Of a stretch of DNA of 64,000 bases, positions 1-64,000 are shown in pieces (position 1 is the stretch's first letter; every line of letters starts with the position of its first letter). The stretch lies in contig JAJYPP010000001.1 of NCBI GenBank assembly GCA_021795235.1, forward strand, positions 62,001-126,000. The letters run 5' to 3'. A model generated the notes under the pieces. That model ran no database searches. It was not told where the DNA came from and worked only from the letters and a program-made list of their open reading frames with translations. The position numbers and the translations under genes were made by a program. The DNA is from a bacterium. Its GTDB lineage: Bacteria > Chloroflexota > Dormibacteria > Aeolococcales > Bog-877.

Positions 1-1
1 C

Positions 2-406
2 GAGGGCTCGCTTGCGCTTGAACGGGAGGTCGGTGAGGTTCAGACGATCTTCGGGGAGGGGATGGGCCGGAAGACGGAACCGGAGCTCGAGCCATTGTCT
101 CGGATTATCGATGAGCTGAACCAGCGCTTTGGCTACGATCTCAACGATCAGGATCAGATGCTCTTCGATCAGATCGAGACCACCTGGCTGGCTGACCAGG
201 AGGTCGTGGACCAGGCGCGCAGCAATACGCTGGAGAACTTTCGCCTGGTGTTCGACCGTCGGTTTCTCAGCACGGTAGTCGGGCGCATGGATGACAACGA
301 TGCGATCTTCAAGAAGATCCTCGACGACGAGGAGCTCCGACAGGTGCTCATGGACCTCTACGCCCGGCGCGTCTACGTGCGAGCCCGAGAGGGGGCGGCG
401 CAATGA
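2..406 (+). CDS. hsdR: Type I restriction enzyme R subunit, C-terminal fragment (cut by window edge)
   Basis: The frame is open from the first complete codon at base 2 to the TGA at 404-406, so this is the last 134 residues of a longer protein; an ATG at 62 is internal. The sequence has the helical C-terminal pattern of HsdR, including LSRIIDELNQRFG, a DQMLFDQIE segment and NTLENFRLVFDRR. In the family this domain docks the motor/nuclease subunit onto the HsdM2S core and follows the endonuclease and DEAD/DEAH helicase domains, which lie outside the window. No hsdS or hsdM gene follows within the window. The gene stops just before the accessory element that begins near 850, so it may be the host flank or part of a larger island. 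Family assignment rests on C-terminal similarity recognised by eye. Confidence 0.72.
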   Translation, partial: EGSLALEREVGEVQTIFGEGMGRKTEPELEPLSRIIDELNQRFGYDLNDQDQMLFDQIETTWLADQEVVDQARSNTLENFRLVFDRRFLSTVVGRMDDNDAIFKKILDDEELRQVLMDLYARRVYVRAREGAAQ

Positions 407-614
407 AGCGCATGGGGCCGAGTCGCGGGGGGCGACTTGCCGCCCCAATGTAGATGCCCATGTGAAAGCTGGACATGCAGCGCAGCCAACCGAGGTCCCA
501 GCCAGGCTGCATGTAGGGCTGCGGCACGGGCGGTAGGGCGGACCCGGTCCCGGCCGAGGCCCCATCACCGCCGTTCAGAGGTTGGATCGCAAGCCAAGGG
601 CCGGGAGGGAAAGA

Positions 615-848
615 TCAGTCGCCTACCGTGTCGACCGGTCCCCTGAGCTCATCCATGATCTCGTCGGTGGAGGCGCCGGTGCCGAGGACTCCGTAGGCCG
701 AGTCCTCATCGGTCACACGGGTCAGGACCAAAGTGGTGCCGTCGGGGTCTGGGGCCAGCTCGAACTGGTCGCCGGGCTTGGCGGAGAAGCCGGGGATGGA
801 GTCGCCGGGGATCACCAGGTCGCCGTTGTCGCTAGCAGTGATTCTCAT
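615..848 (-). CDS. AbrB/SpoVT-like small DNA-binding protein (possible antitoxin)
   Basis: This 77-residue protein begins MRITASDNGDLVIPGDSIPG, followed by a PGDQFEL turn. This is the swapped-hairpin beta pattern of AbrB/MazE-type transition regulators and antitoxins. The start is supported by a TAATCT hexamer (855-860 on the minus strand) exactly 6 nt before the ATG, the leaderless promoter layout seen repeatedly in this window. No obvious ribosome binding site is present. The acidic C-terminal 30 residues could bind a toxin, but no toxin gene sits beside it. It is divergent from the GntR gene and may belong to the integrative element or its flank. Function as a regulator or antitoxin is inference. 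Confidence 0.5.
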   Translation of the reverse strand: MRITASDNGDLVIPGDSIPGFSAKPGDQFELAPDPDGTTLVLTRVTDEDSAYGVLGTGASTDEIMDELRGPVDTVGD

Positions 849-1002
849 GGGCGCAGATTAGCCCGGTCGCCGAAAAGTCGCAATAGGGCTTGTGTGACGT
901 CGGGGGCCCGCTCGGGAGCCACTCGGGAGCCACTCGGGAGGCGCACGGTCTTTGTCGGGATTCCGCACTGATCCCGCACTTCATCCGCACGGTGGCAATT
1001 TT

Positions 1003-1021
1003 GGACCGCACCAGGTAGACT
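1003..1021 (+). promoter_or_regulatory. gntR leaderless promoter with candidate GntR operator
   Basis: A TAGACT -10-like hexamer at 1016-1021 ends 6 nt before the ATG at 1028, so the transcript is probably leaderless. Directly upstream, 1003-1013 reads GGACCGCACCA. The same 11-mer with one change, GGACCGTACCA, follows the -10 box of the next gene's promoter at 1929-1939. Two matching sites at the two promoters of the element suggest autorepression and repression of transfer by the GntR protein, as KorSA does in pSAM2. Regulatory role is inferred. Confidence 0.5.
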
Positions 1022-1027
1022 GTAGCA

Positions 1028-1813
1028 ATGTCGAGACCAACCCTGGACCGTGAGAGCCCGGTGCCGCTGTACCAGCAGCTGGCGGATGTCCTACGGCGGG
1101 ACATCGAGGAGGGGAGGCTGCCCGCGGGGGTGGCGTTCCCGTCCGAGCGCAAGCTCATGGCCCGCTACCGGGTGACCAGGACGACCGTCCGCAGCGCCTT
1201 GGGGGTCCTGAAGCAGGAGGGGATGGTGGTCGCCGAGCACGGGGCGGGCAGCTTCGTGCGGGATCCCAAGGCGGACCGGCGCCGGGTGGACGCGATCCGG
1301 GTGGGCATGATGCGCCCCGCTCCCCCCAGGGAGGATCCCGAAGACGAGGCTCCGGCTCGCTCCTTCCGGCTCTCGGCGATCCTGGAGAGCGCGGAGCGGC
1401 GGATGAAGACCACTTCTTGGATCTCGGAGCTCCTCGAGGTGGAGGGTGGGACCGAGGTCCTGGTGCAGGAGGCGATCGGGCTCGACTCTCAGGGAGCTCC
1501 GTCTCTGTGCCGGGCCTGGCTCCATCCCAGGGTGGAGAAGGAGATGGGGCTTTCCGAGGAGGACCTGGACGGCTACTGGCTCCCCGACGTGCTCGCCATC
1601 AAGGGAGTGCCGGCCGCGGAGGGGGAGGACCTGGTGGAGGCCGAAATGCCGACCCCCAACATCAAGCGGGTCCTGTCCATCCCGGACGGGGTGCCTGTGC
1701 TCCAGCTCTACCGGGTGATGAAGCAGGAGGATCTGGTGGTGGCGGTCATCGAGACCCACCTGCCGGCAGACCAGGCCAAGCTGGTGTTCCCCCGGATCCC
1801 GCTCCACAGCTGA
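1028..1813 (+). CDS. GntR/HutC-family transcriptional repressor (KorSA-like)
   Basis: This is a 261-residue regulator. Residues about 10-78 form a GntR winged helix (VPLYQQLADVLRRDIEEGRL, then PSERKLMARYRVTRTTVRSA and a GAGSFV wing). Residues about 110-255 fit a UTRA effector domain, so the protein is HutC-type. It is the first gene of a block that also encodes an FtsK-type ATPase, a Rep-like protein and an integrase, the position of korSA in pSAM2-like elements, where the repressor silences the transfer and replication genes. The leaderless promoter and an operator-like 11-mer lie just upstream, and the 11-mer recurs at the FtsK gene promoter. The effector is unknown. Confidence 0.85.
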   Translation: MSRPTLDRESPVPLYQQLADVLRRDIEEGRLPAGVAFPSERKLMARYRVTRTTVRSALGVLKQEGMVVAEHGAGSFVRDPKADRRRVDAIRVGMMRPAPPREDPEDEAPARSFRLSAILESAERRMKTTSWISELLEVEGGTEVLVQEAIGLDSQGAPSLCRAWLHPRVEKEMGLSEEDLDGYWLPDVLAIKGVPAAEGEDLVEAEMPTPNIKRVLSIPDGVPVLQLYRVMKQEDLVVAVIETHLPADQAKLVFPRIPLHS

Positions 1814-1900
1814 CCCGAGACCCCATCCGGGGCCGGCGACAGCCTCCCTGACGCCGGGCGCCTCTGCCCGATCTTCTCAAGCCGAGAATCTCCGCACCCC

Positions 1901-1939
1901 TTGACAGGCCCAGTGGTCGTGCTATAACGGACCGTACCA
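1901..1939 (+). promoter_or_regulatory. Strong sigma-70-type promoter of the transfer/replication operon with GntR site
   Basis: TTGACA at 1901-1906 and TATAAC at 1923-1928 are separated by 16 bp, the clearest -35/-10 pair in the window. GGACCGTACCA at 1929-1939 overlaps the expected transcription start and matches the 11-mer in front of gntR in 10 of 11 positions. The flanks GTGGT (1913-1917) and ACCAC (1936-1940) add partial dyad symmetry. The promoter would drive the FtsK, Rep and XRE genes as one operon, repressed by the upstream GntR protein. Confidence 0.6.
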
Positions 1940-1977
1940 CATGGCGCGTTGCAGTGCCAGAGTTCAGGAGGTGCGAC

Positions 1978-2982
1978 ATGGCCGGCGTCCTGGCCCGGCA
2001 GAGCTCGCTCGAGGCGAGGTGCGACTGCGCCCTGCGTTGCTGGGAGGAGCCCGGCTCCCTGGTGACCGAGGTGCTCCGGCATCGGATCGCGGAGGAGGTC
2101 CCCTACCGCGCCTTCTACTCCGGGCCCCGTCCCCACGGGCGCTGCCTGGTGGGGCTGGGCAGGGGGAGGCGGGGATCGCTCTGGGTCGACTTGGACTCCT
2201 GCCCTCATCTGCTGGTGGGAGGCATGACCGGCCAGGGCAAGAGCGTCTTCCTACGCCAGGCGCTGACCTTCCTCTGCTGCGACCATCCTCCGGAGCGGCT
2301 GCGGCTGGCGCTCATCGACCTCAAGGGAGGGGTGGAGCTCGCCCACTTCGGCATGCTGCCCCACGCCCTCTGCCCGGTGGCCGATACCGTGGCGGCAGCT
2401 GGGGAGACCTTGAGCCGGGTGAGGGAGGAGCTGGACCGGCGGCTCTCCCAGGTCAGGCGCTCGGTGGAGGCTGGTGACTCAGCTGCCCCCGCCGGCTGGC
2501 CCCGGATCCTGGTGGTGGTGGACGAGGTGGCCGAACTGACGGTTCGCGACCTCGGCGACGACCGGGCCGCCCGGGCCGCCCAACAGGCGGCCACCGGGCG
2601 GCTCTGTGAGATCGCCAGGCTCGGGAGATCGGTGGACATCCACCTCGTCTGCTGCACCCAGAGACCGGATGCCGAGGCGGTGCCGGGGCAGCTGAAGGCC
2701 AACCTCGACGGCACCGTGGCCTTCCGGGTCAGAGCCGCTGTGAACAGCTTCATCCTGCTCGACAGCGACAGGGCCTCTCTGCTGCCGCCGCACCCGGGCC
2801 GGGCGGTCTTCGCCCACGAGACCGTGGAGGAGTTCCAGGCGGTCGACTGCTCGGTGGAGGAGAGCCGGGACCTGCTGCTGGCGAGATGGGGTTCCGGGAT
2901 GGTCTCACCCACCACTGGCCCTGTATCACAGTGGTGGGAAAATACGTGCCCCCCTTCAGACGAGCTCTCGGGTCCATCGTGA
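1978..2982 (+). CDS. FtsK/SpoIIIE-type DNA translocase (TraSA-like transfer protein)
   Basis: This is a 334-residue ATPase. Walker A GGMTGQGKS lies at 81-89 and Walker B ILVVVDEVAEL at 177-187. An arginine-rich segment (CEIARLGRSVDIHLV) and a CTQRPDAEAVPGQLKANL motif typical of FtsK motors follow. I chose the ATG at 1978 because CAGGAGGTG sits 4 nt upstream; an in-frame GTG at 1954 has no such site. There is no membrane segment or gamma domain, and the length is close to the roughly 300-residue TraSA of pSAM2. Such proteins pump double-stranded plasmid DNA between mycelial or neighbouring cells. The stop codon overlaps the next start (TGATG), so translation is probably coupled. Confidence 0.8.
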   Translation: MAGVLARQSSLEARCDCALRCWEEPGSLVTEVLRHRIAEEVPYRAFYSGPRPHGRCLVGLGRGRRGSLWVDLDSCPHLLVGGMTGQGKSVFLRQALTFLCCDHPPERLRLALIDLKGGVELAHFGMLPHALCPVADTVAAAGETLSRVREELDRRLSQVRRSVEAGDSAAPAGWPRILVVVDEVAELTVRDLGDDRAARAAQQAATGRLCEIARLGRSVDIHLVCCTQRPDAEAVPGQLKANLDGTVAFRVRAAVNSFILLDSDRASLLPPHPGRAVFAHETVEEFQAVDCSVEESRDLLLARWGSGMVSPTTGPVSQWWENTCPPSDELSGPS

Positions 2983-4169
2983 TGGACGAGCTCAGGATCC
3001 TGAGCGCGGAGGTGGACACCCTCCACTGCTCCGTCCGCGGGGAGCTTCAGGACGGGCTGTTGGTCTTCCTCGAGGCACTCAAGGAGGAGTCTCAGCGTAC
3101 CAACGAGCTCCAGGTGGTCACCTGGGGGGAGCAGTCCCTCTCGGTGGCCCTTCGCCCGCACGGGTGGCGGAGCTATCCGTTCTGGGCCAGCTCTCCCAAC
3201 ATCGAGGTGGCCATTGGCGGTGCCGCCCCGTTTCCGCCGGTATTCATCCAGGCTCACTCGGCCTACCTCCACTCACGCGGTCCGGACCGGGCCGTGGCTG
3301 AGATGTCCGAGTGGCTGGCGGCGAACGTCATGCGAGACGAGCCTGTGCTCGGGATCTCCCGTCTCGACCTTTACTGCGACACCCAGAACTGGTCGCCCAC
3401 CATGGACGACTTCGACCGCTTTCACTGCCGTGGCGTCCGCCGCCGGGTGTACTCGATGCCGGCGGAAGACCAGGCGCACACCAGAGGCCGCAAGCCCAAC
3501 GGCTTCGTCTTCGGAGGCGGCGACCTGATGGCCCGCTGTTACGACAAGACGCTGGAGCTCCACTCCCGCGGCTCAGAGTGGCCCAAGGCACTGTGGGTGG
3601 ACTGGGACCAAGACCACCCCGTCTGGCGGGTCGAGTTCCAGTTCCGCCGCCGCTCCCTGGTCTCGCTGGGATGCTCGACTCCAGCCGAGGCGCTGGCGGC
3701 TCGTCAGGAGCTCTGGCACTACGGTACACAGTGGCTCTCGCTGCGGACCCCGACCTCCGACTCGAACCGGGCCCGCTGGCCGGAGGCTCCGGAGTGGGCC
3801 GTGATCCGCCAGGCGGAGATTGGCTCGCCCACCACGCCGCTGGTGCGGGACATGGTGCGCTCGGCCGACGAGCTGAGGATGATCCGCGGCCTGGTGGGGT
3901 ACGCCTCCAGCCTGGCCGCTCTGGGGGCGGCACCGGGACTCGGCGCCGCTCTGGCCAGGACGGTGCCCGGCATCCCCGCCTACCTCGATCGGAAGGGCGA
4001 GGACTTTGCTGACATCGTGGCTCGCAAGCGCCGCCAGAGGGTCGAGGTCGTCTCGGGGCGGGCGACGGCGCGGGAGCTGCAAGACGCTGGTCGGCCCTGG
4101 GAGGACGTAGCGCCTAGAGATCACGGCATCAAGTCCGCTGGGCCAGACCGACCCCGAGATCGGCCGTGA
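2982..4169 (+). CDS. Replication-initiator-like protein (Rep_trans/RepSA-like)
   Basis: I start this 395-residue protein at the ATG at 2982 inside the TGATG overlap with the FtsK gene; an upstream in-frame ATG at 2886 lies inside that gene. Recognisable elements are SRLDLYCDT at about 126-134, RCYDKTLEL at 185-193 and VWRVEFQFRRR at 214-224. This order of a catalytic-like beta strand with Asp, a YDK motif and an RxEF strand is that of rolling-circle initiators of the Rep_trans type. The middle third is the conserved part and the C-terminal 130 residues are helical. It probably starts replication of the excised element. The family call is by motif only, and the exact catalytic residue cannot be fixed from sequence alone. 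Confidence 0.6.
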   Translation: MDELRILSAEVDTLHCSVRGELQDGLLVFLEALKEESQRTNELQVVTWGEQSLSVALRPHGWRSYPFWASSPNIEVAIGGAAPFPPVFIQAHSAYLHSRGPDRAVAEMSEWLAANVMRDEPVLGISRLDLYCDTQNWSPTMDDFDRFHCRGVRRRVYSMPAEDQAHTRGRKPNGFVFGGGDLMARCYDKTLELHSRGSEWPKALWVDWDQDHPVWRVEFQFRRRSLVSLGCSTPAEALAARQELWHYGTQWLSLRTPTSDSNRARWPEAPEWAVIRQAEIGSPTTPLVRDMVRSADELRMIRGLVGYASSLAALGAAPGLGAALARTVPGIPAYLDRKGEDFADIVARKRRQRVEVVSGRATARELQDAGRPWEDVAPRDHGIKSAGPDRPRDRP

Positions 4170-4390
4170 GCGTGGTTCTGGCGGCGGACCGGCTGAGGTT
4201 GGAGATAGCCCGGAGGGGATGGGGCAATGCGGACCTCGCCCGGGCGGCCAGGGTCAGCGCCCCCACCATTACGGCGGCACTGGCGGGACGACCGATTACC
4301 CCCAACAGCCTGAGGAAGATCGCACTGGCCCTTTCCACGTCGCCGCCAGTAGCCGGGGTCGATGAGATTCTGCCCATCAGCAGGTCATAG
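4166..4390 (+). CDS. Small XRE-type helix-turn-helix protein (Xis/regulator candidate)
   Basis: This is a 74-residue protein with a helix-turn-helix: RGWGNADLARAARVSAPTIT is followed by a basic recognition-helix end and PNSLRKIALALS, the pattern of Cro/CI-like XRE domains. The GTG start overlaps the preceding stop (GTGA), so it is the last gene of the FtsK-Rep operon. In pSAM2 the gene after repSA is xis, so it may act as an excision or directionality factor. However, the fold looks like XRE rather than the MerR-like fold usual for Xis. Either role is inference. Confidence 0.7.
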   Translation: MSVVLAADRLRLEIARRGWGNADLARAARVSAPTITAALAGRPITPNSLRKIALALSTSPPVAGVDEILPISRS

Positions 4391-4523
4391 GGCTCGGGGT
4401 CTCTCAAGCAACTCCAACGCGGGCACTCGTCCAAGGCTGGAGGTGGAGAGTTAGGGGCGGGGTGACCTTGGTGGACGCGCGAACCTCGTCCAACGGTATC
4501 TGGCGAGTGCGTGAAGTATCCGA

Positions 4524-5210
4524 CTACCGGGCGGCCAAGATGGCGGCGCTGTCGTCCCCCTCGCGCCAGAGTAAGTCGACCGTACCGAACCCTGCCTCAC
4601 TAAGCAGCTCGAGCTGGGTGTCTACGGTGCAGGGAATGTCGAAGTGGTACACCCGCTCGGCTGGATCATGGGCTTCCTCCAAATGGTCTGTGGTGTAACG
4701 CTCCGAGTACCACCGCTCGATCTCAGGAGCCTGCTCGGGAGTGACAACAGTGTCTCCTTCGAGGTAGGCGCCAGTGGGTCGGAGCCACCTCCTGATCTTC
4801 CGGTAGAGGCCAAGCTTTATGGCCGGGGTGAAGTGGTGCATGGCGAACACGGAGAGGACGTAGTCGAAGCTAGCACTCTCGAACTCCATCCCAATGAAGG
4901 AGTCTTGGACGATCGTGATCTGGTCGCCTGCCTTCGAGGCGAAGTGACGGGCCAGCTCCGCTAACATGCCGGCGGACAGATCCACGGCGGTGACCCGGGC
5001 CTGAGGTGCGCGAACGAAGATTGCGTCCAGCTCGGCTCCGCTCCCGCAACCCAGGTCCAAGATGGTCACCGGGACTTCAGTCATCTCGATACGGGACGCG
5101 ACAACGGAGTAGAAGCGGTCGAGGTCCTCCACCAAGTCCGCCATGTGGGCTCGATAGCCCTCCACCCTGGCGTCGAAGAACGCTCCCATCTCTTCCATGC
5201 GGGCCTCCAC
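4524..5210 (-). CDS. SAM-dependent class I methyltransferase (element cargo)
   Basis: This is a 228-residue protein. Motif I LDLGCGSGAE lies at 51-60, acidic motif II AVDLS at 75-79 (binding the ribose of S-adenosylmethionine), and a FDYVLSVFAMHHF segment matches motif IV. The N-terminal 40 residues are helical and acidic, as in small-molecule methyltransferases of the UbiE/Methyltransf_25 type. The substrate cannot be read from the sequence. It lies between the Rep operon and the integrase in opposite orientation to the former, a typical position for cargo. M5 and M8 are alternative starts. No DNA-methylase NPPY or DPPY motif is seen, so I do not call it a modification enzyme. Confidence 0.8.
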   Translation of the reverse strand: MEARMEEMGAFFDARVEGYRAHMADLVEDLDRFYSVVASRIEMTEVPVTILDLGCGSGAELDAIFVRAPQARVTAVDLSAGMLAELARHFASKAGDQITIVQDSFIGMEFESASFDYVLSVFAMHHFTPAIKLGLYRKIRRWLRPTGAYLEGDTVVTPEQAPEIERWYSERYTTDHLEEAHDPAERVYHFDIPCTVDTQLELLSEAGFGTVDLLWREGDDSAAILAAR

Positions 5211-5281
5211 ACACCCCCTATATCAGGTCCGAATCAGGGAGGCGAGCTGGAGGCGTAGGGCCGTCGATGCTCGTCTCCTGG

Positions 5282-6256
5282 TCAGTCATCCTTCAGGAGA
5301 GCCTGAGCCAGTGCGTCATAGGCGTCGGACGGTGACAGGTGGGCGTACACGGTTTGGATCATGGCAAGCGACCGGTGCCCCAGGATCTCGGCCAGCTGCA
5401 CCGGGTTGACTCCTCGGGTAAGGGCCCACGTGGCGAAAGAGTGGCGAAGTAGGTGGGGGTGGACTCGCTGCTGGAGGCCCGCCCGCTCCGCCAACTCGTG
5501 GATCATCTGATTGACTCCGGACCGCGTAATCGGCTCGAAGTCGCCGAGGGGTCGGCGCCTCAGGCCCAGGAAGATGCGGTCGGAGGCCGTCCCCTGTGGT
5601 CTGCCCCTCTCCACGTAGTGGATGAGGCGGCGGCCCAGGCGCGGAAGCGGCACGTACCTCTCCCGATCACCCTTGCCCTGCACTCTGAGGAAGTGTCCCC
5701 GGTCCCTGATCGTGATGTCCCTGATCTTCAGCGAGATCAGCTCGCTGACTCGGACGCCTGTGTCCGCCAGAACCCGGACGATGAGCTTGTCCCGTTCACT
5801 GGTGGCGGCGTCCTCGAGCTGCTGGATTTGCTCCCTGGAGAGCACTTCGACCAGGTGCTTGGGCAGTCGCGGCGCCTGTGCACGAGCGGCTCCGCTTGCC
5901 CCCTCCGCCTGGGCCCACTTCAGGAACCCGTTGACGGCGCGCACATAGCTGGCGACTGTGAACTTGGAGAGCTGTCCTCGTGGGCCGCCTTGGTCCAGCA
6001 ACCCAGTGGTCCAACGGTCGAGGCAGGCGCGGTCGAGAGCGCTGAGGGTTTCGACCCCGGTCTCTCGGCAGTAGGGGAGGAAGATCCGGCGCAATGGGAA
6101 GCCGTAAGCCTCTCTGACTGTGCGCGGGGCGAGTCCGCGGGCCCGGCAGTGAGCCAGGTACTCTTCGATGAGGCGGCCGACTTCGTCGGTCTCAGGAAGG
6201 TTGGACGGCGGCTGAGTGAGCCTTCCGGCGATGGACGTTGGAGCTTTCCGGATCAT
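5282..6256 (-). CDS. int: Tyrosine recombinase / site-specific integrase
   Basis: This is a 324-residue integrase. A SAM-like core-binding domain (about 22-120) is followed by the catalytic domain. Expected catalytic residues are all present: Arg169 in ADTGVRVSEL, Lys195 in VQGKGDRE, His268 and Arg271 in HPHLLRH, His294 in LGHRS, and nucleophile Tyr304 in TVYAHL. The overall look is XerC/D-like, with no arm-binding zinc or AP2 domain. TAAGAT ends exactly 6 nt before the ATG, so the message is probably leaderless. It reads away from the tRNA-Arg gene, whose 3' end is about 140 bp upstream, and is expected to recombine there. It is monocistronic in this layout, not coupled to an xis gene. Confidence 0.9.
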   Translation of the reverse strand: MIRKAPTSIAGRLTQPPSNLPETDEVGRLIEEYLAHCRARGLAPRTVREAYGFPLRRIFLPYCRETGVETLSALDRACLDRWTTGLLDQGGPRGQLSKFTVASYVRAVNGFLKWAQAEGASGAARAQAPRLPKHLVEVLSREQIQQLEDAATSERDKLIVRVLADTGVRVSELISLKIRDITIRDRGHFLRVQGKGDRERYVPLPRLGRRLIHYVERGRPQGTASDRIFLGLRRRPLGDFEPITRSGVNQMIHELAERAGLQQRVHPHLLRHSFATWALTRGVNPVQLAEILGHRSLAMIQTVYAHLSPSDAYDALAQALLKDD

Positions 6257-6356
6257 AGCTAGATCTTATAGCACCGATCTCCAAAATTGTGCTGTATTGG
6301 AGCACCAGACTGTTGCAGGTTGTGGCACAGATTATCTGGCTCTAAGGGAGTCTTCA

Positions 6357-6376
6357 GGGGCTCTAAGCCCCCTTTC
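6357..6376 (+). terminator. Hairpin with short T-rich tail
   Basis: GGGGCT at 6357-6362 pairs with AGCCCC at 6366-6371 around a 3-base loop, followed by CTTTCTT on the + strand. It lies between the divergent integrase promoter and the tRNA-Arg 3' end. The polarity of the T tract suits + strand transcripts, while the neighbouring genes are on -, so its use as a terminator is uncertain. Confidence 0.35.
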
Positions 6377-6395
6377 TTGATCTCAAAAGTGGAGG

Positions 6396-6474
6396 TGGTG
6401 CGCCCAGAGGGATTTGAACCCCCGCAAACCCAGATCCGTAGTCTGGTGCTCTATCCGGGCTGAGCTATGGGCGC
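6396..6474 (-). tRNA. tRNA-Arg (ACG anticodon)
   Basis: The minus strand folds as a complete cloverleaf. The acceptor GCGCCCA pairs with TGGGCGC, the D arm is GCTC/GAGC, and the anticodon stem CCAGA/TCTGG carries loop CTACGGA with anticodon ACG. The T arm has the loop TTCAAAT. An encoded CCA follows the discriminator A (6396-6398). The 3' end points toward the integrase gene, which makes this the probable attB site of the neighbouring element. Confidence 0.95.
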
Positions 6475-6516
6475 CCGCGCCAAGATTCTACCCCGTGGCT
6501 CGATCCCGCCCGCCGA

Positions 6517-6750
6517 TCAGTCGCCGGGTTCCTGCTCCGTGGCTTCCTCCAGCGCCCGGGTCGCCGCTATCCGGCAGCCCACCTGATCCAGCGCAGCGGT
6601 CAACTCCTCCCGGAGGGCATTGTCGAAAGGGATTGGATGGTTGTCCAGCTCACGGAGCAGGGCCGACAGCTGGAGTGCTTTCAGCTCGATCTTGCCTACT
6701 AGCTCTCGGGCCGCTGGACTGGTCGCGGTTATCGCCTCCAGACTTTCCAA
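6517..6750 (-). CDS. Small conserved-looking helical protein of unknown function
   Basis: This is a 77-residue acidic, all-helical protein with no family I recognise. I read the start as TTG at 6748-6750 because AAGGAGGAGG lies 7 nt upstream on the minus strand, one of the best ribosome binding sites in the window. The body contains regular heptad-like leucines (KIELKALQLSALLRELDNH) compatible with a short coiled coil or four-helix dimer. A central HPIPFDNALREELTAALDQV segment is followed by an acidic tail. It has no signal peptide and no cysteine pair. It stands alone between tRNA-Arg and a gene-free stretch. Confidence 0.65.
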   Translation of the reverse strand: MESLEAITATSPAARELVGKIELKALQLSALLRELDNHPIPFDNALREELTAALDQVGCRIAATRALEEATEQEPGD

Positions 6751-7366
6751 GGCAGACCTCCTCCTTGCCGGTATTGGCGTGCCCGGCAGGCATCACTCAG
6801 CCCACCCGCCGATGGGGACATCGTATCGCTGCTTCGACCGGGTGTCGACCCGGCGGGGCCGGAGCGCAGCAGGGATTCCTCATCGCTCTGGAGCGCCGAA
6901 CTCACACGGTTGGAGACCGTCACGGGGTCGGCGAGGGCCTCATGCTGGGAGATGCCGTCGCTGGCGGGCTGGAGCTGGTGCCCCTGGGCTGACGGTGCGC
7001 GGCGGGGCAGCTGCTACAGCGGGGGGCCGTGCCGAGGCCCGCTGAGCTGGTGCCGGCCCGGAGCCGGTCTCCGGGCTCGTCGAGAGGTTGGGAGTGGGAC
7101 CGTCGGGAACGCCGCTGCCGGTGGGATCAGCCACAGTGCCGGGTTGGGACAGGGATCGATTCAGCTCTGCAGGCATCGCGGAATCCCTCATATGGACAGG
7201 GCCAGCCGGGTTCAGGCGGGCACCGGCTCCCGGCCGGTCCCGCTCCCAACCCCACCAACGCCGCGGAGGCGAGGTGGTTTCACCGGCCGAGTCGGGGTCG
7301 CCCCCTGATCGATGCTCGTAATTGGATATACTCGGCCCCGCGCTGCGGCCCTGCCGCCAGCGGTCG
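6751..7366. other. 616-bp gap without a recognised gene
   Basis: Open frames on both strands here are proline/arginine/glycine-rich GC artefacts without credible starts. I looked for RNase P RNA, tmRNA and SRP RNA landmarks and did not find them. Near the right end, TATACT at 7327-7332 is a plausible -10 box for tRNA-Leu. The string TATACTCGGC recurs at 8817-8826 in front of clpP. Confidence 0.5.
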
Positions 7367-7448
7367 GCGCGGATGGCGGAACTGGCAGACGCGCGGGGCT
7401 TAGAACCCCGTGGGGCAACCCGTCCGAGTTCGACCCTCGGTCCGCGCA
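7367..7448 (+). tRNA. tRNA-Leu (TAG anticodon)
   Basis: The acceptor GCGCGGA pairs with TCCGCGC, with discriminator A at 7448 and no encoded CCA. The anticodon stem CGGGG/CCCCG closes loop CTTAGAA, giving anticodon TAG (UAG). A long variable arm (TGGGGCAACCCGT region) identifies a class II leucine tRNA. A TATACT box lies 35 nt upstream. The trigger factor gene follows within 30 bp. Confidence 0.95.
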
Positions 7449-7475
7449 GCATATTGTGAGAGGTTGAGAACCAGC

Positions 7476-8801
7476 ATGAGCCCAAGTCCCGCCGATGCCC
7501 CAGCTCTGGATGTGGAGGTCGAGCACCTTCCCGGGTCGCAGGCCAAGCTGACCGTGGTTGCTCCAGTGCAGGAGGTCGAGCGAGGGATCTCGCGGGCTCT
7601 GGGGAGGCTCTCGGGGCAGGTGCGGCTGCCGGGCTTCCGTCCTGGGAAGGCTCCGGCAGCAGTGGTGGAGCGGGCGGTGGGCTGGGCCGCCATCCAGCAG
7701 GAGGCGGTGGACCTCCTCCTCCCGGAGTTGTACGCGCTGGCGGTCCGACAGGCGGATCTGGAGCCAGTCTCCCAACCCCAGGTTTCCGAAGCTGAGCTGG
7801 AGCGAGGGGAGCCATTCCGCTTCGTGGCCACGGTCGGGGTCCGCCCCGAAGTCACGCTTGGTGATTACCACCAGCTGAGGGTCCCGGTGGAGGACAGGGT
7901 GGTTGCGGACGAGGACGTGGCGGGCACCTTGGAGGAGCTGCGACAGCGCTACGCGCAGTTGACCGATGCTGGAGACCGCCCGGTGGAGGCGGGGGACGTG
8001 GTCACTGCGGAGCTGACGATGCGTCACAACGGCCAGGTCGTGGGCACCGAGGGGCAACCGCAGACTCTGGACCTGGAGCGCGGGGGCCTGCTGCCGGGGA
8101 TGGCAGAACAGCTGGTGGGTGCCACGGCGGGCGGCGAGCCCGTGGAGATAACCGTGACCATGCCGGAGGACTACACCAGAGAGGAACTCCGAGGCGAGCT
8201 GGTCACGATCACCGCGACCGTGACCCGGGTTCAGGCCAAGGAGCTGCCGGCTGTCGACGACAACCTGGCTGCGATCGCAGGTCATGGCGAGACGCTGGAG
8301 GAACTGCGCTCGCATATCAGGGAGCAGATCGCAGCCGACCTTCGCCGCGAGGCGGAGCAGGCTCAGGTAATAGCTGCCTTGGACGAACTGCTGGGCCTCA
8401 CCAAGGTGGATGTGCCCGAGACCATGATTCAAGCCGAGATCGATCACCAGATGCGCGATCTGGACAGGCGGCTGACAGAGGCCGGCATCACTCTCCAGGC
8501 CCTGCTCTCGGCCCAGGGGTCGAGTGTCGAGCAGTTGCGGGGAGAACGCCGCCAGCCAGCGGTGGAGTCGGTCCGGCTCGACCTCGCACTGAGCGAGGTG
8601 GTCAGGCGGGAGGGCATCTCAGTTTCCGATCAGGAGGTCGACCGGCAGCTGAAGGGGCTCATTCCCAAGGGGGCCTCGAGAAGCGAGCAAGTTCGTCTTC
8701 GAGAGGTCTTCCGGCGCGAGCTCGAGATTGGCAAGGCGAGGGAGTTGGTGGTGAGGCTGGCACGCGGGGACGAGGACTCTTCCCAGATTCCGATGGGTTG
8801 A
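7476..8801 (+). CDS. tig: Trigger factor (ribosome-associated chaperone, peptidyl-prolyl isomerase)
   Basis: This is a 441-residue protein with the three trigger factor regions in order. The N-terminal ribosome-binding domain carries a signature loop [19 protein letters not shown] (canonical GFRxGKxP at about 52-59). A central FKBP-like domain follows ([10 protein letters not shown] to about residue 245), then a helical C-terminal chaperone arm ([20 protein letters not shown] onward). It binds L23/L29 at the ribosome exit and shields nascent chains. Its place before clpP and clpX is the common tig-clpP-clpX order. I use ATG 7476, but an in-frame TTG at 7464 lies 6 nt after a TATTGT hexamer and would make a leaderless start four codons longer. 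Confidence 0.95.
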
Positions 8802-8880
8802 TTTCCCGGCCGCGGGTATACTCGGCTCCAAGGTCGCTGATTGCCGTTTGAAGACTTCGGGCAGATTCCAGGAGGAGACC

Positions 8881-9540
8881 ATGGCCCTCATTCCGATGGT
8901 CGTCGAGACCACCACCAGGGGCGAGCGAGCCTTTGACATCTACTCCCGACTTCTGAAAGACCGGATCATCTTTGTCGGCACCGCCATTGACGACCAGATC
9001 GCCAACTTGGTGATGGCGCAGCTGCTGTATCTGGAGAGCGAGGACCCCGAGCGCGACATCAACATCTATATCAACAGCCCCGGGGGTTCGGTCTCCGCCG
9101 GGCTGGCGATCTACGACACCATGCAGTACGTCAAGCCCAAGGTGAGCACCTTCTGCATGGGGCTGGCGGCTTCGTTTGGTTGCATTCTCCTGGCCGGAGG
9201 TGAGGCGGGGCAGCGGTTCAGCCTTCCCAACACCCGGATCATGATGCACCAGCCCAGCGGGGGTTTCCAGGGGCAGGCTTCGGACATCCAGATCCAAGCC
9301 CAGGAGATCCTTCGCCTACGCCGGACCATCGACCAGATCCTGGCCCAGCACACCGGCAAGGCGGTGGATCAGATCACCCGAGACTCTGACCGTGACTTCT
9401 ACATGTCGCCGGAGGAAGCCCTCGAATACGGGCTCATCGACCACATCCTGACCAAGGAGCGGCCCGGGGCCGAGGCAGCTAACGGCAAGCCCAAGGCGGT
9501 GCCAGAAGCAGCGGAGGCGGTTGCACCGTCTGGTCGCTGA
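8881..9540 (+). CDS. clpP: ATP-dependent Clp protease proteolytic subunit
   Basis: This is a 219-residue ClpP. The catalytic triad is visible: Ser98 in GLAASFGC, His123 in MMHQPSGG and Asp172 in SDRDFYMS. The oxyanion glycines are in [10 protein letters not shown] at 65-74. The ATG at 8881 is preceded by CAGGAGGAGACC, so the longer frame from 8848 is not used. A TATACT box at 8817-8822 lies about 60 nt upstream. The C-terminal 25 residues are an Ala/Pro/Glu-rich tail longer than in most ClpP proteins. It forms tetradecamers fed by ClpX, encoded 240 bp downstream. Only one clpP copy is in the window. Confidence 0.97.
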
Positions 9541-9552
9541 CGACAAATTGAG

Positions 9553-9783
9553 ATGGCAGAGGTGAAGGACAGCAGGCGACAGCCGGTGGGGGTGACCCAG
9601 GACCGCCGCGGGGTTCTGCGGATGGTCCGCAGATTTGGGTCCCGCTGCGACTTCTGTGGCCGCCTGGCCATGGGGGTCGCCGTGGAGTCCGGCCCCGAGG
9701 GGCGCCAGGTTGCGATCTGCAGCCGCTGTGTGGGCGAGGCTGCGCGCCGCCTCCATCCCCAGGGCGGAGGTGACGCCGCATGA
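9553..9783 (+). CDS. Stand-alone ClpX-type zinc-ribbon micro-protein
   Basis: This is a 76-residue protein between clpP and clpX. Its core CDFCGRL...ICSRC has two CxxC pairs separated by 20 residues. The N-terminal zinc domain of the adjacent ClpX has CSFC and CDQC separated by 18 residues, and the flanking Phe and Ile positions also match. The N-terminal 30 residues are basic. Its stop overlaps the ClpX start (ATGA), so synthesis of the two is probably coupled. In ClpX the zinc domain dimerises and binds adaptors and substrates. A free copy could act as adaptor, anti-adaptor or assembly partner. The zinc ribbon is seen; the role is inference. Confidence 0.8.
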
Positions 9784-11039
9784 CCGAGCGAGAGGACCGC
9801 CGTCGCCACACGCGCTGTTCCTTCTGCAACAAGGGTCAGGAGCAGGTCCGCAAGCTGATCGCGGGTCCCGGCGTCTACATCTGCGACCAGTGCATCGAGC
9901 TCTGCCAAGAAGTCCTGGAGGAGGAGACCAAGGGACCCGCGGCCCGGCGGCCGCGCACCAACGTGGTCCCCAGCCCGCAGTCCATCTGGAACTCGCTAAA
10001 CCAATACGTGGTGGGCCAGGACCAGGCCAAGAAGGTGCTCTCGGTGGCGGTCTACAACCACTACAAGCGCATCAACAGTTCCCGTGAGACCAGCGATGTG
10101 GAGCTGCAGAAGTCGAATGTGCTCTTGGTGGGTCCCACCGGCTGCGGCAAGACCCTCTTGGCCCAGACTCTGGCCAAGATCCTTGACGTGCCCTTTTCCA
10201 TTGCCGATGCCACCTCTCTGACTGAGGCTGGCTATGTGGGCGAGGACGTGGAGAACATCCTCCTGCGTCTCATCCAGGCTGCCGACTTCGACATCGCCAG
10301 GGCGGAGCGGGGCATCATCTACATCGACGAGATCGACAAGATCACCCGCAAGTCGGACAACCCTTCGATCACCCGCGATGTCTCCGGTGAGGGGGTGCAG
10401 CAGGCCCTGCTCAAGATCCTGGAGGGGACAGTCGCCAATGTGCCTCCCCAGGGGGGCCGCAAACATCCCCACCAGGACTTCATCCAGATCAACACGGGCA
10501 ACATCCTGTTCATATGCGGAGGCGCCTTCGAGGGTCTGGAGCGGTTGATCGAGCAGCGCGTAGGGCAGCGCACCATCGGATTCAGCAGCGACCCGGGGGG
10601 ACGGCGAACCAAGGAGAGCACGCAGATCCTCCAGCTGATGCAGGCGCAGGATCTCCTTCGCTACGGGCTCATCCCAGAGTTTGTGGGCCGTCTCCCGATC
10701 GTGGTGGCGCTCCAGAGCCTCGATGAGGACGACATCACCCGTATCCTCACCGAGCCCAAGAATGCCTTCGTCAAGCAGTATCAGAAGTTCTTCGCGCTGG
10801 ACGAGGTCGACCTGACGTTCGAGGAGGCGGCCCTTCGCGCCATCGCCAGCCAGGCGCTGGCGCTGGGAACGGGCGCCCGCGGCCTGAAGAGCATCCTGGA
10901 GTCAGTGCTGCTGACCAGTATGTTCGAGATCCCCTCGCACCCCGAGATCAAGCGTTGCGTGATCACTGAGAAGTCAATCCTCGAATCTACGGAGCCGGAC
11001 CTCTACCAGGAGGACGAGCCCCAAGCCGCCAGCGCCTGA
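9780..11039 (+). CDS. clpX: ATP-dependent Clp protease ATPase subunit ClpX
   Basis: This is a 419-residue AAA+ unfoldase. The zinc-binding domain (Cys13, Cys16, Cys35, Cys38) is followed by the AAA+ module, with Walker A GPTGCGKT at 118-125, Walker B IIYIDEID at 179-186, a pore-loop GYVGEDVE segment and sensor 2 [10 protein letters not shown]. The IGF-type loop that docks on ClpP appears as TIGFSSD. The ATG overlaps the stop of the small zinc-ribbon gene (ATGA). Length is normal for the family. Together with clpP upstream it gives a complete ClpXP protease. Confidence 0.98.
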
Positions 11040-11172
11040 GGGGCTGTTCCTTTCAACCTCTCGGCCCCCATGGCCGCCCGGTCGGTAGACTGAAAGGCTC
11101 ATCACCAGCCGCGGCTCAGCAGGCCCTCCTTGGGGCCGGATGGCGGGCCGTCACCAGGATCATCACTTGACC

Positions 11173-13503
11173 ATGTCTCCTTCACCTTCGCGTCATCTCC
11201 TCTCCAGCAACCTTGGTTATCCCCGAATCGGGAGGGCCCGGGAGCTGAAATGGATGCTCGAGTCGTATTGGGCGGGGCAGGCCTCGGCCGAGGAGCTGCA
11301 AACCCGGGCCGCGGAGCTACGCGCGGTGCGTTGGCAGACTCAACGTGACGCCTCCATTGACCAGATCCCCAGTAACGACTTCTCCCTCTACGACCACGTG
11401 CTGGACCTCTCCCTCAGCTTGGGGGCTGTGCCCGACCGCTTCGAACCGCTGCTCGGCGCTTCGGAACTCGACCTGATGTTCGCGATGGCGAGGGGAACCA
11501 AGGTCGGGGGCAAGGAGATTGCGGCGCTCGAGATGACCAAGTGGTTCGACACCAACTATCACTACCTGGTCCCGGAGCTCAGCCCGCGCCAGCAATTCCA
11601 GTTGTCTTCGCTGAAGCCGGTTGAGGAGTTCCGGGAGGCGCTGGCACTGGGCATCCAGACCAGGCCGGTGGTGCTGGGTCCGGTGAGCTACCTGCGACTC
11701 GCCAAGGCCACTGAGCCGGGCTTCTCGCTCCTTTCCCTGCTGGATCGCCTCCTGCCGGCATACGCGGACCTGCTGACCGGCTTGGCGGCCGCGGGCGCCA
11801 AGTGGGTGCAGCTGGACGAGCCGTGCCTGGCCCAGGACGCGCCGGTGGAACTGCTGGAGGCGGTGGAGGCGGCCTACTCCTTCCTGAGGCGGCGGGTGCC
11901 CGCACTCAAGCTGCTGGTGGCCTCCTACTTCGCCGGGCTGGGAGCGAACCTGGAGGCGGCGCTCATGCTCCCGATTGATGCCCTGCACCTGGACCTGGTG
12001 CGTGGTGCCGCGGACCTCGAGCCGGCTTTGGAGCTAGCCCCGGATGGGCTCGCTCTCTCCCTGGGTTTGGTCGACGGGCGCAACATCTGGTCACTGGACC
12101 CCGAACCTGCCCTGCGCGCCATTGACCTGGCCGTATCCAAGCTTGGCCACGAGCGAGTTCTGGTGGCGCCCTCCTGCTCCTTGATCCATGTCCCGGTCAG
12201 CCTCAGCGGGGAGGACCGGTTGCAGCCCGAGATCCGTGACTGGCTGGCATTCGCGCATGAGAAGCTGACCGAGGTGGCGGTACTGGCGGGATCGACGGGC
12301 GATCCCGCCTCGGCGGGGCTGACCCTGGACCGACTGCGGAAGGTGGCGGAGCTGAGGCGGCGATCGGCTCTGCGCGCGGATCCGGCGGTTCAGCAGCGGG
12401 TCGCCGCGGTCGGGCCAGCTGATCTTCGGCGGCCTGGTGATCTTGGCGAGCGGCGCCGCCGGGCGCGCCTCGACATGGGGCTGCCACTGTTGCCCACGAC
12501 CACGATCGGCTCCTTCCCGCAGCGTCCTGAGCTGCGCCAGGCCCGGGCCAGACTGCGCCGGGGGGAGATTGATCAGGACGCCTACCACCAGCTGATGCGT
12601 GACGAGGTCCGTCGGGTCATCACCTTCCAGGAGGAGGCCGGCCTGGACGTGCTGGTGCACGGCGAGCCGGAGCGCAACGACATGGTGGAGTACTTCGCGG
12701 AGCGGCTGCGTGGAATTGCCACCTCCAAGGGGGGCTGGGTCCAGTCCTACGGCTCGCGCTGCACCAAGCCTCCGGTCATCTTCGGGGACGTCTCGCGCGC
12801 GGAACCCATGACCGTTTTCTGGTCCTCGTTCGCCCAGAGCCTGACCCCCAAGCCGGTCAAGGGAATCCTGACCGGTCCGGTGACCATCCTGCAGTGGTCG
12901 TTTCCGCGAGAAGACGTGCCGCGCAGCCAGACGTGCGTCCAGATCGCCCTGGCGCTCCGGGACGAGGTAGCCGACCTGGAGCAGGCGGGGATCCGCATAA
13001 TCCAGATCGACGAGCCCGCCCTGCGGGAGGCGATGCCGTTGCGGCGAGCCGAGCAGCCTGGCTACTTGCGCTGGGCCATCGACGGGTTCAGACTGGCGGC
13101 CGCCGGCGCCGGTGAGGGGGTGCAGATCCACACTCACATGTGCTATGCGGAGTTCGGCGACATCATGGAGGCCATCGGGGAGCTCGAGGCAGACGCGCTC
13201 TACATTGAGGCCGCGCGTTCGGGCATGGAATTGCTGCGCTCCTTCGCCGCCGTCGGGTACGCCAGCGAGGTCGGACCCGGTCTGTATGACATCCATTCCC
13301 CGGTGGTGCCGACCCAGGCGGAGATGGCGGACAGGTTGCGGGCGGCGGCCCGGGTGATCGCCCCAGAGCGGCTGTGGGCCAACCCCGACTGCGGGCTCAA
13401 GACCAGGAGATGGAGTGAGGTGGAACCCGCGCTGCGGAATCTGGTGGCTGCCGCCAGGGAGGTCTCTGGTGAACTGGCGGCGGCTCCAATCGGGTCTCTC
13501 TGA
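11173..13503 (+). CDS. metE: Cobalamin-independent methionine synthase
   Basis: This is a 776-residue enzyme that transfers a methyl group from methyltetrahydropteroyl-triglutamate to homocysteine. The N-terminal barrel opens with NLGYPRIGRARELKW. The C-terminal barrel carries the zinc ligands His655 and Cys657 in HTHMCYAEF and Cys740 in NPDCGLKTR, with the expected Glu in a DALYIEA strand. The start is uncertain: ATG 11173 fits the family N-terminus, while ATG 11140 would add 11 residues; neither has a good ribosome site. A TAGACT box lies at 11086-11091. I looked upstream for cobalamin or SAM riboswitch landmarks and saw none. Confidence 0.96.
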   Translation: MSPSPSRHLLSSNLGYPRIGRARELKWMLESYWAGQASAEELQTRAAELRAVRWQTQRDASIDQIPSNDFSLYDHVLDLSLSLGAVPDRFEPLLGASELDLMFAMARGTKVGGKEIAALEMTKWFDTNYHYLVPELSPRQQFQLSSLKPVEEFREALALGIQTRPVVLGPVSYLRLAKATEPGFSLLSLLDRLLPAYADLLTGLAAAGAKWVQLDEPCLAQDAPVELLEAVEAAYSFLRRRVPALKLLVASYFAGLGANLEAALMLPIDALHLDLVRGAADLEPALELAPDGLALSLGLVDGRNIWSLDPEPALRAIDLAVSKLGHERVLVAPSCSLIHVPVSLSGEDRLQPEIRDWLAFAHEKLTEVAVLAGSTGDPASAGLTLDRLRKVAELRRRSALRADPAVQQRVAAVGPADLRRPGDLGERRRRARLDMGLPLLPTTTIGSFPQRPELRQARARLRRGEIDQDAYHQLMRDEVRRVITFQEEAGLDVLVHGEPERNDMVEYFAERLRGIATSKGGWVQSYGSRCTKPPVIFGDVSRAEPMTVFWSSFAQSLTPKPVKGILTGPVTILQWSFPREDVPRSQTCVQIALALRDEVADLEQAGIRIIQIDEPALREAMPLRRAEQPGYLRWAIDGFRLAAAGAGEGVQIHTHMCYAEFGDIMEAIGELEADALYIEAARSGMELLRSFAAVGYASEVGPGLYDIHSPVVPTQAEMADRLRAAARVIAPERLWANPDCGLKTRRWSEVEPALRNLVAAAREVSGELAAAPIGSL

Positions 13504-13518
13504 GAGCTTGGGGGTCCT

Positions 13519-16137
13519 GTGAAGGCAGCCTTCGACCCAGCCTCCACCGAGGCCCATTGGCGGCGGCGGTGGGAGGAGTTGCGCCTGGGTGAGGCTGACG
13601 CTCTGAGTTCACGGCCTGCCTTCTCGATAGCGCTGCCGCCACCCAACATCACCGGGGCGCTGCACATGGGTCACGCGCTCAATGCGGTGATCCAGGACTC
13701 ACTCTGCCGCTTTCATCGGATGCGCGGGTACGAGGTCTGCTGGGTGCCTGGCACCGACCATGCCGCGATCGCCACTCAGAACGTGATCGAGCGACAGCTC
13801 GCGCAGGAGGGCACCAGCAAGGAGGAGCTGGGTCGAGAGGCCTTCGATCAGCGGGTGGACCTCTGGTACAGCACCTACCAGGGCCGCATTGTGGAGCAGC
13901 TGCGGCGCATGGGCGCGAGTTGCGATTGGACTCGCGAGCGCTTCACTCTGGACGAGCGTTACGTGCGGGTGATCCGCACCGCCTTCAAGGAACTCTTCGA
14001 CCAGGGTCTCATCTACCGCGGGCCTCGGATAGTCAACTGGTGTCCCCGCTGCCACAGCGCCATCTCCGATGAGGAGGTGGAGTATCGCGAGCACCACGAC
14101 ATCTTCTACCAGGTCCGCTACCGGGGCGCCGACGGCACCCAGGGTCTGGTGATAGCCACCACCAGACCGGAGACCATCGTGGCCGACGTGGCGGTGGCGG
14201 TTCCTCCTGGCGATCCGCGTTATTTGGGCCTGGCGGGAGCGACCGTCCTGGAGCCGCTGACAGGGCGGCCCATCCCGGTCATCGAGGACCAGGCCGTGGA
14301 TCCGAAGCTGGGAACCGGAGCTCTGAAGATCACCCCCGGGCACAGCGCCGAGGACTTTGACATCGGGTTGCGGCATCAACTGCCGGTCCTGACCGTGATC
14401 TCGCTGGACGGCATCATGGTGGTGCCGGAGATGCCGGCCCTGGATGGTCTGGACGTGGACCACGCCCGCGAGGTCGCGGTCACGCTGCTGCGCGATAGCG
14501 GGGCGCTGGAGAGCGAGCGGCCATTGGTTCACCAGGTGGGGCACTGTGATCGTTGCGGTACCGTCATCGAACCGCTGGTCACACCCCAGTGGTGGGTCAG
14601 GGTGGCGCCGCTTGCCCAACCTGCGATCCGAGTAGTGGAGGAGGACCAGGTCGTACTCCACCCCACCCACTTCCGGCGCCAGTACCTGGAGTGGATGAGC
14701 GGGCTCAGGGACTGGTGCATCAGCCGCCAGATCTGGCTCGGCCACCGCATCCCGGTCTCAACCTGTGGCAACGGGCATACCTTCGCCTGGATCGAAGAAC
14801 CGCAGGCGTGCCCGGAGTGCGCGAACCAGCACCTGATCGCAGATCCGGACGTCCTCGACACCTGGTTCTCAAGTTCACTCTGGCCATTCGCGATTCTGGG
14901 GTGGCCGGAGCCGAGCCCAGACCTCCAACGCTTTTACCCAACCAGCGTGCTCAGCACGGGTCGGGACATTCTCTGGCTCTGGGTGACTCGCATGGTCATG
15001 ATGGGCCTGCGTTTCACGGGCGAAGTTCCCTTCCGTGATGTCATCCTCCACGCCATCATCTTGGGTGCCGACGGGGCCCGTCAGTCGAAGTCGAAGGGCA
15101 ATGTGGTCGACCCTCTGGAGATGGTGGATCGCTACGGGGCTGACGCCCTCAGGGGCTGGGGGGCTACGGTTGCCATGGGAACTCAGGACTCTCGGTTCGA
15201 TGAGTCCCGGTTGGACGGCTTCTCCAAGTTTGCCAACAAGCTCTGGAACATGGTGCGCTTGCTCCACCTCATCCACTTCCCAGAGGGCGAGGGACGTATC
15301 CCTGTCACCTCCGAACCCGCTGCTGATGACCTGCAGGTGGTGGACCGCTGGATCCTGTCCCGGGTCTTTCGCCTGGTGGGCTCGGTCACTTCGGCTCTCA
15401 CCGAATTTGAGCTGGGGGTCGCCATCGACGCCATCTACCAGTTTGCCTGGAGGGAGCTCGCCGACTGGTATCTGGAGCTGGTCAAGCAGCGACTTCAGGA
15501 GCGGGACCGGGCAGCCCTGTGGACGACCAGGACCGCTTTGGTGACCGTCCTCGAGCTCCTCCATCCCATCATGCCGTTTCTGACCGACGCCCTGGCGGAG
15601 CAGTTCGACCAGCTGCCGGAGACTCTCGACCGTGCGAGTTGGCCGAGCCCGGAGCCGGGCTGGGAGGACTTGGAGGCTGAGACGAGCATGGTGGAGTTTC
15701 AGCAATTGACTGGGGAGCTGCGCAGCTGGTTGCAGGACCTGGGGGTCAGATTCGGTCGCCAAGCTCCCCGGATTCCCATCAGTGTGACAACCGGCAGCGA
15801 CGCCGCCGTGGTTGATCTGATCCGTGTCTACCTGCCTGCCATGGCCCCGGTGGCCTGGGTCGAGGCCGAGCTCGGCTCTCTGCAAGGGGTGGCGCCGTTG
15901 GTGGTGGGCCAGACCACAGTTCGGCTGGCGCCGACCGCCGCCGGCGAGAGCCCGCAGATAAGGGCGCGGATGGAGCGGGAGCTCGAGCAGCTGATGCAGT
16001 TGCGCCTGCGCCTCGCCACTCACCTCAGCGGCCCCTTCGCCACCGGCGCGCCTCCAGAGGTCGTACAGCGCGAGCGGGACCGGCTCGAGGAGGCGTCCCG
16101 GCGCGAGGCCATGCTGCGCGCCTCCTTAGGGATCTGA
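13519..16137 (+). CDS. valS: Valyl-tRNA synthetase
   Basis: This is an 872-residue class I synthetase. The HIGH-type motif is PPPNITGALHMGH at 41-52. The CP1 editing domain begins near residue 160 (WCPRCHSAISDEEVEY). The second signature reads RQSKSKGN near 521-528, where the usual KMSKSKGN has Arg-Gln in place of Lys-Met. An anticodon-binding helical domain and a C-terminal coiled coil (IRARMERELEQLMQLRLR to the end) complete it. The GTG start is preceded by a GGGGGTCCT stretch and lies 15 bp after metE. The four-gene membrane cluster begins 15 bp downstream. Confidence 0.96.
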   Translation: MKAAFDPASTEAHWRRRWEELRLGEADALSSRPAFSIALPPPNITGALHMGHALNAVIQDSLCRFHRMRGYEVCWVPGTDHAAIATQNVIERQLAQEGTSKEELGREAFDQRVDLWYSTYQGRIVEQLRRMGASCDWTRERFTLDERYVRVIRTAFKELFDQGLIYRGPRIVNWCPRCHSAISDEEVEYREHHDIFYQVRYRGADGTQGLVIATTRPETIVADVAVAVPPGDPRYLGLAGATVLEPLTGRPIPVIEDQAVDPKLGTGALKITPGHSAEDFDIGLRHQLPVLTVISLDGIMVVPEMPALDGLDVDHAREVAVTLLRDSGALESERPLVHQVGHCDRCGTVIEPLVTPQWWVRVAPLAQPAIRVVEEDQVVLHPTHFRRQYLEWMSGLRDWCISRQIWLGHRIPVSTCGNGHTFAWIEEPQACPECANQHLIADPDVLDTWFSSSLWPFAILGWPEPSPDLQRFYPTSVLSTGRDILWLWVTRMVMMGLRFTGEVPFRDVILHAIILGADGARQSKSKGNVVDPLEMVDRYGADALRGWGATVAMGTQDSRFDESRLDGFSKFANKLWNMVRLLHLIHFPEGEGRIPVTSEPAADDLQVVDRWILSRVFRLVGSVTSALTEFELGVAIDAIYQFAWRELADWYLELVKQRLQERDRAALWTTRTALVTVLELLHPIMPFLTDALAEQFDQLPETLDRASWPSPEPGWEDLEAETSMVEFQQLTGELRSWLQDLGVRFGRQAPRIPISVTTGSDAAVVDLIRVYLPAMAPVAWVEAELGSLQGVAPLVVGQTTVRLAPTAAGESPQIRARMERELEQLMQLRLRLATHLSGPFATGAPPEVVQRERDRLEEASRREAMLRASLGI

Positions 16138-16152
16138 GTCGGGGACGGCCGC

Positions 16153-17904
16153 TTGCTGTCCCTGACCACGCTGCCGCTGCTGGTCCTGCTCCCGCCCGCG
16201 GTCGCGGCCTTCCTGGCGGGGGCCAGCTCTCGCTCCCTGGTCCCCAATCCAGGGCTGGTTGCGAGGTGGACCGTTCGTCTGGGATTGACGCTGTCGTTGA
16301 TCGCCGCCGGCGCCATCCTGGTGCGGCTGCCGCCCACCGGCATTGTGGACTTGACCCTCTGGCGGCTTGACTCGCAGCTGCCGGTGACACTGCAGTTCGG
16401 GGTCGGGGGGCTAGGTCTGGCCGCGATGGTGCTGGCCGCCGCTCTGGTGGTGAGCTTCAGCGCCGGCGATCGCCGGCCGCTGGTCTCGTCGGCGCTGGCG
16501 GTGGCTGCCCTGGGAGGGGTGCTGGCCGCAATGTCCGGTGGCTTGTTGAGTCTCTTCGTTGGTCTACAGCTCTCCGCGGTAGGGGGGATCGGCATCAGTT
16601 ACGCCCGCTCTCCGCGAGCCGCCAGCCATCGGATCGTCTGGGCGGCGGTCGCCGACCAGGGCGTCGCCGTGATCTGGCTGGGAGCGGTGGTGGCGCTCTA
16701 CCACAGCGCCGGGACGGTCCAGTTCAGTGACATCCCCACCAGTTCCATCAACTTCGTCCTGGCGGTGATCCTGCTGGTGCCCGCCGTGGTGCGTCTGAGT
16801 TCAGCCGGGCTTCTCTTGGGATCTGCTCCCGGAGCCGAGGGGGCGCGGGCTCTGGATTTGGCGGATTGGCTGTCGGTGGTGGCGGTGCCCACGTCACTGG
16901 TGATCCTGCTGCGGGATCTTCAGCTGAGCGGGGGCGTTTGGCCATCGCACGCGTTCGGCACCATGTTGGACGCGGTTGGCCTCACAGCCGCCCTGGCGAT
17001 CGCTGTTGTCGTCCTGATCCGGCGGCGGCCCGGCGGTGAGGTCGGCGCTCTGCTGGTGGTGGCGGTGGCACTGACATTCCTCGGCTTTGGGTCCAACTCG
17101 CCGGCGGGGACCGAGCTGGGGGTGGGAGCGGGCCTGTTCCTGGAACTGCTGGCAGCGTTCTTGCCGCGGGCCCTGGCGACTACCTCCCAGGGACTTCGAT
17201 CCGACACCCAACGCGGCCAGTGGGCCTCGGTGGCCCTCCGGGCGGTCATCCTCGCGGCCGGCTCGCCGGTGTCCCTGGCGTTCACCGCTTGTCTCCTTGG
17301 ACTCAGCCTCGGCCTCCATGCCGGGGGGCTTGCGGGGTTGATGCCGACCCTGGGGTATGGTGGCTGCCTATTCTCCCTTTGCCTTCTGATCCCTCTGCTG
17401 CTACGTCTGCGCGGCGGGGGATACTCGTGGAGGAACTCGTTCCTCCTCCTGCCGGGGGGGCTCTTGGCGGCGGGAGCGATCGCTGGCGGCTGGATTCTGA
17501 CCGGACCGGTGGCTGCTATCGCCTTCTCGGGCGCGACCGCACCGGTGCCCATCACCTCGCCGGATCCCCTGTCGGTGCAGATCCCAGGGATCCTCTATCC
17601 CCAAGGGTATGTGGCGCTGCTGGCTCTGCTCTTGCTGCTGGCGCTGGGAGCGGTGAGGTATGCCGCGGGGGCAACGGTGTGGCCACGGTGGGATTACTCG
17701 GCAAGCCTGGAGGGGCCCGCGGAAGCCATGCTGAGACCTTTCCGGATCGATCTGGACCTGAGTCGATGGACGCGCCGTCTGAGTCGTGTTGGGCGGGCCG
17801 TCACTCTGGGTCTGGATCTCTCGGAGCGCGAGTTGGCGGAGCGTCCGATCTGGTTCTGGCTCGCAACCACCGCCGCGGTCGCCTGGCTGATGGCTCAACG
17901 ATGA
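16153..17904 (+). CDS. NuoL/HyfB-like polytopic membrane protein, lysine-free
   Basis: This is a 583-residue protein with about 14 or more predicted membrane segments. The early helix GLLSLFVGLQLSAVGGIGIS resembles the TM4-5 segment of NuoL/NuoM-type antiporter subunits. The C-terminus has an amphipathic stretch and a final anchor helix (RPIWFWLATTAAVAWLM), as in NuoL/HyfB. The whole sequence has no lysine, although proton-pumping homologues need membrane lysines. TTG 16153 is the first start after valS. The stop overlaps the next gene (ATGA). No quinone oxidoreductase, hydrogenase or Mrp genes lie nearby. The family link is by pattern and length, so ion transport is only a hypothesis. Confidence 0.65.
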   Translation: MLSLTTLPLLVLLPPAVAAFLAGASSRSLVPNPGLVARWTVRLGLTLSLIAAGAILVRLPPTGIVDLTLWRLDSQLPVTLQFGVGGLGLAAMVLAAALVVSFSAGDRRPLVSSALAVAALGGVLAAMSGGLLSLFVGLQLSAVGGIGISYARSPRAASHRIVWAAVADQGVAVIWLGAVVALYHSAGTVQFSDIPTSSINFVLAVILLVPAVVRLSSAGLLLGSAPGAEGARALDLADWLSVVAVPTSLVILLRDLQLSGGVWPSHAFGTMLDAVGLTAALAIAVVVLIRRRPGGEVGALLVVAVALTFLGFGSNSPAGTELGVGAGLFLELLAAFLPRALATTSQGLRSDTQRGQWASVALRAVILAAGSPVSLAFTACLLGLSLGLHAGGLAGLMPTLGYGGCLFSLCLLIPLLLRLRGGGYSWRNSFLLLPGGLLAAGAIAGGWILTGPVAAIAFSGATAPVPITSPDPLSVQIPGILYPQGYVALLALLLLLALGAVRYAAGATVWPRWDYSASLEGPAEAMLRPFRIDLDLSRWTRRLSRVGRAVTLGLDLSERELAERPIWFWLATTAAVAWLMAQR

Positions 17905-18509
17905 TCGTAGCGGCCCTGCTGGCGGCCGGTGGCTTTGTGGCGGCTGCGGTAGCCCTGGTCAGCGTCGGGCCCAAAGGAGTGGGGGTGAGCGCACTCGCGA
18001 TGGGTCTGGGCATGGGGGGGCTGGCATCCCTCACCGATGGCTTCGCCGCCTTTCTGACCCTGGCCGGCGTGGGGGCGGTTGCTCTCACCCTGATCTTGCT
18101 GGGGCAGCGGGTGCCCCGTGTCGCCAGCGCTCGCTGGCTGCTCGGCATGGCTCCGGTGGTCGGCCGAGAGCGCGTCTTCGACATCCGCAGCCTGCGGCTG
18201 CTGGCCGGAGTCGGAGTCTTGATGGTGACCCGCCTGCTGTCTGGACATCTGACGGCCGGCACCGTGTCCACGCAAGGGCCGGCCTTCGCCTGCCTGTTCG
18301 CCTGGGAGGTGGGGATCATCCGGGTGGTCACCGGACGCGGGCCCTCGGACCTTGCGTTGGGCGCCTTCTGCGCTGCGATGGGCACCAGCGCGTTTCTGCT
18401 CTTGAGCTCACCGCATGACTCCCTGGTGTGGGCGGTGCTGATCTCAGCCGTCCCCGCGGTCCCTCTGGTCCTCCTGGCCCGGTCGGCTCCTTGGGAGAGT
18501 GGTTCGTGA
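17901..18509 (+). CDS. Small polytopic membrane protein, possibly NuoJ-like
   Basis: This 202-residue protein has six or so hydrophobic helices. The ATG overlaps the preceding stop (ATGA). The segment after GPKGVGVSALAMGLGMGGL, followed by DGFAAFLTLAGVGAVAL, has the spacing of helices 2-3 in NuoJ-type subunits, but key residues are not conserved well enough to be sure. It contains a single lysine. Its length fits NuoJ or HyfE. It belongs to a four-gene cluster with 4-base overlaps and is likely a subunit of the same membrane complex as its neighbours. An unrelated membrane protein family remains possible. Confidence 0.6.
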   Translation: MIVAALLAAGGFVAAAVALVSVGPKGVGVSALAMGLGMGGLASLTDGFAAFLTLAGVGAVALTLILLGQRVPRVASARWLLGMAPVVGRERVFDIRSLRLLAGVGVLMVTRLLSGHLTAGTVSTQGPAFACLFAWEVGIIRVVTGRGPSDLALGAFCAAMGTSAFLLLSSPHDSLVWAVLISAVPAVPLVLLARSAPWESGS

Positions 18510-19753
18510 TCCAGGCCCTCGAGCTGGTCGGTTGTGGCCTGGCGGCCGCATTGGTGTGGTGGTTGGGACCCCGGTCACGGTGGGCTCAGGGTCCAGCGGC
18601 ACTCCTGTTCTTGGGATCCGGTTGCCTGCTCTCGGCGCATCTACTGGCCACCACCTCACCACTCACCCCCCACTGGGTCGACGGATGGGGAGCCCTTCAG
18701 CCCACCCGGGTCGCGGCCGGGCTGCTGCTCGGTGGCGTGGCCGCCATGATCCTGGAGGTGGCCGTCGCCGGTGCGGCCGGACCCTCTCCCCGAGCCCAGG
18801 CGTTGCTGTTGGCCCTGCTGGTGCCGACCGCGGTCGCGGTAGCGACCAACTCCCTGGCCGTGGCCGCATTCGCTGCATCTGCTCTCATGGCGATGGTCTG
18901 GCTTCGTTGGCAGCGGGTGGCGGGACCTCAACTCTCGGTCCGCTCAGTCGCTCGGCAATCGGTGCTGGTGTTCGGCGCCCTGCTGGGGGCGGCCGCCATC
19001 ATGCCCGGGGTGCGGCTCGGTTCTTCCCCGCCGATTCTGGCCGCCATCCTGATCGCGTCCGCCGCCGCGGGTCTCATGGGGGTCATGCCATTCTCAGGTT
19101 GGGTGGGGGCCGCCACCAGATTGGGCCGGTCCGAGGCGGTGTTCTGGCGGTTGCTGCTCCTGCCCGCTGGGGCTCTGCTGGAGGCCCGGATGATCGCCCT
19201 CAGTCCAGCCACGGTGGCGACTCCTTTGCGGGAGTTGCTGATCGGCCTGGGGCTGGCGACCGCTCTCTACTGGGGTGCCCGGGCCCTTCTCGGGCCCGAC
19301 CAGGGCAGGTACCCCCGGGCCCTGGCTTCCGATTCCGGCCTGATCTGTATTGGGATCGCCTTTGGGACCGTGGAAGGCCTCGCGGCGGCCCTGATCCTGA
19401 TCGTCGCACACTGGCTGGGAGGTGCCGTCCTGGCCGATGAGAACAGCCCCAGGGCCCAGCTGCTGGCCTGGGTCGGGATGTCTGGCATTCCCCCGTTCGG
19501 CGGCTTCACCGGGCGCCTCCTGACGGTGCTGGCCGCGGTCTCCTTCAGCCCCATCCTGGCCGCCCTGCTGCTGCTCAGCGGCGGCTGCCAGCTGGGGTCC
19601 GCGGCCGCCGGCATGCGCGCCACGCTCGCGCCGGACCAGACCCACGTGGGCCGATTCGCCGAGGTGCTCGGCCTGGGGCTCGCACTGCTGACTCTGGTCC
19701 TCGGGGTGGTGCCGGCCCAGGCGATCCACCTCCTGTTCGGGTTTCGGCCTTGA
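18506..19753 (+). CDS. NuoN/HyfF-like polytopic membrane protein, lysine-free
   Basis: This is a 415-residue protein of about 12-14 membrane helices. The start is GTG in a GTGA overlap with the previous stop; the frame upstream of it is not used. Two landmarks match NuoM/NuoN-type subunits. LMGVMPFSGWVGAATRLGRS sits where the family has its PFHxWLPDA segment, and GMSGIPPFGGFTGRLL matches the LSLAGIPPLxGFxGK segment, with Arg in place of the conserved Lys. No lysine occurs anywhere. If it descends from complex I subunits, the classic proton-channel lysines have been lost, which argues for an altered role. Confidence 0.7.
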   Translation: MIQALELVGCGLAAALVWWLGPRSRWAQGPAALLFLGSGCLLSAHLLATTSPLTPHWVDGWGALQPTRVAAGLLLGGVAAMILEVAVAGAAGPSPRAQALLLALLVPTAVAVATNSLAVAAFAASALMAMVWLRWQRVAGPQLSVRSVARQSVLVFGALLGAAAIMPGVRLGSSPPILAAILIASAAAGLMGVMPFSGWVGAATRLGRSEAVFWRLLLLPAGALLEARMIALSPATVATPLRELLIGLGLATALYWGARALLGPDQGRYPRALASDSGLICIGIAFGTVEGLAAALILIVAHWLGGAVLADENSPRAQLLAWVGMSGIPPFGGFTGRLLTVLAAVSFSPILAALLLLSGGCQLGSAAAGMRATLAPDQTHVGRFAEVLGLGLALLTLVLGVVPAQAIHLLFGFRP

Positions 19754-20448
19754 GCCACATTCTGATCGGACTCGCCCTCTGCGCCGGACTGCTCATCTAT
19801 CCCGGCGGAGCGACCTTGGTTGGGCTTTCGGTGCTGGTCGCCAGCGGGGCGTCTTGGGGGCGCAGTCCTCGATCTTGGGCATGGGCCGATGCCGGGCCCA
19901 GCTTTGTGCCGCTGATGCTGGCCTCTCTGGTGGTCATCCCGCTGCCCTGGCCTGGCAGCCCGCTGGTCGGCCTATCCGTCGCCGGACTCGGCCGGGTGGG
20001 AGTTGGTGGTGTGGCGCTCAGCGCCATGGGGCTGCTCGGCCTGGACCTGCTGGCGCCAGTCCCCGGCCCTGACCGCTGGATCCGGCTCCTCTGGTCCGCG
20101 CTGTCGGTGACCGCCATCCTGGTTCTGGCCGAGCTGCTGTCCGCCGCCGATTGGAGCAGTCTTCTCGGGGCTTCTGGCGTGGGAGCCGAGGGCGGACGCC
20201 TCTTGGTGGGCGGCTTCTGCCTGCTGGCTGCTCCCTGGACCGCCGGCTCCCAGCCCGAGCTCCGACTGCGTTCCGCCTCCGCTTGGACGGCCCGGGTCTG
20301 CGTGGCCACGTTCCTGATGCTGCCGCAACTGGAGCGGGCGCCGGTCTGGTCTGCTCTGGGGGCGGTTCTCCTGGCCTGCTTGGTAGTGGGCATAGCCGCT
20401 GGAGTTGGTCGCCGCTTCCGGCCTCAGCTGGCTGGTCGTAGCGGGTGA
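19750..20448 (+). CDS. Polytopic membrane protein of unknown family, fourth gene of the cluster
   Basis: This is a 232-residue protein with about seven hydrophobic segments and a short basic C-terminus (GRRFRPQLAGRSG). TTG starts it in a TTGA overlap with the previous stop. I cannot place it. Its position last in a NuoL/J/N-like set invites comparison with NuoH/HyfC, which is longer and has acidic loop residues I do not see here. It contains no lysine, like the 583- and 415-residue proteins. About 110 bp separate it from maf, with a TAGACT box in between (20463-20468). Confidence 0.6.
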   Translation: MSHILIGLALCAGLLIYPGGATLVGLSVLVASGASWGRSPRSWAWADAGPSFVPLMLASLVVIPLPWPGSPLVGLSVAGLGRVGVGGVALSAMGLLGLDLLAPVPGPDRWIRLLWSALSVTAILVLAELLSAADWSSLLGASGVGAEGGRLLVGGFCLLAAPWTAGSQPELRLRSASAWTARVCVATFLMLPQLERAPVWSALGAVLLACLVVGIAAGVGRRFRPQLAGRSG

Positions 20449-20559
20449 AGGGCGCTCCGCTGGTAGACTGTAAGTTCCCGTGAAGCAGTTGGGCTGGTGC
20501 GGGGACAGGCCGAGCGCGGGCTGCGGTCAATCACTGGAACTGGGAGGCTTATCAAGGAC

Positions 20560-21237
20560 GTGGCGGAGTTAGTCCTGGCCTCCGGTTCGAAGCGAAGGCG
20601 CGAACTCCTGGTCCGCCTGGGCCTGAGGTTCACCGTGATCTCCTCCGAAATCGAGGAGCGGCTGGTTCCCGGCATGTGCGCCGACCTCGCCGTCCAGCTG
20701 GTGGCGAGGGCCAAGGCCCATGCCGTCATCTCCCGGGTGGGGGCCCCGGCCAGCGCCTATGTGTTGGCCGCGGACACGGTCGTCATGGGTCCCACGGGGT
20801 TGCTGGGCAAGCCGCTCACCGAAGCCCGTGCCAAGGAGATGCTCAGAGAGCTCAGGGGCCAGCGCCACGTCGTGCTCACCGGGATCTGCGCGCTGTGCCC
20901 CGGCACCATGAAGGAGAGCACCGGGGTGGCGCGGTCAGCGGTGCGGATGCGCGCCTTCGACGATGAGGAGCTCGAGCAGTACGTGGCTGGCGGGGAGCCC
21001 CTGGACAAAGCTGGTGCCTACGCTGTTCAGGGTCTCGGAGGCTCTCTGGTGGATGCCATCGGAGGACGAACCGACACCGTGATCGGGCTGGACTGCCAGA
21101 TGGCGATGCAGCTTCTGACCGAGGTCGGGTACCCGCATCCGCTGCCGACGGCTCCGGATCATCCCGTGCCTTTGGGCAAGTCGGCCACCACCAGGCGACC
21201 GCTGGCCAGCTCCAATCGCAGCGGAGGGACGCGCTGA
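20560..21237 (+). CDS. maf: Maf/YhdE-family nucleotide pyrophosphatase
   Basis: This is a 225-residue protein beginning VAELVLASGSKRRRELL. The SGSxRRxELL motif near the start, the AADTVVM strand and a KPLTEAxAxEML segment are the Maf active-site signatures. These enzymes hydrolyse dTTP/UTP or modified pyrimidine nucleotides and are linked to division arrest. I take GTG 20560; an in-frame GTG at 20497 would add 21 residues unlike the family. The C-terminal 30 residues after QLLTEVGYP are an extra basic tail. The stop lies in a CTGA context, 15 bp before the next ATG. Confidence 0.9.
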   Translation: MAELVLASGSKRRRELLVRLGLRFTVISSEIEERLVPGMCADLAVQLVARAKAHAVISRVGAPASAYVLAADTVVMGPTGLLGKPLTEARAKEMLRELRGQRHVVLTGICALCPGTMKESTGVARSAVRMRAFDDEELEQYVAGGEPLDKAGAYAVQGLGGSLVDAIGGRTDTVIGLDCQMAMQLLTEVGYPHPLPTAPDHPVPLGKSATTRRPLASSNRSGGTR

Positions 21238-21251
21238 AGTCGCGGCGACAG

Positions 21252-22187
21252 ATGGGGGCGGCCGCCTGCGTTCCTGTGATCGGATTGGCGGCGTTGATGA
21301 CTTCCTGCGGAAGTTCGTCGATACCCAGCACGCTCACCATCGCCAGCGAGGTCATCTCGCCCACCGGCAACTCTGGCCCCTCCGAGCCGGTTGCGCAGGG
21401 GACCACTGCCCAGGTCCAGGTGACCGTCACCAACACTGGCACCACCGCATTCCGAGGGGTCACCTTGAGGCTGGTGGTCCCGGCCGGTTTGGTCTACGCG
21501 AGCACCGCCTCCCTGGTGCAGAACGGCGACGCGGTACGCGCTGCCGACGTAGCGCCGGCGTCGCGGGATTCGACCCTTACCTGGGGGAGCTGGACCATCG
21601 GTCCTGGGCTGCCCGGGCTGCCCAGCCAGGTGGTGATCACAGCCAATCTCAAGGCGACCGGCGCGTCGGGACCGGTGCATCTCTTTCCCGAGGTATTTGC
21701 GACTGGCTACGCGAGCACGGTGTCGGGGGCACCGCTGACTTTGAACATCACCCCTGCCCCGGCTCTCAGCCTATCCCTGCACGTGAACCCAGCGGCGGTC
21801 ACCTCGGGTTCGATGGTCACTTACAACGCGGTCATCACCAACACCGGGAGCGGCTCGGCTCCCGGCGCCACCTTGGCGATAACGCTGCCATCCGACTTCG
21901 ACTATGTGACCACGGAGTCGACCGCGGGGAATGCCAGCACCTCTGGTGCCACCTATCCGGTGGTCGGCTCGGTCATTCCGACCTGGTCCGGATTCGACAT
22001 TCCCGGGCAATCTGGATCCAGTCCCGGACTGCTCACCCTCACCTTTGAGGTCAAGGTCCTGCCGGACGTGGGCCGCGGCGCCTACTCGGCCTCCGCCGGC
22101 CTCATCGCCGGCAACGGCTCGGCGTCCCAGAATGACATCCTGTTGAACTATGGCTCGCTGGCGCCGGTGACTGTGACCGGCCCCTGA
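21252..22187 (+). CDS. Secreted lipoprotein with two DUF11/CARDB-like beta domains
   Basis: This is a 311-residue protein. A hydrophobic leader ends in the lipobox-like LMTSCGSS near residue 19, so Cys19 is the likely lipid-anchored residue. Two Ig-like repeats follow, each with a VTVTNTGTT or AVITNTGSG strand characteristic of DUF11/CARDB stalk domains. It should sit on the outer face of the membrane as a stalk or binding protein. ATG 21252 gives a short n-region. An alternative CTG at 21234, overlapping the maf stop (CTGA), would add LKSRRQ and a better signal peptide. It shares the maf transcript by spacing. No partner enzyme is evident. Confidence 0.75.
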   Translation: MGAAACVPVIGLAALMTSCGSSSIPSTLTIASEVISPTGNSGPSEPVAQGTTAQVQVTVTNTGTTAFRGVTLRLVVPAGLVYASTASLVQNGDAVRAADVAPASRDSTLTWGSWTIGPGLPGLPSQVVITANLKATGASGPVHLFPEVFATGYASTVSGAPLTLNITPAPALSLSLHVNPAAVTSGSMVTYNAVITNTGSGSAPGATLAITLPSDFDYVTTESTAGNASTSGATYPVVGSVIPTWSGFDIPGQSGSSPGLLTLTFEVKVLPDVGRGAYSASAGLIAGNGSASQNDILLNYGSLAPVTVTGP

Positions 22188-22323
22188 CCGGATCGGCCCG
22201 TCGTTCCCCGGCCCGGCGCCACTACGTGCTCTGGTAAACTCCGCTTCCGGGTGGGCTGGCCGGTGACAGCTCTCACGCCCATGGCGGAGCCACCCGGCTC
22301 CCGCTTATCCTCAGGAGTTCTGA

Positions 22324-22971
22324 ATGTACGCCATAGTCCAGATTGGCGGTCGCCAATACCGTGCCGCGCCCGGTCAGCGGGTGGTGGTCGATCGCTTGGA
22401 GGTCGAGCCAGGCGACGAGATCCAACTGGACGACGTCAGGATGGTCGTCGCCGAGGAGGGTGACGACCTGGCGACCTCGGTGGGGACGCCCCGGGTCTCG
22501 GGAGTGGCGGTCACCGCCACCGCCGTGAGCCACCTGCGCGGGCAGAAGATCCTGGTCTTCAAGTACAAGCCGAAGAAGCGATACCGGCGGCAGCGCGGCT
22601 TCCGCGCGGAGCTCACCGAGATCAGGATTGACTCGGTTGGAGAGCTGGCAGCGGAGCCCAAGAGGTCCGCCCGCTCCGCCGCGTCGCCAAGTATTGAGCC
22701 CAAGGCAGCGATTCAGGCTGAGGAGACAGTCGTCCAGGCAGACTTGCCAGAGGGGCGTGAGGGCGTAGAGGAGCCAGCCGCCAAGCGGCTCTCTGGTTCC
22801 AAGTCGGTCGCCAAGGCTGCGACGGTCCCAAAGCCAGCTGCCAAGGCCGCGGCGCCCCCGAAGTCAGCTGCCAAGACCGCGACGGCCTCCAAGCCGACTG
22901 CCAAGACCGCTCGTCGGGTGGCCGCTGCCGAGCCGCAGACCGAGGTGGAGGAGCACGGCGATGGCGCATAA
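22324..22971 (+). CDS. rplU: 50S ribosomal protein L21 with long lysine/alanine-rich tail
   Basis: Residues 1-103 are a standard bL21 ([18 protein letters not shown], then [20 protein letters not shown]). The protein then continues to 215 residues. The tail contains four decamer repeats at 159-198 of the form [20 protein letters not shown] and so on, resembling histone-H1-like or mycobacterial basic tails, and ends in an acidic stretch. AGGAG lies 8 nt before the ATG, and a TAAACT box is upstream near 22234. The stop overlaps rpmA by 11 bp. The tail is unusual for L21 and could bind rRNA or DNA; that role is inference. Confidence 0.95.
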
Positions 22972-23230
22972 GAAGGGCGGCGGGAGCAGTCGCAACGGAA
23001 GGGACAGCAACTCTCAGCGGTTGGGGGTTAAGGTCTACGGGGGGGAGGCGGTCTTGGCGGGGGCGGTGCTGGTGCGCCAGCGCGGGACGCGAATCCTGGC
23101 GGGCTCGGGAGTGGGGGTGGGCAAGGACCACACGCTCTTCGCGCTCAGCAGCGGGCTCGTGAACTACCAGCCGTATCGCACCAGTCGCACCCGCGTCTCG
23201 ATCAGTCCAGCAGGCGCCCCTGTCGCCTGA
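22961..23230 (+). CDS. rpmA: 50S ribosomal protein L27
   Basis: This 89-residue protein begins [20 protein letters not shown], the classic L27 N-terminus that reaches the peptidyl transferase centre. It also carries GDxILVRQRGT-type ([27 protein letters not shown]) core features. The ATG lies inside the end of rplU (11-bp overlap), so the two are co-translated. Unlike Firmicutes L27 there is no N-terminal cleavage extension. The order rplU-rpmA-obgE is conserved in bacteria. Confidence 0.98.
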
Positions 23231-23260
23231 CACCGCTCGGGCCCGCGCCCGGGGAGCCAC

Positions 23261-24583
23261 ATGTTCGTAGACGAGGTGGTGCTTTCGGTGAGTGCGGGCC
23301 GGGGCGGCTCCGGGTCCAGCAGCCTGCGCCGCGAGAAGTTCGTGCCCAAAGGGGGACCCGACGGCGGTGACGGGGGACGAGGAGGAGACGTGGTGGTGCG
23401 CGCCGAGGAGGGCCTCAGCTCCCTGCAGCGGTTCCAATTGGAGCGAACCTTCCGCGCGCGACCCGGCCGGCCGGGCGAGGGCTCCAGGCGCCACGGAGCC
23501 GATGGCGACGCGGTTAGCCTGCCGGTCCCGTGCGGGACCATGGTGTTCGACGCCGACTCAGGACAGCTGCTGGCAGACTTGGAGCAGATTGGCGCCGAGG
23601 TGGTGGCCGCGCGCGGAGGCCGCGGTGGGCGCGGCAACATCCACTTTGCCACCTCGACCTATCAGGCGCCCCGCCGCCGGGAGCTCGGGGAGCCTGGTGA
23701 GGTCCGGAGGGTGAGGCTGGAGTTGCGCTTGATCGCTGACCTGGGATTGGTGGGGCTACCCAACGCTGGCAAGTCGACCCTGCTGGCTCGGCTCACCGGC
23801 GCGCATCCCAAGATCGCAGACTACCCCTTCACCACTCTGTCCCCGAACCTGGGAGTGGTGGAGTTGGAGACCGGGCACACCATGACTGCCGCCGACGTCC
23901 CTGGCCTGGTCGAGGGGGCCCACTTGGGGGCTGGCTTGGGGATCGGCTTCCTGCGCCACCTGGCGCGCACCCGGATCCTGGTGCATGTCGTGGACGGGAC
24001 CCTGGGCGCCCAGGGAGCCCTGGCCGCGCACCGGCAGGTGACTGAGGAGCTGAACCAGCACAGCCCGGAGTTGGGGAGCAAGTCCACGGTGGTTGCGCTC
24101 AACAAGACCGACCTGCTGGAGGTGGAGGAGGTGAGGACCGTGCACCGGGCCCTCCGGACCGGGTTGGGGCGGGGGGCGCTGATCGTACCGATCTCGGCGA
24201 GCTCCGGCGACGGTACCGACCTGCTGATGGCAGCCTGCCAGAAGGCGATGTCCGCAGCCGCGCCCTCCACCGGGGCCGCCGGTACCTTCCGCCTATACCA
24301 GGGCCCGTCACCTCGGGATCTGAGCTTCCGCGTGGTCATCGACGGCGATCGGATTGCGGTCGAGGGCGAAGCGCTCGCCAAGCTCGTGGAGATGACGGAT
24401 CTCGAGGACGAGACCTCGGTGCTGCGGCTGCAGCGCCAGCTTCTGAAGCAGGGGGTGGAGGATGCTCTGCAGGCGGCCGGGGTCTCCCCCGGATCGGAGG
24501 TGGAGATTGGCGGCGAGTCCTTCACGTTCTTCCCGGATTCCGGCCCGCCGCGTCCCGCGGCAGCGCACCGTTCCTCATCATGA
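23261..24583 (+). CDS. obgE: Obg-family GTPase (CgtA), ribosome assembly
   Basis: This is a 440-residue GTPase. The glycine-rich Obg fold spans about 1-158 (FVPKGGPDGGDGGRGGDV). The G domain has G1 GLPNAGKS at 165-172, G3 DVPGLVEGA from 212 and G4 NKTD. The C-terminal part from about 350 is an OCT domain of the actinobacterial type. It acts in 50S maturation and stress signalling. It lies 30 bp after rpmA, and its stop overlaps nadD (ATGA). No frame disruption is seen; the Obg fold is complete. Confidence 0.97.
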   Translation: MFVDEVVLSVSAGRGGSGSSSLRREKFVPKGGPDGGDGGRGGDVVVRAEEGLSSLQRFQLERTFRARPGRPGEGSRRHGADGDAVSLPVPCGTMVFDADSGQLLADLEQIGAEVVAARGGRGGRGNIHFATSTYQAPRRRELGEPGEVRRVRLELRLIADLGLVGLPNAGKSTLLARLTGAHPKIADYPFTTLSPNLGVVELETGHTMTAADVPGLVEGAHLGAGLGIGFLRHLARTRILVHVVDGTLGAQGALAAHRQVTEELNQHSPELGSKSTVVALNKTDLLEVEEVRTVHRALRTGLGRGALIVPISASSGDGTDLLMAACQKAMSAAAPSTGAAGTFRLYQGPSPRDLSFRVVIDGDRIAVEGEALAKLVEMTDLEDETSVLRLQRQLLKQGVEDALQAAGVSPGSEVEIGGESFTFFPDSGPPRPAAAHRSSS

Positions 24584-25236
24584 GGCGGGAGCGCGTTGTC
24601 TTCGGTGGCACCTTCGACCCTCCCCACCTGGGCCACATGGCGGTGATCTCGGGCTTGCGCCAGAAGCTGGGGGTGCCGGTCCTGGTGGTGCCCAACGGGC
24701 GACCACCTCACCGGGAAGCTCCGGGCGCATCGGCTCAGGCTCGGCTGCGACTCCTGCGGCTGGCGGTGGCGGAGCTCGGCGACCCCTTGGTGAGCGTCAG
24801 CGACGTGGAGGTGCGCCGGGGCGGTCCTTCGTACACCGCCGACACTCTGGAGCAACTCCAGGCAGAGGCGCCGGCAGCGGGCCTGCTCATCGCCCTGGGC
24901 AGCGACGCGGCTGCCACCCTGCCGGAGTGGGAGCGGGTGGACGTGGTTCTGAGGCTGGCGCGTCTGGTGGTCTTCGACCGCTCTGGGGTTGAGCAGCGGG
25001 CTGCCGGAGTCATCTCCGACCTGAGGTTGGCAGGGTACCCCTTGCTCGACGCGCTGGCGGTCGAGGTCATGGCCCCCGAGCTCGAGGCTTCGGAGATCCG
25101 AGAGCGACTGGTCGCGGGGAGTGACTGTTCCGAGCAGCTGGCGCGGGCAGTCTGGAGCGAGATCCGGCGCGAGGGGCTGTATCGACACGGGCCGGGGGCG
25201 GTGGAGACGGACAGTGGGATAATCGCTTCCGCATGA
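24580..25236 (+). CDS. nadD: Nicotinate-nucleotide adenylyltransferase
   Basis: This is a 218-residue enzyme that makes deamido-NAD from nicotinate mononucleotide and ATP. The nucleotidyltransferase signature GGTFDPPHLGH lies at 9-19, and LEASEIRERL matches the C-terminal SSTxIR motif with Ala-Ser in the first positions. It is coupled by ATGA overlaps both to obgE before and rsfS after, giving the obgE-nadD-rsfS order common in Terrabacteria. Confidence 0.95.
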   Translation: MRRERVVFGGTFDPPHLGHMAVISGLRQKLGVPVLVVPNGRPPHREAPGASAQARLRLLRLAVAELGDPLVSVSDVEVRRGGPSYTADTLEQLQAEAPAAGLLIALGSDAAATLPEWERVDVVLRLARLVVFDRSGVEQRAAGVISDLRLAGYPLLDALAVEVMAPELEASEIRERLVAGSDCSEQLARAVWSEIRREGLYRHGPGAVETDSGIIASA

Positions 25237-25601
25237 CGCCACTTCAGCTGAGCCGTCTGGTCGCGGATGCGGCCCTGTCCCGGAAGGCTCGCAACGTGGT
25301 CCGCATCGATCTGCGGGGCAGGACCACGATGGCCGACTACTTCGTGATCTGCGAGGGGGACACTGACCGCCAGGTCCGGGCGGTGGCGGAGGCCATGGTG
25401 GAGGAGGCAGGACGCGCGGGAGTGCATCCCCTGTCCAGGGCGGGCCTCGAGGAGGCGTCGTGGATCTGCCTTGACTTCGACGCCGTGATCGGCCACGTGT
25501 TCCTGCCGGGAGAGCGCGCCTACTACGACCTGGAGGGGCTCTGGGGGCCGGCCCGCAGAGTGCGCCCCCGGCCGGCAGGGGAGTCGGTAGCGGCCCGGTG
25601 A
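25233..25601 (+). CDS. rsfS: Ribosome silencing factor RsfS
   Basis: This is a 122-residue protein of the RsfS/Iojap family. Landmarks are MADYFVICEGDTDRQVRAVAEA, SWICLDFDAVIGHVF and YYDLEGLW. It binds L14 on the 50S subunit and blocks subunit joining in starvation. The ATG overlaps the nadD stop (ATGA) and its TGA overlaps the next GTG (GTGA), so four genes from obgE onward are chained. Confidence 0.96.
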   Translation: MTPLQLSRLVADAALSRKARNVVRIDLRGRTTMADYFVICEGDTDRQVRAVAEAMVEEAGRAGVHPLSRAGLEEASWICLDFDAVIGHVFLPGERAYYDLEGLWGPARRVRPRPAGESVAAR

Positions 25602-26563
25602 CGGGTCTCAGACTGGGATGCTTCGCGCCCCAGGGGTGGCGGGGTGACATCCCCCCCGGGACTCCCGCGGAGTCGTTGTTCGAGACCATGGTCGAGGTGG
25701 CGTTGCGCGCCGAGCGCAGTGGATATGGGGTGGTGTGGGTCTATGACCATCTCCAGGGCGTGTTCCCCGATGACCGGGCTCCAGTCCTGGACCCGCTTCT
25801 CAGTCTCGCCACTCTGAGCTGGGCGACTACCAGGGTGCGGGTGGGTAGCATGTGCCTGTCCCTTCCCCTCCACCGCCCCGCGCAGCTGGCCCACCAGCTC
25901 GCCTGCCTGGATGTGCTGAGCGGGGGCCGGCTGGAGGTCGCTCTGGGTGCCGGCTCCGACCCGCGGGAGGCGCTGGCCTTTGGGTTCCAGGTCCCGAGCC
26001 TGCGGGAGCGGATCCTGGCCTGCGGGGAGGCTGTGGAGCTCTTCCGCGCCTGCTGGGGGCATGAGGTGACTCAGTTCGAGGGCCGGTACTCGGTCGTCGA
26101 GGATGCCAGGGTATATCCCAAGCCAATTCAGCGGCCTTCCCCACCGGTGTGGATAGCGGGCGGGGGTGAGCGGCTCACCCTCTGGCAGGTTGCACGCCAC
26201 GCCGACGGTTGCAGTCTGTTCGGCCCGCCCTCGCGGGTCGCTCGCAAGCTCGACGTGCTGGCGGAGCATTGCCGGTCTCTGGGCCGCAAGCTGAGCTCGA
26301 TCAGGGTGGCGGTGGTCCTCGACTGTCTGGTGGCGGACACTGAGGCGGGGGCCGACCTGATGGTCGAGCGCCACAACCGCCACCGAGAGGATCCTGGCTC
26401 CTACCGGGCGCGCCGGCTGGTCGGTTCGCCTGCCGCCTGTGCCCAGCAGGTCCAGGCATACCTGGACCTGGGGGTGACCGAGGTCTGCTGCCATTTCCCC
26501 GACGCTGCCATATCGGACTCCCCGGAGCGCCTGGCCCGGGCTGTGCTGGGCGCGGGAGGCTGA
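25598..26563 (+). CDS. LLM-class (luciferase-like) F420-dependent oxidoreductase
   Basis: This is a 321-residue TIM-barrel protein of the bacterial luciferase-like monooxygenase superfamily. Typical pieces are SGYGVVWVYDHLQG, RVRVGSMCLSLPLHRPAQLA, the LSGGRLEVALGAGSDPRE loop, and PPVWIAGGGERLTLWQVARH near 180. Actinobacterial and Chloroflexi relatives mostly use coenzyme F420. The GTG start overlaps rsfS, so it is co-expressed with housekeeping genes. The substrate is unknown. FMN use cannot be excluded from sequence. Confidence 0.85.
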   Translation: MTGLRLGCFAPQGWRGDIPPGTPAESLFETMVEVALRAERSGYGVVWVYDHLQGVFPDDRAPVLDPLLSLATLSWATTRVRVGSMCLSLPLHRPAQLAHQLACLDVLSGGRLEVALGAGSDPREALAFGFQVPSLRERILACGEAVELFRACWGHEVTQFEGRYSVVEDARVYPKPIQRPSPPVWIAGGGERLTLWQVARHADGCSLFGPPSRVARKLDVLAEHCRSLGRKLSSIRVAVVLDCLVADTEAGADLMVERHNRHREDPGSYRARRLVGSPAACAQQVQAYLDLGVTEVCCHFPDAAISDSPERLARAVLGAGG

Positions 26564-26659
26564 CGCTCATGCAGCCGGGATTGGGCCCGCCGCAGGGAGA
26601 GCCCATGTACACGTGCCCGTAGCTGCCGGACGGCGGGTTGGCGCTCATATAGTTAGCCG

Positions 26660-27577
26660 ATGCTGCTGATTGCAAGCGCCAACGGATCGGTCGGGATGGA
26701 GGCTGGCTGGGAGATCCTGGCAACTGGGGGCACGGCCCTGGATGCTGTGGAGGCGGCAACCCGGCTGGTGGAAGACAATCCCGAGGACCACTCGGTCGGG
26801 TATGGCGGCTATCCCAACCTCCTCGGCACAGTCGAGCTGGACGCCTCGTTGATGGACGGTGCCACCCGGCGGGCAGGGACCGTGGGAGCGGTGCGTGGCT
26901 ACCGCCATCCGATCACCATCGCCCGTGGGGTCTTGGAGCGCCTGCCACATGTGATGCTGGTGGGCGAGGGAGCCGAGCGGCTGGCGGCGGAATTGGGGAT
27001 GGAGCCGGAGCAGCTGCTGACTGAGGAGACCAGAAGGGTCTGGCGCGACGGCTTGCACGGGCGTCTGGACCCCTCCGATTCACGGCAGCATCTGCTCGAC
27101 CGGATCTCCGGTCTGCTCGCGGACCCCGAGCACGCAGCGGGGACGGTCAACTTTCTGGCCATCGACAAGGCTGGGAACATGGCATCCGCAGTCAGCACCA
27201 GTGGCTGGGCATGGAAGTACCCCGGTCGGCTGGGCGATTCACCGGTGATCGGGGCTGGCAACTACTGCGACGACCGCTTTGGGGCCGCTGCCTGCACCGG
27301 CTGGGGTGAGCTGGCGATACGGGGTGCGACGGCGCACTCGGTGGTTGGTGGGCTGGCCTTTGGGCTGGGGCTGGCGGGCGCGGCTGAGCGGGCGGTCGCG
27401 GACCTCCGCGGACTAGACGTGCCCGGCGGTGAGCCGATCATGCATCTGGTCGCGCTCGACTCGGCGGGCCATCACGTGGGCTTGAGCACCCAACCAGGCA
27501 ACAGCTACCTGGCCTGGGAGGAGAGCCAGTCGGCGTACTCTACCCTGCCCCGCCGGGTGGTGAGCCTGGGTCAGTAG
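26660..27577 (+). CDS. N-terminal-nucleophile asparaginase / isoaspartyl peptidase family
   Basis: This is a 305-residue member of the asparaginase-2 (glycosylasparaginase) family. The autocleavage point is the GT step at 161-162 (GTVNFLAID), so Thr162 would become the new N-terminal nucleophile. GWELAI-type (GWGELAIRGATAHSVV) and GAGNYCDDRFGAAACTG segments form the substrate pocket. Members hydrolyse beta-aspartyl peptides, asparagine or GlcNAc-Asn; which one is not decidable here. The start is supported by TATAGT ending 6 nt before the ATG, indicating a leaderless message separate from the upstream operon. Confidence 0.85.
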   Translation: MLLIASANGSVGMEAGWEILATGGTALDAVEAATRLVEDNPEDHSVGYGGYPNLLGTVELDASLMDGATRRAGTVGAVRGYRHPITIARGVLERLPHVMLVGEGAERLAAELGMEPEQLLTEETRRVWRDGLHGRLDPSDSRQHLLDRISGLLADPEHAAGTVNFLAIDKAGNMASAVSTSGWAWKYPGRLGDSPVIGAGNYCDDRFGAAACTGWGELAIRGATAHSVVGGLAFGLGLAGAAERAVADLRGLDVPGGEPIMHLVALDSAGHHVGLSTQPGNSYLAWEESQSAYSTLPRRVVSLGQ

Positions 27578-28011
27578 GTCGTCGCGCCAGCCCAGTCCTG
27601 TGACGGTGCCCACGTGGTGTTGTTGGTGAGCGCGAAAGCCGGGCCGACGGTGTCGCGTAGTGGCTCGACCACCAGCAGGCGCCGGGCGGCGATCGGATAC
27701 CAGCCGGCGGCACTGCCCGCCATCATGGTCGCGATCGAGCCGGCGTGGCCTCCGCCACCACCGCCCGAGGAGATGGCCAGATGGTCTGGATGAGGCCCGA
27801 GGTCTCGGCCACCCATCACTCGCAGGTGGATGTCGGAGACCGGGTAGAGGCGGCCGGTGAGCTGCGCCACGTATGCGGTGAGCGGCTGTTCGACCGTGCG
27901 CGCCCCGCCCGGTGGAGTCGTGGTCTTTCTGGTCACCGCGCTGGTGGTCAGAGTCGGCGACCCATTGCTGGGGATCGGAGTGCCGATGCCAACTCGATGG
28001 GCGTCTGGCAA
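27571..28011 (-). CDS. Hypothetical protein downstream of PBP, glycine-rich
   Basis: This is a 146-residue frame that begins 43 bp after the PBP stop on the same strand and ends convergently with the asparaginase gene (7-bp overlap). The middle part TAYVAQLTGRLYPVSDIHLRV looks like genuine protein, followed by a run of glycines (SSGGGGGGHAGS) and a compositionally normal C-terminus. The start (TTG 28009-28011) has no good ribosome site and the frame is open further upstream. I recognise no family. It could be a real partner of the PBP or an accidental open frame in GC-rich DNA. Confidence 0.4.
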   Translation of the reverse strand: MPDAHRVGIGTPIPSNGSPTLTTSAVTRKTTTPPGGARTVEQPLTAYVAQLTGRLYPVSDIHLRVMGGRDLGPHPDHLAISSGGGGGGHAGSIATMMAGSAAGWYPIAARRLLVVEPLRDTVGPAFALTNNTTWAPSQDWAGATTY

Positions 28012-28053
28012 CCCGGAAGCCCAGTCACGCGGGGGGAGTGCTGGCTGACTGGC

Positions 28054-30192
28054 TCAGCAGATCCCGTTCCAGTTGCTCCGGTAGGCGGGCGGGCAGTTCA
28101 CCGGCTGAAAGGCCTTGCTCACCGTGTTGGGCAGGTAATAGTAGGGGTAGGGGCCACTGCCGACCTGGACCACGTCGGCCGGCTTGGCGTACCACATCAC
28201 CGGTTGCCCGGCCAGCGCCTTCTCCATGTAGGCCTGCCAGAGCGGGGCAGCCCCGCTGATTCCGGAGGTGACGCTGAAGAGGGTCTTGCCATCCGGATTG
28301 CCAACCCATACCCCGGTCACCAGTTGGGGGGTCCAGCCGAAGGTCCAGTTGTCCTCGATGTTGTTGCTGTAGTTTCCCGCCGCGTTCTGCTTGTCGGAGG
28401 TCCCGGTCTTGGCCGACACCGGCCGACCGGGAAGGGTCAGGTGGGCGTAGGGACCGAAGTCCTGGATCCGGTTGTTGTTGTTGGAGAGCATGGCGTTCAT
28501 GATGTAGGCGACGTCCGGGGGGAGGACCTGGGTTGAGTTCTGGGCCACGTTGTACTGGTAGATCGTGCGGCTGCCGCTGACGACCTTGAGGATCGAAGTG
28601 GGCTTGTGGAGCACGCCCCCACTGGCCAGCACCGACGCTCCGGTTGCTATCTGCAGTTGCGTGAGCCCGATGGAGAGTCCGCCCAGGGTCAGCGCCGGCC
28701 CATAGGTGTTTTGGGGGTTGAGCAAGTCGGAGGCCCCCATGCGTTGCGCCATGCTCACCACATTGGGCAGCCCCGTGATCATCTCCACCTTCACCGCGGG
28801 GATGTTGATGGAGTTGCCCAGGCAGTTCTGCAGCTGACAGATTCCTGTGAAGTTGTGCTCGTAGTTCTGGGGGGAGTAGCCGTTGATGTCGATCGGCTCG
28901 TTCAGGACCGGGGTGGTCATGGTGAACTTGCCGGACGCGATGGCGGCGCTGTAGGTGAAGAGCTTGAAGGTGGAGCCGGGCCGCCGAGGTTCCACGGTCA
29001 TGTTCACCTGACCTACGGGGCCGTTGTAATTGCTGGTTCCCACCATGGCCAGGATCTCGCCGTCGCGGGGGTCCAGGGACACCAGGGCCGCATCGCCGAT
29101 GTTGTACTGCCGCAGCAGGCGGGCGTTGTTGGCCGGATTCTGGATGACCGCCTCCGCCTTCTGCTGATCGGCCATGTTCAAGGATGTGTAGATGGTCCAG
29201 CCGCCGGGGTTGATGTAGGCATCACCGAAGCGGGCTTGCAACTGCTGCTCCACATAGCCGACGAAGTTGGGGGCGAGCGTGGGGCTGGTCTGCGTCCAGG
29301 AGTAGTAGGTGAGCGGCTGCCGGTAGGCGGCATCGGCCTGGGCCTGGGTGATGTAGTGGTTGGTGACCATGGTCTGGAGCACCACCTGCTGGCGCAGCTT
29401 GGCGTAGTTGGGGCCCTTGGCCCCCACGTAGACCAGGGGATCGAAGGCCGATGGCGCGTCCGGGATCCCCGCCAGCATGCTCGCCTGGGCCAGGTTCAGC
29501 TGGCTGGCCGGGATGTGGAAGTACAGCTCCGCGGCGGTTCCGATCCCGACTGCCTGGTTGCCGTAGGGGATCCGGTTCAGGTACATCTGGAGGATCTGGT
29601 TGGGCTTGAAGGTCCGGGCGATCTCATAGCCCAAGAGCAGTTCCCGGATCTTCCGGGGTATGGTGTCGGCCGGGGTCAGGAATGAGATCTTGGCCAGCTG
29701 CTCGGTGATGGTGCTGGCCCCCTGTAGCGATGAGGGGTGCAAGATGTCATGCACGCCGGACGCCAGGATCCTGGGCAGGTCGACCGAGGTTGTGTTCTGG
29801 TAGAAGTAGCGGTCCTCCACCGAGACGGTCGCCTTGGCCACCCAGGGACTCACCTGATTGAGGTTGACATGGATGTGCTGCTGTCCCGGCTGGTGCAGCA
29901 CGGTGAGCAGGGTCCCGTTGCTGGCCAGCAGGTAGCTGTTGCGGGGCGGGCCCAGGTTGGGCAGGTCGGCGACGCTGGGCAGGCCGACCTGGAACGCAGA
30001 GAGCACCAGGAACCCGGTACCGACTCCGGCACAGCCCATCAGCACCATGGCGACCAGCACCACCCCGGTGCGGCGCAGCCAGCGATGGCGCCCCCAAAAG
30101 CCCGGCTTGCGGGCCTGGACCCCTGGGCGGCGCCGGACCGAACGGCCGCGGGCGGCGCCCCTGCCGGTGGTGGAGATATTGACTTCCTGCAT
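28054..30192 (-). CDS. Class A penicillin-binding protein (transglycosylase/transpeptidase)
   Basis: This is a 712-residue peptidoglycan synthase. A basic cytoplasmic tail is followed by one membrane anchor at about 41-62. The GT51 domain then has the catalytic Glu126 in SVEDRYFY and the YEIARTFKPNQILQMYLNRI motif. The transpeptidase domain has Ser407 in STFK, SIN at 461-463 and KTG at 595-597. The usual QGASTITQQL motif reads GASTITEQLAK here, and the His of the EDxxFxxH motif is absent (YFYQNTT). It probably polymerises and crosslinks glycan in elongation. The gene is monocistronic or followed by the small hypothetical gene, with no good leader signal. Confidence 0.95.
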   Translation of the reverse strand: MQEVNISTTGRGAARGRSVRRRPGVQARKPGFWGRHRWLRRTGVVLVAMVLMGCAGVGTGFLVLSAFQVGLPSVADLPNLGPPRNSYLLASNGTLLTVLHQPGQQHIHVNLNQVSPWVAKATVSVEDRYFYQNTTSVDLPRILASGVHDILHPSSLQGASTITEQLAKISFLTPADTIPRKIRELLLGYEIARTFKPNQILQMYLNRIPYGNQAVGIGTAAELYFHIPASQLNLAQASMLAGIPDAPSAFDPLVYVGAKGPNYAKLRQQVVLQTMVTNHYITQAQADAAYRQPLTYYSWTQTSPTLAPNFVGYVEQQLQARFGDAYINPGGWTIYTSLNMADQQKAEAVIQNPANNARLLRQYNIGDAALVSLDPRDGEILAMVGTSNYNGPVGQVNMTVEPRRPGSTFKLFTYSAAIASGKFTMTTPVLNEPIDINGYSPQNYEHNFTGICQLQNCLGNSINIPAVKVEMITGLPNVVSMAQRMGASDLLNPQNTYGPALTLGGLSIGLTQLQIATGASVLASGGVLHKPTSILKVVSGSRTIYQYNVAQNSTQVLPPDVAYIMNAMLSNNNNRIQDFGPYAHLTLPGRPVSAKTGTSDKQNAAGNYSNNIEDNWTFGWTPQLVTGVWVGNPDGKTLFSVTSGISGAAPLWQAYMEKALAGQPVMWYAKPADVVQVGSGPYPYYYLPNTVSKAFQPVNCPPAYRSNWNGIC

Positions 30193-30419
30193 CAGCTGGG
30201 AGAGCGAGGCGACTGGCCTCGCCGCTCGCCGATTATGGCAGGCTTCGGTGGGTCGGGCGCCGATCCGAGGTGCGGTGGCCGGTTACGGGACCGTGGCAAG
30301 CTGTTCACAAGGGTGCAAACAGCGAGCCCCCAGGGGATGCGATCTGGGCCAGCGGTGGGACAGTGGACCGACGAAGCAACCCGGGAGGGATCCCGACCAG
30401 GAGTTGAAGCCCAAAACCA

Positions 30420-31763
30420 ATGTCTGCAGTTCCAATGACCGCCTCGCCCCCGGCCCGCAGCCAGATCGGATTCCCTCCCGTGCCCCAGAGTCCCAAGGAG
30501 GCGGGGCTGCCATTCTCCTTCATCTGTGATCTGGTTCTCAAGATCCTGTACTTCAACGGAAGCATGCTCGGCCGCGACCTAGCGCGCCACGCCTGTCTGC
30601 CCTGGGTGATGGTCTCCGACGCCATCAAGTTCCTCTCCGACGAGGGCTACTGTGGCACCACGGGGATTCGAGGCGCCGTGGGCGGTGACGAGGGCTTCGC
30701 CGAGGGTTTGCAGTACGCGATCAGCAGCGGCGGTCGGCAGCGAGCGCGCGAGCTGATCGAGATCAGTCAATATGCGGGTCCTGCCCCGGTGCCCCTGGAG
30801 GTGTACGCGGCAGTGGCTCGCCACCAGGGGCGCACCACCCCAATGGTCACCCACCAGATCCTGCGAGCCGCCCTCGATCATCTGGTGCTACCGCCCAGCG
30901 TGCTCAACCGACTGGGGCCGGCCCTGGGGTCGCGCCAGTCGATCTTCCTGTACGGGCCACCCGGCAACGGCAAGAGCACCATCGCCATCGCCTGCGCCAG
31001 CCTGCTCGGGGATCCGATCTTCGTGCCTCACGCCATCTACGTCAAGGGCGAGGTCATCCGGATCTTCGACCCGGTCCACCACAAGCCGGTGCCAGCCGAG
31101 CTGCCCGCCCATGACACCCGCTGGTCGTTCTGCACCAGACCGGTGGTCATTGCGGGAGGCGAGCTGACCGGACGGGAGCTCGAGCTGAGCTTCGACCCCA
31201 AGGTGGGGTTCTACGAGGCTTCCTTGCAGCTAAAGGCCAACGGCGGGCTCTTCCTGGTCGATGACTTTGGTCGGCAGCAGTTGAGTCCCCAGGATCTCCT
31301 GAACCGTCTGATTATCCCCCTGGAGGCTGGCTACGACTACTTGAACATCTCCCGGGCGGGGACCACAGTCCAGGTGCCCTTCACCGAGATCCTCATCCTG
31401 TCCACCAACCTGCGGCCCAAGGAGTTGGTCGACGACGCCTTCCTGAGGCGCATCCGCTACAAGGTGGAGGTGCCCAACCCGGGGGTGGTGGAGTACGGGA
31501 GAATCTTCCGCCGAGCCTGCGAGAGCATGGGCCTGCCCTTCGACCCCGAGGCGGTCAACTATCTCCTGGACGAGCACTACAAGAAGCAGAATCGAGCCCT
31601 GCACGGCTGTGAGCCCAGGGACATTCTGGAGCACCTGGTGCATGCGGCGGCCTACTTCGGAGTGGAGCCGAGGCTGACCCCGGAGCTTCTGGATCATGCG
31701 GTGTCCGCCTACTTCGCCAACCTCGACGACGCGGATGGTATCCCGGTCAAATCCGCTCGCTAA
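30420..31763 (+). CDS. AAA-type ATPase with N-terminal winged-helix-like region, unknown role
   Basis: This is a 447-residue protein. An N-terminal helical region (about 25-90, LPWVMVSDAIKFLSDEGYCG) resembles a winged helix. The AAA module has Walker A YGPPGNGKST at 178-187, Walker B LFLVDDFG at 277-284 and an arginine-finger-like FLRRIRYKVEV segment. Between them lies an insertion rich in His (DPVHHKPV). The C-terminal part (FDPEAVNYLLDEHYKK) is helical. MoxR-like or helix-loader-like remodelling ATPases are the nearest look-alikes, but no VWA partner is adjacent. Starts at ATG 30420 or 30435 are equally possible. The function is unknown. Confidence 0.75.
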   Translation: MSAVPMTASPPARSQIGFPPVPQSPKEAGLPFSFICDLVLKILYFNGSMLGRDLARHACLPWVMVSDAIKFLSDEGYCGTTGIRGAVGGDEGFAEGLQYAISSGGRQRARELIEISQYAGPAPVPLEVYAAVARHQGRTTPMVTHQILRAALDHLVLPPSVLNRLGPALGSRQSIFLYGPPGNGKSTIAIACASLLGDPIFVPHAIYVKGEVIRIFDPVHHKPVPAELPAHDTRWSFCTRPVVIAGGELTGRELELSFDPKVGFYEASLQLKANGGLFLVDDFGRQQLSPQDLLNRLIIPLEAGYDYLNISRAGTTVQVPFTEILILSTNLRPKELVDDAFLRRIRYKVEVPNPGVVEYGRIFRRACESMGLPFDPEAVNYLLDEHYKKQNRALHGCEPRDILEHLVHAAAYFGVEPRLTPELLDHAVSAYFANLDDADGIPVKSAR

Positions 31764-31879
31764 CGGGGCTCGCCGCTGCTGGTGGCCCTTCGCCCGGTGG
31801 CGGGAGCCGGCCGGCGGCTCTCCAGATCGCGGGCGCCGGAGGCTTGGGATAGTTGTGAGCTCAGGTCGTAGCGACGGTC

Positions 31880-32213
31880 CCGGGGATGGGGAACTGTTGC
31901 TCGTGCGACGTGCTGTGGTTGGCGCTGATGAGCTTCAAGGGGCGGTAGCCACTGCACAAGATCTCCGAGACTGGCAGGACATACCCAGCCAAAGCGGTGT
32001 AGTTGACGCCGCGGCCCCGCCCGCCGGCGAAAGCAGCGACGGCCAGGACGCTGGATCATCGTGTCGTGCCCCCGGGTCTCCTGCAGCGGCTCTGGCCAAG
32101 CAACGCAGTACTCCCGGAGTGGGCGGCGGCGGCGCCTGGGCAGTGGGGCGTGGTGTAGTCGTCGCCCTCGGGGAGAGGTCCTCGGCGGGGCCACAGCCCG
32201 GGTGCTCACCAGC
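31880..32213 (+). mobile_element. Internally deleted IS607-family relic with both ends retained
   Basis: Bases 31880-31940 align without gaps to 55455-55515, the left end and first tnpA codons of the IS607-type copy further right (48 of 61 identical by my count). The sequence then jumps to the tnpB 3' end: 31954-31980 matches 57014-57040 in 23 of 27 positions and still reads AQDLRDWQD. Near 32170-32213, GGGAGAGG and GGTGCTCACCAGC echo the right end at 57212-57244. About 1.5 kb of coding interior is missing. It lies between the AAA ATPase gene and tRNA-Ala. No protein is expected from it. Confidence 0.7.
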
Positions 32214-32329
32214 TGGCCAACACGACTGGCGACCGCGTCTCGGCAACTCTAAGGGAGCGGAAGCTGAGCTCCCGGGGACCAAAGTCGCCGCGAAGGAGGG
32301 CTGCGGTGGCCTGGCGACGGACGCTGAGG

Positions 32330-32405
32330 TGGTGGAGCGAAGGGGATTCGAACCCCTGACCTCTGCCGTGCGAGGGCAGCGCTCTGCCAGCTGAGCTATC
32401 GCCCC
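32330..32405 (-). tRNA. tRNA-Ala (CGC anticodon)
   Basis: The minus strand gives GGGGCGA pairing with TCGCTCC (one G-U), a D arm GCTC/GAGC, and stem CTGCC/GGCAG with loop CTCGCAC, anticodon CGC. The T loop is TTCGAAT in GGGGTTCGAATCCCC. An encoded CCA occupies 32330-32332. Confidence 0.95.
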
Positions 32406-32460
32406 TGGGCGCCCCAGTATAGAAGACAGCGCGCCCGGCGAACTCAGGAGGGAGCGCCGA

Positions 32461-32556
32461 TCAGGCGCTGCGACGCTTCCAGCGGGTTCTCTTGAGCATC
32501 TTCTTGTGCTTGTGCTTGCGCATCTTCTTGCGCCGCTTCTTGATCACAGAACCCAC
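32461..32556 (-). CDS. Ribosomal micro-protein bS22 (AURKAIP1/COX24-like domain)
   Basis: This is a 31-residue highly basic peptide starting with GTG: VGSVIKKRRKKMRKHKHKK and then MLKRTRWKRRSA. This is the bS22 pattern (GSVIKKRRKRMxKKKHRKLLRKTR) described for actinobacterial small subunits, where it binds near the decoding region of 16S rRNA. The reading frame stays open upstream, but similarity begins exactly at the GTG, and GAGG lies 11 nt before it. It is too short for most gene callers. It is divergent from the HIT gene. Confidence 0.9.
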   Translation of the reverse strand: MGSVIKKRRKKMRKHKHKKMLKRTRWKRRSA

Positions 32557-32688
32557 GAAGAAGCCAACCTCGAATAAGCCCTCAGGCAGATGACGGGTAG
32601 AGACAAACGGATCCCTTACCCTGGTACAGCCTAAGTCTACGAGCCGGGGAACGGGCGCGTCAATCTCGAGCTCGAATTGAGGAGGAGC

Positions 32689-33192
32689 ATGGACACTCTT
32701 TGGGCGCCCTGGCGGATGACCTACATCGAGCGCGTCGACGACCAGTCGCCGGCCAACTGCTTCCTGTGCGACGCTGCGCGTCCCGAGCTCGGGGAGGGCG
32801 ACCTGGTGGTACACCGATACGGTGCCGCGGTCAGCCTCCTCAATCGCTTCCCCTACAATCCCGGGCACCTCATGGTCGCCCCCAGAAGTCACGGGGGAGA
32901 CCTGGCTAAGCTGGACGCCCAGGAGATGGCGGATGTAGCCCGGGAACTTCAGTGCGCCACCGCGGTCCTGAGCCGGGCACTCGGCTGTGACGGGTTCAAC
33001 GGGGGCTGGAACCAGGGGCGCATCGCCGGTGCTGGCATCGACGGGCACCTGCACTTTCACCTTGTGCCCAGGTGGTCAGGGGACACCAACTTCATGGCCG
33101 TGCTCGCCGACACCAAGGTGATTCCGGAGCATCTGGAAGCGACCCGGGACAAGCTGCGCCGAGCCTTCGCCGAAGACGCACAGAGGGGATGA
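32689..33192 (+). CDS. HIT-family nucleotide hydrolase/phosphorylase
   Basis: This is a 167-residue protein with the HIT triad His120-x-His122-x-His124 in GHLHFHLVPRW. The nucleotide-binding GHLMVAPRSHGGDL segment lies about 60 residues upstream. An N-terminal CFLC pair (24-27) could bind zinc, as in actinobacterial Ap4A phosphorylase-like HIT proteins. The ATG at 32689 has GAGGAGG 5 nt upstream, preferred over the ATG at 32677. The C-terminal helix (PEHLEATRDKLRRAF) is typical of the AP4A group. It probably acts on dinucleoside polyphosphates. Confidence 0.93.
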   Translation: MDTLWAPWRMTYIERVDDQSPANCFLCDAARPELGEGDLVVHRYGAAVSLLNRFPYNPGHLMVAPRSHGGDLAKLDAQEMADVARELQCATAVLSRALGCDGFNGGWNQGRIAGAGIDGHLHFHLVPRWSGDTNFMAVLADTKVIPEHLEATRDKLRRAFAEDAQRG

Positions 33193-33448
33193 GGCCGCAA
33201 GGGACCTGGGACGTGTCCGCCGGGGCAGCGGTCCGGTCTGGACGTGCCCCCGATCGTGTTGCCGTCCACGGGCATCGCCCAGATGGCGCGGTGATGGGCC
33301 GGAGAGCTGGCCAACGGCGCTGAACCACCCGGGGGGATCGGGGTCCAAGTGCTACGGCAAGCCGACGCCGCTCTGGTGGTTCCCAGAGACGTCACGAAGG
33401 TGACCGGTGCATGCCCCCCCGGTCGCCACTGGGGCTCTCGGACTTCTC

Positions 33449-34195
33449 TTAGGTGGTGAAGCAGAGCGCCCGGAAGCGCTCGGCAAGGTCCAAAGGGACG
33501 GTCCCGAGATCCAGCTCGATCCGCTGGTAGAGCCAGAGCAACAAGTCCGACGCCCTGGCGATGAGGACTGGGTAATGGCTGCCTTCCCCATCAATGACCT
33601 GGACCGTCCCGGGCTGTCGCCCATCGGTCACAGTCCACACCTCCGGGCGGTCACTGCACTTCAGAGCGAAGCCACCATCCAGGGCAGGTCTGGGTGGCTC
33701 TGCGGGATCGGAGTCGCTGGAAACGGAGAAGGTGAGAAATTCGTCGATCGAGTCCGTGGCGGTCGCGGGGCCAATCTCCAGGAGGCCCCCGCGGGCTCTC
33801 ACCGCGTCCCAATGGTGGATCGCCGCCTCTTGTACCTGATGGCGGGCTATGAAGCCGATGTTGCGCTGTCCGGGAGCCCAGGTCCAGACCGGGTCTTGCC
33901 AGTCCGCTGCTCGCAGGATCCGGACCATCCGCTCGGCTCCCCCAAGGAGAGTTTCGGTCAGAGCGTCAGGCGTCGGCCGGGGCGGCTTTCGGGAGTCATC
34001 CGGGGGATCCTGGAGTCTCTCCTCCGCGATGGTGGACCAGAACCAGTGGACTTCGATGACGTGGGCGACGAGATCCTTGACCGACCAACCAGGACAGCCG
34101 GCGACTGCAGCCTCGAGGTTGTCGGCAGCCGCAGCGGCCAGGCCTTTGCTGTGTTCCGAGATCGTCGCCAGGTAGTCAACCGTCCCTGACTCCAT
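33449..34195 (-). CDS. Mycothiol-dependent maleylpyruvate isomerase-like (DinB fold) protein
   Basis: This is a 248-residue protein of the MDMPI/TIGR03083 type. The N-terminal DinB-like four-helix bundle contains CPGWSVKDLVAHVIEVHWFW and HQVQEAAIHHWDA, supplying the three metal-binding histidines. The C-terminal domain ends in a beta sheet with the RASDLLLWLYQR helix typical of the family. Such enzymes use mycothiol as thiol cofactor, so this hints that the host makes mycothiol. The substrate is unknown. TACCGT lies 8 nt before the ATG. Confidence 0.88.
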   Translation of the reverse strand: MESGTVDYLATISEHSKGLAAAAADNLEAAVAGCPGWSVKDLVAHVIEVHWFWSTIAEERLQDPPDDSRKPPRPTPDALTETLLGGAERMVRILRAADWQDPVWTWAPGQRNIGFIARHQVQEAAIHHWDAVRARGGLLEIGPATATDSIDEFLTFSVSSDSDPAEPPRPALDGGFALKCSDRPEVWTVTDGRQPGTVQVIDGEGSHYPVLIARASDLLLWLYQRIELDLGTVPLDLAERFRALCFTT

Positions 34196-34441
34196 CTCGC
34201 AGAACGGTACCCGCCAGAGTTCAGGCAGTCAAGCTGTTGGCGCCCCACGCTGGCTGTTGGCGGCGCCGAGGGCACCTGGGAGCTCGCCGGTGCCGGGTCC
34301 TGGCAACGAGATGGGGCGGAACGATCAGGTCGCCACCATCCCATCCGAGCCCGCGCGTGTGTCCTATGTCGCTTGGCGTGGATCCGCTGATCTCAATGGA
34401 AGGCACGGAGCCGACGCTTCAGTACGAGTTCTCGGAGCCCG

Positions 34442-34666
34442 CTATCTCGATGCGCCGGTGCTCCTACCCCTGACCAGGTTCTCGCCTCGCGGCGACAGGA
34501 GGGGCGACTGGGCCCGGGCGTTCCACCCGGAGCGGCGAGGGCTGCTTGGCATCCGCTCAGGCACGAGGACGCCACTGCGGTCCCGGGCCCGGAAGGTCTG
34601 CGGGTGTACCCCAAGCATGGCGGCAGCCCTCTGCATCGGCAGGAGAGTATCCATCGCCTTGGTCAT
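34442..34666 (-). pseudogene. MerR-type HTH remnant, IS607 tnpA-like
   Basis: This is a 74-residue frame (from the in-frame ATG at 34666) whose first half, LPMQRAAAMLGVHPQTFRAR and DRSGVLVPER, is a MerR-like helix-turn-helix as found at the N-terminus of IS607 serine recombinases. After PERMPSSPRR the sequence loses any recognisable pattern and no resolvase catalytic domain follows on any frame. It is probably a decayed transposase or excisionase gene. It overlaps nothing else except the start region of the frame that continues to 34726. Confidence 0.5.
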
Positions 34667-34685
34667 AACAGCAATGCCGTGGCTG

Positions 34686-35321
34686 CTACCAACCTCTCGT
34701 TGGTCTGGAACTGACCAGCGAGTCAACCCAAGTTGGGGCAGCTTCCTCGACTGCCTCGCGGGACAGTTTGATTCTCGCCTTGGCCAACTTATCCATCACG
34801 GTGCTGGCGTGCTCCCACGGGAAGTCAGGTGCCCATGAGAGCAGACGGTCACCATCTTCACAGTCCCGGCTGCGGTACAGGCCGGCAATCACGCCGAGAG
34901 CGGTGGCGGTCGCCGCTTCAATCATGCCGAGCGTGACGAGCCGCTCTACCTCGTGGTCATAAGGCTCGACAGCTTCGCCAAGCAGCTCCCAAGCCGCGTC
35001 GGTGGGTTCAACATATCCCCACCGTTGACGTCCCGCCCGGCCGTTCAGTTCGTCAATTGACAAGGACTGCAGGTCAGACTCCACTGCGTCCGCAACTGCT
35101 TCCATGTCTGTGTCGGCAAGGCGCTGGCGCGCAAGCGCCTCGGCCTCGGAGCGTAGCTCGGGCCGCCGCCGGAGCAACTCCGCCAACACCCCAGCCAACT
35201 CGAGAGAGCCGAGCGTATCGAGAGCTGAACGCCTCTGTCGGGATCGCGTGCTGCCTTTCCCTGCTCCCGCCATCGCAATCCACTCAGCCAGCTCCGGGCC
35301 CCTCTGGCAATCCGAGTCCAC
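34686..35321 (-). CDS. Hypothetical helical protein, 211 residues
   Basis: I recognise no family. The composition is that of a soluble protein rich in Ala, Glu and Leu, with a Ser/Arg-rich N-terminus (GAGKGSTRSRQRRSA), helices such as LELAGVLAELLRRRPELRSE, and a distinctive GRQRWGYVEPTDAAWELL segment. It may start at GTG 35321 (GGGAG 4 nt upstream) or ATG 35273. The pattern of a short basic tail, helical bundle and acidic WAPDFPWEH region resembles unannotated repeats seen next to SWIM-type proteins, but that is a weak impression. It lies in an accessory stretch with toxin-antitoxin genes. Confidence 0.65.
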   Translation of the reverse strand: MDSDCQRGPELAEWIAMAGAGKGSTRSRQRRSALDTLGSLELAGVLAELLRRRPELRSEAEALARQRLADTDMEAVADAVESDLQSLSIDELNGRAGRQRWGYVEPTDAAWELLGEAVEPYDHEVERLVTLGMIEAATATALGVIAGLYRSRDCEDGDRLLSWAPDFPWEHASTVMDKLAKARIKLSREAVEEAAPTWVDSLVSSRPTRGW

Positions 35322-35596
35322 TAGACTCCCACTGGGTCCGTGAACCGAGCCGCGCGGCTATGGTACGAGGACGCGCGGAGGGAGCATGTCTCGCACCAAA
35401 TCTGGGCGGGGAGATGGTCGAGCAAGGCTGGGCTCAGCGTGCAGGGTCCAAAGGTAGAAGGTCGTCTCGGGGCCGCATAGTAGACGAGTGGCTCGGGCCG
35501 AGCGGGCCGGGAGGTCGCCGATCGTCCCCGATCGCCAGTTGAGGTGCCCGGTGGGCGCCACTGCCGGCTCGAGCGAGTCGCCGCCTCTTGCCCACA

Positions 35597-36019
35597 TCAA
35601 GGCACCGACCCAGCCTCGACGACCCATCTGCTCCCTTGTCCAGTTGCCGTTGCCACCAGGTCGAAATCGGTGTGGTAGTGCAGGACGGGTAGGTTCGCGC
35701 CTTCGGCGGCAGCGGCGATCAGTAGGTTGGGGATGCCAACTGCGCGAACTTTGCCACTGTGCCAGAGCATCCCCTGGACATCGATGGCGCGGGTACAGAC
35801 CGTTGGCGTGATGGGAATGGAGGGCAAGCCTCGAAGTTGCTCCCTAACCACGTCCCATTCGGGTCCATTCCGAGTGCTGAAGAGCACTTCCAGGTCGGTG
35901 ATAGCACAGGTGGCCAAGCGTCCGTCGACGAGGAGGGGCGCAAGTACCTCCCTGACGGATGGGTGGACGAAGCGAGCGAGAGCTGACTTATCGACGAGAG
36001 CCTGGACCATCAGCGCCAT
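35597..36019 (-). CDS. vapC: VapC-like PIN-domain toxin with altered acidic site
   Basis: This is a 140-residue PIN domain. LVDKSALARF holds the first acidic residue and CAITDLEVLFS the second. The third position, normally PDLLIAA, reads IPNLLIAAAAE, so Asn replaces the catalytic Asp. The last site reads HYHTDFD, where relatives have HYDxDFD. The antitoxin gene overlaps its start by 10 bp. PIN toxins of this type cleave tRNA or rRNA. The substitution suggests weak or absent nuclease activity here, which is inference. Confidence 0.85.
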   Translation of the reverse strand: MALMVQALVDKSALARFVHPSVREVLAPLLVDGRLATCAITDLEVLFSTRNGPEWDVVREQLRGLPSIPITPTVCTRAIDVQGMLWHSGKVRAVGIPNLLIAAAAEGANLPVLHYHTDFDLVATATGQGSRWVVEAGSVP

Positions 36020-36216
36020 GCGGCGGCCATCACCTCGTCACTGCCAAGATCTGGGAGTCCTCCCGATACCAGCAGGTCGGCCAGCATCTGCCTGAGCGCA
36101 CGGGCCACAACCTCCTCCAGCGCCTGATTGACGGTGTCCTTGATGGTCCGGGTGCCGAGCTGCCGCTTGGCTCCCTCAAGGAGCGTCGGGTCGATGTCAA
36201 CTAGGGTCTTGGTCAT
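36010..36216 (-). CDS. vapB: VapB-type antitoxin
   Basis: This is a 68-residue antitoxin starting MTKTLVDIDPTLL, with a ribbon-helix-helix-like N-terminus (VDIDPTLLEGAKRQLG, TRTIKDTVNQALEEVV) and a C-terminal toxin-binding tail ending MAAAWR. I start it at 36216 rather than 36258 because of the family N-terminus and because TATACT ends 6 nt before this ATG. The stop overlaps the toxin start by 10 bp. It should bind the palindrome over its own promoter. Confidence 0.85.
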   Translation of the reverse strand: MTKTLVDIDPTLLEGAKRQLGTRTIKDTVNQALEEVVARALRQMLADLLVSGGLPDLGSDEVMAAAWR

Positions 36217-36222
36217 GGATTC

Positions 36223-36232
36223 AGTATATACT
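36223..36232 (-). promoter_or_regulatory. vapBC leaderless promoter within a perfect palindrome
   Basis: AGTATATACT is a perfect 10-bp palindrome at 36223-36232. On the minus strand it contains the -10-like TATACT (36223-36228), 6 nt before the vapB ATG. An antitoxin dimer binding here would block transcription start, the usual conditional autoregulation of VapBC. Confidence 0.55.
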
Positions 36233-36906
36233 CCTCCGTGGAACGGGATATACGACAAGCTTTCTCAACGGCGGCAGCCGGGGCTCATCGCAGCCATGCT
36301 GGACGAGTAGCTCCTCTGAGCCTCCGGCTCCCTCCCATTGGCGACCACTGAGAGTTCACGCCCAGGACTCGTAACGGTGGGCGCGACCACTATCGGCTCG
36401 TCCTCGGTCGGGACCACGAGCCCGGCAGCGTGACGCTCGTTGGTATTGAGGGCCCCACGAGCGGGTGGAGCTGCTCCAGCATCTGGGTCGGCACCTCATG
36501 TCCGTGCTCAGCGAGCTCTTCGCGGATGTCGGGCGGAGATGGTCGCGTGGGGGCAGCGCTTGGTTGCGGCCCTGCTGCCATGCGCGGCACCGAAGCCTGG
36601 ATCCACGACCTGCGCGACCGGGCAGGCTGGCATGGGTAGCACAGGTGGCGTGAGGGAGACGACCTTCGAGTTGGGTCAGGTGAGTGGTGGTTGAGATGCT
36701 CCTCAGCAGGGTTGACCAATTTGATCCACCAGCCTTCGGATGCGCGTGGGCGGTATCGCCGCTCAGGCCGTCCTGGCCTCGGGTATTCCTCCAGTAGTTC
36801 CCCCTGCTGATGCTCCGCGTGGAGCGTGGCAAGGCCGGGATGGTTGTCCCGCTCGACGGAAGAGCTATGGTGGCGGTGGAAGAGTAGGTGCTACGGGAGG
36901 TGCTTT
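36233..36906. other. 674-bp gap without a recognised gene
   Basis: Frames on both strands are arginine/serine-rich artefacts. A peptide-like string EELAEHGHEVPTQMLEQLHP on the minus strand near 36450-36530 looks protein-like but has no start, family or continuation, so it may be a decayed gene end. Base composition is slightly lower in GC than the flanking housekeeping genes. Confidence 0.45.
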
Positions 36907-37167
36907 ATGGGGTGGCTGGGTTGGTTTCTGGCAGCTCTGGGGACAGTCGGCTTCCTACTCTCGCGCCCCAGCGTGGCGGCGTGCCGGTCCGGCGTGGATC
37001 TGGCGCGGACCATCGGCACGGCCAATCCCCAGCAGACTTGCACCTACTGGCAGTGGGGCTGGGAAGGCTCGATCTGCCTCGTCGCCGTGGCCGGCCTGCT
37101 CATCGTGTGGAATCTGGGCCGAGCGGTGGTGCTGGGCCTGAGGCGGTCGGATCGCGGCCAACCGTGA
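36907..37167 (+). CDS. Small two-helix membrane protein
   Basis: This is an 86-residue protein with hydrophobic helices at about 2-20 (GWLGWFLAALGTVGFLLS) and 52-74 (ICLVAVAGLLIVWNL). The loop between them carries two or three cysteines (AACRSG, QQTCTYWQW, GSIC) that could form a disulfide outside the membrane. ATG 36907 has GGGAGG 8 nt upstream. No family is recognised. It lies alone in an accessory stretch. Confidence 0.6.
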   Translation: MGWLGWFLAALGTVGFLLSRPSVAACRSGVDLARTIGTANPQQTCTYWQWGWEGSICLVAVAGLLIVWNLGRAVVLGLRRSDRGQP

Positions 37168-37205
37168 CGCCACTGCGGGTCTGGCGGTTTGGCCGTGGCC
37201 CGCTT

Positions 37206-37495
37206 TCAGCGTCCTCTTTGAGTTGTCCTCGGGGCTCCCCACTTGCGGGCCCCGCCGTTGGTTTCGACCAGCTGGTCAATCATGTGCGTGAGCAGGATGG
37301 GCCGGTAGTCGATCCGCTCCACCGAGGCGTTGAAGTGCCGGGCAGTCGGTGGAGGGTCCTGGTGGATGTGCCCGTGGACGTTGAGCACGCCTTCGGCATG
37401 GCCTCCAGCGGGTGGTGACGCAAGGGGATGGTCCAGCCCGCGTACTCCAAGGCGAAGGGCTCGCCCATTAGCCAGCCGATGGCTGCCAGCAAGCG
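37206..37495 (-). pseudogene. Frameshifted calcineurin-like phosphoesterase remnant
   Basis: In one minus-strand frame 37492 onward reads EPFALEYAGWTIPLRHHPLE. In the next frame the sequence continues as GVLNVHGHIHQ and NASVERIDYRPILL. Joined across one frameshift near 37395, these give the C-terminal half of a YfcE/YmdB-type metallophosphoesterase with its metal-binding SHxPL-like and HGHIH motifs. The N-terminal half (DTHFGH, GNHD motifs) is not found upstream. It is an inactive remnant. Confidence 0.65.
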
Positions 37496-38034
37496 CCAGC
37501 TGGTCTGCCCCTATGGCTGCCTGCCTGCTCGGTTCGAGCTCCTGGGAGGGGCGGTGTTCGTCGACGTCCCGGGGTTCGTACCTGGAGCACCAAGACAAGG
37601 TCGCGTCATTTCGCTGCGCCGGCTGCGGGGCGGTGGCCTTGGATCTCGCCGCCGCCGCCACCGCCATGGCTCGGGAGCGAAGGAGTGCTCCAGCCACCAC
37701 CGTCACCGGCCCCGCCTGCGGGGCGGTCCTGCTCCCTCCGGATGACTACGATGCCGGCGCGGAGATGGAGTGCCCCGAGCGCGAGGGTGTCTTTTCACTT
37801 GAAGAGGGCAGTCCCCACCTCCTGGGCGGCTCCAGTGAGGGAGCGGAAGGCAGCGAACAGAGGACCTCTGACCGGCGTCTCAGCGGCGCCAGGAAGCTCA
37901 TGCGCCGGCCGGTGTGCGAGCGGTCCGAGAGTCCTCCCCGGGGCTCGCGGAACAGCCGTCGACATCGCCTCAAGCCCCGGTTGAAGCGCTCCCACGGGTC
38001 TGCGCCAAACCGACCACTGGGTCGCTTTGTAACT
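37496..38034. other. Gap without a recognised gene
   Basis: About 540 bp between the phosphoesterase remnant and the tetR promoter. Several overlapping frames are Arg/Ala-rich without credible starts or families. Repeated CGCCGCCGCCACC-type strings make all frames open by composition. I see no RNA gene or repeat. Confidence 0.4.
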
Positions 38035-38040
38035 TAAACT
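38035..38040 (+). promoter_or_regulatory. tetR leaderless -10 box
   Basis: TAAACT at 38035-38040 ends 6 nt before the ATG at 38047. It is the only AT-rich patch in the neighbourhood (GTAACTTAAACTTGAG). It would drive tetR and the coupled ClC gene as a leaderless transcript. Confidence 0.5.
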
Positions 38041-38046
38041 TGAGGG

Positions 38047-38643
38047 ATGCCAAGGCTGGTCGAGAACACCCGGGCCAGGCGGCGCAGGGTCCTGATCGAC
38101 GCCGGCTGGAGCTGCCTCGCCCGCACCAGGTGCCGGGATCTCCGGGTCGACGACATCTGCCATGAGGCGGGTGTCAGCAAGGGTGCCTTCTACGGCTACT
38201 TCCCCCACAAGCAGACCTTCCTGCTGGCGCTGGTGCAGGACGACGCGGAGAGAGGCGAGGAGACGATGCTGAGGCTGCAGGCCGCGCCCATGAGGGCCGG
38301 GGAGCGCCTGCAGGCCTTCGCCTACGCCATGTTGCAGCGCGCTCAGGAACCCGGCCGGGTGCAGCTGGCCGCCGACATCTGGTCGGGGATGCAGGCTGAT
38401 GCGACCATGCGCCGGCTCCTGGTGGCAGTCACCGCCCGGAGGCGGGACCGGCTCCGCAGTTGGCTGGAAGTGGGCATCGCCGACGGCGAACTGCTGGAAG
38501 CTCCCGCCAATGCCCTGGCCTCACTGGTGCTGGCGCTCGGCGACGGGCTCACGATGCATGCGGGGCTCGACCCGCAGGCGTTCCGCTGGGACAACATCCG
38601 TCGCGCCCTGGACATCCTGCTCTCCGCCCTCCAGCCGGCGTGA
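38047..38643 (+). CDS. TetR-family transcriptional regulator
   Basis: This is a 198-residue regulator. The N-terminal HTH (about 8-52) contains VDDICHEAGVSKGAFYGYFPHK, the TetR recognition helix with its usual YxYFxxK end. The helical C-terminal ligand domain has no obvious subfamily. The TGA overlaps the GTG of the ClC gene (GTGA), so regulator and channel form one operon and the channel is the probable target. The inducer is unknown. Confidence 0.92.
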   Translation: MPRLVENTRARRRRVLIDAGWSCLARTRCRDLRVDDICHEAGVSKGAFYGYFPHKQTFLLALVQDDAERGEETMLRLQAAPMRAGERLQAFAYAMLQRAQEPGRVQLAADIWSGMQADATMRRLLVAVTARRRDRLRSWLEVGIADGELLEAPANALASLVLALGDGLTMHAGLDPQAFRWDNIRRALDILLSALQPA

Positions 38644-41006
38644 GAGGCCGGTTGCGGTCGGGGCTGGGCTCACTTGGCCGCCGGCTGAAGCGGGGGCTCC
38701 GGGGAGGCCTTGTCGGGGCCATCGAGGGAGGAACCTCCACCCACCTCAGAGCCGCCCGTCTCTGGAACCGCATAGCCCCCAGACTGCGACTGCCAGCAGC
38801 CCGCTGGAAGCGTCAGAGGCCTGCGGCGGGCGAGCCGCCTGGGGCCAGACTGCCTGCCGCTGCACGGGAGGAGCAGCCCGGGCTGGATCGTTCCGTGCTC
38901 ACCTGGAGGCGGCCCATCTGGGGCCGGGGATGGCCGGGGTGGCGGACCCTTGGCAGCCACCTCGGCTCTCGCGTCAGCGAGATGTCCTACGTGGAGAAGT
39001 GGCTCGTGCTGGGACTGACCATCGGCGTCGTGGCCGGGCTGGGGGCGGTCCTCTTCTACTCAGCCCTGCAGTTGGGAACCCACCTCTTCCTGGTCGACCT
39101 CGCCGGCTATCACATCCCCACCGCGGGCGGCGAGGGCAACGCCGCGGGGTCGGCAGGTTACGCTCGTCCGTGGGCGATCCCGCTGGTGGTGGGCTTAGGC
39201 GGCCTGCTGTCGGGCCTGCTGGTGTTCACCTGGGCCCCAGAGACCGAGGGTCACGGCACCGACGCTGCCATCGAGGCCTTCCACCGCAACCCTCGCGGGA
39301 TCCGCCTGCGGGCGGTGGCGGTCAAGATCGTCGCCTCTGCACTCACCATCGGGTCCGGCGGCTCGGGGGGGCGGGAGGGGCCGACCGCCCAGATCAGTGC
39401 TGGCTTCGGCTCCCTGCTGGCACGGATTCTCGACCTCTCGCCAGAGGACGGCCGCCTCGCCGTGGCGGTCGGGCTTGGCTCGGGGATCGGGGCGATCTTC
39501 AGCGCTCCCCTGGGCGGCGCCGTGCTGGCCGCCGACATCCTCTATCGGGATGACTTCGAATTCGCCGCTCTGCTACCGGGGCTCGTGGCTTCGATCGTTG
39601 CCTTCCTGGTCTTCGGAGCCGTTGAGGGATATCAGTCCCTCTTCGCAGTGGTCGGCGGCTACCACTTCAACGATCCCCTGCAGCTGGTCTGGTTCGCGGT
39701 GATCGGCCTGGCTGCGGGGCTGATCGGCCTGCTCTATTCCCGGAGCTTCTACGGGGTAGTGGCATTCAACGCCCGGATTCCGATCAGCCGCAAGCTCAAG
39801 CCGGCCCTGGGCGGAGTCATGGTCGGGGTGATCGCCCTGGGCCTGCCGGAGGTGCTGGGAACGGGCTACGGCTGGGTCCAGAAGGGACTTGGCCCTGAAC
39901 TGCTGCAGATCCCCCTCTACGCCGTGCTGCTGCTGCCGTTCGCCCGCATCCTGGCCACCTCGCTGTCGATCGGCACCGGCGGCTCCGGCGGCGTGTTCGG
40001 ACCGGGCATGGTCATCGGCGCATTCACCGGCGCCGCGGTCTGGCGGGTGCTGGAGCCGATTGTCCCCGGCATCCCCCATGATCCGGCGGCCTTCGTCATC
40101 GTCGGCATGATGGCCTGCTTCGGCAGCATCGCCCGGGCCCCGCTGGCAGTGATGCTGATGGTGGCGGAGATGACCGGTACCATCTCCCTGCTGGCACCGG
40201 CGATGGTGGCGGTCGCTCTGGCAACGTTCGTGGTTCGCCGCTTCGATGACAGCATCTACCGCAGTCAGCTGCGCACCCGCGCCGACTCGCCGGCCGCTCG
40301 CTTCCAGCTCGGTCTGCCGCTTCTGAACACAGTTAAGGTCAGCGCGGTCGGCCATCAGCCTCGTCTGGTACTGGAGGAGGGGATGCAGCTCAAGACGGCG
40401 CTGGCCGCCCTCCGCCAAGCCCAGGTGCCGGGCGCACCGGTGGTGGACGGGCAGGGAATCTATCTGGGCACCGTCTCCACCAGACAGATGGAGAGCCGGC
40501 CAGAGCAGGACGCAGACACACCGCTTGACCAGTTGCTGGATGCCACCGCACCCACCGTCGCGGGCACGGCCAGGCTCGATTCGGCGCTGGAGTCCATCAC
40601 CCAAGCCGGCGGCCACTGGGTGACCGTGACTGATGGCGCCCGCCATGTGCTGGGTGTGCTCACCTTCGGTGACCTGATTGCGGGCTACCACGCCGCCCTG
40701 GACAGCAACATCGGAACCATGGCTCAGGTGAGCGCCCACACCATGGCCCTGGAGGAGCGCATGGGTGCCGGCTCGCCCCTGGTCGGGCGACCTCTGCGGG
40801 AGCTCGACTTGCCCTCTGGCTGCATCGTCGTCACCGTCCTTCGTGGCGACGACCTCACCTTCCCCAGCGGAGCCACGGTCCTGCAGGTGGGGGATGTCGT
40901 AAGCGCGCTCGCCGAGCCCCGCCAGGGGGATCGGATGCGGCAGCTGATGCGTGGCGATGAGGGCCTCATCGATCCCGCTGTGGAGCGCGGCAGCCAGCTC
41001 ATGTAG
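38640..41006 (+). CDS. ClC-family chloride channel/antiporter with CBS pair and RCK_C domain
   Basis: I start this 788-residue protein at GTG 38640, overlapping the tetR stop. Residues about 115-530 are the ClC core, with filter segments GSGGSGGREGP and GTGGSGGVFGP; the gating Glu is in GREGP. Two CBS modules follow (about 560-670). A C-terminal TrkA_C-like domain (PLVGRPLRELDLPSGCIVV) ends it. The N-terminal 110 residues are a basic Arg/Pro-rich cytoplasmic extension unusual for ClC proteins. An ATG at 38982 would give a conventional N-terminus but has no ribosome site. It is likely a Cl-/H+ exchanger gated by nucleotides. Confidence 0.9.
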   Translation: MRGRLRSGLGSLGRRLKRGLRGGLVGAIEGGTSTHLRAARLWNRIAPRLRLPAARWKRQRPAAGEPPGARLPAAAREEQPGLDRSVLTWRRPIWGRGWPGWRTLGSHLGSRVSEMSYVEKWLVLGLTIGVVAGLGAVLFYSALQLGTHLFLVDLAGYHIPTAGGEGNAAGSAGYARPWAIPLVVGLGGLLSGLLVFTWAPETEGHGTDAAIEAFHRNPRGIRLRAVAVKIVASALTIGSGGSGGREGPTAQISAGFGSLLARILDLSPEDGRLAVAVGLGSGIGAIFSAPLGGAVLAADILYRDDFEFAALLPGLVASIVAFLVFGAVEGYQSLFAVVGGYHFNDPLQLVWFAVIGLAAGLIGLLYSRSFYGVVAFNARIPISRKLKPALGGVMVGVIALGLPEVLGTGYGWVQKGLGPELLQIPLYAVLLLPFARILATSLSIGTGGSGGVFGPGMVIGAFTGAAVWRVLEPIVPGIPHDPAAFVIVGMMACFGSIARAPLAVMLMVAEMTGTISLLAPAMVAVALATFVVRRFDDSIYRSQLRTRADSPAARFQLGLPLLNTVKVSAVGHQPRLVLEEGMQLKTALAALRQAQVPGAPVVDGQGIYLGTVSTRQMESRPEQDADTPLDQLLDATAPTVAGTARLDSALESITQAGGHWVTVTDGARHVLGVLTFGDLIAGYHAALDSNIGTMAQVSAHTMALEERMGAGSPLVGRPLRELDLPSGCIVVTVLRGDDLTFPSGATVLQVGDVVSALAEPRQGDRMRQLMRGDEGLIDPAVERGSQLM

Positions 41007-41531
41007 CCCGCCCGCGCCGCAGCTGGGGCGGCCTGTGTGCCTCTCGGGGCGCGCTGGCGAGGGGCCGGTTGGGATCGCTGTGGTCGAGCCCCGCAGCAGC
41101 GCCGCCTCGATCTCCTGGGTCTCCGGCCGCCCCTGGAACGGACACTTGGCGGGCTCCGCCGCTGAACTTGCCGCCGTCCCAGGAGCGTCCGCTCCGCCGT
41201 TTCGGGTACCGTTGTGGCCGGGGGCCGTTCCCCCTCATGCGGCCGCAGCCGCGCCACGGTCGGCGACGCCTGGCGCGGGACGTACCTGCACCCGCTGCCG
41301 CCCGAGGCGCAGGTGTGCAGGGCAGGTCGACCTCGCCCGCATCAGCGGGAGGATCGTCGAACCCCGCAGCTGGAATCGGGCTCGATTCCGGGGTCCCCGG
41401 CTCATCCACGAGCTGGGTGCGACGGGGTTGAGCGTGAGCGGACCGGCCCATTTCGGGTTCGATCATGGGAGCCGCCACCTGTAGTTACTCACGAGCAACT
41501 TGGAAGTGGGATCAAAGTGGCGCTGAGGTGA
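41007..41531. other. 525-bp gap without a recognised gene
   Basis: No frame has a recognisable protein. The minus frame spanning most of the gap is Ala/Arg/Pro-rich with no start signal. I see no RNA gene. The right end borders tRNA-Ala(GGC). Confidence 0.45.
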
Positions 41532-41606
41532 TGGTGGAGCCGGAGGGAATCGAACCCTCGACCTCTTCCATGCCAAGGAAGCGCGCTGCCGCTGCGCCAC
41601 GGCCCC
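41532..41606 (-). tRNA. tRNA-Ala (GGC anticodon)
   Basis: Minus strand cloverleaf. GGGGCCG pairs with CGGCTCC (one G-U), and stem CTTCC/GGAAG carries loop TTGGCAT, anticodon GGC. The T loop is in GAGGGTTCGATTCCCTC. An encoded CCA occupies 41532-41534. Confidence 0.95.
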
Positions 41607-42075
41607 GAGATTCGCCCGAGATCAGACTGAGTGGGGCTGGGAGGCGTGCCGAGGATCCCGACCGGCACACTTGGCCGTCCCACGGCGCCACCCTTGGTTC
41701 GGATCTGGAACTCTAGGGTAGCAGGTGGCCGGCGGGGAAGCAGAAGCTCTGGTGCCCGGTCCTCAGCTCGGTCCAGGGGGCGGCCTGGGGGACTGAGTCA
41801 TGCCCAGGATCGATCGCCCGCGCCCGGTACAGCGACCCGGCTGATGCCGGGCCGCTGCGGGGAGGGCGGTTTGGGTCCGGTACCGGCGTCTGCGGGCTAC
41901 CAGTTACCGCTCCCTACGATGACGTCGTGACCTTGGGGAGAGCTGAGAGGCAGCTGGGAGCTTGATGGGACTTGTGCGGGGATCGGCCAGCTGATTCCGC
42001 AGACTGATGAATCGAGCCCTTCTCTCTGCGCGATCCCAGGAAGCTCTCAGGTTTCGGGGGCAGGATTGGTGTGTT
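41607..42075 (+). other. Intergenic region with a leaderless micro-ORF upstream of the two-component genes
   Basis: 469 bp without a normal gene. TACGAT at 41915-41920 stands 6 nt before a GTG at 41927 that opens a 12-codon frame (MTLGRAERQLGA, stop 41963-41965). This is the same spacing seen before real leaderless genes, so the transcript of the response regulator probably starts here and may carry a leader peptide. Nothing else is recognisable. Confidence 0.4.
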
Positions 42076-42768
42076 GTGGGTGATCAGACCAAGGTGTTGG
42101 TGGTCGATGACGAGCTGAACCTGGCCGAGCTCGTCTCCACGGCACTGCGGTATGCGGACTTCGCCACTGAGACCGCCATGACCGGACAGGATGCCCTGAA
42201 CAAGGCGGCCAGCTTCCGGCCCCACCTGATCATCCTTGATGTGATGCTTCCCGACATCGATGGGTTTGAGGTTGCCAGGCGGCTGGGTGGCACCGGCTCC
42301 GACACCCCGATCCTGTTCCTCACCGCCAGGGACGCGACCGAGGACAAGATCCGCGGCCTGACGGTTGGCGGTGACGACTACGTGACCAAGCCTTTCAGCT
42401 TGGATGAACTGATCGCCAGGGTCCGGGTGATTCTGCGTCGCAGCGGGCGGCAGGCGGAGAGCCGCAACGTAATCACCTTCGCCGACCTGGAGATGGACGA
42501 GGACTTGCGGGAGGTGAGGCGAGGTGGGGACGCGGTGGAGCTCACAGCCACCGAATACCGCTTGCTCAGGTACCTCATGATCAACGCGCGGCGCGTGCTG
42601 ACCCGAGCTCAGATCCTGGATCATGTGTGGAGCTACGACTTCGGCGGCGACGCCGGCATCCTGGAGACCTACATCAGCTACCTCCGCAAGAAGGTGGACT
42701 GCGTCGAGCCGGCCTTGATCCACACCGTGCGGGGCATGGGTTACGTGCTGCGGCTGCCCCGCAGCTGA
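42076..42768 (+). CDS. OmpR/PhoB-family response regulator
   Basis: This is a 230-residue regulator starting at GTG 42076 (MGDQTKVLVVDDE). The receiver domain has acidic pocket DDE at 11-13, phospho-acceptor Asp55 in LIILDVMLPD and Lys105 in YVTKPF. The winged-helix DNA-binding domain (about 130-228) has VELTATEYRLLRYL and RKKVDCVEPALIHTVRGMGY. An in-frame ATG at 42007 would add 23 residues that do not match the family. It is followed after 2 bp by its kinase, so the pair is a complete two-component system. The signal is not known. Confidence 0.93.
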   Translation: MGDQTKVLVVDDELNLAELVSTALRYADFATETAMTGQDALNKAASFRPHLIILDVMLPDIDGFEVARRLGGTGSDTPILFLTARDATEDKIRGLTVGGDDYVTKPFSLDELIARVRVILRRSGRQAESRNVITFADLEMDEDLREVRRGGDAVELTATEYRLLRYLMINARRVLTRAQILDHVWSYDFGGDAGILETYISYLRKKVDCVEPALIHTVRGMGYVLRLPRS

Positions 42769-42770
42769 CC

Positions 42771-44255
42771 ATGTCGCTGAGGTTCCGACTGCTGCTGGGC
42801 TTGGTCTGCCTGGTGGCGATCGGGCTGGCCGCGATCGACGCGGTGACATACCTCACCCTGCAGGGGTCGCTCATCCAGCAGGTGGACAGCCAGTTGACCA
42901 GCTCCTCAGCCTCGGTCTACTCATGCCTGCTGCACGAGTTGGAGACCAGCAGCTACAGGTGCTTCGGCGTCTACGTGCCGGTGGGCAGCTTCGCCGAACT
43001 GGTGCATGATGGCGGCGGCGTCTACGGCCCCACCTCCTTTGGGCACGCCGCGCCGGCTCCTCGGATACCCGCCAGGCTGCTGGCGCGGGCGGCCTCTGGC
43101 CCGGTCGAGCGGACGGTGGCGGCCGTCTCCGGATCCAGTGCCTACCGGGTCTGGGCGGCGCCGGTGACGCCCCCTGGCCTCCAGCCCAGCATCATGGTCT
43201 TCGCCGAGCCGCTGAGCGGAGTTGAGGCGACCCTGGGACAGCTGCGACTGCTCGAGGCCCTGGTCAGCGCCTTGATCATGGTGGTGCTGGGGCTGGGCGC
43301 ATGGTGGACTGTGCAACTCGGCCTCAGCCCACTGCGGCGCATCCGCGACACCGCCCAGAAGATCGCGGCCGGTGACCTTACCCAGCGGGTTGCCCCCACC
43401 GATCCTCGGACGGAGGTGGGACAGTTGGGGGTCAGTCTCAACGAGATGCTGGCGCAAATCGAGCAGGCTTTCGAGGCCCGGATGGCCTCTGAGGAGAGGC
43501 TGCGACAGTTCGTGGCGGACGCCTCTCACGAGCTCCGGACACCTCTCAGTTCGATACGCGGGTACGCCGAGCTCTTCAGGCGGGGCGCCTCCGCCAACCC
43601 GGAGGACCTGGGAACGGCAATGCAGCGGATCGAGAGCGAGTCGATCCGGATGGCGAAACTGGTCGACGACCTGTTGTTGCTGGCCAGGTTGGATGAGGGC
43701 CGACCGCTCGAGATGAGGCCGGTGGATCTGTCCCAGATAGCGGTCGACTGCGCCGCCGATCAATCGGCCGCTGACCGGCACCATCCGATAGCCGCCTCAG
43801 CGGACAGCCCGGTGGTGGTGGTCGGCGACGAGTCGAGGTTGCGTCAGGTCGTCACCAATCTGGTGCGCAATGCAGTGGTACACACTCCTGACCAGACCAG
43901 GGTCGAGATCTCGGTGGGTGAGCGCGCCGATCAAGGTTTCGTGGAGGTCGTGGACCACGGGCCTGGGATCCCCACCGAGTCCCAGGAGCGGATCTTCGAG
44001 CGCTTCGTGAGGATCGACAAATCGCGGGGACGGGCCCGCGGCGGAGCTGGGCTGGGGCTGGCCATTGTGGCAGCGATCGTGGCCGCTCACCACGGGCGCA
44101 TCCGTCACTTCCCAACCCCCGGTGGCGGAGCCACCTTCAGGGTGGAGCTGCCCAAGACTCAGCCGACCTGGAGCCAGCATCCTGGGGACCATGGCGGCAC
44201 CGCCGTCGCTCCGGATCACCCGACGGCCATCGATCCCGCTCAAGTGCCCAGCTGA
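42771..44255 (+). CDS. Sensor histidine kinase with HAMP domain
   Basis: This is a 494-residue membrane kinase. Two membrane helices (about 5-27 and 163-185) flank an extracytoplasmic sensor of about 135 residues. That sensor contains Cys pairs (VYSCLLHELETSSYRCFGV). Then come HAMP, the HisKA motif with phospho-His253 in ADASHELRTPLSS, and HATPase boxes N (NLVRNAVVHTP), G1 (DHGPGIP) and G2 (GGAGLGLAIV). It starts at ATG 42771. The C-terminus carries a 40-residue Pro/His-rich tail. It resembles MtrB/PrrB-type actinobacterial kinases. The ligand is unknown. Confidence 0.93.
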   Translation: MSLRFRLLLGLVCLVAIGLAAIDAVTYLTLQGSLIQQVDSQLTSSSASVYSCLLHELETSSYRCFGVYVPVGSFAELVHDGGGVYGPTSFGHAAPAPRIPARLLARAASGPVERTVAAVSGSSAYRVWAAPVTPPGLQPSIMVFAEPLSGVEATLGQLRLLEALVSALIMVVLGLGAWWTVQLGLSPLRRIRDTAQKIAAGDLTQRVAPTDPRTEVGQLGVSLNEMLAQIEQAFEARMASEERLRQFVADASHELRTPLSSIRGYAELFRRGASANPEDLGTAMQRIESESIRMAKLVDDLLLLARLDEGRPLEMRPVDLSQIAVDCAADQSAADRHHPIAASADSPVVVVGDESRLRQVVTNLVRNAVVHTPDQTRVEISVGERADQGFVEVVDHGPGIPTESQERIFERFVRIDKSRGRARGGAGLGLAIVAAIVAAHHGRIRHFPTPGGGATFRVELPKTQPTWSQHPGDHGGTAVAPDHPTAIDPAQVPS

Positions 44256-44396
44256 CACCCTGCGATCGGGGGGTGGCTCCGACTGGCCGTTTCGGCGAGC
44301 CCGCCAGCGCGCTCTCAGGGTCCGGGGCACACATCCGGCGACCTGGTGGCGGTGGGCACAGTGGCCGATGCCGGCGCTTCATCGGTTGCGTGAAAG

Positions 44397-45329
44397 TCAG
44401 CTGGAGGAGGTGGCGGTCTCCCGGGATCGCCGCGTCCAGGCCCTGGTCTCGGTGATCATGGTGGTGACCCCGATACCGACCACCGCGAACATGACCAGGA
44501 AGATCGGCAGGCCCAGCTGGTCGAGATTGTGGATGTGGATGCCCGTCGCCACGCTGAGGCTTGCGACCCTGGGAAACGCCAGTCCGAAGGCTCCACCGAC
44601 TACGAAGGCCACCCCACCCCAGGTGAGGGTTCTGCCGGCGACCGTGAGCGCCACGTGGCGGATGGCTTCGGGGGTCATACCGCGGCGGGCGGCAACTTTG
44701 CCGAAGACGGCGCCGACCAGCATCTGGACGAGGGTGGTGCCCAGCCCGAACATGGCTCCAGGAACCCATCCCAGCGCTGCCGAAGGCATCGCCGGCGCAA
44801 GCACGGTGTAGATGATGATGGCAAACGCTCCGAAGCCCCAGCCCGCGATGAAGCCATGCAGGGCGGGCATCCACGGCCTTGGGTCCTCGACCCAAACCGG
44901 CGGCTGCCCGGCCGGCGCAGTCCCGGTGCTAGCCGCCTCGTGCTCGTGCCGCAGGCCGGGCAGGTGCAGGTGGAAGTGGAAGGGTAGGCGCCCCTGACGG
45001 ACTATTAGCAACCCTGCCCAGATCATCACCGCGCCTACCACCACGTAGATGGCATAGTCGGCCTGCCCGTAGGTCAGGATCCGGCTGAAGCCGAGGTAGG
45101 CCAACTCGCTGGCCAAGGCTCGCTGCAAGGTGAACGCCGCCGAGAAGATCAGGCCTGCTCGCAGTCCCTTCTTGGTCGAGTAACTCCCAATCGCGTAGCT
45201 GAAGGTGATCGGCCAGGTGTGCTCGTCGGGGGTGATCCCGTGGACCATCCCCAGGAGCACTGCGGTGACGATGATCGCGAGCCCCGCTACATGGATCGGG
45301 TTCCATAGATTGATGACGGTGGCGATCAT
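44397..45329 (-). CDS. NicO/NiCoT-like metal transport membrane protein
   Basis: This is a 310-residue protein with about eight membrane helices. The first helix carries LGMVHGITPDEHTWPITFSYA, comparable to the His/Asp metal signature of NiCoT and RcnA/NicO nickel-cobalt transporters. A His-rich loop (PFHFHLHLPGLRHEHEA) near residue 120 is typical of metal-binding loops. The ATG overlaps the stop of the upstream fur-like gene (ATGA), so regulator and transporter are co-translated. Nickel, cobalt or another divalent ion is plausible. Import or export cannot be told from sequence. Confidence 0.75.
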   Translation of the reverse strand: MIATVINLWNPIHVAGLAIIVTAVLLGMVHGITPDEHTWPITFSYAIGSYSTKKGLRAGLIFSAAFTLQRALASELAYLGFSRILTYGQADYAIYVVVGAVMIWAGLLIVRQGRLPFHFHLHLPGLRHEHEAASTGTAPAGQPPVWVEDPRPWMPALHGFIAGWGFGAFAIIIYTVLAPAMPSAALGWVPGAMFGLGTTLVQMLVGAVFGKVAARRGMTPEAIRHVALTVAGRTLTWGGVAFVVGGAFGLAFPRVASLSVATGIHIHNLDQLGLPIFLVMFAVVGIGVTTMITETRAWTRRSRETATSSS

Positions 45330-45775
45330 GCGATCCCACCTACCAGACTTCCTCCGGCGGCGGTCGCGCCTGAGCGCTGCTCAGACTGGGGGGCGGGCTG
45401 TTGACACTTCAGGCAGGTCCCGGTGAGCACCAAACGGTGGTCGGCGATGTCGAACCCGGTTAGGATCTCCAGCTGCTCGATGGCTGAGGCCATCGGGCCA
45501 CAGGGCACGGCCGCCACCTCGCCGCAGGTCGCGCACCGCAGGTGGTCGTGATGCTCTGTGGTCACCTCAAAGTGAGTGCGCGCGTCGTCGAGTTCGACCC
45601 GGCGGACGTGGCCATCCACCTCCAGCTTGGCCATGGCCCGGAACACCGAGGAGAAGTCGGCCCTGACGCCGACCGATCCCAGCTCCGAGTGCAACTCCTC
45701 CAGGCTCCAGGTGTGATGGCCTCGGGCGTTCATCAAGCCCTTCAGAGCGGTTCCGATCTTGGCTCGCCTTCCCAT
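45326..45775 (-). CDS. Fur-family metalloregulator
   Basis: This is a 149-residue protein. The winged helix (about 10-75) contains SSVFRAMAKLEVDGHVRRVE. The metal-sensing core has TTEHHDHLRCATCGEV, and the structural zinc site is completed by CLKCQ near the C-terminus. TAAGAT ends 6 nt before the ATG, so the message is probably leaderless, and three octamer repeats overlap the promoter. Coupling to a NicO-like transporter suggests a Nur- or Zur-like role rather than iron, which is inference. The C-terminal 20 residues form a Ser/Gly tail. Confidence 0.9.
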   Translation of the reverse strand: MGRRAKIGTALKGLMNARGHHTWSLEELHSELGSVGVRADFSSVFRAMAKLEVDGHVRRVELDDARTHFEVTTEHHDHLRCATCGEVAAVPCGPMASAIEQLEILTGFDIADHRLVLTGTCLKCQQPAPQSEQRSGATAAGGSLVGGIA

Positions 45776-45781
45776 GCAGCC

Positions 45782-45823
45782 ATCTTACATTACGCAAGCC
45801 GTTTGCGCAACCCATTTGCGAAA
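45782..45823 (-). promoter_or_regulatory. fur promoter with three 13-bp-spaced octamer repeats
   Basis: On the + strand, TTACGCAA (45790-45797), TTGCGCAA (45803-45810) and TTGCGAAA (45816-45823) start exactly 13 bp apart. The middle copy is a perfect palindrome. The array sits directly upstream of the -10 box TAAGAT (45782-45787, minus strand), so a bound regulator would overlap the -35 region. Autoregulation by the Fur-type protein is inferred. Confidence 0.5.
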
Positions 45824-45919
45824 CATCCGCAGAGGGCCACCGGGGGCGCGCTTGTCCGCCGGTGGAGGCCAGCTGCGCCGCCACCGGCTCGGCTGGCCTC
45901 CACCTGAGAGAATGCCAGG

Positions 45920-48538
45920 ATGAGCGCAGGCCCAGAGGGGGGTGGGAGAGGGGACTCTGAGGCTGAGCGTCGGGCCTCGCGCCGGTGGGGCCCCTACCTG
46001 TCCCTGCGGCAGTGGGGAACGGTCAGGGAGGACTACAGCGGAGATGGCGACGCCTGGTCCTACTTCCCGTTCGAACACTCTGGCCTTCGTGCCTACAGGT
46101 GGGGCGAGGACGGCCTACTCGGGGTCTGCGACGACCGCCAGCTGCTGTGCGCCGCACTGGCGCTCTGGAACGGCCGCGACGAGATCCTCAAGGAGAGGCC
46201 GTTCGGGCTCAGCAACGGTGAGGGCAACCACGGCGAGGATGTCAAGGAGTACTGGCACTATCTGGACGCGTTGCCTGACAGCCGCTACCTCAGGGCGCTG
46301 TACCGATATCCCATTGACGCCTTCCCGTACCAGGAGCTGAGACAGCGCAACCGGACCCCGGGCCCCGAGGTCAAGCTGCTGGACCTCGGAGTCTTCGACG
46401 ACGACCGCTACTTCGACGTGGAGATCGAGTACGCCAAGCCGATCCCGGAGACTGTGGTGTGCCGCCTGGTCGTGAGCAATCGCAGCCGGGAGCAACAAGA
46501 GCTGCACGTGCTACCCCAGTTCTGGTTTCGGAACACCTGGAGCTGGCTGGAGCCGCCCGGTCAACTCCCGCAACTTGTCGCCGGCGGCGACCGTCTCATC
46601 GTCGAGCATCCGGAGTTCCCGGGATATCAGGTGGCAGTTGGAGGCCGGTTCGACTGGCTCTGCTGCGACAACGAGACCGACAACCTGGCCCTCTTTCACG
46701 CTCCAGGCCGCAGCCCCTACCCCAAGGGAGCCATCGGCGATGCGGTCGTGAAGGAAGACCCCAGTCGCTGCAACCCTGAACGCCGCGGTACCAAGGCTGC
46801 TGCTCATTTCAAGCTCTCGCTGCCGGCCGGTGGGACCGAGGTTGTTCGCTGGGTGCTGGGGCCCGATCCTGGCCCCCGGGTCGAGGAGGTCGACGCCATC
46901 TGCCACGCCGGGCGCCTGGAGGCCGACCGCTTCTACGCGGAGGTCAGCCCAGCCGGTTGCGACCGGGATGCGGTGCAGATACAGCGCCAGGCGTACGCCG
47001 GGCTCATCTGGTCTCAGCAGTACTACGAGTACGACGTCTCCCAGTGGTTGCGCGGCGATCCCGCCTGCCCATCCCCGCCGGCGCAGCGCCAGACCGGCCG
47101 CAACGCGGGTTGGGAGGGGCTCGAGGCTCGCGATGTCATCGTCATGCCCGACAGCTGGGAGTATCCATGGTTTGCCTCATGGGATCTGGCCTTCCACGCG
47201 CTCGCCTTGGAGCCCATCGACCCCATCCTGGCCAAGGAGCAGGTCATGCTCCTGCTCAAACCCCGCTACCTCCGGGAGGACGGGCAGCTACCCGCCTATG
47301 AGTGGAGCTTTTCCGACTCCAATCCACCGGTACACGCGATGGCGGTCTGGCAGATCTATGTGCGCGACCGCAACCGTACCGGCACCCCCGACCGGGCCTT
47401 TCTGGAGCGCGCCTTCCTCGCCCTCCTGTTCAACTATGGCTGGTGGGTGAACCGTCGCGATGTCAGCGCCCACGACATCTTCTCGGGCGGATTCCTGGGG
47501 CTCGACAACATCTCAGCTGTCGACCGCAGCCACCTGCCTCCGGGAGCGCAGATCTGGGAGGCGGATGCCACCGCGTGGGTGGGCATGTTCGCGGTCAAGA
47601 TGTTCCGCATCGCCGCCGAGCTGGCGATCGAGGAGCCCCAGTACGAAGACATGGCGATGCGCTTCTTCCAGCACTTCGCCCACATCGCCGCAGCCCTCAA
47701 CGGGAGGGACGGGGAGCCGGGCTTGTGGGATCTTCAGGAGGGCTTCTACTATGACCGGCTGCGGCTGGCCGACGGCCGCGACGAGGTTCTGCGGGTACGC
47801 AGCCTGGTGGGGCTGATGCCCCTGGCCGCGAGCGAGGTGGTGCATCGACACACCCTGGAGCGCCTGCCTCGGGTCTCCCGGTACCTGGAGCGGAGCAGGC
47901 GGGCAGAGGGGTACCACTATCAGGCGGCCGGCGACGACCCGTACGCCTGCCTGTCCTTGGTCGGTCCCAACCGCCTGCACCAACTCCTGGATCGGCTCCT
48001 CGACGAGCGGGAGTTCCTGTCCGAATTCGGTTTGCGGTCGCTCTCCAAGGCGCACCTGGAAGAGCCGTTCCAGTCCAACCTGGTGGAGGGCATGCTCCCC
48101 GTCAGATATGAACCGGGGGCGGCTGACGAGCGGATCATGGGGGGCAACTCCAACTGGCGCGGGCCGATCTGGCTCCCCACCGGCTACCTGCTGATCCAGG
48201 CGCTCCGGCTCTTGGGCGCTGGCCTGGGTGACAGCTTCACCCACGAGTTCCCGGGGCGGGGCGGGGTACCGATGGGGTTGAGCCAGATCGCCGATGAGGT
48301 GGCGAGGAGGACGGTCGCGATCTTCCGGCGTGGCAGCGACGGCCGCCGCCCCGTGTTCGGCAAGCTGTCCAAGTTCCAGGAGGATCCCGGCTGGCGGGAT
48401 AGGCTGCTCTTCCACGAGTACTTTGACGGCGACGATGGCAGTGGCCAGGGGGCCTCGCACCAGACCGGCTGGACCGCGCTGGTGGCTCTGCTCATCGAGG
48501 AGCTCGCCCAGCCCTGGAGACCTGGCGCACCCCACTGA
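45920..48538 (+). CDS. GH63-like glucosidase / MGH1-like glycoside hydrolase
   Basis: This is an 872-residue cytoplasmic protein with an (alpha/alpha)6 barrel. The N-terminal half (WGPYLSLRQWGTVREDYSGDG, HYLDALPDSRYLRALYRYP) and catalytic half (WFASWDLAFHALAL, PAYEWSFSDSNPPVHAMAVW, NSNWRGPIWLPTGYLLIQAL) match the large GH63 group found in soil bacteria. Those proteins act on mannosylglycerate, glucosylglycerate or other alpha-glucosides. It has no signal peptide. It stands alone, divergent from fur. The substrate is not determinable, and a compatible-solute role is possible. Confidence 0.85.
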   Translation: MSAGPEGGGRGDSEAERRASRRWGPYLSLRQWGTVREDYSGDGDAWSYFPFEHSGLRAYRWGEDGLLGVCDDRQLLCAALALWNGRDEILKERPFGLSNGEGNHGEDVKEYWHYLDALPDSRYLRALYRYPIDAFPYQELRQRNRTPGPEVKLLDLGVFDDDRYFDVEIEYAKPIPETVVCRLVVSNRSREQQELHVLPQFWFRNTWSWLEPPGQLPQLVAGGDRLIVEHPEFPGYQVAVGGRFDWLCCDNETDNLALFHAPGRSPYPKGAIGDAVVKEDPSRCNPERRGTKAAAHFKLSLPAGGTEVVRWVLGPDPGPRVEEVDAICHAGRLEADRFYAEVSPAGCDRDAVQIQRQAYAGLIWSQQYYEYDVSQWLRGDPACPSPPAQRQTGRNAGWEGLEARDVIVMPDSWEYPWFASWDLAFHALALEPIDPILAKEQVMLLLKPRYLREDGQLPAYEWSFSDSNPPVHAMAVWQIYVRDRNRTGTPDRAFLERAFLALLFNYGWWVNRRDVSAHDIFSGGFLGLDNISAVDRSHLPPGAQIWEADATAWVGMFAVKMFRIAAELAIEEPQYEDMAMRFFQHFAHIAAALNGRDGEPGLWDLQEGFYYDRLRLADGRDEVLRVRSLVGLMPLAASEVVHRHTLERLPRVSRYLERSRRAEGYHYQAAGDDPYACLSLVGPNRLHQLLDRLLDEREFLSEFGLRSLSKAHLEEPFQSNLVEGMLPVRYEPGAADERIMGGNSNWRGPIWLPTGYLLIQALRLLGAGLGDSFTHEFPGRGGVPMGLSQIADEVARRTVAIFRRGSDGRRPVFGKLSKFQEDPGWRDRLLFHEYFDGDDGSGQGASHQTGWTALVALLIEELAQPWRPGAPH

Positions 48539-48562
48539 CTGGAGTCCGGGCTCAGGAGAGGA

Positions 48563-49594
48563 TCAGGAGTACCACACCGGGGCCGACAGGGCATTCAGGG
48601 AGAGGTTCTGGGTCACCTGCTGGGCGGCTCCGGGCTTCTTGCCGGCGGCCCCGGGGATCCAGAAGAGCTGGAAGGGAAGACCGCGAGAGGTCACGTTCAT
48701 GAAGACCAGGCTCTTGCCGGTTGGTGACCAGGTAGGAGCCGCCGCCATCGGTCCCTGAGAAAGGATCCGTGGGGGGCCCAGGCTGGTCCCGTTCCAGCTG
48801 GCGACCTCCAGGGTGTCACTCTGGAGACGATTGTTGACGCAGATCATGGCCATCTCGTTGCCCGCCGGGTTGAGGGCCGGCTCCGAGCAGTTCTGGGCTG
48901 GGGTGGTGAGGTAGTCGGGAGTGGCCTGAGGAGAGCTGACGTAGACCAGCTGGGAGTAGGGGTAGCCGCTGTTGTAGGCGCTGTTGACGTTGTACTTGGT
49001 GTAGATCAGCCCGCCATTGGAGGTGGGGGTGGGGGAGACATCGCCGCCCGTGTAGTTGTTGGGGGTGCTCCACTGGGTGGGATAGGCGCCGGGGTTGGAC
49101 AGCGGCACCGACTGGACCTCGAAGTCGACGTTGTAGTTGGCCGCCGGGTCGATCCAGTTGTAGGAGTAGAAGACGCTATGGCCGTTGGCGCTCAGCCGGG
49201 GGTAGAAGACGAAGTGGTTGTTGAAGTAGTAGGTGGAGCTCTCCTGGAGCAGGGTGCGCAGGAGATGCCCGGTGGGGCTGAGGAGGTAGAGGTTGCTGAA
49301 GCCGTTGTTCTTTGCCACCGCCAAGAGGTTGCCGTTGGGCCCCGGAGCCACCTGGTACCAATCGCCGGGCGGGGTCGCCAGTCTGGTGAACTGCAGTCCA
49401 TGCAGGCTGTACAGCGAACCGTTCTCGGCCAGGAACAGGGTCCCGGGCAGCGTCAGCATGGCCTGCTCCTGAGTCGGGTCCACAGCGGTGGTGGTCTTGG
49501 TCTGGAGGGTTCCCAGCACGGTGTACACGGCTAGCCCGAAGACGGCCATCAGCGCGAGCGTGGCCAGGCCGGCCACGAATTGGCGAGTGCTCAT
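48563..49594 (-). CDS. Membrane-anchored beta-propeller protein (TolB/PD40-like)
   Basis: This is a 343-residue protein with an N-terminal membrane anchor (about 7-28, VAGLATLALMAVFGLAVYTV). It then has repeats ending in WSPTGKSLVFMN or LSANGHSVFYS, the PD40/WD40-like blades of TolB-type propellers. Asn and Tyr are very frequent, as in extracytoplasmic proteins. The ATG overlaps the stop of the LCP gene (TGATG), so both should act on the outer side of the membrane, perhaps in cell-wall polymer attachment. The propeller's own ligand is unknown. Confidence 0.8.
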   Translation of the reverse strand: MSTRQFVAGLATLALMAVFGLAVYTVLGTLQTKTTTAVDPTQEQAMLTLPGTLFLAENGSLYSLHGLQFTRLATPPGDWYQVAPGPNGNLLAVAKNNGFSNLYLLSPTGHLLRTLLQESSTYYFNNHFVFYPRLSANGHSVFYSYNWIDPAANYNVDFEVQSVPLSNPGAYPTQWSTPNNYTGGDVSPTPTSNGGLIYTKYNVNSAYNSGYPYSQLVYVSSPQATPDYLTTPAQNCSEPALNPAGNEMAMICVNNRLQSDTLEVASWNGTSLGPPRILSQGPMAAAPTWSPTGKSLVFMNVTSRGLPFQLFWIPGAAGKKPGAAQQVTQNLSLNALSAPVWYS

Positions 49595-50649
49595 CAGGGG
49601 AAGTTCTGTCCTACCAACGCGTTGATCGCTCCCCAGTTGGGAAGCAGCACCAGCTCTTTGGAGCCCCCGACTACTTCAGTTCCACTCGTGTAGTCGGGAG
49701 GCAGCATCACCAGCTCCTTGACGCCGCCGTTGCCGAAGCTCCGGGCCAGGCCGGCGATGGAGCTGATCTGGGTCAAGGAGATGTTGGTGCGCACCTCGGA
49801 TCCCATGGCGGAAGCGATGCGGGGAATGTCGGCGAGGTTCAGGTGCTTGGCGGAGTCCTTGATGTCGACCAGCAGCTCCTGCTGTTTCTGGTTGCGGGCG
49901 ATGTCCTCCAGGAGCGCTCCGTGCCGGGAGCGGACGTAGGTGAGCGCGTTCACCCCGTTCAGTCGCTGGGGGCCGGGTAGGATCGCGATCCTGGAGTTGG
50001 CGTACGGATTCTTGCCGGTGAGGTCGTAGGGGTACTGGACATCGAGGACCGGCATCTGGGCGATGGTGTCCACCCCTCCCAGCTGGTTGACCAGGGTGAC
50101 CAGGCCCCCCAGTCCGATCCAGGCCCAGTAGTTGACCGGCACGTTGAAGTCGCTCTCCACGGTCTGGACGGCGTCCTTGGCGCCCCCCAGCGCGTAGGCG
50201 CTGTCGATCTTGGCGCTGCCGCCACTGGCGATGGGGACCCAGAGGTCGCGGGGGATGGACAGCATCACGGCGTGATGGGTGGCCGGGTCCACTCTGACCA
50301 GGATCATGGTCTGAGTGAGGACCGCCCCGGAGACGAACTTGGTGTCGTTGTCCGATCCGAGCAGGAGCACGTTGAACGGTTGGCCCGGGGGCGGCGGGGC
50401 GCCGACATGCTGCAGCTTGGAGGTGGAGGAGCCCTTGCCGGTCGTGCTCTGCCCCGTCACCTTGAGGGCCGTGGTCACGGCGGGAAGAAAGTAGGCGACC
50501 ACGCCGCTGGTCCCGGACACCAGGAAGCCAAGTACCACCAAGAACGCGAGGAGCGTCCGGTGCCGGCCCCAGGTGAAGGACGAGCGGTGGGACGAACGGT
50601 GGGTCGAAAGCCCGGCGCGGCGGCGCCTCGGCTTGGTCCCGGCAGCCAT
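49594..50649 (-). CDS. LytR-CpsA-Psr (LCP) family glycopolymer transferase
   Basis: This is a 351-residue protein. A basic cytoplasmic tail (KPRRRRAGLS) is followed by one membrane helix at about 32-54 (LLAFLVVLGFLVSGTSGVVAYF). The LCP domain (about 95-310) has LLLGSDND, MLSIPRDLWVPI, KIDSAYALGGA, and NGVNALTYVRSRHG with the conserved arginines for pyrophosphate binding. It probably ligates teichoic-acid- or arabinogalactan-like polymers to peptidoglycan. TACACT lies 8 nt before the ATG. It is coupled to the downstream propeller gene. Confidence 0.93.
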   Translation of the reverse strand: MAAGTKPRRRRAGLSTHRSSHRSSFTWGRHRTLLAFLVVLGFLVSGTSGVVAYFLPAVTTALKVTGQSTTGKGSSTSKLQHVGAPPPPGQPFNVLLLGSDNDTKFVSGAVLTQTMILVRVDPATHHAVMLSIPRDLWVPIASGGSAKIDSAYALGGAKDAVQTVESDFNVPVNYWAWIGLGGLVTLVNQLGGVDTIAQMPVLDVQYPYDLTGKNPYANSRIAILPGPQRLNGVNALTYVRSRHGALLEDIARNQKQQELLVDIKDSAKHLNLADIPRIASAMGSEVRTNISLTQISSIAGLARSFGNGGVKELVMLPPDYTSGTEVVGGSKELVLLPNWGAINALVGQNFP

Positions 50650-50736
50650 GTCCGCTCAGTGTAACCACCCAGGCTGAGAGGGGGCTGAGCCGTTCCCGCT
50701 CCCCCGCGGAGCCGGGAGGCGGTAACCTTTCCACCC

Positions 50737-51531
50737 ATGCTCCTTAGCGGCAAGCGGATCCTGATCACCGGGGTCCTCACACCGGCGTCGATCCCATTCG
50801 CCGTTGCCCGTCAGGCCCAAGAGGACGGCGCAGAGGTGGTGTTGACCTCCTTTGGCAGGGCGGCCAGGCTGACTCAGCGCAGCGCTGCCCGTCTACCCAG
50901 GCCCCCCGAGGTCCTGGAGCTGGACGTCGCTGTCGACGCCGACTTCGAGCGCTTGGCCGCCACGGTCAGGGACCGGGGGTGGCAGATCGATGGCGTCGTC
51001 CACGGGGTCGCCTTCGCTCCCACCGATGCCCTGGGAGGCAACTTCCTCAGTACCACCTGGGAGTCGGCCGCCACGGCCCTGCGGATCAGCGCCTACTCGC
51101 TCAAACAGCTGGCGGTGGCGCTGGAGCCTTCCATGCCGAGTCCGGGGGGCAGCATCGTCACCCTCGACTTCGATGCCACCCAGGCCTGGCCGGGCTACGA
51201 CTGGATGGGGGTCTCCAAGGCGGCCCTGGAATCGGTCGTCCGCTACCTCGCCCAGTACCTCGGCGGTCGGGGCATCAGGGTCAACGCGGTCTCTGCCGGG
51301 CCGCTCTTCACCACCGCCGCCAAGGGTATTCCCGGCTTTGCCCACTTCCCTCGGGTATTCGCTGAGCAGGCCCCCTTGGGCTGGGACGCGCGCGACGCTG
51401 GTCCGGTGGGTAAGGCGGTGGTGGCCCTGCTCTCAGACTATTTCCCGGCCACCACCGGCGAGCTGCTCCATGTGGACGGTGGCTTTCATGCCGTGGGCGC
51501 GTCGGCCCAGGGAGGGGACGCGGCCGGATAG
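50737..51531 (+). CDS. fabI: Enoyl-ACP reductase (FabI/InhA-like)
   Basis: This is a 264-residue short-chain reductase of the FabI type. The N-terminus GKRILITGVLTPASIPFAVA is the FabI/InhA cofactor loop. The active site is YDWMGVSKAALESV (Tyr-x6-Lys), close to the InhA YNWMTVAKSALESV. GELLHVDGGFHAVG closes the fold. It performs the last step of fatty-acid elongation with NADH. TAACCT lies 8 nt before the ATG. It is convergent with the MFS gene, overlapping it by 46 bp at the 3' ends. Confidence 0.93.
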   Translation: MLLSGKRILITGVLTPASIPFAVARQAQEDGAEVVLTSFGRAARLTQRSAARLPRPPEVLELDVAVDADFERLAATVRDRGWQIDGVVHGVAFAPTDALGGNFLSTTWESAATALRISAYSLKQLAVALEPSMPSPGGSIVTLDFDATQAWPGYDWMGVSKAALESVVRYLAQYLGGRGIRVNAVSAGPLFTTAAKGIPGFAHFPRVFAEQAPLGWDARDAGPVGKAVVALLSDYFPATTGELLHVDGGFHAVGASAQGGDAAG

Positions 51532-52772
51532 CTCCCGCTGCGGCGGGTTCGGCGCACCCACCAGATCGTCCCACCGGCGGCCGTGGCCACGGCGCTCATC
51601 CCTCCGATTGCCATCGCGGCGTGGCTACCCCAGGCCTGTTCGATCAGGCCGGCGATCGGGCTCCCGATGGGGGTGGTCCCCATGAAGACCCAGAGATAGA
51701 GGGCCATCACCCGGCCCCTCAGGGCCGCCGGAGTGAACAGCTGGATGATGCTGTTGGACATCGCTGAGTAGACGATCATGCCCGCGCCCGCGACCACCAG
51801 CAGCGCCACGGCTGGCACCAGGGTCTCCGCCTGCCCCGCCAGCGCCAGGAAGGCTCCGAAGACGGCGCATCCGGCGAGCAGGGCCGGCACCGTCGCCCGG
51901 CCGGCGTAGGCGACCCCGAGGGCGCCCCCCAGCGCTCCCACTCCCAGGGCTGCGCTGAGCACCCCGAAGGTGGTGGCGCCCGAGTGCAGGCCCTCCTTGG
52001 CGAGTGCGGGGATGAGAACTGAGAAGTTGTATGAGAAGGTGCCCACCACCAGCATCATCACCATCACCAGGGCCACCTCCGGGGTGCTGACCGCGTAGCG
52101 CGCCCCCTCTCTGATCTGGGCCATGGCGCCCGCCACCTGCCGGCCGGCGCGTTCCAGGACGTGGAGCTCGTCCTGGTGCATGAGACGGAGTGCCATCAGC
52201 ACCGCCAGATAGGAGATCGCGTTGAGGTCAAAGCAGAGGGCGGTCCCCACTGTGGCGATCAGGATTCCGGCGGTGGCGGGACCCACCACCCGGGCGGCGT
52301 TGAAGACAGTTGAGTTGAGCGCCACCGCGTTGGCGAGCTGGTCGCGTCCCACCATCTCGGGCACGAAGGCCTGGCGGGTCGGCCCATCTACCACGTTGAT
52401 CAGTCCGAACAGAGCGACCACCAAGAAGACCTCCCAGACCTGTACCACCCCCAACCCGACCGTGATCCCGAGAACCGCGGCCACCAGGGCGAAGGAGCCC
52501 TGGGTGAGGTACAGCAGGGTGCGCTTGGGGAAGCGGTCGGCCACCAGCCCGCCGAACGGTTGCAGGAGCAGATTGGGCAGGAACTGGACCATCACCAAGA
52601 GGCCGAGCATGAAGGCGGAGCGGGTCAGCTCCAGAATCAACCAGGCCTGGGCTGTGCTCTGCAGCCAGCTGCCGGTCACCGAGATCATCTGACCCGTGAA
52701 GAAGTAACGGTAGTTGCGGGTCGAAAGCGCCTGGAAGGTGCGCCCGGTCACCCCCTTGGCCGTGTATCTCAT
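51486..52772 (-). CDS. MFS exporter (MFS_3/EntS-like)
   Basis: This is a 428-residue transporter with 12 hydrophobic helices. NYRYFFTGQMISVTGSWLQS at the N-terminus, LVADRFPKRTLLYLTQ and NVVDGPTRQAFVPEMVGRD are characteristic of the MFS_3 group, which exports siderophores and drugs. The ATG overlaps the MarR stop (ATGA), so it is probably induced when MarR is released. Its 3' end overlaps fabI. The substrate is unknown. Confidence 0.92.
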   Translation of the reverse strand: MRYTAKGVTGRTFQALSTRNYRYFFTGQMISVTGSWLQSTAQAWLILELTRSAFMLGLLVMVQFLPNLLLQPFGGLVADRFPKRTLLYLTQGSFALVAAVLGITVGLGVVQVWEVFLVVALFGLINVVDGPTRQAFVPEMVGRDQLANAVALNSTVFNAARVVGPATAGILIATVGTALCFDLNAISYLAVLMALRLMHQDELHVLERAGRQVAGAMAQIREGARYAVSTPEVALVMVMMLVVGTFSYNFSVLIPALAKEGLHSGATTFGVLSAALGVGALGGALGVAYAGRATVPALLAGCAVFGAFLALAGQAETLVPAVALLVVAGAGMIVYSAMSNSIIQLFTPAALRGRVMALYLWVFMGTTPIGSPIAGLIEQAWGSHAAMAIGGMSAVATAAGGTIWWVRRTRRSGSYPAASPPWADAPTA

Positions 52773-53242
52773 TGGTCCAGGTACACCAGGTGCTCCAGGG
52801 CTGGCAGGGCTCTGCTGATGGCCGCGACCTCGGCTGCGCTCAGGTGGCCGAGGCGGGCCAGAAACCAGGTGGCACGGGCTCGGCGGGCTGCCTCGGCCAC
52901 CTCCTGGCCGTGACTGGTGAGGTTGACTCGCACACAGCGCCGGTCGCCAGGGTCGGGCTCCTTGGCCACCAGCCCGTCAGCCTCCAGCTGATTGATGACC
53001 GCTGTCATCGACGGCAGCTTGACCCTCTCCCGAGCGGCCAGCTCCGAGACCATGGCGTTGGGGCGCTCCAGCAACGAGTTGAGCACTGGATACTGGCCCA
53101 GGTTGAGCCCGATCGGACTGTAGGCGTGTCGCAGGCTGCGACCGAGCAACGACATCACCATCGGCAAGCGCTGTCCCAGCTCCGAGGATGCCAGCTCCCG
53201 CGGCGCCCGCTGGTGGGCATGAAGCGGGGGCGGCTTGGTCAT
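52769..53242 (-). CDS. MarR-family transcriptional regulator
   Basis: This is a 157-residue regulator starting MTKPPPLHAHQ. The winged helix has PNAMVSELAARERVKLPSMT and VINQLEADGLV, followed by the wing EPDPGDRRCVRVNLT. TATCCT ends 6 nt before the ATG at 53242, so a leaderless start is likely; the longer frame to 53380 is not used. A 28-bp palindrome covers this promoter. It is coupled to an MFS exporter, the usual MarR target. Confidence 0.93.
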   Translation of the reverse strand: MTKPPPLHAHQRAPRELASSELGQRLPMVMSLLGRSLRHAYSPIGLNLGQYPVLNSLLERPNAMVSELAARERVKLPSMTAVINQLEADGLVAKEPDPGDRRCVRVNLTSHGQEVAEAARRARATWFLARLGHLSAAEVAAISRALPALEHLVYLDQ

Positions 53243-53245
53243 GTC

Positions 53246-53273
53246 ATTAGGATACCTAATTAGTGCTCCTAAT
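53246..53273 (-). promoter_or_regulatory. marR-mfs operator/promoter palindrome
   Basis: ATTAGGA (53246-53252) and TCCTAAT (53267-53273) form perfect inverted arms centred on TAATTA (53257-53262), all about the same axis. The left arm contains the -10 box TATCCT of marR on the minus strand (53249-53254). Binding of MarR here would block its own transcription and that of the exporter. Confidence 0.7.
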
Positions 53274-53291
53274 GACCGCCGGAATCTGAAC

Positions 53292-54470
53292 CTACTGCAC
53301 GCAAGCCTGGGTGGACACGGCGGCGGTGTCATGCTGCCCCGTCGCGATGTCGGGGGCAACCTCCCGGGCCGTGAGGGCATAACCCTCGTTTCCGGTCACC
53401 AACGACTTGGCGAAGACGACTCCCAGGACCTGCCCCTGGAGGTTGACGAATGGACCGCCTGAGTTGCCCGGGATGACGCTGGCCTGCAGGACGTAGATCT
53501 GCCGGCTCACCAGTCCCCGCGAGTAGATGTCGCGCCCGACCGCCTGGATCTGACCCCTTATGGCTCCGGGCACGACCTGCTCCACCCCGCCGCCGGGGTA
53601 GCCGATGACGGCTCCCTGAGAACCGCGGGTACCAGCGTTCGAGAATGCAAGGGGGGCCAGGTTGAGCCCGGGCACCAGCAGCAGGGCCAGATCGGTGTGC
53701 GGGTCGAAGAAGACGACCCGGGCCGCCAGAGACCCTGCCCGGCCGGGGATCTGCACCGTGGTGGAGTGGCTCCCGGCGACCACGTGCGCGTTGGTGACGA
53801 TGACGTCTGCAGCGATGGGGAAGCCGCTGCCCTCTATCAGGCCGCCGCAGCCCACGCTCACCACCTTGACCGTTTCGGCGGCGTCCCGGCTGATGGCGGC
53901 GTCGCCGCGGAGGTTGGCGGGCAGCGTCACCGGTCCGGGCAGGGGCGGAACCAGGTTGGCGAAGACCTCTGGAAACGGCACCGCGTTGAAGACGTGTTGC
54001 AGGTCTCCGAGCCAGGCGGGGCCCTGGGGGAGATCGCGATCCAGGGTGCGCAGGATGGTGGATCCTTGGATCTGAGCGGCCAGAGGCTGGATCGGTCCCT
54101 GGTCGAACACCAGCCCCAGAAACCAGCTCACCGCGAGCACCACCAGGAGCGCCCAGGCGGTGCCGGCGACGGAGTCAAGTCGCCCCAGATGGCTGCGCAG
54201 GGTGGTCACGCGCAGTCGAGCTCCCAGCAAGCCGCCCAAGCCGTCACCCAGGAAGGCCAGCGCCAGAACCAGCCCAATTGCGATCGCCGATCTGACGGTG
54301 ACCGAATAGTGGTGGAACAGAGGTGGGATCGTGGCCGCCAGCCATGAGCCGACCACCAGACCGACGACCAGTCCGGCAAGGGAGAACAGAGAGTAGGTAA
54401 GCCCCCGTCGGTAGCCGACGGCTGCGGCGTAGCAAAGAGCCCCGATGATCACCAGGTCAACTAGGTCCAT
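53292..54470 (-). CDS. MarP-like membrane serine protease (CvpA-type membrane domain plus trypsin domain)
   Basis: This is a 392-residue protein. Four membrane helices in the first 150 residues form a CvpA-like domain (DLVDLVIIGALCYAAAVGY). The periplasmic chymotrypsin-fold domain has the triad His229 (TNAHVVAG), Asp260 (HTDLALLL) and Ser337 (GNSGGPF). In Mycobacterium the homologue MarP cleaves the peptidoglycan hydrolase RipA and gives acid resistance. ATG 54470 has AGGAGAG 5 nt upstream, so the frame up to 54635 is not used. Two cysteines (VGCGG and the terminal QACVQ) match the disulfide that activates MarP. Confidence 0.9.
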   Translation of the reverse strand: MDLVDLVIIGALCYAAAVGYRRGLTYSLFSLAGLVVGLVVGSWLAATIPPLFHHYSVTVRSAIAIGLVLALAFLGDGLGGLLGARLRVTTLRSHLGRLDSVAGTAWALLVVLAVSWFLGLVFDQGPIQPLAAQIQGSTILRTLDRDLPQGPAWLGDLQHVFNAVPFPEVFANLVPPLPGPVTLPANLRGDAAISRDAAETVKVVSVGCGGLIEGSGFPIAADVIVTNAHVVAGSHSTTVQIPGRAGSLAARVVFFDPHTDLALLLVPGLNLAPLAFSNAGTRGSQGAVIGYPGGGVEQVVPGAIRGQIQAVGRDIYSRGLVSRQIYVLQASVIPGNSGGPFVNLQGQVLGVVFAKSLVTGNEGYALTAREVAPDIATGQHDTAAVSTQACVQ

Positions 54471-54483
54471 GACTCTCCTGCCA

Positions 54484-55356
54484 TCATTTCCAGAGCGCAA
54501 ACTCCGGTAGCTTCTCAGAACAGCTAACGATCCTGAGCGATGGCGTGCCTTCACGTCCTGGTCCCCAGTCCCCGTACGGACGGACTGGGGAGCCGTAGAC
54601 GTTGCGGGGGAAGCCACGGCCCAGAGGCTCGCCACGAGGGCGGTGCCTGATTATCCGCTCGGTGCTGCTCGCACTGCTTTCGCACAGGGCCTGGCTGCTG
54701 GCCTCGGGCACCTGCCCCTCACGACGCTGTTCCGCAAGCCCTTGCGACCCGGCGGAGGCGGGGAGGCTGCGCTTGGCCTCTGCGGAGAGGATACCGTACA
54801 TGCGTCCGCTAAAGGTGGTCACCAGCGACATGAAGTCGTCCAGCAGCTCGGGCAGGCCCCCGGCCGCTCCCCTCTCGTGGAGCACCTCGACCTTAACCCC
54901 GTCGCGTAGGAGGAGCAGTTCCAGCCAGGTGGTCCCAAAGCGCGCCAAGCGGTCCGCGTGGGTTACGGCCAGCACTTCGAAGCGCCCCTCCTCGGAATCT
55001 TTGAGCACCCGTTCGAGTCCCCGTCGGCTCTCAAGAAGCCCGGACCCCCTGTCCTGGTAGACGGCGACCAGACGAGTCCCGAAACGAGCGCGCAACTCGG
55101 CCTCCTGAGCCTCGAGTGAACTCTCCTGGCCGGTGGTGCCCGATACCCGGACATAGCTCGCCACCCGACTCTCACCCGACGGTCGGCTCTCTCCCGAGTC
55201 GCTCCGGAGAGCGTCCACGGCAGCGTCCACGGCACTGATTGGGAGGCGCCGCTCCCGTCCCACCCACGCGACTTCGATCCCGCCGGTGTCGGCCCATCTG
55301 CGCAGCGTCAGGGGATGGATACGGAGACGCCGTGCGGCAGCGCCGAGACGGAGCAT
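54484..55356 (-). CDS. tnpA: IS607-family serine recombinase TnpA with fused read-through tail
   Basis: This is a 290-residue protein. A MerR-like HTH (LGAAARRLRIHPLTLRRWAD) at 4-23 is followed by a resolvase catalytic domain with Ser in YVRVSG (about 67-72) and the ADRLARFG helix. IS607 TnpA normally ends near the SGRMYGILSAEAKR region at about residue 195-205. Here about 85 extra residues follow, rich in Arg, Pro and Ser, which probably represent read-through into the element's right end. No tnpB lies downstream on this strand. The catalytic residues look intact, so it could act on its own ends or in trans. Confidence 0.85.
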   Translation of the reverse strand: MLRLGAAARRLRIHPLTLRRWADTGGIEVAWVGRERRLPISAVDAAVDALRSDSGESRPSGESRVASYVRVSGTTGQESSLEAQEAELRARFGTRLVAVYQDRGSGLLESRRGLERVLKDSEEGRFEVLAVTHADRLARFGTTWLELLLLRDGVKVEVLHERGAAGGLPELLDDFMSLVTTFSGRMYGILSAEAKRSLPASAGSQGLAEQRREGQVPEASSQALCESSASSTERIIRHRPRGEPLGRGFPRNVYGSPVRPYGDWGPGREGTPSLRIVSCSEKLPEFALWK

Positions 55357-55454
55357 CTCTGGTCAACTTGGAGTCATGGCGATAGCAAAGCATTGTTACG
55401 CGCGTCGGGCCACGGTTAGCTACCCTGCCCCTAGCCACAGTGCCGGAACACGTG
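54484..55454 (-). mobile_element. IS607-family copy 1 (tnpA only, tnpB lost)
   Basis: This copy consists of the tnpA gene plus its flanks. The stretch beyond the normal tnpA end contains a strong hairpin: CCCCAGTCC (54563-54571) pairs with GGACTGGGG (54582-54590) around a loop with CCGTACGG, the sort of structure found in the omega-RNA/right-end region of tnpB-bearing elements. The outer ends are not defined; coordinates bracket the coding part and the divergent gap. Confidence 0.55.
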
Positions 55455-55502
55455 CCGGGGATTGCGAACAGTTGCTCGTACGATGAGCTATAGTGGGCGG
55501 AG

Positions 55503-55790
55503 ATGAACTTGAAGGAGTGGGCGAGGCTACAGGGCATTCATCCGGTGAGCGCATATCGGTGGTGCCGGGATCGGTTTGCCCGCTTCGGCGCGGGATATGT
55601 GGAGGCCGCGTTGTCCGCGCAGGGACGCCAGCTGCGGGTGGTGGACCCCGTCGAGGTCGACGACGACCTGGGGCGGGATGTGACCGAGATCCTCACCTCA
55701 CTGTGCGCCCGCCTCTACGGCCGCCGAGCAGCGAAGAATCGGGCAGCGCGATTAACCGCCACGGTGGCCGGGATAGGATGCGCTTCATGA
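55503..55790 (+). pseudogene. tnpA: IS607 tnpA with internal deletion of the recombinase domain
   Basis: This is a 95-residue frame. The N-terminal MNLKEWARLQGIHPVSAYRW is the IS607 TnpA helix-turn-helix start. The C-terminal VVDPVEVDDDLGRDVTEILT and SLCARLYGRRAAKNRA are the end of the same protein. The roughly 100 residues between them, with the catalytic serine, are missing and the frame is preserved across the join. The product could still bind the element's ends and might act as a dominant-negative inhibitor. The stop overlaps the tnpB ATG (ATGA). Confidence 0.8.
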
Positions 55791-57295
55791 CCACAGTGGC
55801 GGGCGAACACGAGGCCAGGAAGAAGCGGGCTCCGAAGGGGAAGTTCGCAATCCCCGACGGCTGGGTCGCCCGCGGCTTCAGCTTCGAGGTCGAGTGGCCC
55901 GAGGACAAAGAAGTTGCCTCGTCGATCCGCTCCCAGTTCGGCGGCCGACGCTACGCCTTCAACTGGGGTCTTGGCCAAGTCAAGGCCGACCTGGACGCCC
56001 ACAAGACCGATCCCGCCCACGAGTCGGTTAAGTGGAACCTCTACTCGCTGCGCAAGCGCTGGAACGCCGAAAAGGCGGCTATCGCACCCTGGTGGGCGGA
56101 GAACTCCAAGGAGGCGTATGCCACCGGGATCGCCGACCTTAGCGTGGCGCTCAAGAACTGGTCCGACTCCAGGCAGGGAAAGCGCAAGGGCCGCAGGGTC
56201 GGGTTCCCCAAGTTCCGGTGCCGGCACAAGGATCGGGCCCGGGTGCGTTTCACGACTGGCGCGATCAGGGTCGAGCCCGACCGGCGCACCGTCACCCTGC
56301 CTGTCATCGGCACCCTGCGCCCGAAGGAGAACACTCGCCGCCTGGAGCGCCTGCTCGGCAAAGGCTCGGCCCGGGTCCTCAACGCCACCCTCAGCCAGAG
56401 ATGGGGGCGGCTCTTCGTCTCCTTCGGTTGCATCGTCGAGAACCATCCCCGGTCCATGCCGACCGGGGAGCGAGCCGGCGTCGATCTCGGGATGCGGTCC
56501 CTGGCCACCATCGCCGACACCGACGGCAACATCATCGAAGTTCCCAACCCCGCCCCCCTGCGGGCGACGCTCACCAAGCGCCGCCGGGTCGGGCGGCAGC
56601 TGTCCCGACGCATCCCCGGCTCGCTGGGGCACAGCGCAGCGAAAGCCAAGCTCGCTCGCCTCGACCGCCGCTGCGTCAACCTGCGCCAGCAGGCGTCCCA
56701 CCAGCTCACCACCTGGCTGGCGAAAACCTACCGCGAGGTTGTGATCGAGGACCTCGATTTGGCGGCCATGAAGAAGGGCATGGGGCGCCGGGCGTTCCGG
56801 CGTTCGGTGTCCGACACAGCGCTCGGCCGGATCAGGCCCCAGCTCACCCACAAGATGGGGTGGCGAGGAACTCAGCCTACGGTCGCCAACCGTTGGTTCG
56901 CCTCATCACTCATCCATCACGGGTGCGGCTGCCGGCTGATCGAACCCAAGAAGCTGGCCAAGCAGGTCATCTGCGCAGTGACGGGTGAGCCGGTCGACCG
57001 CGACCGCAACGCTGCGCAAGACCTCCGTGACTGGCCGGACTATGCCAGTTGTGGCTCAGTTGGAGCCACGGCCCCGTTCGTTCCCGGGCCGTCCTCGGAC
57101 GGTACAGGCGGCGGTTCAGATGCCGAGCCACTCGGCACCTGGAGAGCGGAAGTAAGACCCCCGCTTCGGCGGTGCGCGTTCCGCGGTGAGGTCAGAACCG
57201 AACCCGGCAACGGGAGAGGAACCCCGAGCAGGGGTGCCACCAGCAGTGGGCTCACTAGAGTTCACTCAATGGCAGCGGTGCAAGGGAGAACTTGA
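55787..57295 (+). CDS. tnpB: TnpB RNA-guided endonuclease (IS607-associated, RuvC type)
   Basis: This is a 502-residue protein starting at ATG 55787 in an ATGA overlap with the truncated tnpA; the frame upstream is not used. RuvC acidic residues are present: Asp in GVDLGMRSLATI, Glu in VVIEDLDLAAM and Asp in VDRDRNAAQDL. The zinc ribbon between RuvC-II and III is degenerate: relatives have two CxxC pairs, here HHGCGC and VICAVTGE remain. After DLRDW come about 95 residues encoded by the likely omega-RNA region. TnpB proteins cut DNA guided by that RNA at the excised donor site. Nuclease competence is plausible but uncertain. Confidence 0.85.
   Translation: MTTVAGEHEARKKRAPKGKFAIPDGWVARGFSFEVEWPEDKEVASSIRSQFGGRRYAFNWGLGQVKADLDAHKTDPAHESVKWNLYSLRKRWNAEKAAIAPWWAENSKEAYATGIADLSVALKNWSDSRQGKRKGRRVGFPKFRCRHKDRARVRFTTGAIRVEPDRRTVTLPVIGTLRPKENTRRLERLLGKGSARVLNATLSQRWGRLFVSFGCIVENHPRSMPTGERAGVDLGMRSLATIADTDGNIIEVPNPAPLRATLTKRRRVGRQLSRRIPGSLGHSAAKAKLARLDRRCVNLRQQASHQLTTWLAKTYREVVIEDLDLAAMKKGMGRRAFRRSVSDTALGRIRPQLTHKMGWRGTQPTVANRWFASSLIHHGCGCRLIEPKKLAKQVICAVTGEPVDRDRNAAQDLRDWPDYASCGSVGATAPFVPGPSSDGTGGGSDAEPLGTWRAEVRPPLRRCAFRGEVRTEPGNGRGTPSRGATSSGLTRVHSMAAVQGRT
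57040..57250 (+). ncRNA. Putative omega-RNA (reRNA) scaffold at the tnpB 3' end
   Basis: In IS607/IS605 elements the guide RNA covers the tnpB 3' end and stops at the right end. Here the region holds a chain of GC hairpins, for example GCCGAG/CTCGGC, CCCCGC/GCGGTG, CGGAAC-type arms and ACCCC/GGGGT, and is conserved in position in the relic at 31981-32213. The guide would be the sequence 3' of about 57245. This is a prediction from location and structure only. Confidence 0.35.
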
Positions 57296-57804
57296 GAGCC
57301 GACGGTAAGGCGAGGGGCCGGGTCAGCCGCTTACGCCGCGGTGGTAGCGCGGTCCAGAACGGGGTCTTCATCCCGCTGCCGGAGGATTGGCGCTCGTGCA
57401 TCCTCCCGGTGATCGGCCTGGCCACCCCGATTGGGCTCCTGGTGGTGAACTTCTCAGCCTGGGTGATCTCCCAGCTGGGCGCATTTCGGTGGGGGGTGGC
57501 GGTCAGCGCCCTGATCAGCGCACTCATCCTGAACGGTCTGATGGCCATCAACGTCTACCGTTACATCCGCAGCCGTTGGCCCGACTTCTGGGTCAGCCGG
57601 GTGGAGCATGAGAACCTGGTATTGGTGGCCGCGATCGTGATCGTGATCATCATCGCGGCCCTGTCGGCGGTGTTTTCCTATGTGGGTATGTCCAATCCCA
57701 AGGCGCTACCCAATGGGATCGCGGTTCTCACCGGATTCGTAGGGGTCGTGATCCCCTTGGCCCTCATCATCGGGCTCAATCGCCGGCGGGGCCGAAGCAT
57801 CTGA
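57292..57804 (+). CDS. Four-helix membrane protein of unknown function
   Basis: This is a 170-residue protein with a basic N-terminus and hydrophobic helices at about 38-58, 66-86, 109-130 and 141-162. A WPDFWVSRVEHENLV loop lies between helices 2 and 3. I recognise no family. The start is uncertain: TTG 57292 has AGGGAGA only 4 nt upstream, and the IS607 right end lies 40 bp before it, so the element may have displaced the native promoter. It converges with rpiA. Confidence 0.7.
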   Translation: MRADGKARGRVSRLRRGGSAVQNGVFIPLPEDWRSCILPVIGLATPIGLLVVNFSAWVISQLGAFRWGVAVSALISALILNGLMAINVYRYIRSRWPDFWVSRVEHENLVLVAAIVIVIIIAALSAVFSYVGMSNPKALPNGIAVLTGFVGVVIPLALIIGLNRRRGRSI

Positions 57805-57832
57805 TCCTGGCTTCTTTCAGGGACCGGGCCGA

Positions 57833-58549
57833 TCAGAGACCGGGCCGTGCCGCCTCCAGGTCGCCGTAGACTCTGACGTCCTGTCCGTCGGAGACGATGG
57901 CGGCAGTGGCGGTTCCCAGGAACAGACCGTGCCCCAGCACGCCCGGGATCTCCTCCAGCTCGCGCACCAACCGGCCCGGGTCCAGGATCTCGGCGGGAAG
58001 ACGGAGGTCGAAGACGTAGTTGCCGTTGTCGGTGATGAACGGGTTCTCCCCGCCGCGCAAGCTGAGCTGGCCGCCGCAGACTCCAGCCACCCGGGCGAAC
58101 GTGCCCTGCCAATCAAAGGGAAGGACCTCCAACGGCAGCGGGTGTCGCTGCCCGAGCCGGGCCACCAACTTGTGGGAGTCGGCCAGCACCCAGAAGCGGC
58201 GGCTGCGTTCGGCCACGATCTTCTCCCGGACCATGGCGCCGCCGGCACCCTTGATCAGGTTCATGCCAGGATCGATCTCGTCCGCCCCGTCGAGATCCAG
58301 GTCGAGCGGCTCCCTGGTGGAGTCGAGGATCCCGATGCCCATGGACCGGGCGCGTTCCTCGGTGCGCTTGGAGGTGGCGACCGCCAGCAGGTGGAGGTTC
58401 TCGGCAAGCCGTGGCTCCAATGCGGCAAGAAAGGCGTCAGCGCTCCGACCGGTGCCCAGCCCCAGCCGCATCCCGGGCTGGATCAGGGTCGCCGCGTATT
58501 GGCCAACCAGCGAGACAGCCGCCTGGAAGTCCTCGGGTTCGGTGCTCAC
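57833..58549 (-). CDS. rpiA: Ribose-5-phosphate isomerase A
   Basis: This is a 238-residue enzyme that interconverts ribose 5-phosphate and ribulose 5-phosphate. Signature segments are GLGTGRSADAFL, the DLDGADEID loop with the catalytic acid, and KGAGGAMVREKIV with the essential Lys. The GTG start overlaps the stop of the PPOX gene (GTGA). It is the last gene of the ppk-PPOX-rpiA operon. Confidence 0.96.
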   Translation of the reverse strand: MSTEPEDFQAAVSLVGQYAATLIQPGMRLGLGTGRSADAFLAALEPRLAENLHLLAVATSKRTEERARSMGIGILDSTREPLDLDLDGADEIDPGMNLIKGAGGAMVREKIVAERSRRFWVLADSHKLVARLGQRHPLPLEVLPFDWQGTFARVAGVCGGQLSLRGGENPFITDNGNYVFDLRLPAEILDPGRLVRELEEIPGVLGHGLFLGTATAAIVSDGQDVRVYGDLEAARPGL

Positions 58550-58956
58550 CCCGACTTCCGTGGGCCGGCCTCGGTGATCAGGAGGCGGACCAGCACTCGC
58601 TGCTCCTGGGCCATGGCGCGGCGATACTCATCCCAGTCGGGGTGCTCGCCCGCGACCAGGCGATAGTAGTCCTCCAGCAGCGGCAGGGCCTCGGGCAGGG
58701 TGATCACCTCCGCCGTCCCCCAGAACATGGCCCAGGGGCCGAAGAAGCGGTCGGTGAAGGCGACCAGCGCAGCCCTGGGATCGCGACGCAGGTTGGCGGT
58801 CTTGATCGCTCGCTCCCTGGTGCTGACGACCACCCGGCCCGCGGGGTCGACGGCTGCCACGACCGGTGACATCTGGACTGTCCCATCGCGCCGATAGGTC
58901 GCCAGCACACCGCGGTGGTGCTCGCGCACGAACTCGGTTGCCTGGCTCACTTCCAT
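58546..58956 (-). CDS. PPOX-class F420/FMN-dependent split-barrel oxidoreductase
   Basis: This is a 136-residue protein with the pyridoxamine-oxidase-like split barrel: HHRGVLATYRRDGTVQMSPV, VVVSTRERAIKTANLRRDPR and ALVAFTDRFFGPWAMFWGTA. The pattern is that of F420-dependent PPOX proteins in Actinobacteria, some of which reduce biliverdin or quinones. It lies 1 bp after ppk and overlaps rpiA, so all three are co-expressed. The substrate is not known. Confidence 0.88.
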   Translation of the reverse strand: MEVSQATEFVREHHRGVLATYRRDGTVQMSPVVAAVDPAGRVVVSTRERAIKTANLRRDPRAALVAFTDRFFGPWAMFWGTAEVITLPEALPLLEDYYRLVAGEHPDWDEYRRAMAQEQRVLVRLLITEAGPRKSG

Positions 58957-58957
58957 C

Positions 58958-61135
58958 TCAAACCTCCCGCTTCTGGCGTCGGCTCTCCCAGCCCATGGGC
59001 CGGGCCTTGGCCCGGGCGATCAGGAGTTCCTGGATCCCCAGCTCGGAGCACTGCGGATCGATCCTGGACCACGACCCGTCCCGGTTGAGCTCCCAGCTCT
59101 GGCGCCGATCCTGCCAGGTCATCTCCATCACCTCCAGCACCTCCTTGCGCGCCTGGGGATCCCGAACCGGCACCACACACTCCACCCGGCGGTAGAGGTT
59201 GCGGCCCATGAGGTCGGCCGAGCCCAGGTAGGCCTCGGGACTGCCGCCGTTGGCGAATGTGAAAACGCGGCCGTGCTCCAGGAAGCGGCCAATGACACTG
59301 CGCACCTGGACCGACTCGCTGAGGCCCGGAACCCCTGGTCTCAGTGAGCAGATGCCACGGACCAGCAGGCGAAAGCGCAGTCCCTCACGAGCGGCGTTGT
59401 AGACCGCCCGGATGGCTCTGCCGTCGGTGATCCCGTTGACCTTGATCAGGACTCCTGCGGGCCGGCCAGCCCGCAGGTGGCCGAGCTCGCGATCCAGCAA
59501 CTCCTCCAACTTTTCGATGGTGTTGATGGGAGCCACCCAGAGACTGAGATAGTCACGCTTGCGGGAGTAGCCGGTGAGATAGTTGAACAGGTCGGCAACC
59601 TCCTGGGTCACCTCGCTGCGGGTGGTGAAGAGGCCGAAGTCGGTGTAAGTCCGGGCGGTCGCCGCATTGTAGTTGCCGGTCCCGATATGAGCGTAGTAGC
59701 GAACCCCGTTCTCCTCCTGACGCACCACCAACACCAGCTTGGCGTGGGTCTTGAGGCCGGGGACCCCGTAGGCCACGTGGGCCCCCACCTGCTCGAGCTG
59801 GCGGGCCCAGCGGATGTTGTTCTGCTCGTCGAAGCGTGCCTTCAGCTCCACCAGCACCACCACCTGCTTGCCGTCCTCGGCGGCCCTGGTGAGGGCGCCG
59901 ATGAGCGGGGTGTCGCCACTGGTCCGGTACAGGGTCTGCTTGATGGCCAGCACCCGGGGATCGCGGGTAGCCTGCTCGATGAAGCGCTCGGTGGTGGCGG
60001 CGAAGGAGTCGTAGGGGTGCTGGACCAGGATGTCGCCCCGCCGGATCACAGCGAAGAAGTCCGGCTCCTGGTCCTGGACGCTGATGAGTCTGGGCGGGGT
60101 GGTGCCCCCGAACACCGGGTATCCGAGGTCTGGCCGATCCAGCGCCTCCACCACTCCGAACAGCCCTGTCAGGTCCAGCGGACCGTCGACCGCCTGGAAC
60201 TCGTCGGCGCCGACCCCCAGTTCGGTCTCCAGCATGTTGTTGAGCTCAGCGGGAAGGTGGCCCACGGTCTCGACTCTTACCACCGCGCCGAAGCGGCGCC
60301 CGCGGAGTTCCTCCTCGATCGCGGACAGCAGGTCCGGCTCATCCTCATCCACGTCGAAATCGGCGTCCCGGGTGACCCGGAACACCCCGTGGTCGACGAT
60401 CCTCATCCCCGGGAAGAGCCGCTTGAGGCGCTCGGAGATGACCCTTTCGATGGGGATGAACGGCCCCTTGGCCCCGACCTGGAAGAAGCGGGGCAGAGAT
60501 GAGGGCACCTTGAGGCGCGCCATCCGTGGGGCGCGCTCGCCCGGTTCACCAAGGATCACAGCGATGGAGAGGGACAGGTTGCTGAGGTAGGGGAACGGGT
60601 GGGCCGGGTCGATCGCCAGGGGCGTGAGCTGGGGATAGATCTGGCGTTCGAAGAAGTCGTCGCATATCCGCTGCTCCTCGCGGCTCAGCCGACCGTCCCC
60701 GAGCAGGAGTCTGACGCCCTGTTCCTGCAGCGCTGGCACCAGCTCTCCCACCAGGCAGGCGAGCTGGGCGTCGACCACCTGCCGGCTGCGCTCCGCGATC
60801 GCCTGCAACTGTTCGGTGGCGGTCATCCGGTCGGGGTGGGTGGCTTCGAAATGCTCCTGTTGCTGTCGCTTCAGGGAGGCCACCCGGATCATGTAGAACT
60901 CGTCCAGGTTGTTGGCCGTGATCGCCAAGAAGCGCATTCGCTCGAGGACCGGCACCCTGGGATCGGTGGCCTCGGCCAGCACCCTGCTGTTGAAGTCGAG
61001 CCAGCTCAACTCCCGGTTGATGTAGCAGGAGGGGTCGTGGAGGGGATCCGCGGGTTCGTCGGCAAGTGTCCCGGCCGACTTCGGGCTTCGGGATGGGCGG
61101 CTCCGCCTCATCGCCTGCGCCTGGTGCTCCGCCAC
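58958..61135 (-). CDS. ppk: Polyphosphate kinase 1
   Basis: This is a 725-residue PPK1. The N-terminal domain has CYINRELSWLDFNSRVL. The catalytic half has the phospho-histidine in GLKTHAKLVLVVRQE and the second PLD-like core (IGTGNYNAATARTYTDFGLF). C-terminal VMEMTWQDRRQSWELNRDGS completes it. It makes long-chain polyphosphate from ATP reversibly. The GTG start has TAGCGT 7 nt upstream on the minus strand. The N-terminal 30 residues are a Ser/Arg-rich extension. Confidence 0.97.
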   Translation of the reverse strand: MAEHQAQAMRRSRPSRSPKSAGTLADEPADPLHDPSCYINRELSWLDFNSRVLAEATDPRVPVLERMRFLAITANNLDEFYMIRVASLKRQQQEHFEATHPDRMTATEQLQAIAERSRQVVDAQLACLVGELVPALQEQGVRLLLGDGRLSREEQRICDDFFERQIYPQLTPLAIDPAHPFPYLSNLSLSIAVILGEPGERAPRMARLKVPSSLPRFFQVGAKGPFIPIERVISERLKRLFPGMRIVDHGVFRVTRDADFDVDEDEPDLLSAIEEELRGRRFGAVVRVETVGHLPAELNNMLETELGVGADEFQAVDGPLDLTGLFGVVEALDRPDLGYPVFGGTTPPRLISVQDQEPDFFAVIRRGDILVQHPYDSFAATTERFIEQATRDPRVLAIKQTLYRTSGDTPLIGALTRAAEDGKQVVVLVELKARFDEQNNIRWARQLEQVGAHVAYGVPGLKTHAKLVLVVRQEENGVRYYAHIGTGNYNAATARTYTDFGLFTTRSEVTQEVADLFNYLTGYSRKRDYLSLWVAPINTIEKLEELLDRELGHLRAGRPAGVLIKVNGITDGRAIRAVYNAAREGLRFRLLVRGICSLRPGVPGLSESVQVRSVIGRFLEHGRVFTFANGGSPEAYLGSADLMGRNLYRRVECVVPVRDPQARKEVLEVMEMTWQDRRQSWELNRDGSWSRIDPQCSELGIQELLIARAKARPMGWESRRQKREV

Positions 61136-61238
61136 GATCGCTACGCTACTACGCCGATGGGTCCGAGCGGTCGGTCCTTCGGTCTCAGGAGCCCGTTGGA
61201 GGAGCTCGGATCCGGTGCAGCGGCGCTACGATGCCGCC

Positions 61239-62192
61239 ATGGCGAAGCGAACCCAGGTCGTTGGCGCCACAGCGCTGGCGTTGGGACTTCTGGCCCTGGC
61301 GGGCTGCGGCTCGTCCCCCGCTCGCCGGAGTGACAAGCTGGTTGCGGCCAGGGTTCTGAGCACGGCCAATCGCACCGCTCTGTCGACCAGCTTCACCGCC
61401 CGCATGAAGGGGACGGTCCGGTTGACCCTGAGTGGGGTTGCTGGTCTGCCGAGTCAGACCCTGCAGCGGTTACAGCAGTTGCAGCAGCAGCTCAATTCGA
61501 CCTCGATCTCCGGCTCGATCCGTTTCCAGAGTCCCACCGAGTTTGAGGTCACCTACAGCTTTCCTCCGTTCCTGTCATCTCCCCTGGAAGTGATCTATGC
61601 CGGTGGAGCCAAATACGCCAGCCTGAACGGCACCCAGTGGCACCGGCTGGGCCCGTCCGGCGGTGCCGCGTCACTGGGCAACATGCCGTTCGAGGTCGGC
61701 AGCCTGCCCGGGGAACTGAGAGCCCTGGGGACCGCGGCCAGGGGGGCCACCACCATCACGACCCTGCCGGCTGCGACCATCGATGGGGTGGCGGTCGATC
61801 ACGTGCGAGCGGTGGTCTCGGGCGGTGGCCTGGATCGGATCCTGACCGGCGGCCTGGGCGCTGGCAGCTCAACTGCCGGTTCAGGTTCGGCGGTGCCCGC
61901 GCTGGCGGCGTTGATCAACTTCCAGCCGGCGACGGTCGACACCTATATAGGTCGGCGCACCAAGTTGCCGCTGCGTGAGTCCGCCAGCGGCGGGGCGAGT
62001 CTGAATCTGGCAGCGCTATCCCTGCTCGGGTCGACGGCCGCCGCCCAGGCCAAGGGAACCGTGGCGCTCGGGCTTGACTTCACGGTCAACTTCAGCGGTT
62101 ACGGCTCCCACGTCTCCATAGCCGCGCCCAAGAATGTCGTGGCGGGGCCGCTAGCACTGCCGTCCCCGCCCTCCCTCAGCTCTCTGCCCTAA
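61239..62192 (+). CDS. LppX/LprG-like lipoprotein
   Basis: This is a 317-residue lipoprotein. The signal peptide MAKRTQVVGATALALGLL ends in the lipobox LAGCGSS, lipidated at Cys24 or so. The body has the LppX_LprAFG pattern: a SLxFTxRMKGTVRL-like first strand, a helix rich in Gln (QRLQQLQQQL), and YIGRRTKLPLRESASGG near 240. Homologues carry lipids or glycolipids across the envelope. TACGAT ends 6 nt before the ATG, so the message is probably leaderless. It is divergent from ppk. Confidence 0.85.
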   Translation: MAKRTQVVGATALALGLLALAGCGSSPARRSDKLVAARVLSTANRTALSTSFTARMKGTVRLTLSGVAGLPSQTLQRLQQLQQQLNSTSISGSIRFQSPTEFEVTYSFPPFLSSPLEVIYAGGAKYASLNGTQWHRLGPSGGAASLGNMPFEVGSLPGELRALGTAARGATTITTLPAATIDGVAVDHVRAVVSGGGLDRILTGGLGAGSSTAGSGSAVPALAALINFQPATVDTYIGRRTKLPLRESASGGASLNLAALSLLGSTAAAQAKGTVALGLDFTVNFSGYGSHVSIAAPKNVVAGPLALPSPPSLSSLP

Positions 62193-62684
62193 GCACCTAG
62201 CCATAAGTTTTGTCCTTGGGCAAGACGATGGTCAGGTCCGGCACGCACCACCGATGCGCCGACGTGGTCCCCGCGGGCGAGTGCCGTTGGGAGCTCATCC
62301 GGAGTGGTCGGCGGTGCAGACCCGGCACTTTGCCGAGCAGTCCGGCGCCATCTGGCGCTGGCCTGTGTCCTCCCGTCGCGACGTCTGCGGAGACGTTCTA
62401 GCGGAGCAGCACTTGACTCGGCCAGGGCCGCTTGAAGCCCTGGGATCTGGGCCGGGGCGAGCCTGGCAGCTTCTGAACCCCAGGCAGGGCCCGGGGTTCA
62501 GAAGCAGTAAGACGATGGCGCCCATCACCCCAGTGAGTTGGTGACGATGGCGAGAGCGGGGACATGACAACAAGTAGAGCAGAAACGGAACAGATGTGTG
62601 GCGGTGGGTATCCCTGTGGCAACACACCTGAGCATGGCACGGCCGCCTCGCAGTCAGCGTGGCTCCCGAGCCAGGCTGACAAGA
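62193..62684. other. 492-bp gap with a long hairpin
   Basis: No frame encodes a recognisable protein. The notable structure is a perfect 13-bp inverted repeat, GCTTCTGAACCCC at 62469-62481 and GGGGTTCAGAAGC at 62493-62505, with an 11-base loop. It sits between the convergent lipoprotein and gatD genes, so it may end transcription from both sides, although no U tract follows. Confidence 0.5.
62469..62505. terminator. Bidirectional terminator-like 13-bp perfect stem
   Basis: Thirteen paired bases with an 11-base loop lie between convergent genes. There is no T-run on either side, so if it works as a terminator it would be the L-shaped (stem-only) type reported for actinobacteria. Confidence 0.45.
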
Positions 62685-63488
62685 CTATTGGCCACCTGCC
62701 CTAGCCACCAGGCCCCGGCCCAGCAGCCGCCAGCCCGGCAACCGGGGAGGGTGCAGGGTCACGGCTACCGCCTCCCGCCGGGCCGCCGCCTCCAGGGAGT
62801 CGTCGAGTTCGGCCAAGACCTCACCTCCCAGCGCTGTCCGCAGCCACCAGTCCGCCAGGCTGGGATTCTTGGGCAGCAGGGGCCCGTGGAGGTAGGTTGC
62901 CACGACACTTCCCCGCCAGGCGCCTTCAACGCCGCTGGCGCCATCGTTGCCGCTGCCGCGCAGCACTCCTCCCAGAGGGGACAGACCACGATGCAGGAAG
63001 GTCCGGCCACTGTGGTTCTCGAAGCCCACCAGCAGTGGCTCGCGAAGGCCCAGGGCCGGGTCCGCCTCGACCATCAGATTCCCGACCAGCCGCCGGGGAC
63101 TGGCCTCGGTGTGCAGAGGCAGAAGGCCCAGGCCGGGTATCCTGGCGCCCGCGCCGGTCAGGTAGTGGGTGCCCAGCAACTGGAAACCTGCGCAGACCGC
63201 CAGCAGGGGCCGGCCGGCCGCGACCGCGGCGTTGAGGCCGGGGCCCTTGTTGGTGATCAGGTCCTCGGCCACGGTTCCCTGGTCCAGATCCTGCCCTCCG
63301 CCCATGAAGAACCCGGAACAGGAGGAGAGCAGGCTGGTGGAGGTGCCGCCCAGCCCGATCTCAACCACCTCCAGGGCGATGTCCCGCAGACGCGCTCGGC
63401 GGACGAGGGCCAGGATGTTGCCCCGGTCGCCGTACAGGTTCATCTCCTTGGGGTAGAGATGCCCCAGTCTCAGGCGGCGCTGGCTCAT
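62685..63488 (-). CDS. gatD: Lipid II isoglutaminyl synthase, glutamine amidotransferase subunit GatD
   Basis: This is a 267-residue type 1 amidotransferase of the CobB/CobQ-like group. It begins RLRLGHLYPKEMNLYGDRGN, the GatD/CobQ-like start. The nucleophile is Cys99 in LLAVCAGFQLLG, and the catalytic His201 is in YLHGPLLPKNP. ATG 63488 lies in an ATGA overlap with the murT stop; the frame beyond it is not used. GatD supplies ammonia to MurT, which amidates the D-Glu of lipid II to D-iso-Gln. Confidence 0.95.
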   Translation of the reverse strand: MSQRRLRLGHLYPKEMNLYGDRGNILALVRRARLRDIALEVVEIGLGGTSTSLLSSCSGFFMGGGQDLDQGTVAEDLITNKGPGLNAAVAAGRPLLAVCAGFQLLGTHYLTGAGARIPGLGLLPLHTEASPRRLVGNLMVEADPALGLREPLLVGFENHSGRTFLHRGLSPLGGVLRGSGNDGASGVEGAWRGSVVATYLHGPLLPKNPSLADWWLRTALGGEVLAELDDSLEAAARREAVAVTLHPPRLPGWRLLGRGLVARAGGQ

Positions 63489-64000
63489 CGGGAGGATCTC
63501 TCGGGTGCGCCGGACGATCCCGTCCCGCCCCCCAACAGCCGGTGCCATTCCAACATGGCGGTGTAGGTGACCAGGGCTGGCACCGGGATCTCGGGATCCG
63601 CCAGCTCGGCCACGGCATCGAGGGCGGACTCGGCCTTGGGCCGCACCAGCAACTGTTCCCCGGAGACCCCAGCGTACCCCAAGCGGAGCGCCAATTCGTG
63701 GGCCCGGCGACCGGAGACCACCACCTTGACCGTCCGATCTCGGCTGATTCGCTCCATCTCCACATCCCAGATCCAGGAGACATCTCGTCCGTCTGCCACC
63801 AGGTCGTTCAGGGCCAGTGCGATGACCGGGCTCCGGTCCAGATCCAGGACGGCTCCCAGGTTCTCCTCCAGCCCTGAAGGGTTCTTGGCCAGCATGAGAC
63901 GGATCTGGGCACCCCTCCAGGGCTTGACCTGGAACCTCCCGAAGGCAGGCTGGAAGTTGCTGAGGCCGTCCGCAATCTGGTCCGGGGACACCCCCATGGC
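63485..64000 (-). CDS. murT: Lipid II isoglutaminyl synthase, ligase subunit MurT, C-terminal part (cut by window edge)
   Basis: The last 171 residues of MurT; the frame is open to base 64000. FGRFQVKPWRGAQIRLMLAK, NPSGLEENL and ALNDLVADGRDVSWIWDVEME are the MurT C-terminal Mur-ligase-like signatures, including the NxxxADGxDxSWIWD motif. The N-terminal ATP-binding and zinc-ribbon parts lie outside the window. It is coupled to gatD by ATGA. Confidence 0.95.
   Translation of the reverse strand, partial: AMGVSPDQIADGLSNFQPAFGRFQVKPWRGAQIRLMLAKNPSGLEENLGAVLDLDRSPVIALALNDLVADGRDVSWIWDVEMERISRDRTVKVVVSGRRAHELALRLGYAGVSGEQLLVRPKAESALDAVAELADPEIPVPALVTYTAMLEWHRLLGGGTGSSGAPERSSR

Follow-up and report, generated by a model that had tools for sequence, protein, structure and literature searches.

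Four overlapping membrane genes in the window (the whole 64,000-nucleotide stretch of DNA analysed, part of contig C130) appear to encode a divergent branch of the Mrp/complex I superfamily in which the central lysine axis has been lost. The sequences themselves show homology of the two larger proteins with antiporter subunits, coupling of the four genes, retention across a class, purifying selection, and loss of that axis. We lean, with modest confidence, towards the block encoding a single complex that forms a new branch of this superfamily, in which the lysine wire was exchanged for an Asp276-Arg337 pair and which works as a conduit or regulator, rewired and responsive to pmf or ions.

A coupled membrane gene block between valS and maf

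The block and its immediate neighbours are as follows.

13519..16137, forward strand: valS, the constant upstream neighbour across the class (gene order); context, outside the putative complex
16153..17904, forward strand: L583, 583 aa, TTG start, MrpA/NuoL-type antiporter subunit without lysine (open reading frame and profile matches)
17901..18509, forward strand: K202, 202 aa, small polytopic membrane protein of no known family (open reading frame)
18506..19753, forward strand: N415, 415 aa, GTG start, NuoN/MrpD-type antiporter subunit without lysine (open reading frame and profile matches)
19750..20448, forward strand: H232, 232 aa, TTG start, small polytopic membrane protein of no known family (open reading frame)
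20497..21237, forward strand: maf (PF02545, 3.6e-51), the downstream neighbour in families f1, f2, and most f3 loci; context
21252..22187, forward strand: DUF11/CARDB protein (PF01345, 9.1e-14) with an N-terminal lipoprotein-like signal, the usual gene after maf; context

The junctions L583/K202, K202/N415, and N415/H232 consist of ATGA, GTGA, and TTGA overlaps, respectively. The four coupled frames set out in an earlier note on this DNA were all recovered, as was their position between valS and maf. Neighbouring genes comprise metE, valS, maf, the DUF11 protein, rplU, rpmA, and obg. No redox or quinone-site subunits are encoded with the block among the neighbouring genes checked, in agreement with the note's remark that hydrophilic redox subunits were missing from the locus, and both a NuoCD-like large subunit and a NuoB-like small subunit of the group 4 hydrogenase type are absent from the block. 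Mrp antiporters have no redox subunits, and the missing redox genes are therefore not odd in themselves. The assembly is 3.67 Mb in 174 contigs, with 92% completeness and 7% contamination; genes outside the window were predicted with a simple codon-usage caller, and their starts are possibly off by some codons.

Two antiporter-type subunits and two new small families

Scans of the four window proteins against Pfam and NCBIfam returned nothing above chance, while PF00361 was matched weakly by 6 of 36 N relatives. Pfam has no model for the window's own four proteins, and the block would consequently be annotated as hypothetical proteins. Profile comparisons were more informative for the two larger proteins. 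Against a canonical-only profile built from NuoL/M/N and HyfB/F of this genome (leaving out a lysine-poor trio on contig C123), the class-wide L alignment scored 96.3% (E 1.9e-9, 328 columns; reversed control 0.0%) and the class-wide N alignment 97.8% (E 8.7e-13), with reversed alignments and unrelated membrane proteins all below 1%. The best PDB match of class-wide L was MrpA (7d3u, 1.1e-7), covering residues 5-585, or nearly the whole length, and class-wide N matched ND2 (4.8e-8), MrpD (6z16, 3.7e-6), and ND4. N415 also matches HyfF and HyfB profiles. These profile and PDB matches place L583 and N415 in the antiporter superfamily, with Mrp and NuoN as their nearest relatives; the HMM-HMM comparison thus assigns them to the complex I/Mrp superfamily and not to unrelated transporters.

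The small proteins behave differently. Compared with NuoK, NuoJ, HyfE, and NuoH, K202 and H232 reached at most 0.4% in hhalign (against small reference profiles of 2-4 sequences), and members of their families gave no Pfam or PDB match to MrpB, C, E, F, or G. K202 and H232 are, on these comparisons, new families. R99 and R141 of K202 are invariant in 50 of 50 orthologues, and P18 of H232 is invariant too. The description of the block as NuoL/N-like therefore holds for L583 and N415 and fails for the two small proteins, and the proposed NuoJ-like member found no support, given that neither small protein matches NuoJ, NuoK, HyfE, or NuoH. A NuoH-like identity was also considered for H232, based on the motif AAPFNPVPxxERS in the f4 orthologues, which resembles the NuoH loop PFDLPEAESE, and was dropped because neither NuoH/HyfC profile comparisons nor the PDB gave a match. 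The size order of the block resembles HyfB-E-F-C or MrpA-B/C-D, a likeness in size only. AlphaFold models of K202 (mean pLDDT 41, from a 2-sequence alignment) and N415 (47, alone) were too poor for a fold search, and no account of a module like this turned up in literature searches.

Conservation and selection across the class

A search with one protein recovered the block in family f1, with a faint signal in family f2. With the N profile, it was located beside valS in 46 of the 50 genomes of the order, and the four genomes without a match were 58-80% complete. Gene order in f1 is valS-[L K N H]-maf-DUF11/CARDB-rplU-rpmA-obg-nadD, and it is the same in f2 with small changes. The sister order of the class (families f3 and f4) was barely reached by the first profile; membrane genes again follow valS there. 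In f4 these are L, K, N, and H, with orthology indicated by profile for L (2e-15), N (6e-13), and K (5e-8), and weakly for H (2e-4), while in f3 only L plus an N-like gene follow valS. The class-wide N profile, in which f4 members are included, matches f4 at 1e-47 to 1e-118; outside the class, it gave weak matches to ordinary NuoM/NuoN-sized frames, except in two genomes of another class of the phylum (f32, described below). The block is thus kept in related genomes across the class (f1, f2, and f4, with L and N alone in f3).

Median Nei-Gojobori omega within two genera was 0.08-0.35 for L, K, N, and H, and 0.11 for valS. Reading frames are open, with no stops, in nearly all loci. Because omega is this low, the block is a working gene set and not a decaying one. 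The suggestion that the module is degenerate did not survive, since selection on it is purifying and its frames stay open throughout a class.

Several variants of the locus were seen. In f2, a gene between valS and L (L102:13068-13535) encodes an Arg-rich protein of 155 aa with two hydrophobic segments and a double zinc ribbon (PF12773, 1.3e-8), which could be a fifth subunit on the cytoplasmic side; a gene of similar size occupies the same place in f3. In genome G027 (L055:8520-10910), L and K lie in one open frame of 796 aa with no internal stop, representing either a fusion or a sequence error; as a fusion, it would place L and K in one complex. In all three of f1, f2, and f3, maf is followed by the gene for the DUF11/CARDB protein, which carries a lipoprotein-like signal.

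Lysine depletion

L583, N415, and H232 contain no lysine and K202 contains one (K25), the same counts as first reported. For the 1432 aa of the block, 15.2 lysines were expected and 1 was seen (Poisson 4e-6), and lysine versus arginine usage differed from that of membrane controls (Fisher 5e-6). Control values came from about 480 kb of contigs of this genome (67% GC), whose 47 polytopic membrane proteins had 10.6 lysines per 1000 residues; all 24 membrane controls with 400 aa or more contained lysine. The genome as a whole is lysine-poor (17.5 per 1000 residues in the same 480 kb or so). GC bias as the sole cause of the loss was ruled out, since complex I subunits of the same lysine-poor genome retain lysines (13, 8, and 6 in NuoL, NuoM, and NuoN), as do its Hyf-like subunits.

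Across the order (f1/f2), the block holds 0.4-1.2 lysines per 1000 residues, compared with 6.9 in f2 membrane controls (n = 19). The f4 orthologues, at 3-6 per 1000 versus 5.8 in f4 membrane controls, show no special depletion, and the extreme lysine count is therefore limited to f1/f2. In f3, L and N have 0-1 lysines per protein, and the few f3 membrane controls are low too. The loss of functional lysines nevertheless reaches wider than the extreme lysine count.

Residue exchanges at the central ion-path sites

Sites were placed by HMM alignments and by E. coli NuoN primers printed in PMC13073174, from which K217 (in GFKLSLVP), K247 (in ATASKIAIFG), and K395 (in GFIGKFYVL) could be located. 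The corresponding positions are:

19073-19075, forward strand: N415 L190, the TM7 Lys site (NuoN K217), nonpolar in nearly all sequences
19163-19165, forward strand: N415 P220, the TM8 Lys site (NuoN K247), Pro in 53 of 53
19331-19333, forward strand: N415 D276, the His site (His of YSSISH), Asp or Glu in 53 of 53
19514-19516, forward strand: N415 R337, the TM12 Lys site (NuoN K395), Arg in 53 of 53
16567-16569, forward strand: L583 Q139, the TM5 Glu site, Q in f1, E in f2, and T in f4
16888-16890, forward strand: L583 P246, the TM8 site, an invariant Pro
16912-16914, forward strand: L583 R254, a conserved Arg

Central-axis residues of complex I (NuoN K217, K247, and K395, and the TM5 Glu) are not kept, their places being taken by L190, P220, and R337 in N415 and by Q139 and P246 in L583. 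The GIPPFGGFTGR motif of N415 is present with Arg (R337) at the place of the lysine, as the earlier note had recognized from its IPPFGGFTGRL landmark, and Arg alone is left of the KR pair in N (R268, f1/f2). D276 and R337 are the sole charged N residues conserved in all 53 N sequences. As a counterpoint to the reading of a lysine-free path, the L proteins of f2 still carry an acid at the TM5 Glu site.

Mutant data agree with the statement that antiporter-type subunits need membrane lysines to move protons. Most pumping was lost in E. coli NuoN K247A and K395A (PMC13073174), and isolated Nqo12/Nqo13 antiporter modules no longer conduct protons once their middle or terminal lysine has been exchanged (PMC11496545). 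Considering the replaced sites along with these data, the known lysine-based proton wire is absent from the block. Arg at K395 is not among the NuoN mutants considered here. The same study gives 88% of pumping kept in NuoN K217R (PMC13073174); by analogy, Arg or Asp in the block could still carry protons, and the conserved residues could make up an Asp/Arg-based proton wire.

Other complex I-type modules in the same genome

A separate nuo operon (nuoE-F-G-H-I-J-K-L-M-N) with lysine-bearing NuoL/M/N is present on contig C155, with a near-duplicate nuo set on C57/C153 and two Hyf-like clusters on C36. Complete lysine-bearing nuo genes elsewhere imply that the block is not the cell's complex I. 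Redox subunits elsewhere with standard lysine-bearing versions had been named in advance as evidence against a repurposed module; they exist as complex I proper, but the block is separate and conserved, and not a displaced part of it. Near-identical nuo operons and flanks occur on different contigs (L063 and L064), and the assembly, with its 7% contamination, may be a mix of two strains. The Hyf-like clusters (L061 and L062) are divergent, lie close together, and each contain HyfB/C/E/F-like genes; a NuoCD/large-subunit-like gene is found on C36 (checked in one of the two clusters).

A second N-M-L trio lies at C123:7075-12182 (L060; 484, 512, and 705 aa, with 3, 3, and 2 lysines) and is recognized by Pfam. 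Its TM7 lysines are replaced by Q, R, and A and its KR site by L, R, and R, and it has no Lys at TM8 or TM12. Conservation of the M protein is 46-86% within family f1, and its relatives in the order share 30-36%; the contig ends upstream of the trio. It would appear that the lysine axis was lost more than once here, or that the block and the C123 trio both descend from one old ancestor.

Comparison with known systems

The block shares features with several known systems and differs from each. Like the Mrp (Mnh/Sha) antiporter, it combines two antiporter-fold subunits with small membrane proteins in one operon that lacks redox subunits; however, it has no recognizable MrpB, C, E, F, or G, the central Lys axis is absent, and K202 and H232 are new families. 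In common with the complex I membrane arm (NuoL/M/N), it has homologous large subunits (L583 and N415) and the GxPPxxGFxGR motif, but it is without NuoB/CD/E/F/G/I, H, J, and K, and Leu, Pro, and Arg stand in for K217, K247, and K395. Two large plus two smaller membrane proteins also make up the group 4 [NiFe]-hydrogenase arm (HyfB/C/E/F), yet no HyfG/HyfI-type subunits lie near the block, and K202 and H232 match neither HyfE nor HyfC. The DAB inorganic carbon pump (DabA-DabB) likewise has a NuoL-type membrane subunit without redox subunits, whereas the block has no DabA-like neighbour and no unexplained large hydrophilic gene in its conserved gene order (f1). Unlike the block, DabB retains proton-path residues (PMC13144422).

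Possible functions of the block

Given the gene coupling, we infer that L583, N415, K202, and H232 form one membrane complex. The antiporter fold would be retained, and the lysine proton wire would be replaced by a buried Asp276-Arg337 pair, with D276 and R337 pairing inside the membrane, and by other arginines. With its wire replaced in this way, the complex would not be a lysine-based proton pump, and would most likely be a rewired pmf- or ion-responsive module of the inner membrane, either a tightly gated conduit or a regulator, independent of complex I. A new function for the block is plausible. The original proposal of a repurposed complex I-like module thus stands as regards two antiporter-type subunits and the disappearance of functional lysines, and falls as regards degeneration and a NuoJ-like member. 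A broader reading, to which we give a little less than even weight, is a class-wide new family of energy-membrane complexes on the complex I/Mrp antiporter fold, in which the lysine axis gave way to fixed Pro, Asp, and Arg residues and two new small subunits were added, for transport or signalling by means other than lysine-based pumping, perhaps arising twice in the lineage (the block and the C123 trio).

Alternatively, the block could be a working Mrp-type cation/proton antiporter that has diverged strongly, the roles of Lys and Glu having passed to Asp, Arg, His, and water wires, with lysine loss reflecting no more than lineage-specific K-to-R drift. The closeness of L to MrpA, the match of N to MrpD, the likewise redox-free make-up of Mrp systems, the lysine-poor genome, and the presence of Arg and not Ala at the TM12 site all fit this explanation. 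We nonetheless consider it unlikely, as the lysines of TM7 and TM8 gave way to nonpolar residues and Pro, respectively, rather than to Arg, the organism's own complex I and Hyf-like subunits retain their lysines, and the MrpB, C, E, F, and G components are not recognizable.

Loss of every tested proton-wire position class-wide, together with low omega and the zinc-ribbon membrane gene added beside the block in f2, would also be expected of a catalytically dead scaffold that transports nothing and retains its fold solely for assembling or shaping the membrane or for holding a partner. One acid and one Arg are invariant in N at former proton-path positions in two orders, however, which is more than a scaffold seems to need and makes this explanation rather improbable. 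Least credible, and in our view very nearly negligible, is the idea that the block is what remains of a complex I or hydrogenase membrane arm in decay: active-site residues are indeed lost and redox genes are missing nearby, but frames lack stops in nearly all loci, synteny is class-wide, and selection is purifying. Returning to the favoured reading of a rewired conduit or regulator, antiporter-like subunits serving a role other than proton pumping through lysines would bear directly on the debate over how complex I works, and the block lends itself readily to separating the residues that conduction requires from those that architecture requires.

A partial intermediate in another class

An L-K-N trio at a different site was found in two genomes of another class of the phylum (f32; L144:8292-12015 and L145:1846-5630), where the class-wide N profile matched at 4e-21 and 7.5e-20. 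The genes at the L and K positions encode no lysine and N has 3-5, and the K-position gene has no detectable relation to K202. In f32 N, IPFHTH is kept, DLRRL stands where others have DxKRL, Pro occupies the TM8 site, and GAPPxVxFPGRF is found at TM12, where Lys has become Arg, while the TM7 lysine is still present in one of the two sequences. These features fit f32 as a partial intermediate and the lysines as having been exchanged step by step, in an order that two sequences are too few to settle. The block is a natural set, with homology kept under strong selection and lysines replaced in a fixed pattern, to which f32 adds one partial intermediate. By eye, the f32 trio adjoins rpoN-like and membrane-pyrophosphatase-like genes.

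What the first reader, a model, noticed from the sequence alone, without database searches (positions are those of the whole stretch)
54484..57295. Head-to-head IS607 copies with complementary losses
The minus copy keeps a complete TnpA but no tnpB. The plus copy keeps TnpB but its TnpA has lost the catalytic domain in frame, leaving the HTH joined to the C-terminus. Only the pair together has both functions. The internally deleted TnpA could still bind ends and regulate transposition. The two TnpAs are not close relatives (different HTH and tails), so this is probably a nested insertion rather than a duplicated element.
Basis: partly seen in the sequence, partly recalled or inferred. Interest (0 to 1): 0.55.

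Follow-up and report, generated by a model that had tools for sequence, protein, structure and literature searches.

The report
Two neighbouring, separately decayed IS607 elements
Two distantly related small jumping genes of the IS607 family landed side by side in the same gap between genes of an uncultured bacterium and each lost a different part; this is ordinary transposon decay, although the RNA-guided nuclease gene in one of them still looks preserved.

Summary
The observation largely holds. Minus element (54509-55425): tnpA with HTH and serine-recombinase core, no tnpB; from about residue 198 its C-terminus is replaced by read-through into the right end. Plus element (55459-57278): full-length TnpB, and a tnpA with an in-frame 291-nt deletion (95 aa against 192 in relatives).
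The nested reading is wrong. About 33 bp of host DNA separate the elements and match an empty site in a congener; 15 of 15 relatives holding both flanks have no room for either element. These are two independent insertions.
The deleted tnpA is private (junction once in 18 genomes). TnpB is not visibly decaying: RuvC residues and its clade's variant zinc ribbon are present, dN/dS against three copies in the genome is 0.21-0.27, and its 3' region has a conserved RNA fold.
All four full-length plus-family TnpB copies found in this assembly have a broken tnpA, three with shared lesions, while open tnpA frames and at least 33 gene-less mini-elements lie elsewhere. Complementation, if any, would be genome-wide, not specific to this pair.
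Verdict: ordinary decay in a known family; low interest.

The parts
54509..54716 (-). Right end of the minus IS607 element, about 96% identical to right ends at G000:C132, C95, C96 and C111
   Evidence: RNA fold not clearly better than shuffles (z -1.20)
54484..55356 (-). minus tnpA ORF, 290 aa: HTH and serine-recombinase core native to about residue 198, then read-through tail; tnpB deleted. The last codons lie past the element end, in host DNA
55357..55425 (-). Left end of the minus element, beginning GGGTAGC in element orientation
55426..55458 (.). Host spacer between the two insertions; 55427-55452 aligned to the empty intergenic site of G002:C13
55459..55502 (+). Left end of the plus element (GG-TTGCGAACAGTTGC type)
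55503..55790 (+). plus tnpA, 95 aa, with a 291-nt in-frame internal deletion (junction within 55552-55583)
55787..57295 (+). tnpB ORF, 502 aa; TnpB proper to about 57031, the rest runs through the right end and out of the element
57012..57278 (+). Right end and omegaRNA-like structured region of the plus element

Best explanation
Two IS607-family elements of different subfamilies inserted independently, left ends facing, at two sites about 33 bp apart in a short intergenic region (beside a CvpA/trypsin-like gene and a small gene without a Pfam match). One element lost tnpB and the end of tnpA by deletion. The other lost the middle of tnpA by an in-frame 291-nt deletion, most likely between short imperfect direct repeats (CCGRGAY-GG type) that lie exactly 291 nt apart in three full-length relatives. 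The plus element is also a mosaic: left end and tnpA belong with open-tnpA elements, tnpB and right end with a lineage whose tnpA is dead, switching near 55806-55812. Shown: ends, empty site, deletions, mosaic pattern, constraint on TnpB. Inferred: TnpB with the structured right end can still act as an RNA-guided nuclease, and any movement of this copy needs a TnpA in trans, more likely from open own-family copies elsewhere than from its neighbour.
For: Empty site with host spacer; in 15 of 15 relatives in which both flanks were found the interval (62-686 bp) is at most about 61 bp longer than the window's host bases there. Ends fixed by other copies. Junction of the deleted tnpA: 1 place in 18 genomes. 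Open tnpA frames at G000:C34 and C25. Repeat spacing 291 nt in C34, C25 and G008:C14. Of 94 diagnostic sites, up to 55806 the window follows the open-tnpA elements at 43, the dead-tnpA lineage at 6, neither at 2; from 55812 on it follows the dead-tnpA lineage at 37, the open at 4, neither at 2. TnpB dN/dS 0.21-0.27 against C3, C160, C103. RNA fold of the plus right end z -2.50; in 18 right ends not of mini-element type 101 of 126 changed pairs stay paired against 63.5 expected.
Against: The genome is a fragmented bin (174 contigs, contamination 6.97%) in which IS607 sequences often end contigs, so the mosaic or a deletion could be an assembly chimera; no reads were available. The direction of the tnpA/tnpB swap is not settled: the dead-tnpA lineage could be the recombinant. 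Some TnpB pairs have higher dN/dS (up to 0.44, with the damaged G002:C132 copy, among the 24 pairs printed).
Confidence: 0.86

Rival explanations
1. Nested insertion: one IS607 element inserted into the end of the other.
For: The elements lie only about 33 bp apart in opposite orientation.
Against: The spacer aligns to the empty intergenic site of G002 and each element has its own left and right end.
Confidence: 0.03
2. The pair is a working unit: the minus TnpA moves the plus element and the deleted TnpA regulates by binding ends.
For: Left-end tips of the two families agree at 13 of 16 positions; the deleted ORF stays open.
Against: Right ends show no detectable likeness; TnpAs are 29% identical; the minus TnpA lost the end of the region that corresponds to helix E, and removing all of helix E made IS1535 TnpA defective in paired-end complexes (PMC6188088, passages seen); the deleted TnpA is private to one copy; open own-family tnpA frames exist elsewhere.
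Confidence: 0.05
3. Assembly artefact: chimeric joining of repeated IS607 copies produced the deletions or the mosaic.
For: Related right and left ends sit at contig ends (C132, C95, C96, C111, C43, C143, C99, C86); contamination 6.97%.
Against: The locus is inside a 224-kb contig, the host spacer is coherent with the empty site, the related ends differ from the window copy by about 4% (right) and 17-19% (left), and the tnpA deletion fits a repeat spacing of 291 nt.
Confidence: 0.08

Closest known systems
IS607 family insertion sequences (tnpA serine transposase + tnpB)
   Same: HTH followed by serine-recombinase core in TnpA, tnpB downstream in relatives, ends shared with other copies
   Different: Each copy here lacks part of one gene or all of the other
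IS607 loci with pseudogene tnpA and TnpB (30% of TnpAs in two-ORF loci; PMC11061315, passage seen)
   Same: TnpB and guide-RNA region next to a broken tnpA
   Different: Here the break in the window copy is an in-frame deletion; the paper names frameshifts and internal stops
MITE-like IS derivatives; for IS200/IS605 the PATEs (recalled; the word occurs in two papers of the listing, not read)
   Same: Same ends as a gene-bearing element, internal genes lost; at least 33 full copies in this genome
   Different: The window plus copy still carries tnpB

Membership tests
IS607 family (plus element) | serine-recombinase TnpA with N-terminal HTH | tested here: not met
   catalytic core deleted in this copy; relatives C34, C25, G002:C54 have it. 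It is a derivative, not an intact member
IS607 family (plus element) | TnpB with RuvC residues D, E, D | tested here: met
   D233, E321, D404 and D406 invariant in 12 sequences; aligned to solved TnpB 8h1j; which residues are catalytic is recalled
IS607 family (plus element) | left and right ends shared with other mobile copies, GG at the ends | tested here: met
   a few copies lack GG at the left tip
IS607 family (minus element) | HTH plus serine-recombinase core | tested here: met
   Pfam Resolvase; HTH_17 below its cut-off; best PDB match ISC1926 TnpA, IS1535 TnpA also found
IS607 family (minus element) | tnpB downstream | tested here: not met
   absent here, present behind tnpA in three 86% relatives; [quoted passage not shown]
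TnpB RNA-guided nuclease | structured RNA at the 3' end (omegaRNA) | tested here: met
   no Rfam match
TnpB RNA-guided nuclease | four-cysteine zinc ribbon | tested here: not met
   HHGC...CxxT instead; the first Cys is His in 28 of 28 loci with best segments at 57% identity or more and in 0 of 46 at 43% or less that reach the ribbon, 84 loci searched: a clade trait
TnpB RNA-guided nuclease | RNA-guided cleavage | not testable with these tools
   needs biochemistry

The most novel reading that the evidence does not exclude
The genome runs a dispersed IS607 economy: tnpA-only, tnpB-plus-omegaRNA-only and gene-less elements coexist, and TnpB with its RNA is kept by selection after its linked tnpA died, acting in trans. 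For: three copies (C3, C160, C103) share tnpA lesions yet sit at unrelated sites with matching ends; between them tnpB (95.2-96.6%) and right end (95.9-97.4%) are better conserved than left end plus tnpA (88.6-90.2%), unlike two elements with open tnpA and tnpB (86.8 and 86.2 against 88.9%). Against: RNA pairing is only weakly kept within mini-element group M1 (49 of 81 changed pairs against 39.5 expected) and not within M2 (9 of 24 against 8.0); between the M1 and M2 consensus 10 of 20 changed pairs stay paired.
Probability: 0.3. Interest if true: 0.45.

Novelty: new member of a known kind. Interest (0 to 1): 0.22.

Why it matters
It corrects a suggestive reading: apparent complementary loss in adjacent elements is here two independent insertions. 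The wider pattern in the same genome, where the nuclease and its RNA outlast the linked transposase, bears on whether TnpB is kept for its own sake.

Tried and rejected
Nested insertion: rejected by the empty site. A conserved mini-TnpA regulator: not supported, junction found once in 18 genomes and no other tnpA hit spans both halves. Decaying TnpB because of a lost zinc-ribbon cysteine: rejected, clade trait. Rfam gave no match. Covariation as proof that mini-elements keep a working guide RNA: not shown within groups. The idea that mini-element group M2 is a chimera with a foreign right end was not borne out: of 16 further regions with an M2-type right end, 8 hold the whole left-to-right mini-element, one of them (C166) already seen in part; M2's origin stays open. 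Paper searches for guide-RNA-bearing gene-less IS607 elements showed nothing specific in their listings; that is not proof of absence.

Limits of counts: the DNA searches of the own genome scored only 40 of 153, 39 of 76 and 40 of 92 candidates, so copy numbers are lower bounds. Of 30 full mini-elements (25 in G000, 5 in G002) two orthologues (338 of 338 and 347 of 348 identical) were left out of the 46-row alignment. Of its 18 rows not of mini-element type, 16 have tnpB sequence upstream, whole or part. The dN/dS script stopped on an error after 24 of 36 pairs. The pair expectation is a simple model of mine (two thirds transitions), its structure comes from 15 of the same 18 sequences, and counts are not independent of descent.

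Full report
What is there. The minus ORF (54484-55356) is an IS607 TnpA: Resolvase match, weak HTH match, best solved relative ISC1926 TnpA. The plus side has a 95-aa ORF and a 502-aa TnpB ORF. Against full-length 192-aa relatives the 95-aa ORF keeps the N-terminal HTH core and the C-terminal part and lacks 291 nt in frame. Imperfect repeats of the type CCGRGAY-GG lie exactly 291 nt apart in C34, C25 (one base off) and G008:C14, at the two sides of the deletion, so a deletion between short repeats explains it.

Ends and empty site. Other copies in the same genome fix the ends: minus element 54509-55425, plus element 55459-57278. In the congener G002 the matches to the two window flanks are 66 bp apart, and the window's host pieces, including the stretch between the elements, align to that gap. 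In all 15 relatives in which both flanks were found the interval has no room for either element; two further family genomes, G005 and G011, had no match to the flanking gene. So two insertions happened side by side; their order is unknown.

The minus element. Three relatives (86% identity) have tnpA followed by a long tnpB of another type. The window copy leaves tnpA homology at 54764; 54509-54716 is 96% identical to four other right ends in the genome, three of them over its outer 123-127 bases only; 54717-54763 is unassigned. So tnpB and the last residues of tnpA are gone. Removal of the whole helix E region made IS1535 TnpA defective in paired-end complexes (PMC6188088, passages seen); loss of its last part here may weaken the protein (inference).

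The plus element. The deletion junction occurs once in 18 genomes. TnpB has the RuvC residues. Its zinc ribbon reads HHGC...CxxT; the first Cys is His in 28 of 28 closer loci and in 0 of 46 more distant loci that reach the ribbon, so this is a clade trait and not damage. dN/dS of the window TnpB is 0.21-0.27 against three copies in the genome and 0.18-0.34 against five relatives. Diagnostic sites show a mosaic: before 55812 mostly as in open-tnpA elements (43 to 6), after it as in the lineage with dead tnpA (37 to 4) (segment identities).

Wider setting. All 4 full-length plus-family TnpB copies found in the own genome (window, C3, C160, C103; a fifth, C144, is cut by a contig end) have a broken tnpA. 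C3, C160 and C103 share lesions, so tnpA probably died before they spread, and they sit at unrelated sites with matching ends. Open tnpA frames occur at C34 (only a tnpB fragment follows) and at C25 (contig ends). Relatives with both genes open exist, for example G002:C54 and G008:C14. A broken tnpA beside TnpB is known: 30% of TnpAs in two-ORF IS607 loci are pseudo (PMC11061315, passage seen).

RNA. The right end of the plus element folds better than shuffles (z -2.50). In the 18 right ends not of mini-element type 101 of 126 changed pairs stay paired against 63.5 expected; in mini-element group M1 49 of 81 against 39.5; in M2 9 of 24 against 8.0. Consensus folds: 11 of 77 pairs with changes on both sides in 15 right ends, 2 of 87 in M1, 0 of 68 in M2. 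The minus right end is not clearly better than shuffles (z -1.20).

Mini-elements. At least 33 full left-to-right gene-less copies in the own genome: 25 and 8 more. In 12 copies where BLAST resolves it, the left match ends at window 55517-55521 and the right match begins at 57010-57021.

Judgement. Known family, ordinary decay, independent neighbouring insertions. The nested reading fails; pair-specific complementation is unlikely. Caveats: fragmented and partly contaminated bin; C103 and its flanks are 99.9-100% identical to G002 contigs, so some copies may belong to another bin; no reads.

Noticed in passing
window 31882-32062 (+): A 3'-truncated copy of the IS607 mini-element family: left end joined to right-end sequence, no genes
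   Followed up: partly
L071-L083, L277-L293, L316-L330; G002 L297-L301: At least 33 full gene-less mini-elements in the own genome and 5 in G002; groups M1 and M2 differ strongly in the right end
   Followed up: partly
L064, L065, L066: TnpB-bearing elements with shared tnpA lesions at unrelated sites: probably amplified after tnpA died
   Followed up: partly
L142-L165, L220: TnpB clade in Dormibacterota, Mycobacterium and others with a variant zinc ribbon (HHGC instead of CxxC)
   Followed up: partly
L223, L225: tnpA of the minus type followed by an unusually long tnpB-like open frame (571 and 523 codons between stops, running off the fetched stretch)
   Followed up: no
L066 versus L303 and L305: G000:C103 and two G002 contigs are 99.9-100% identical including flanks, hinting at cross-binning or very recent exchange
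   Followed up: no
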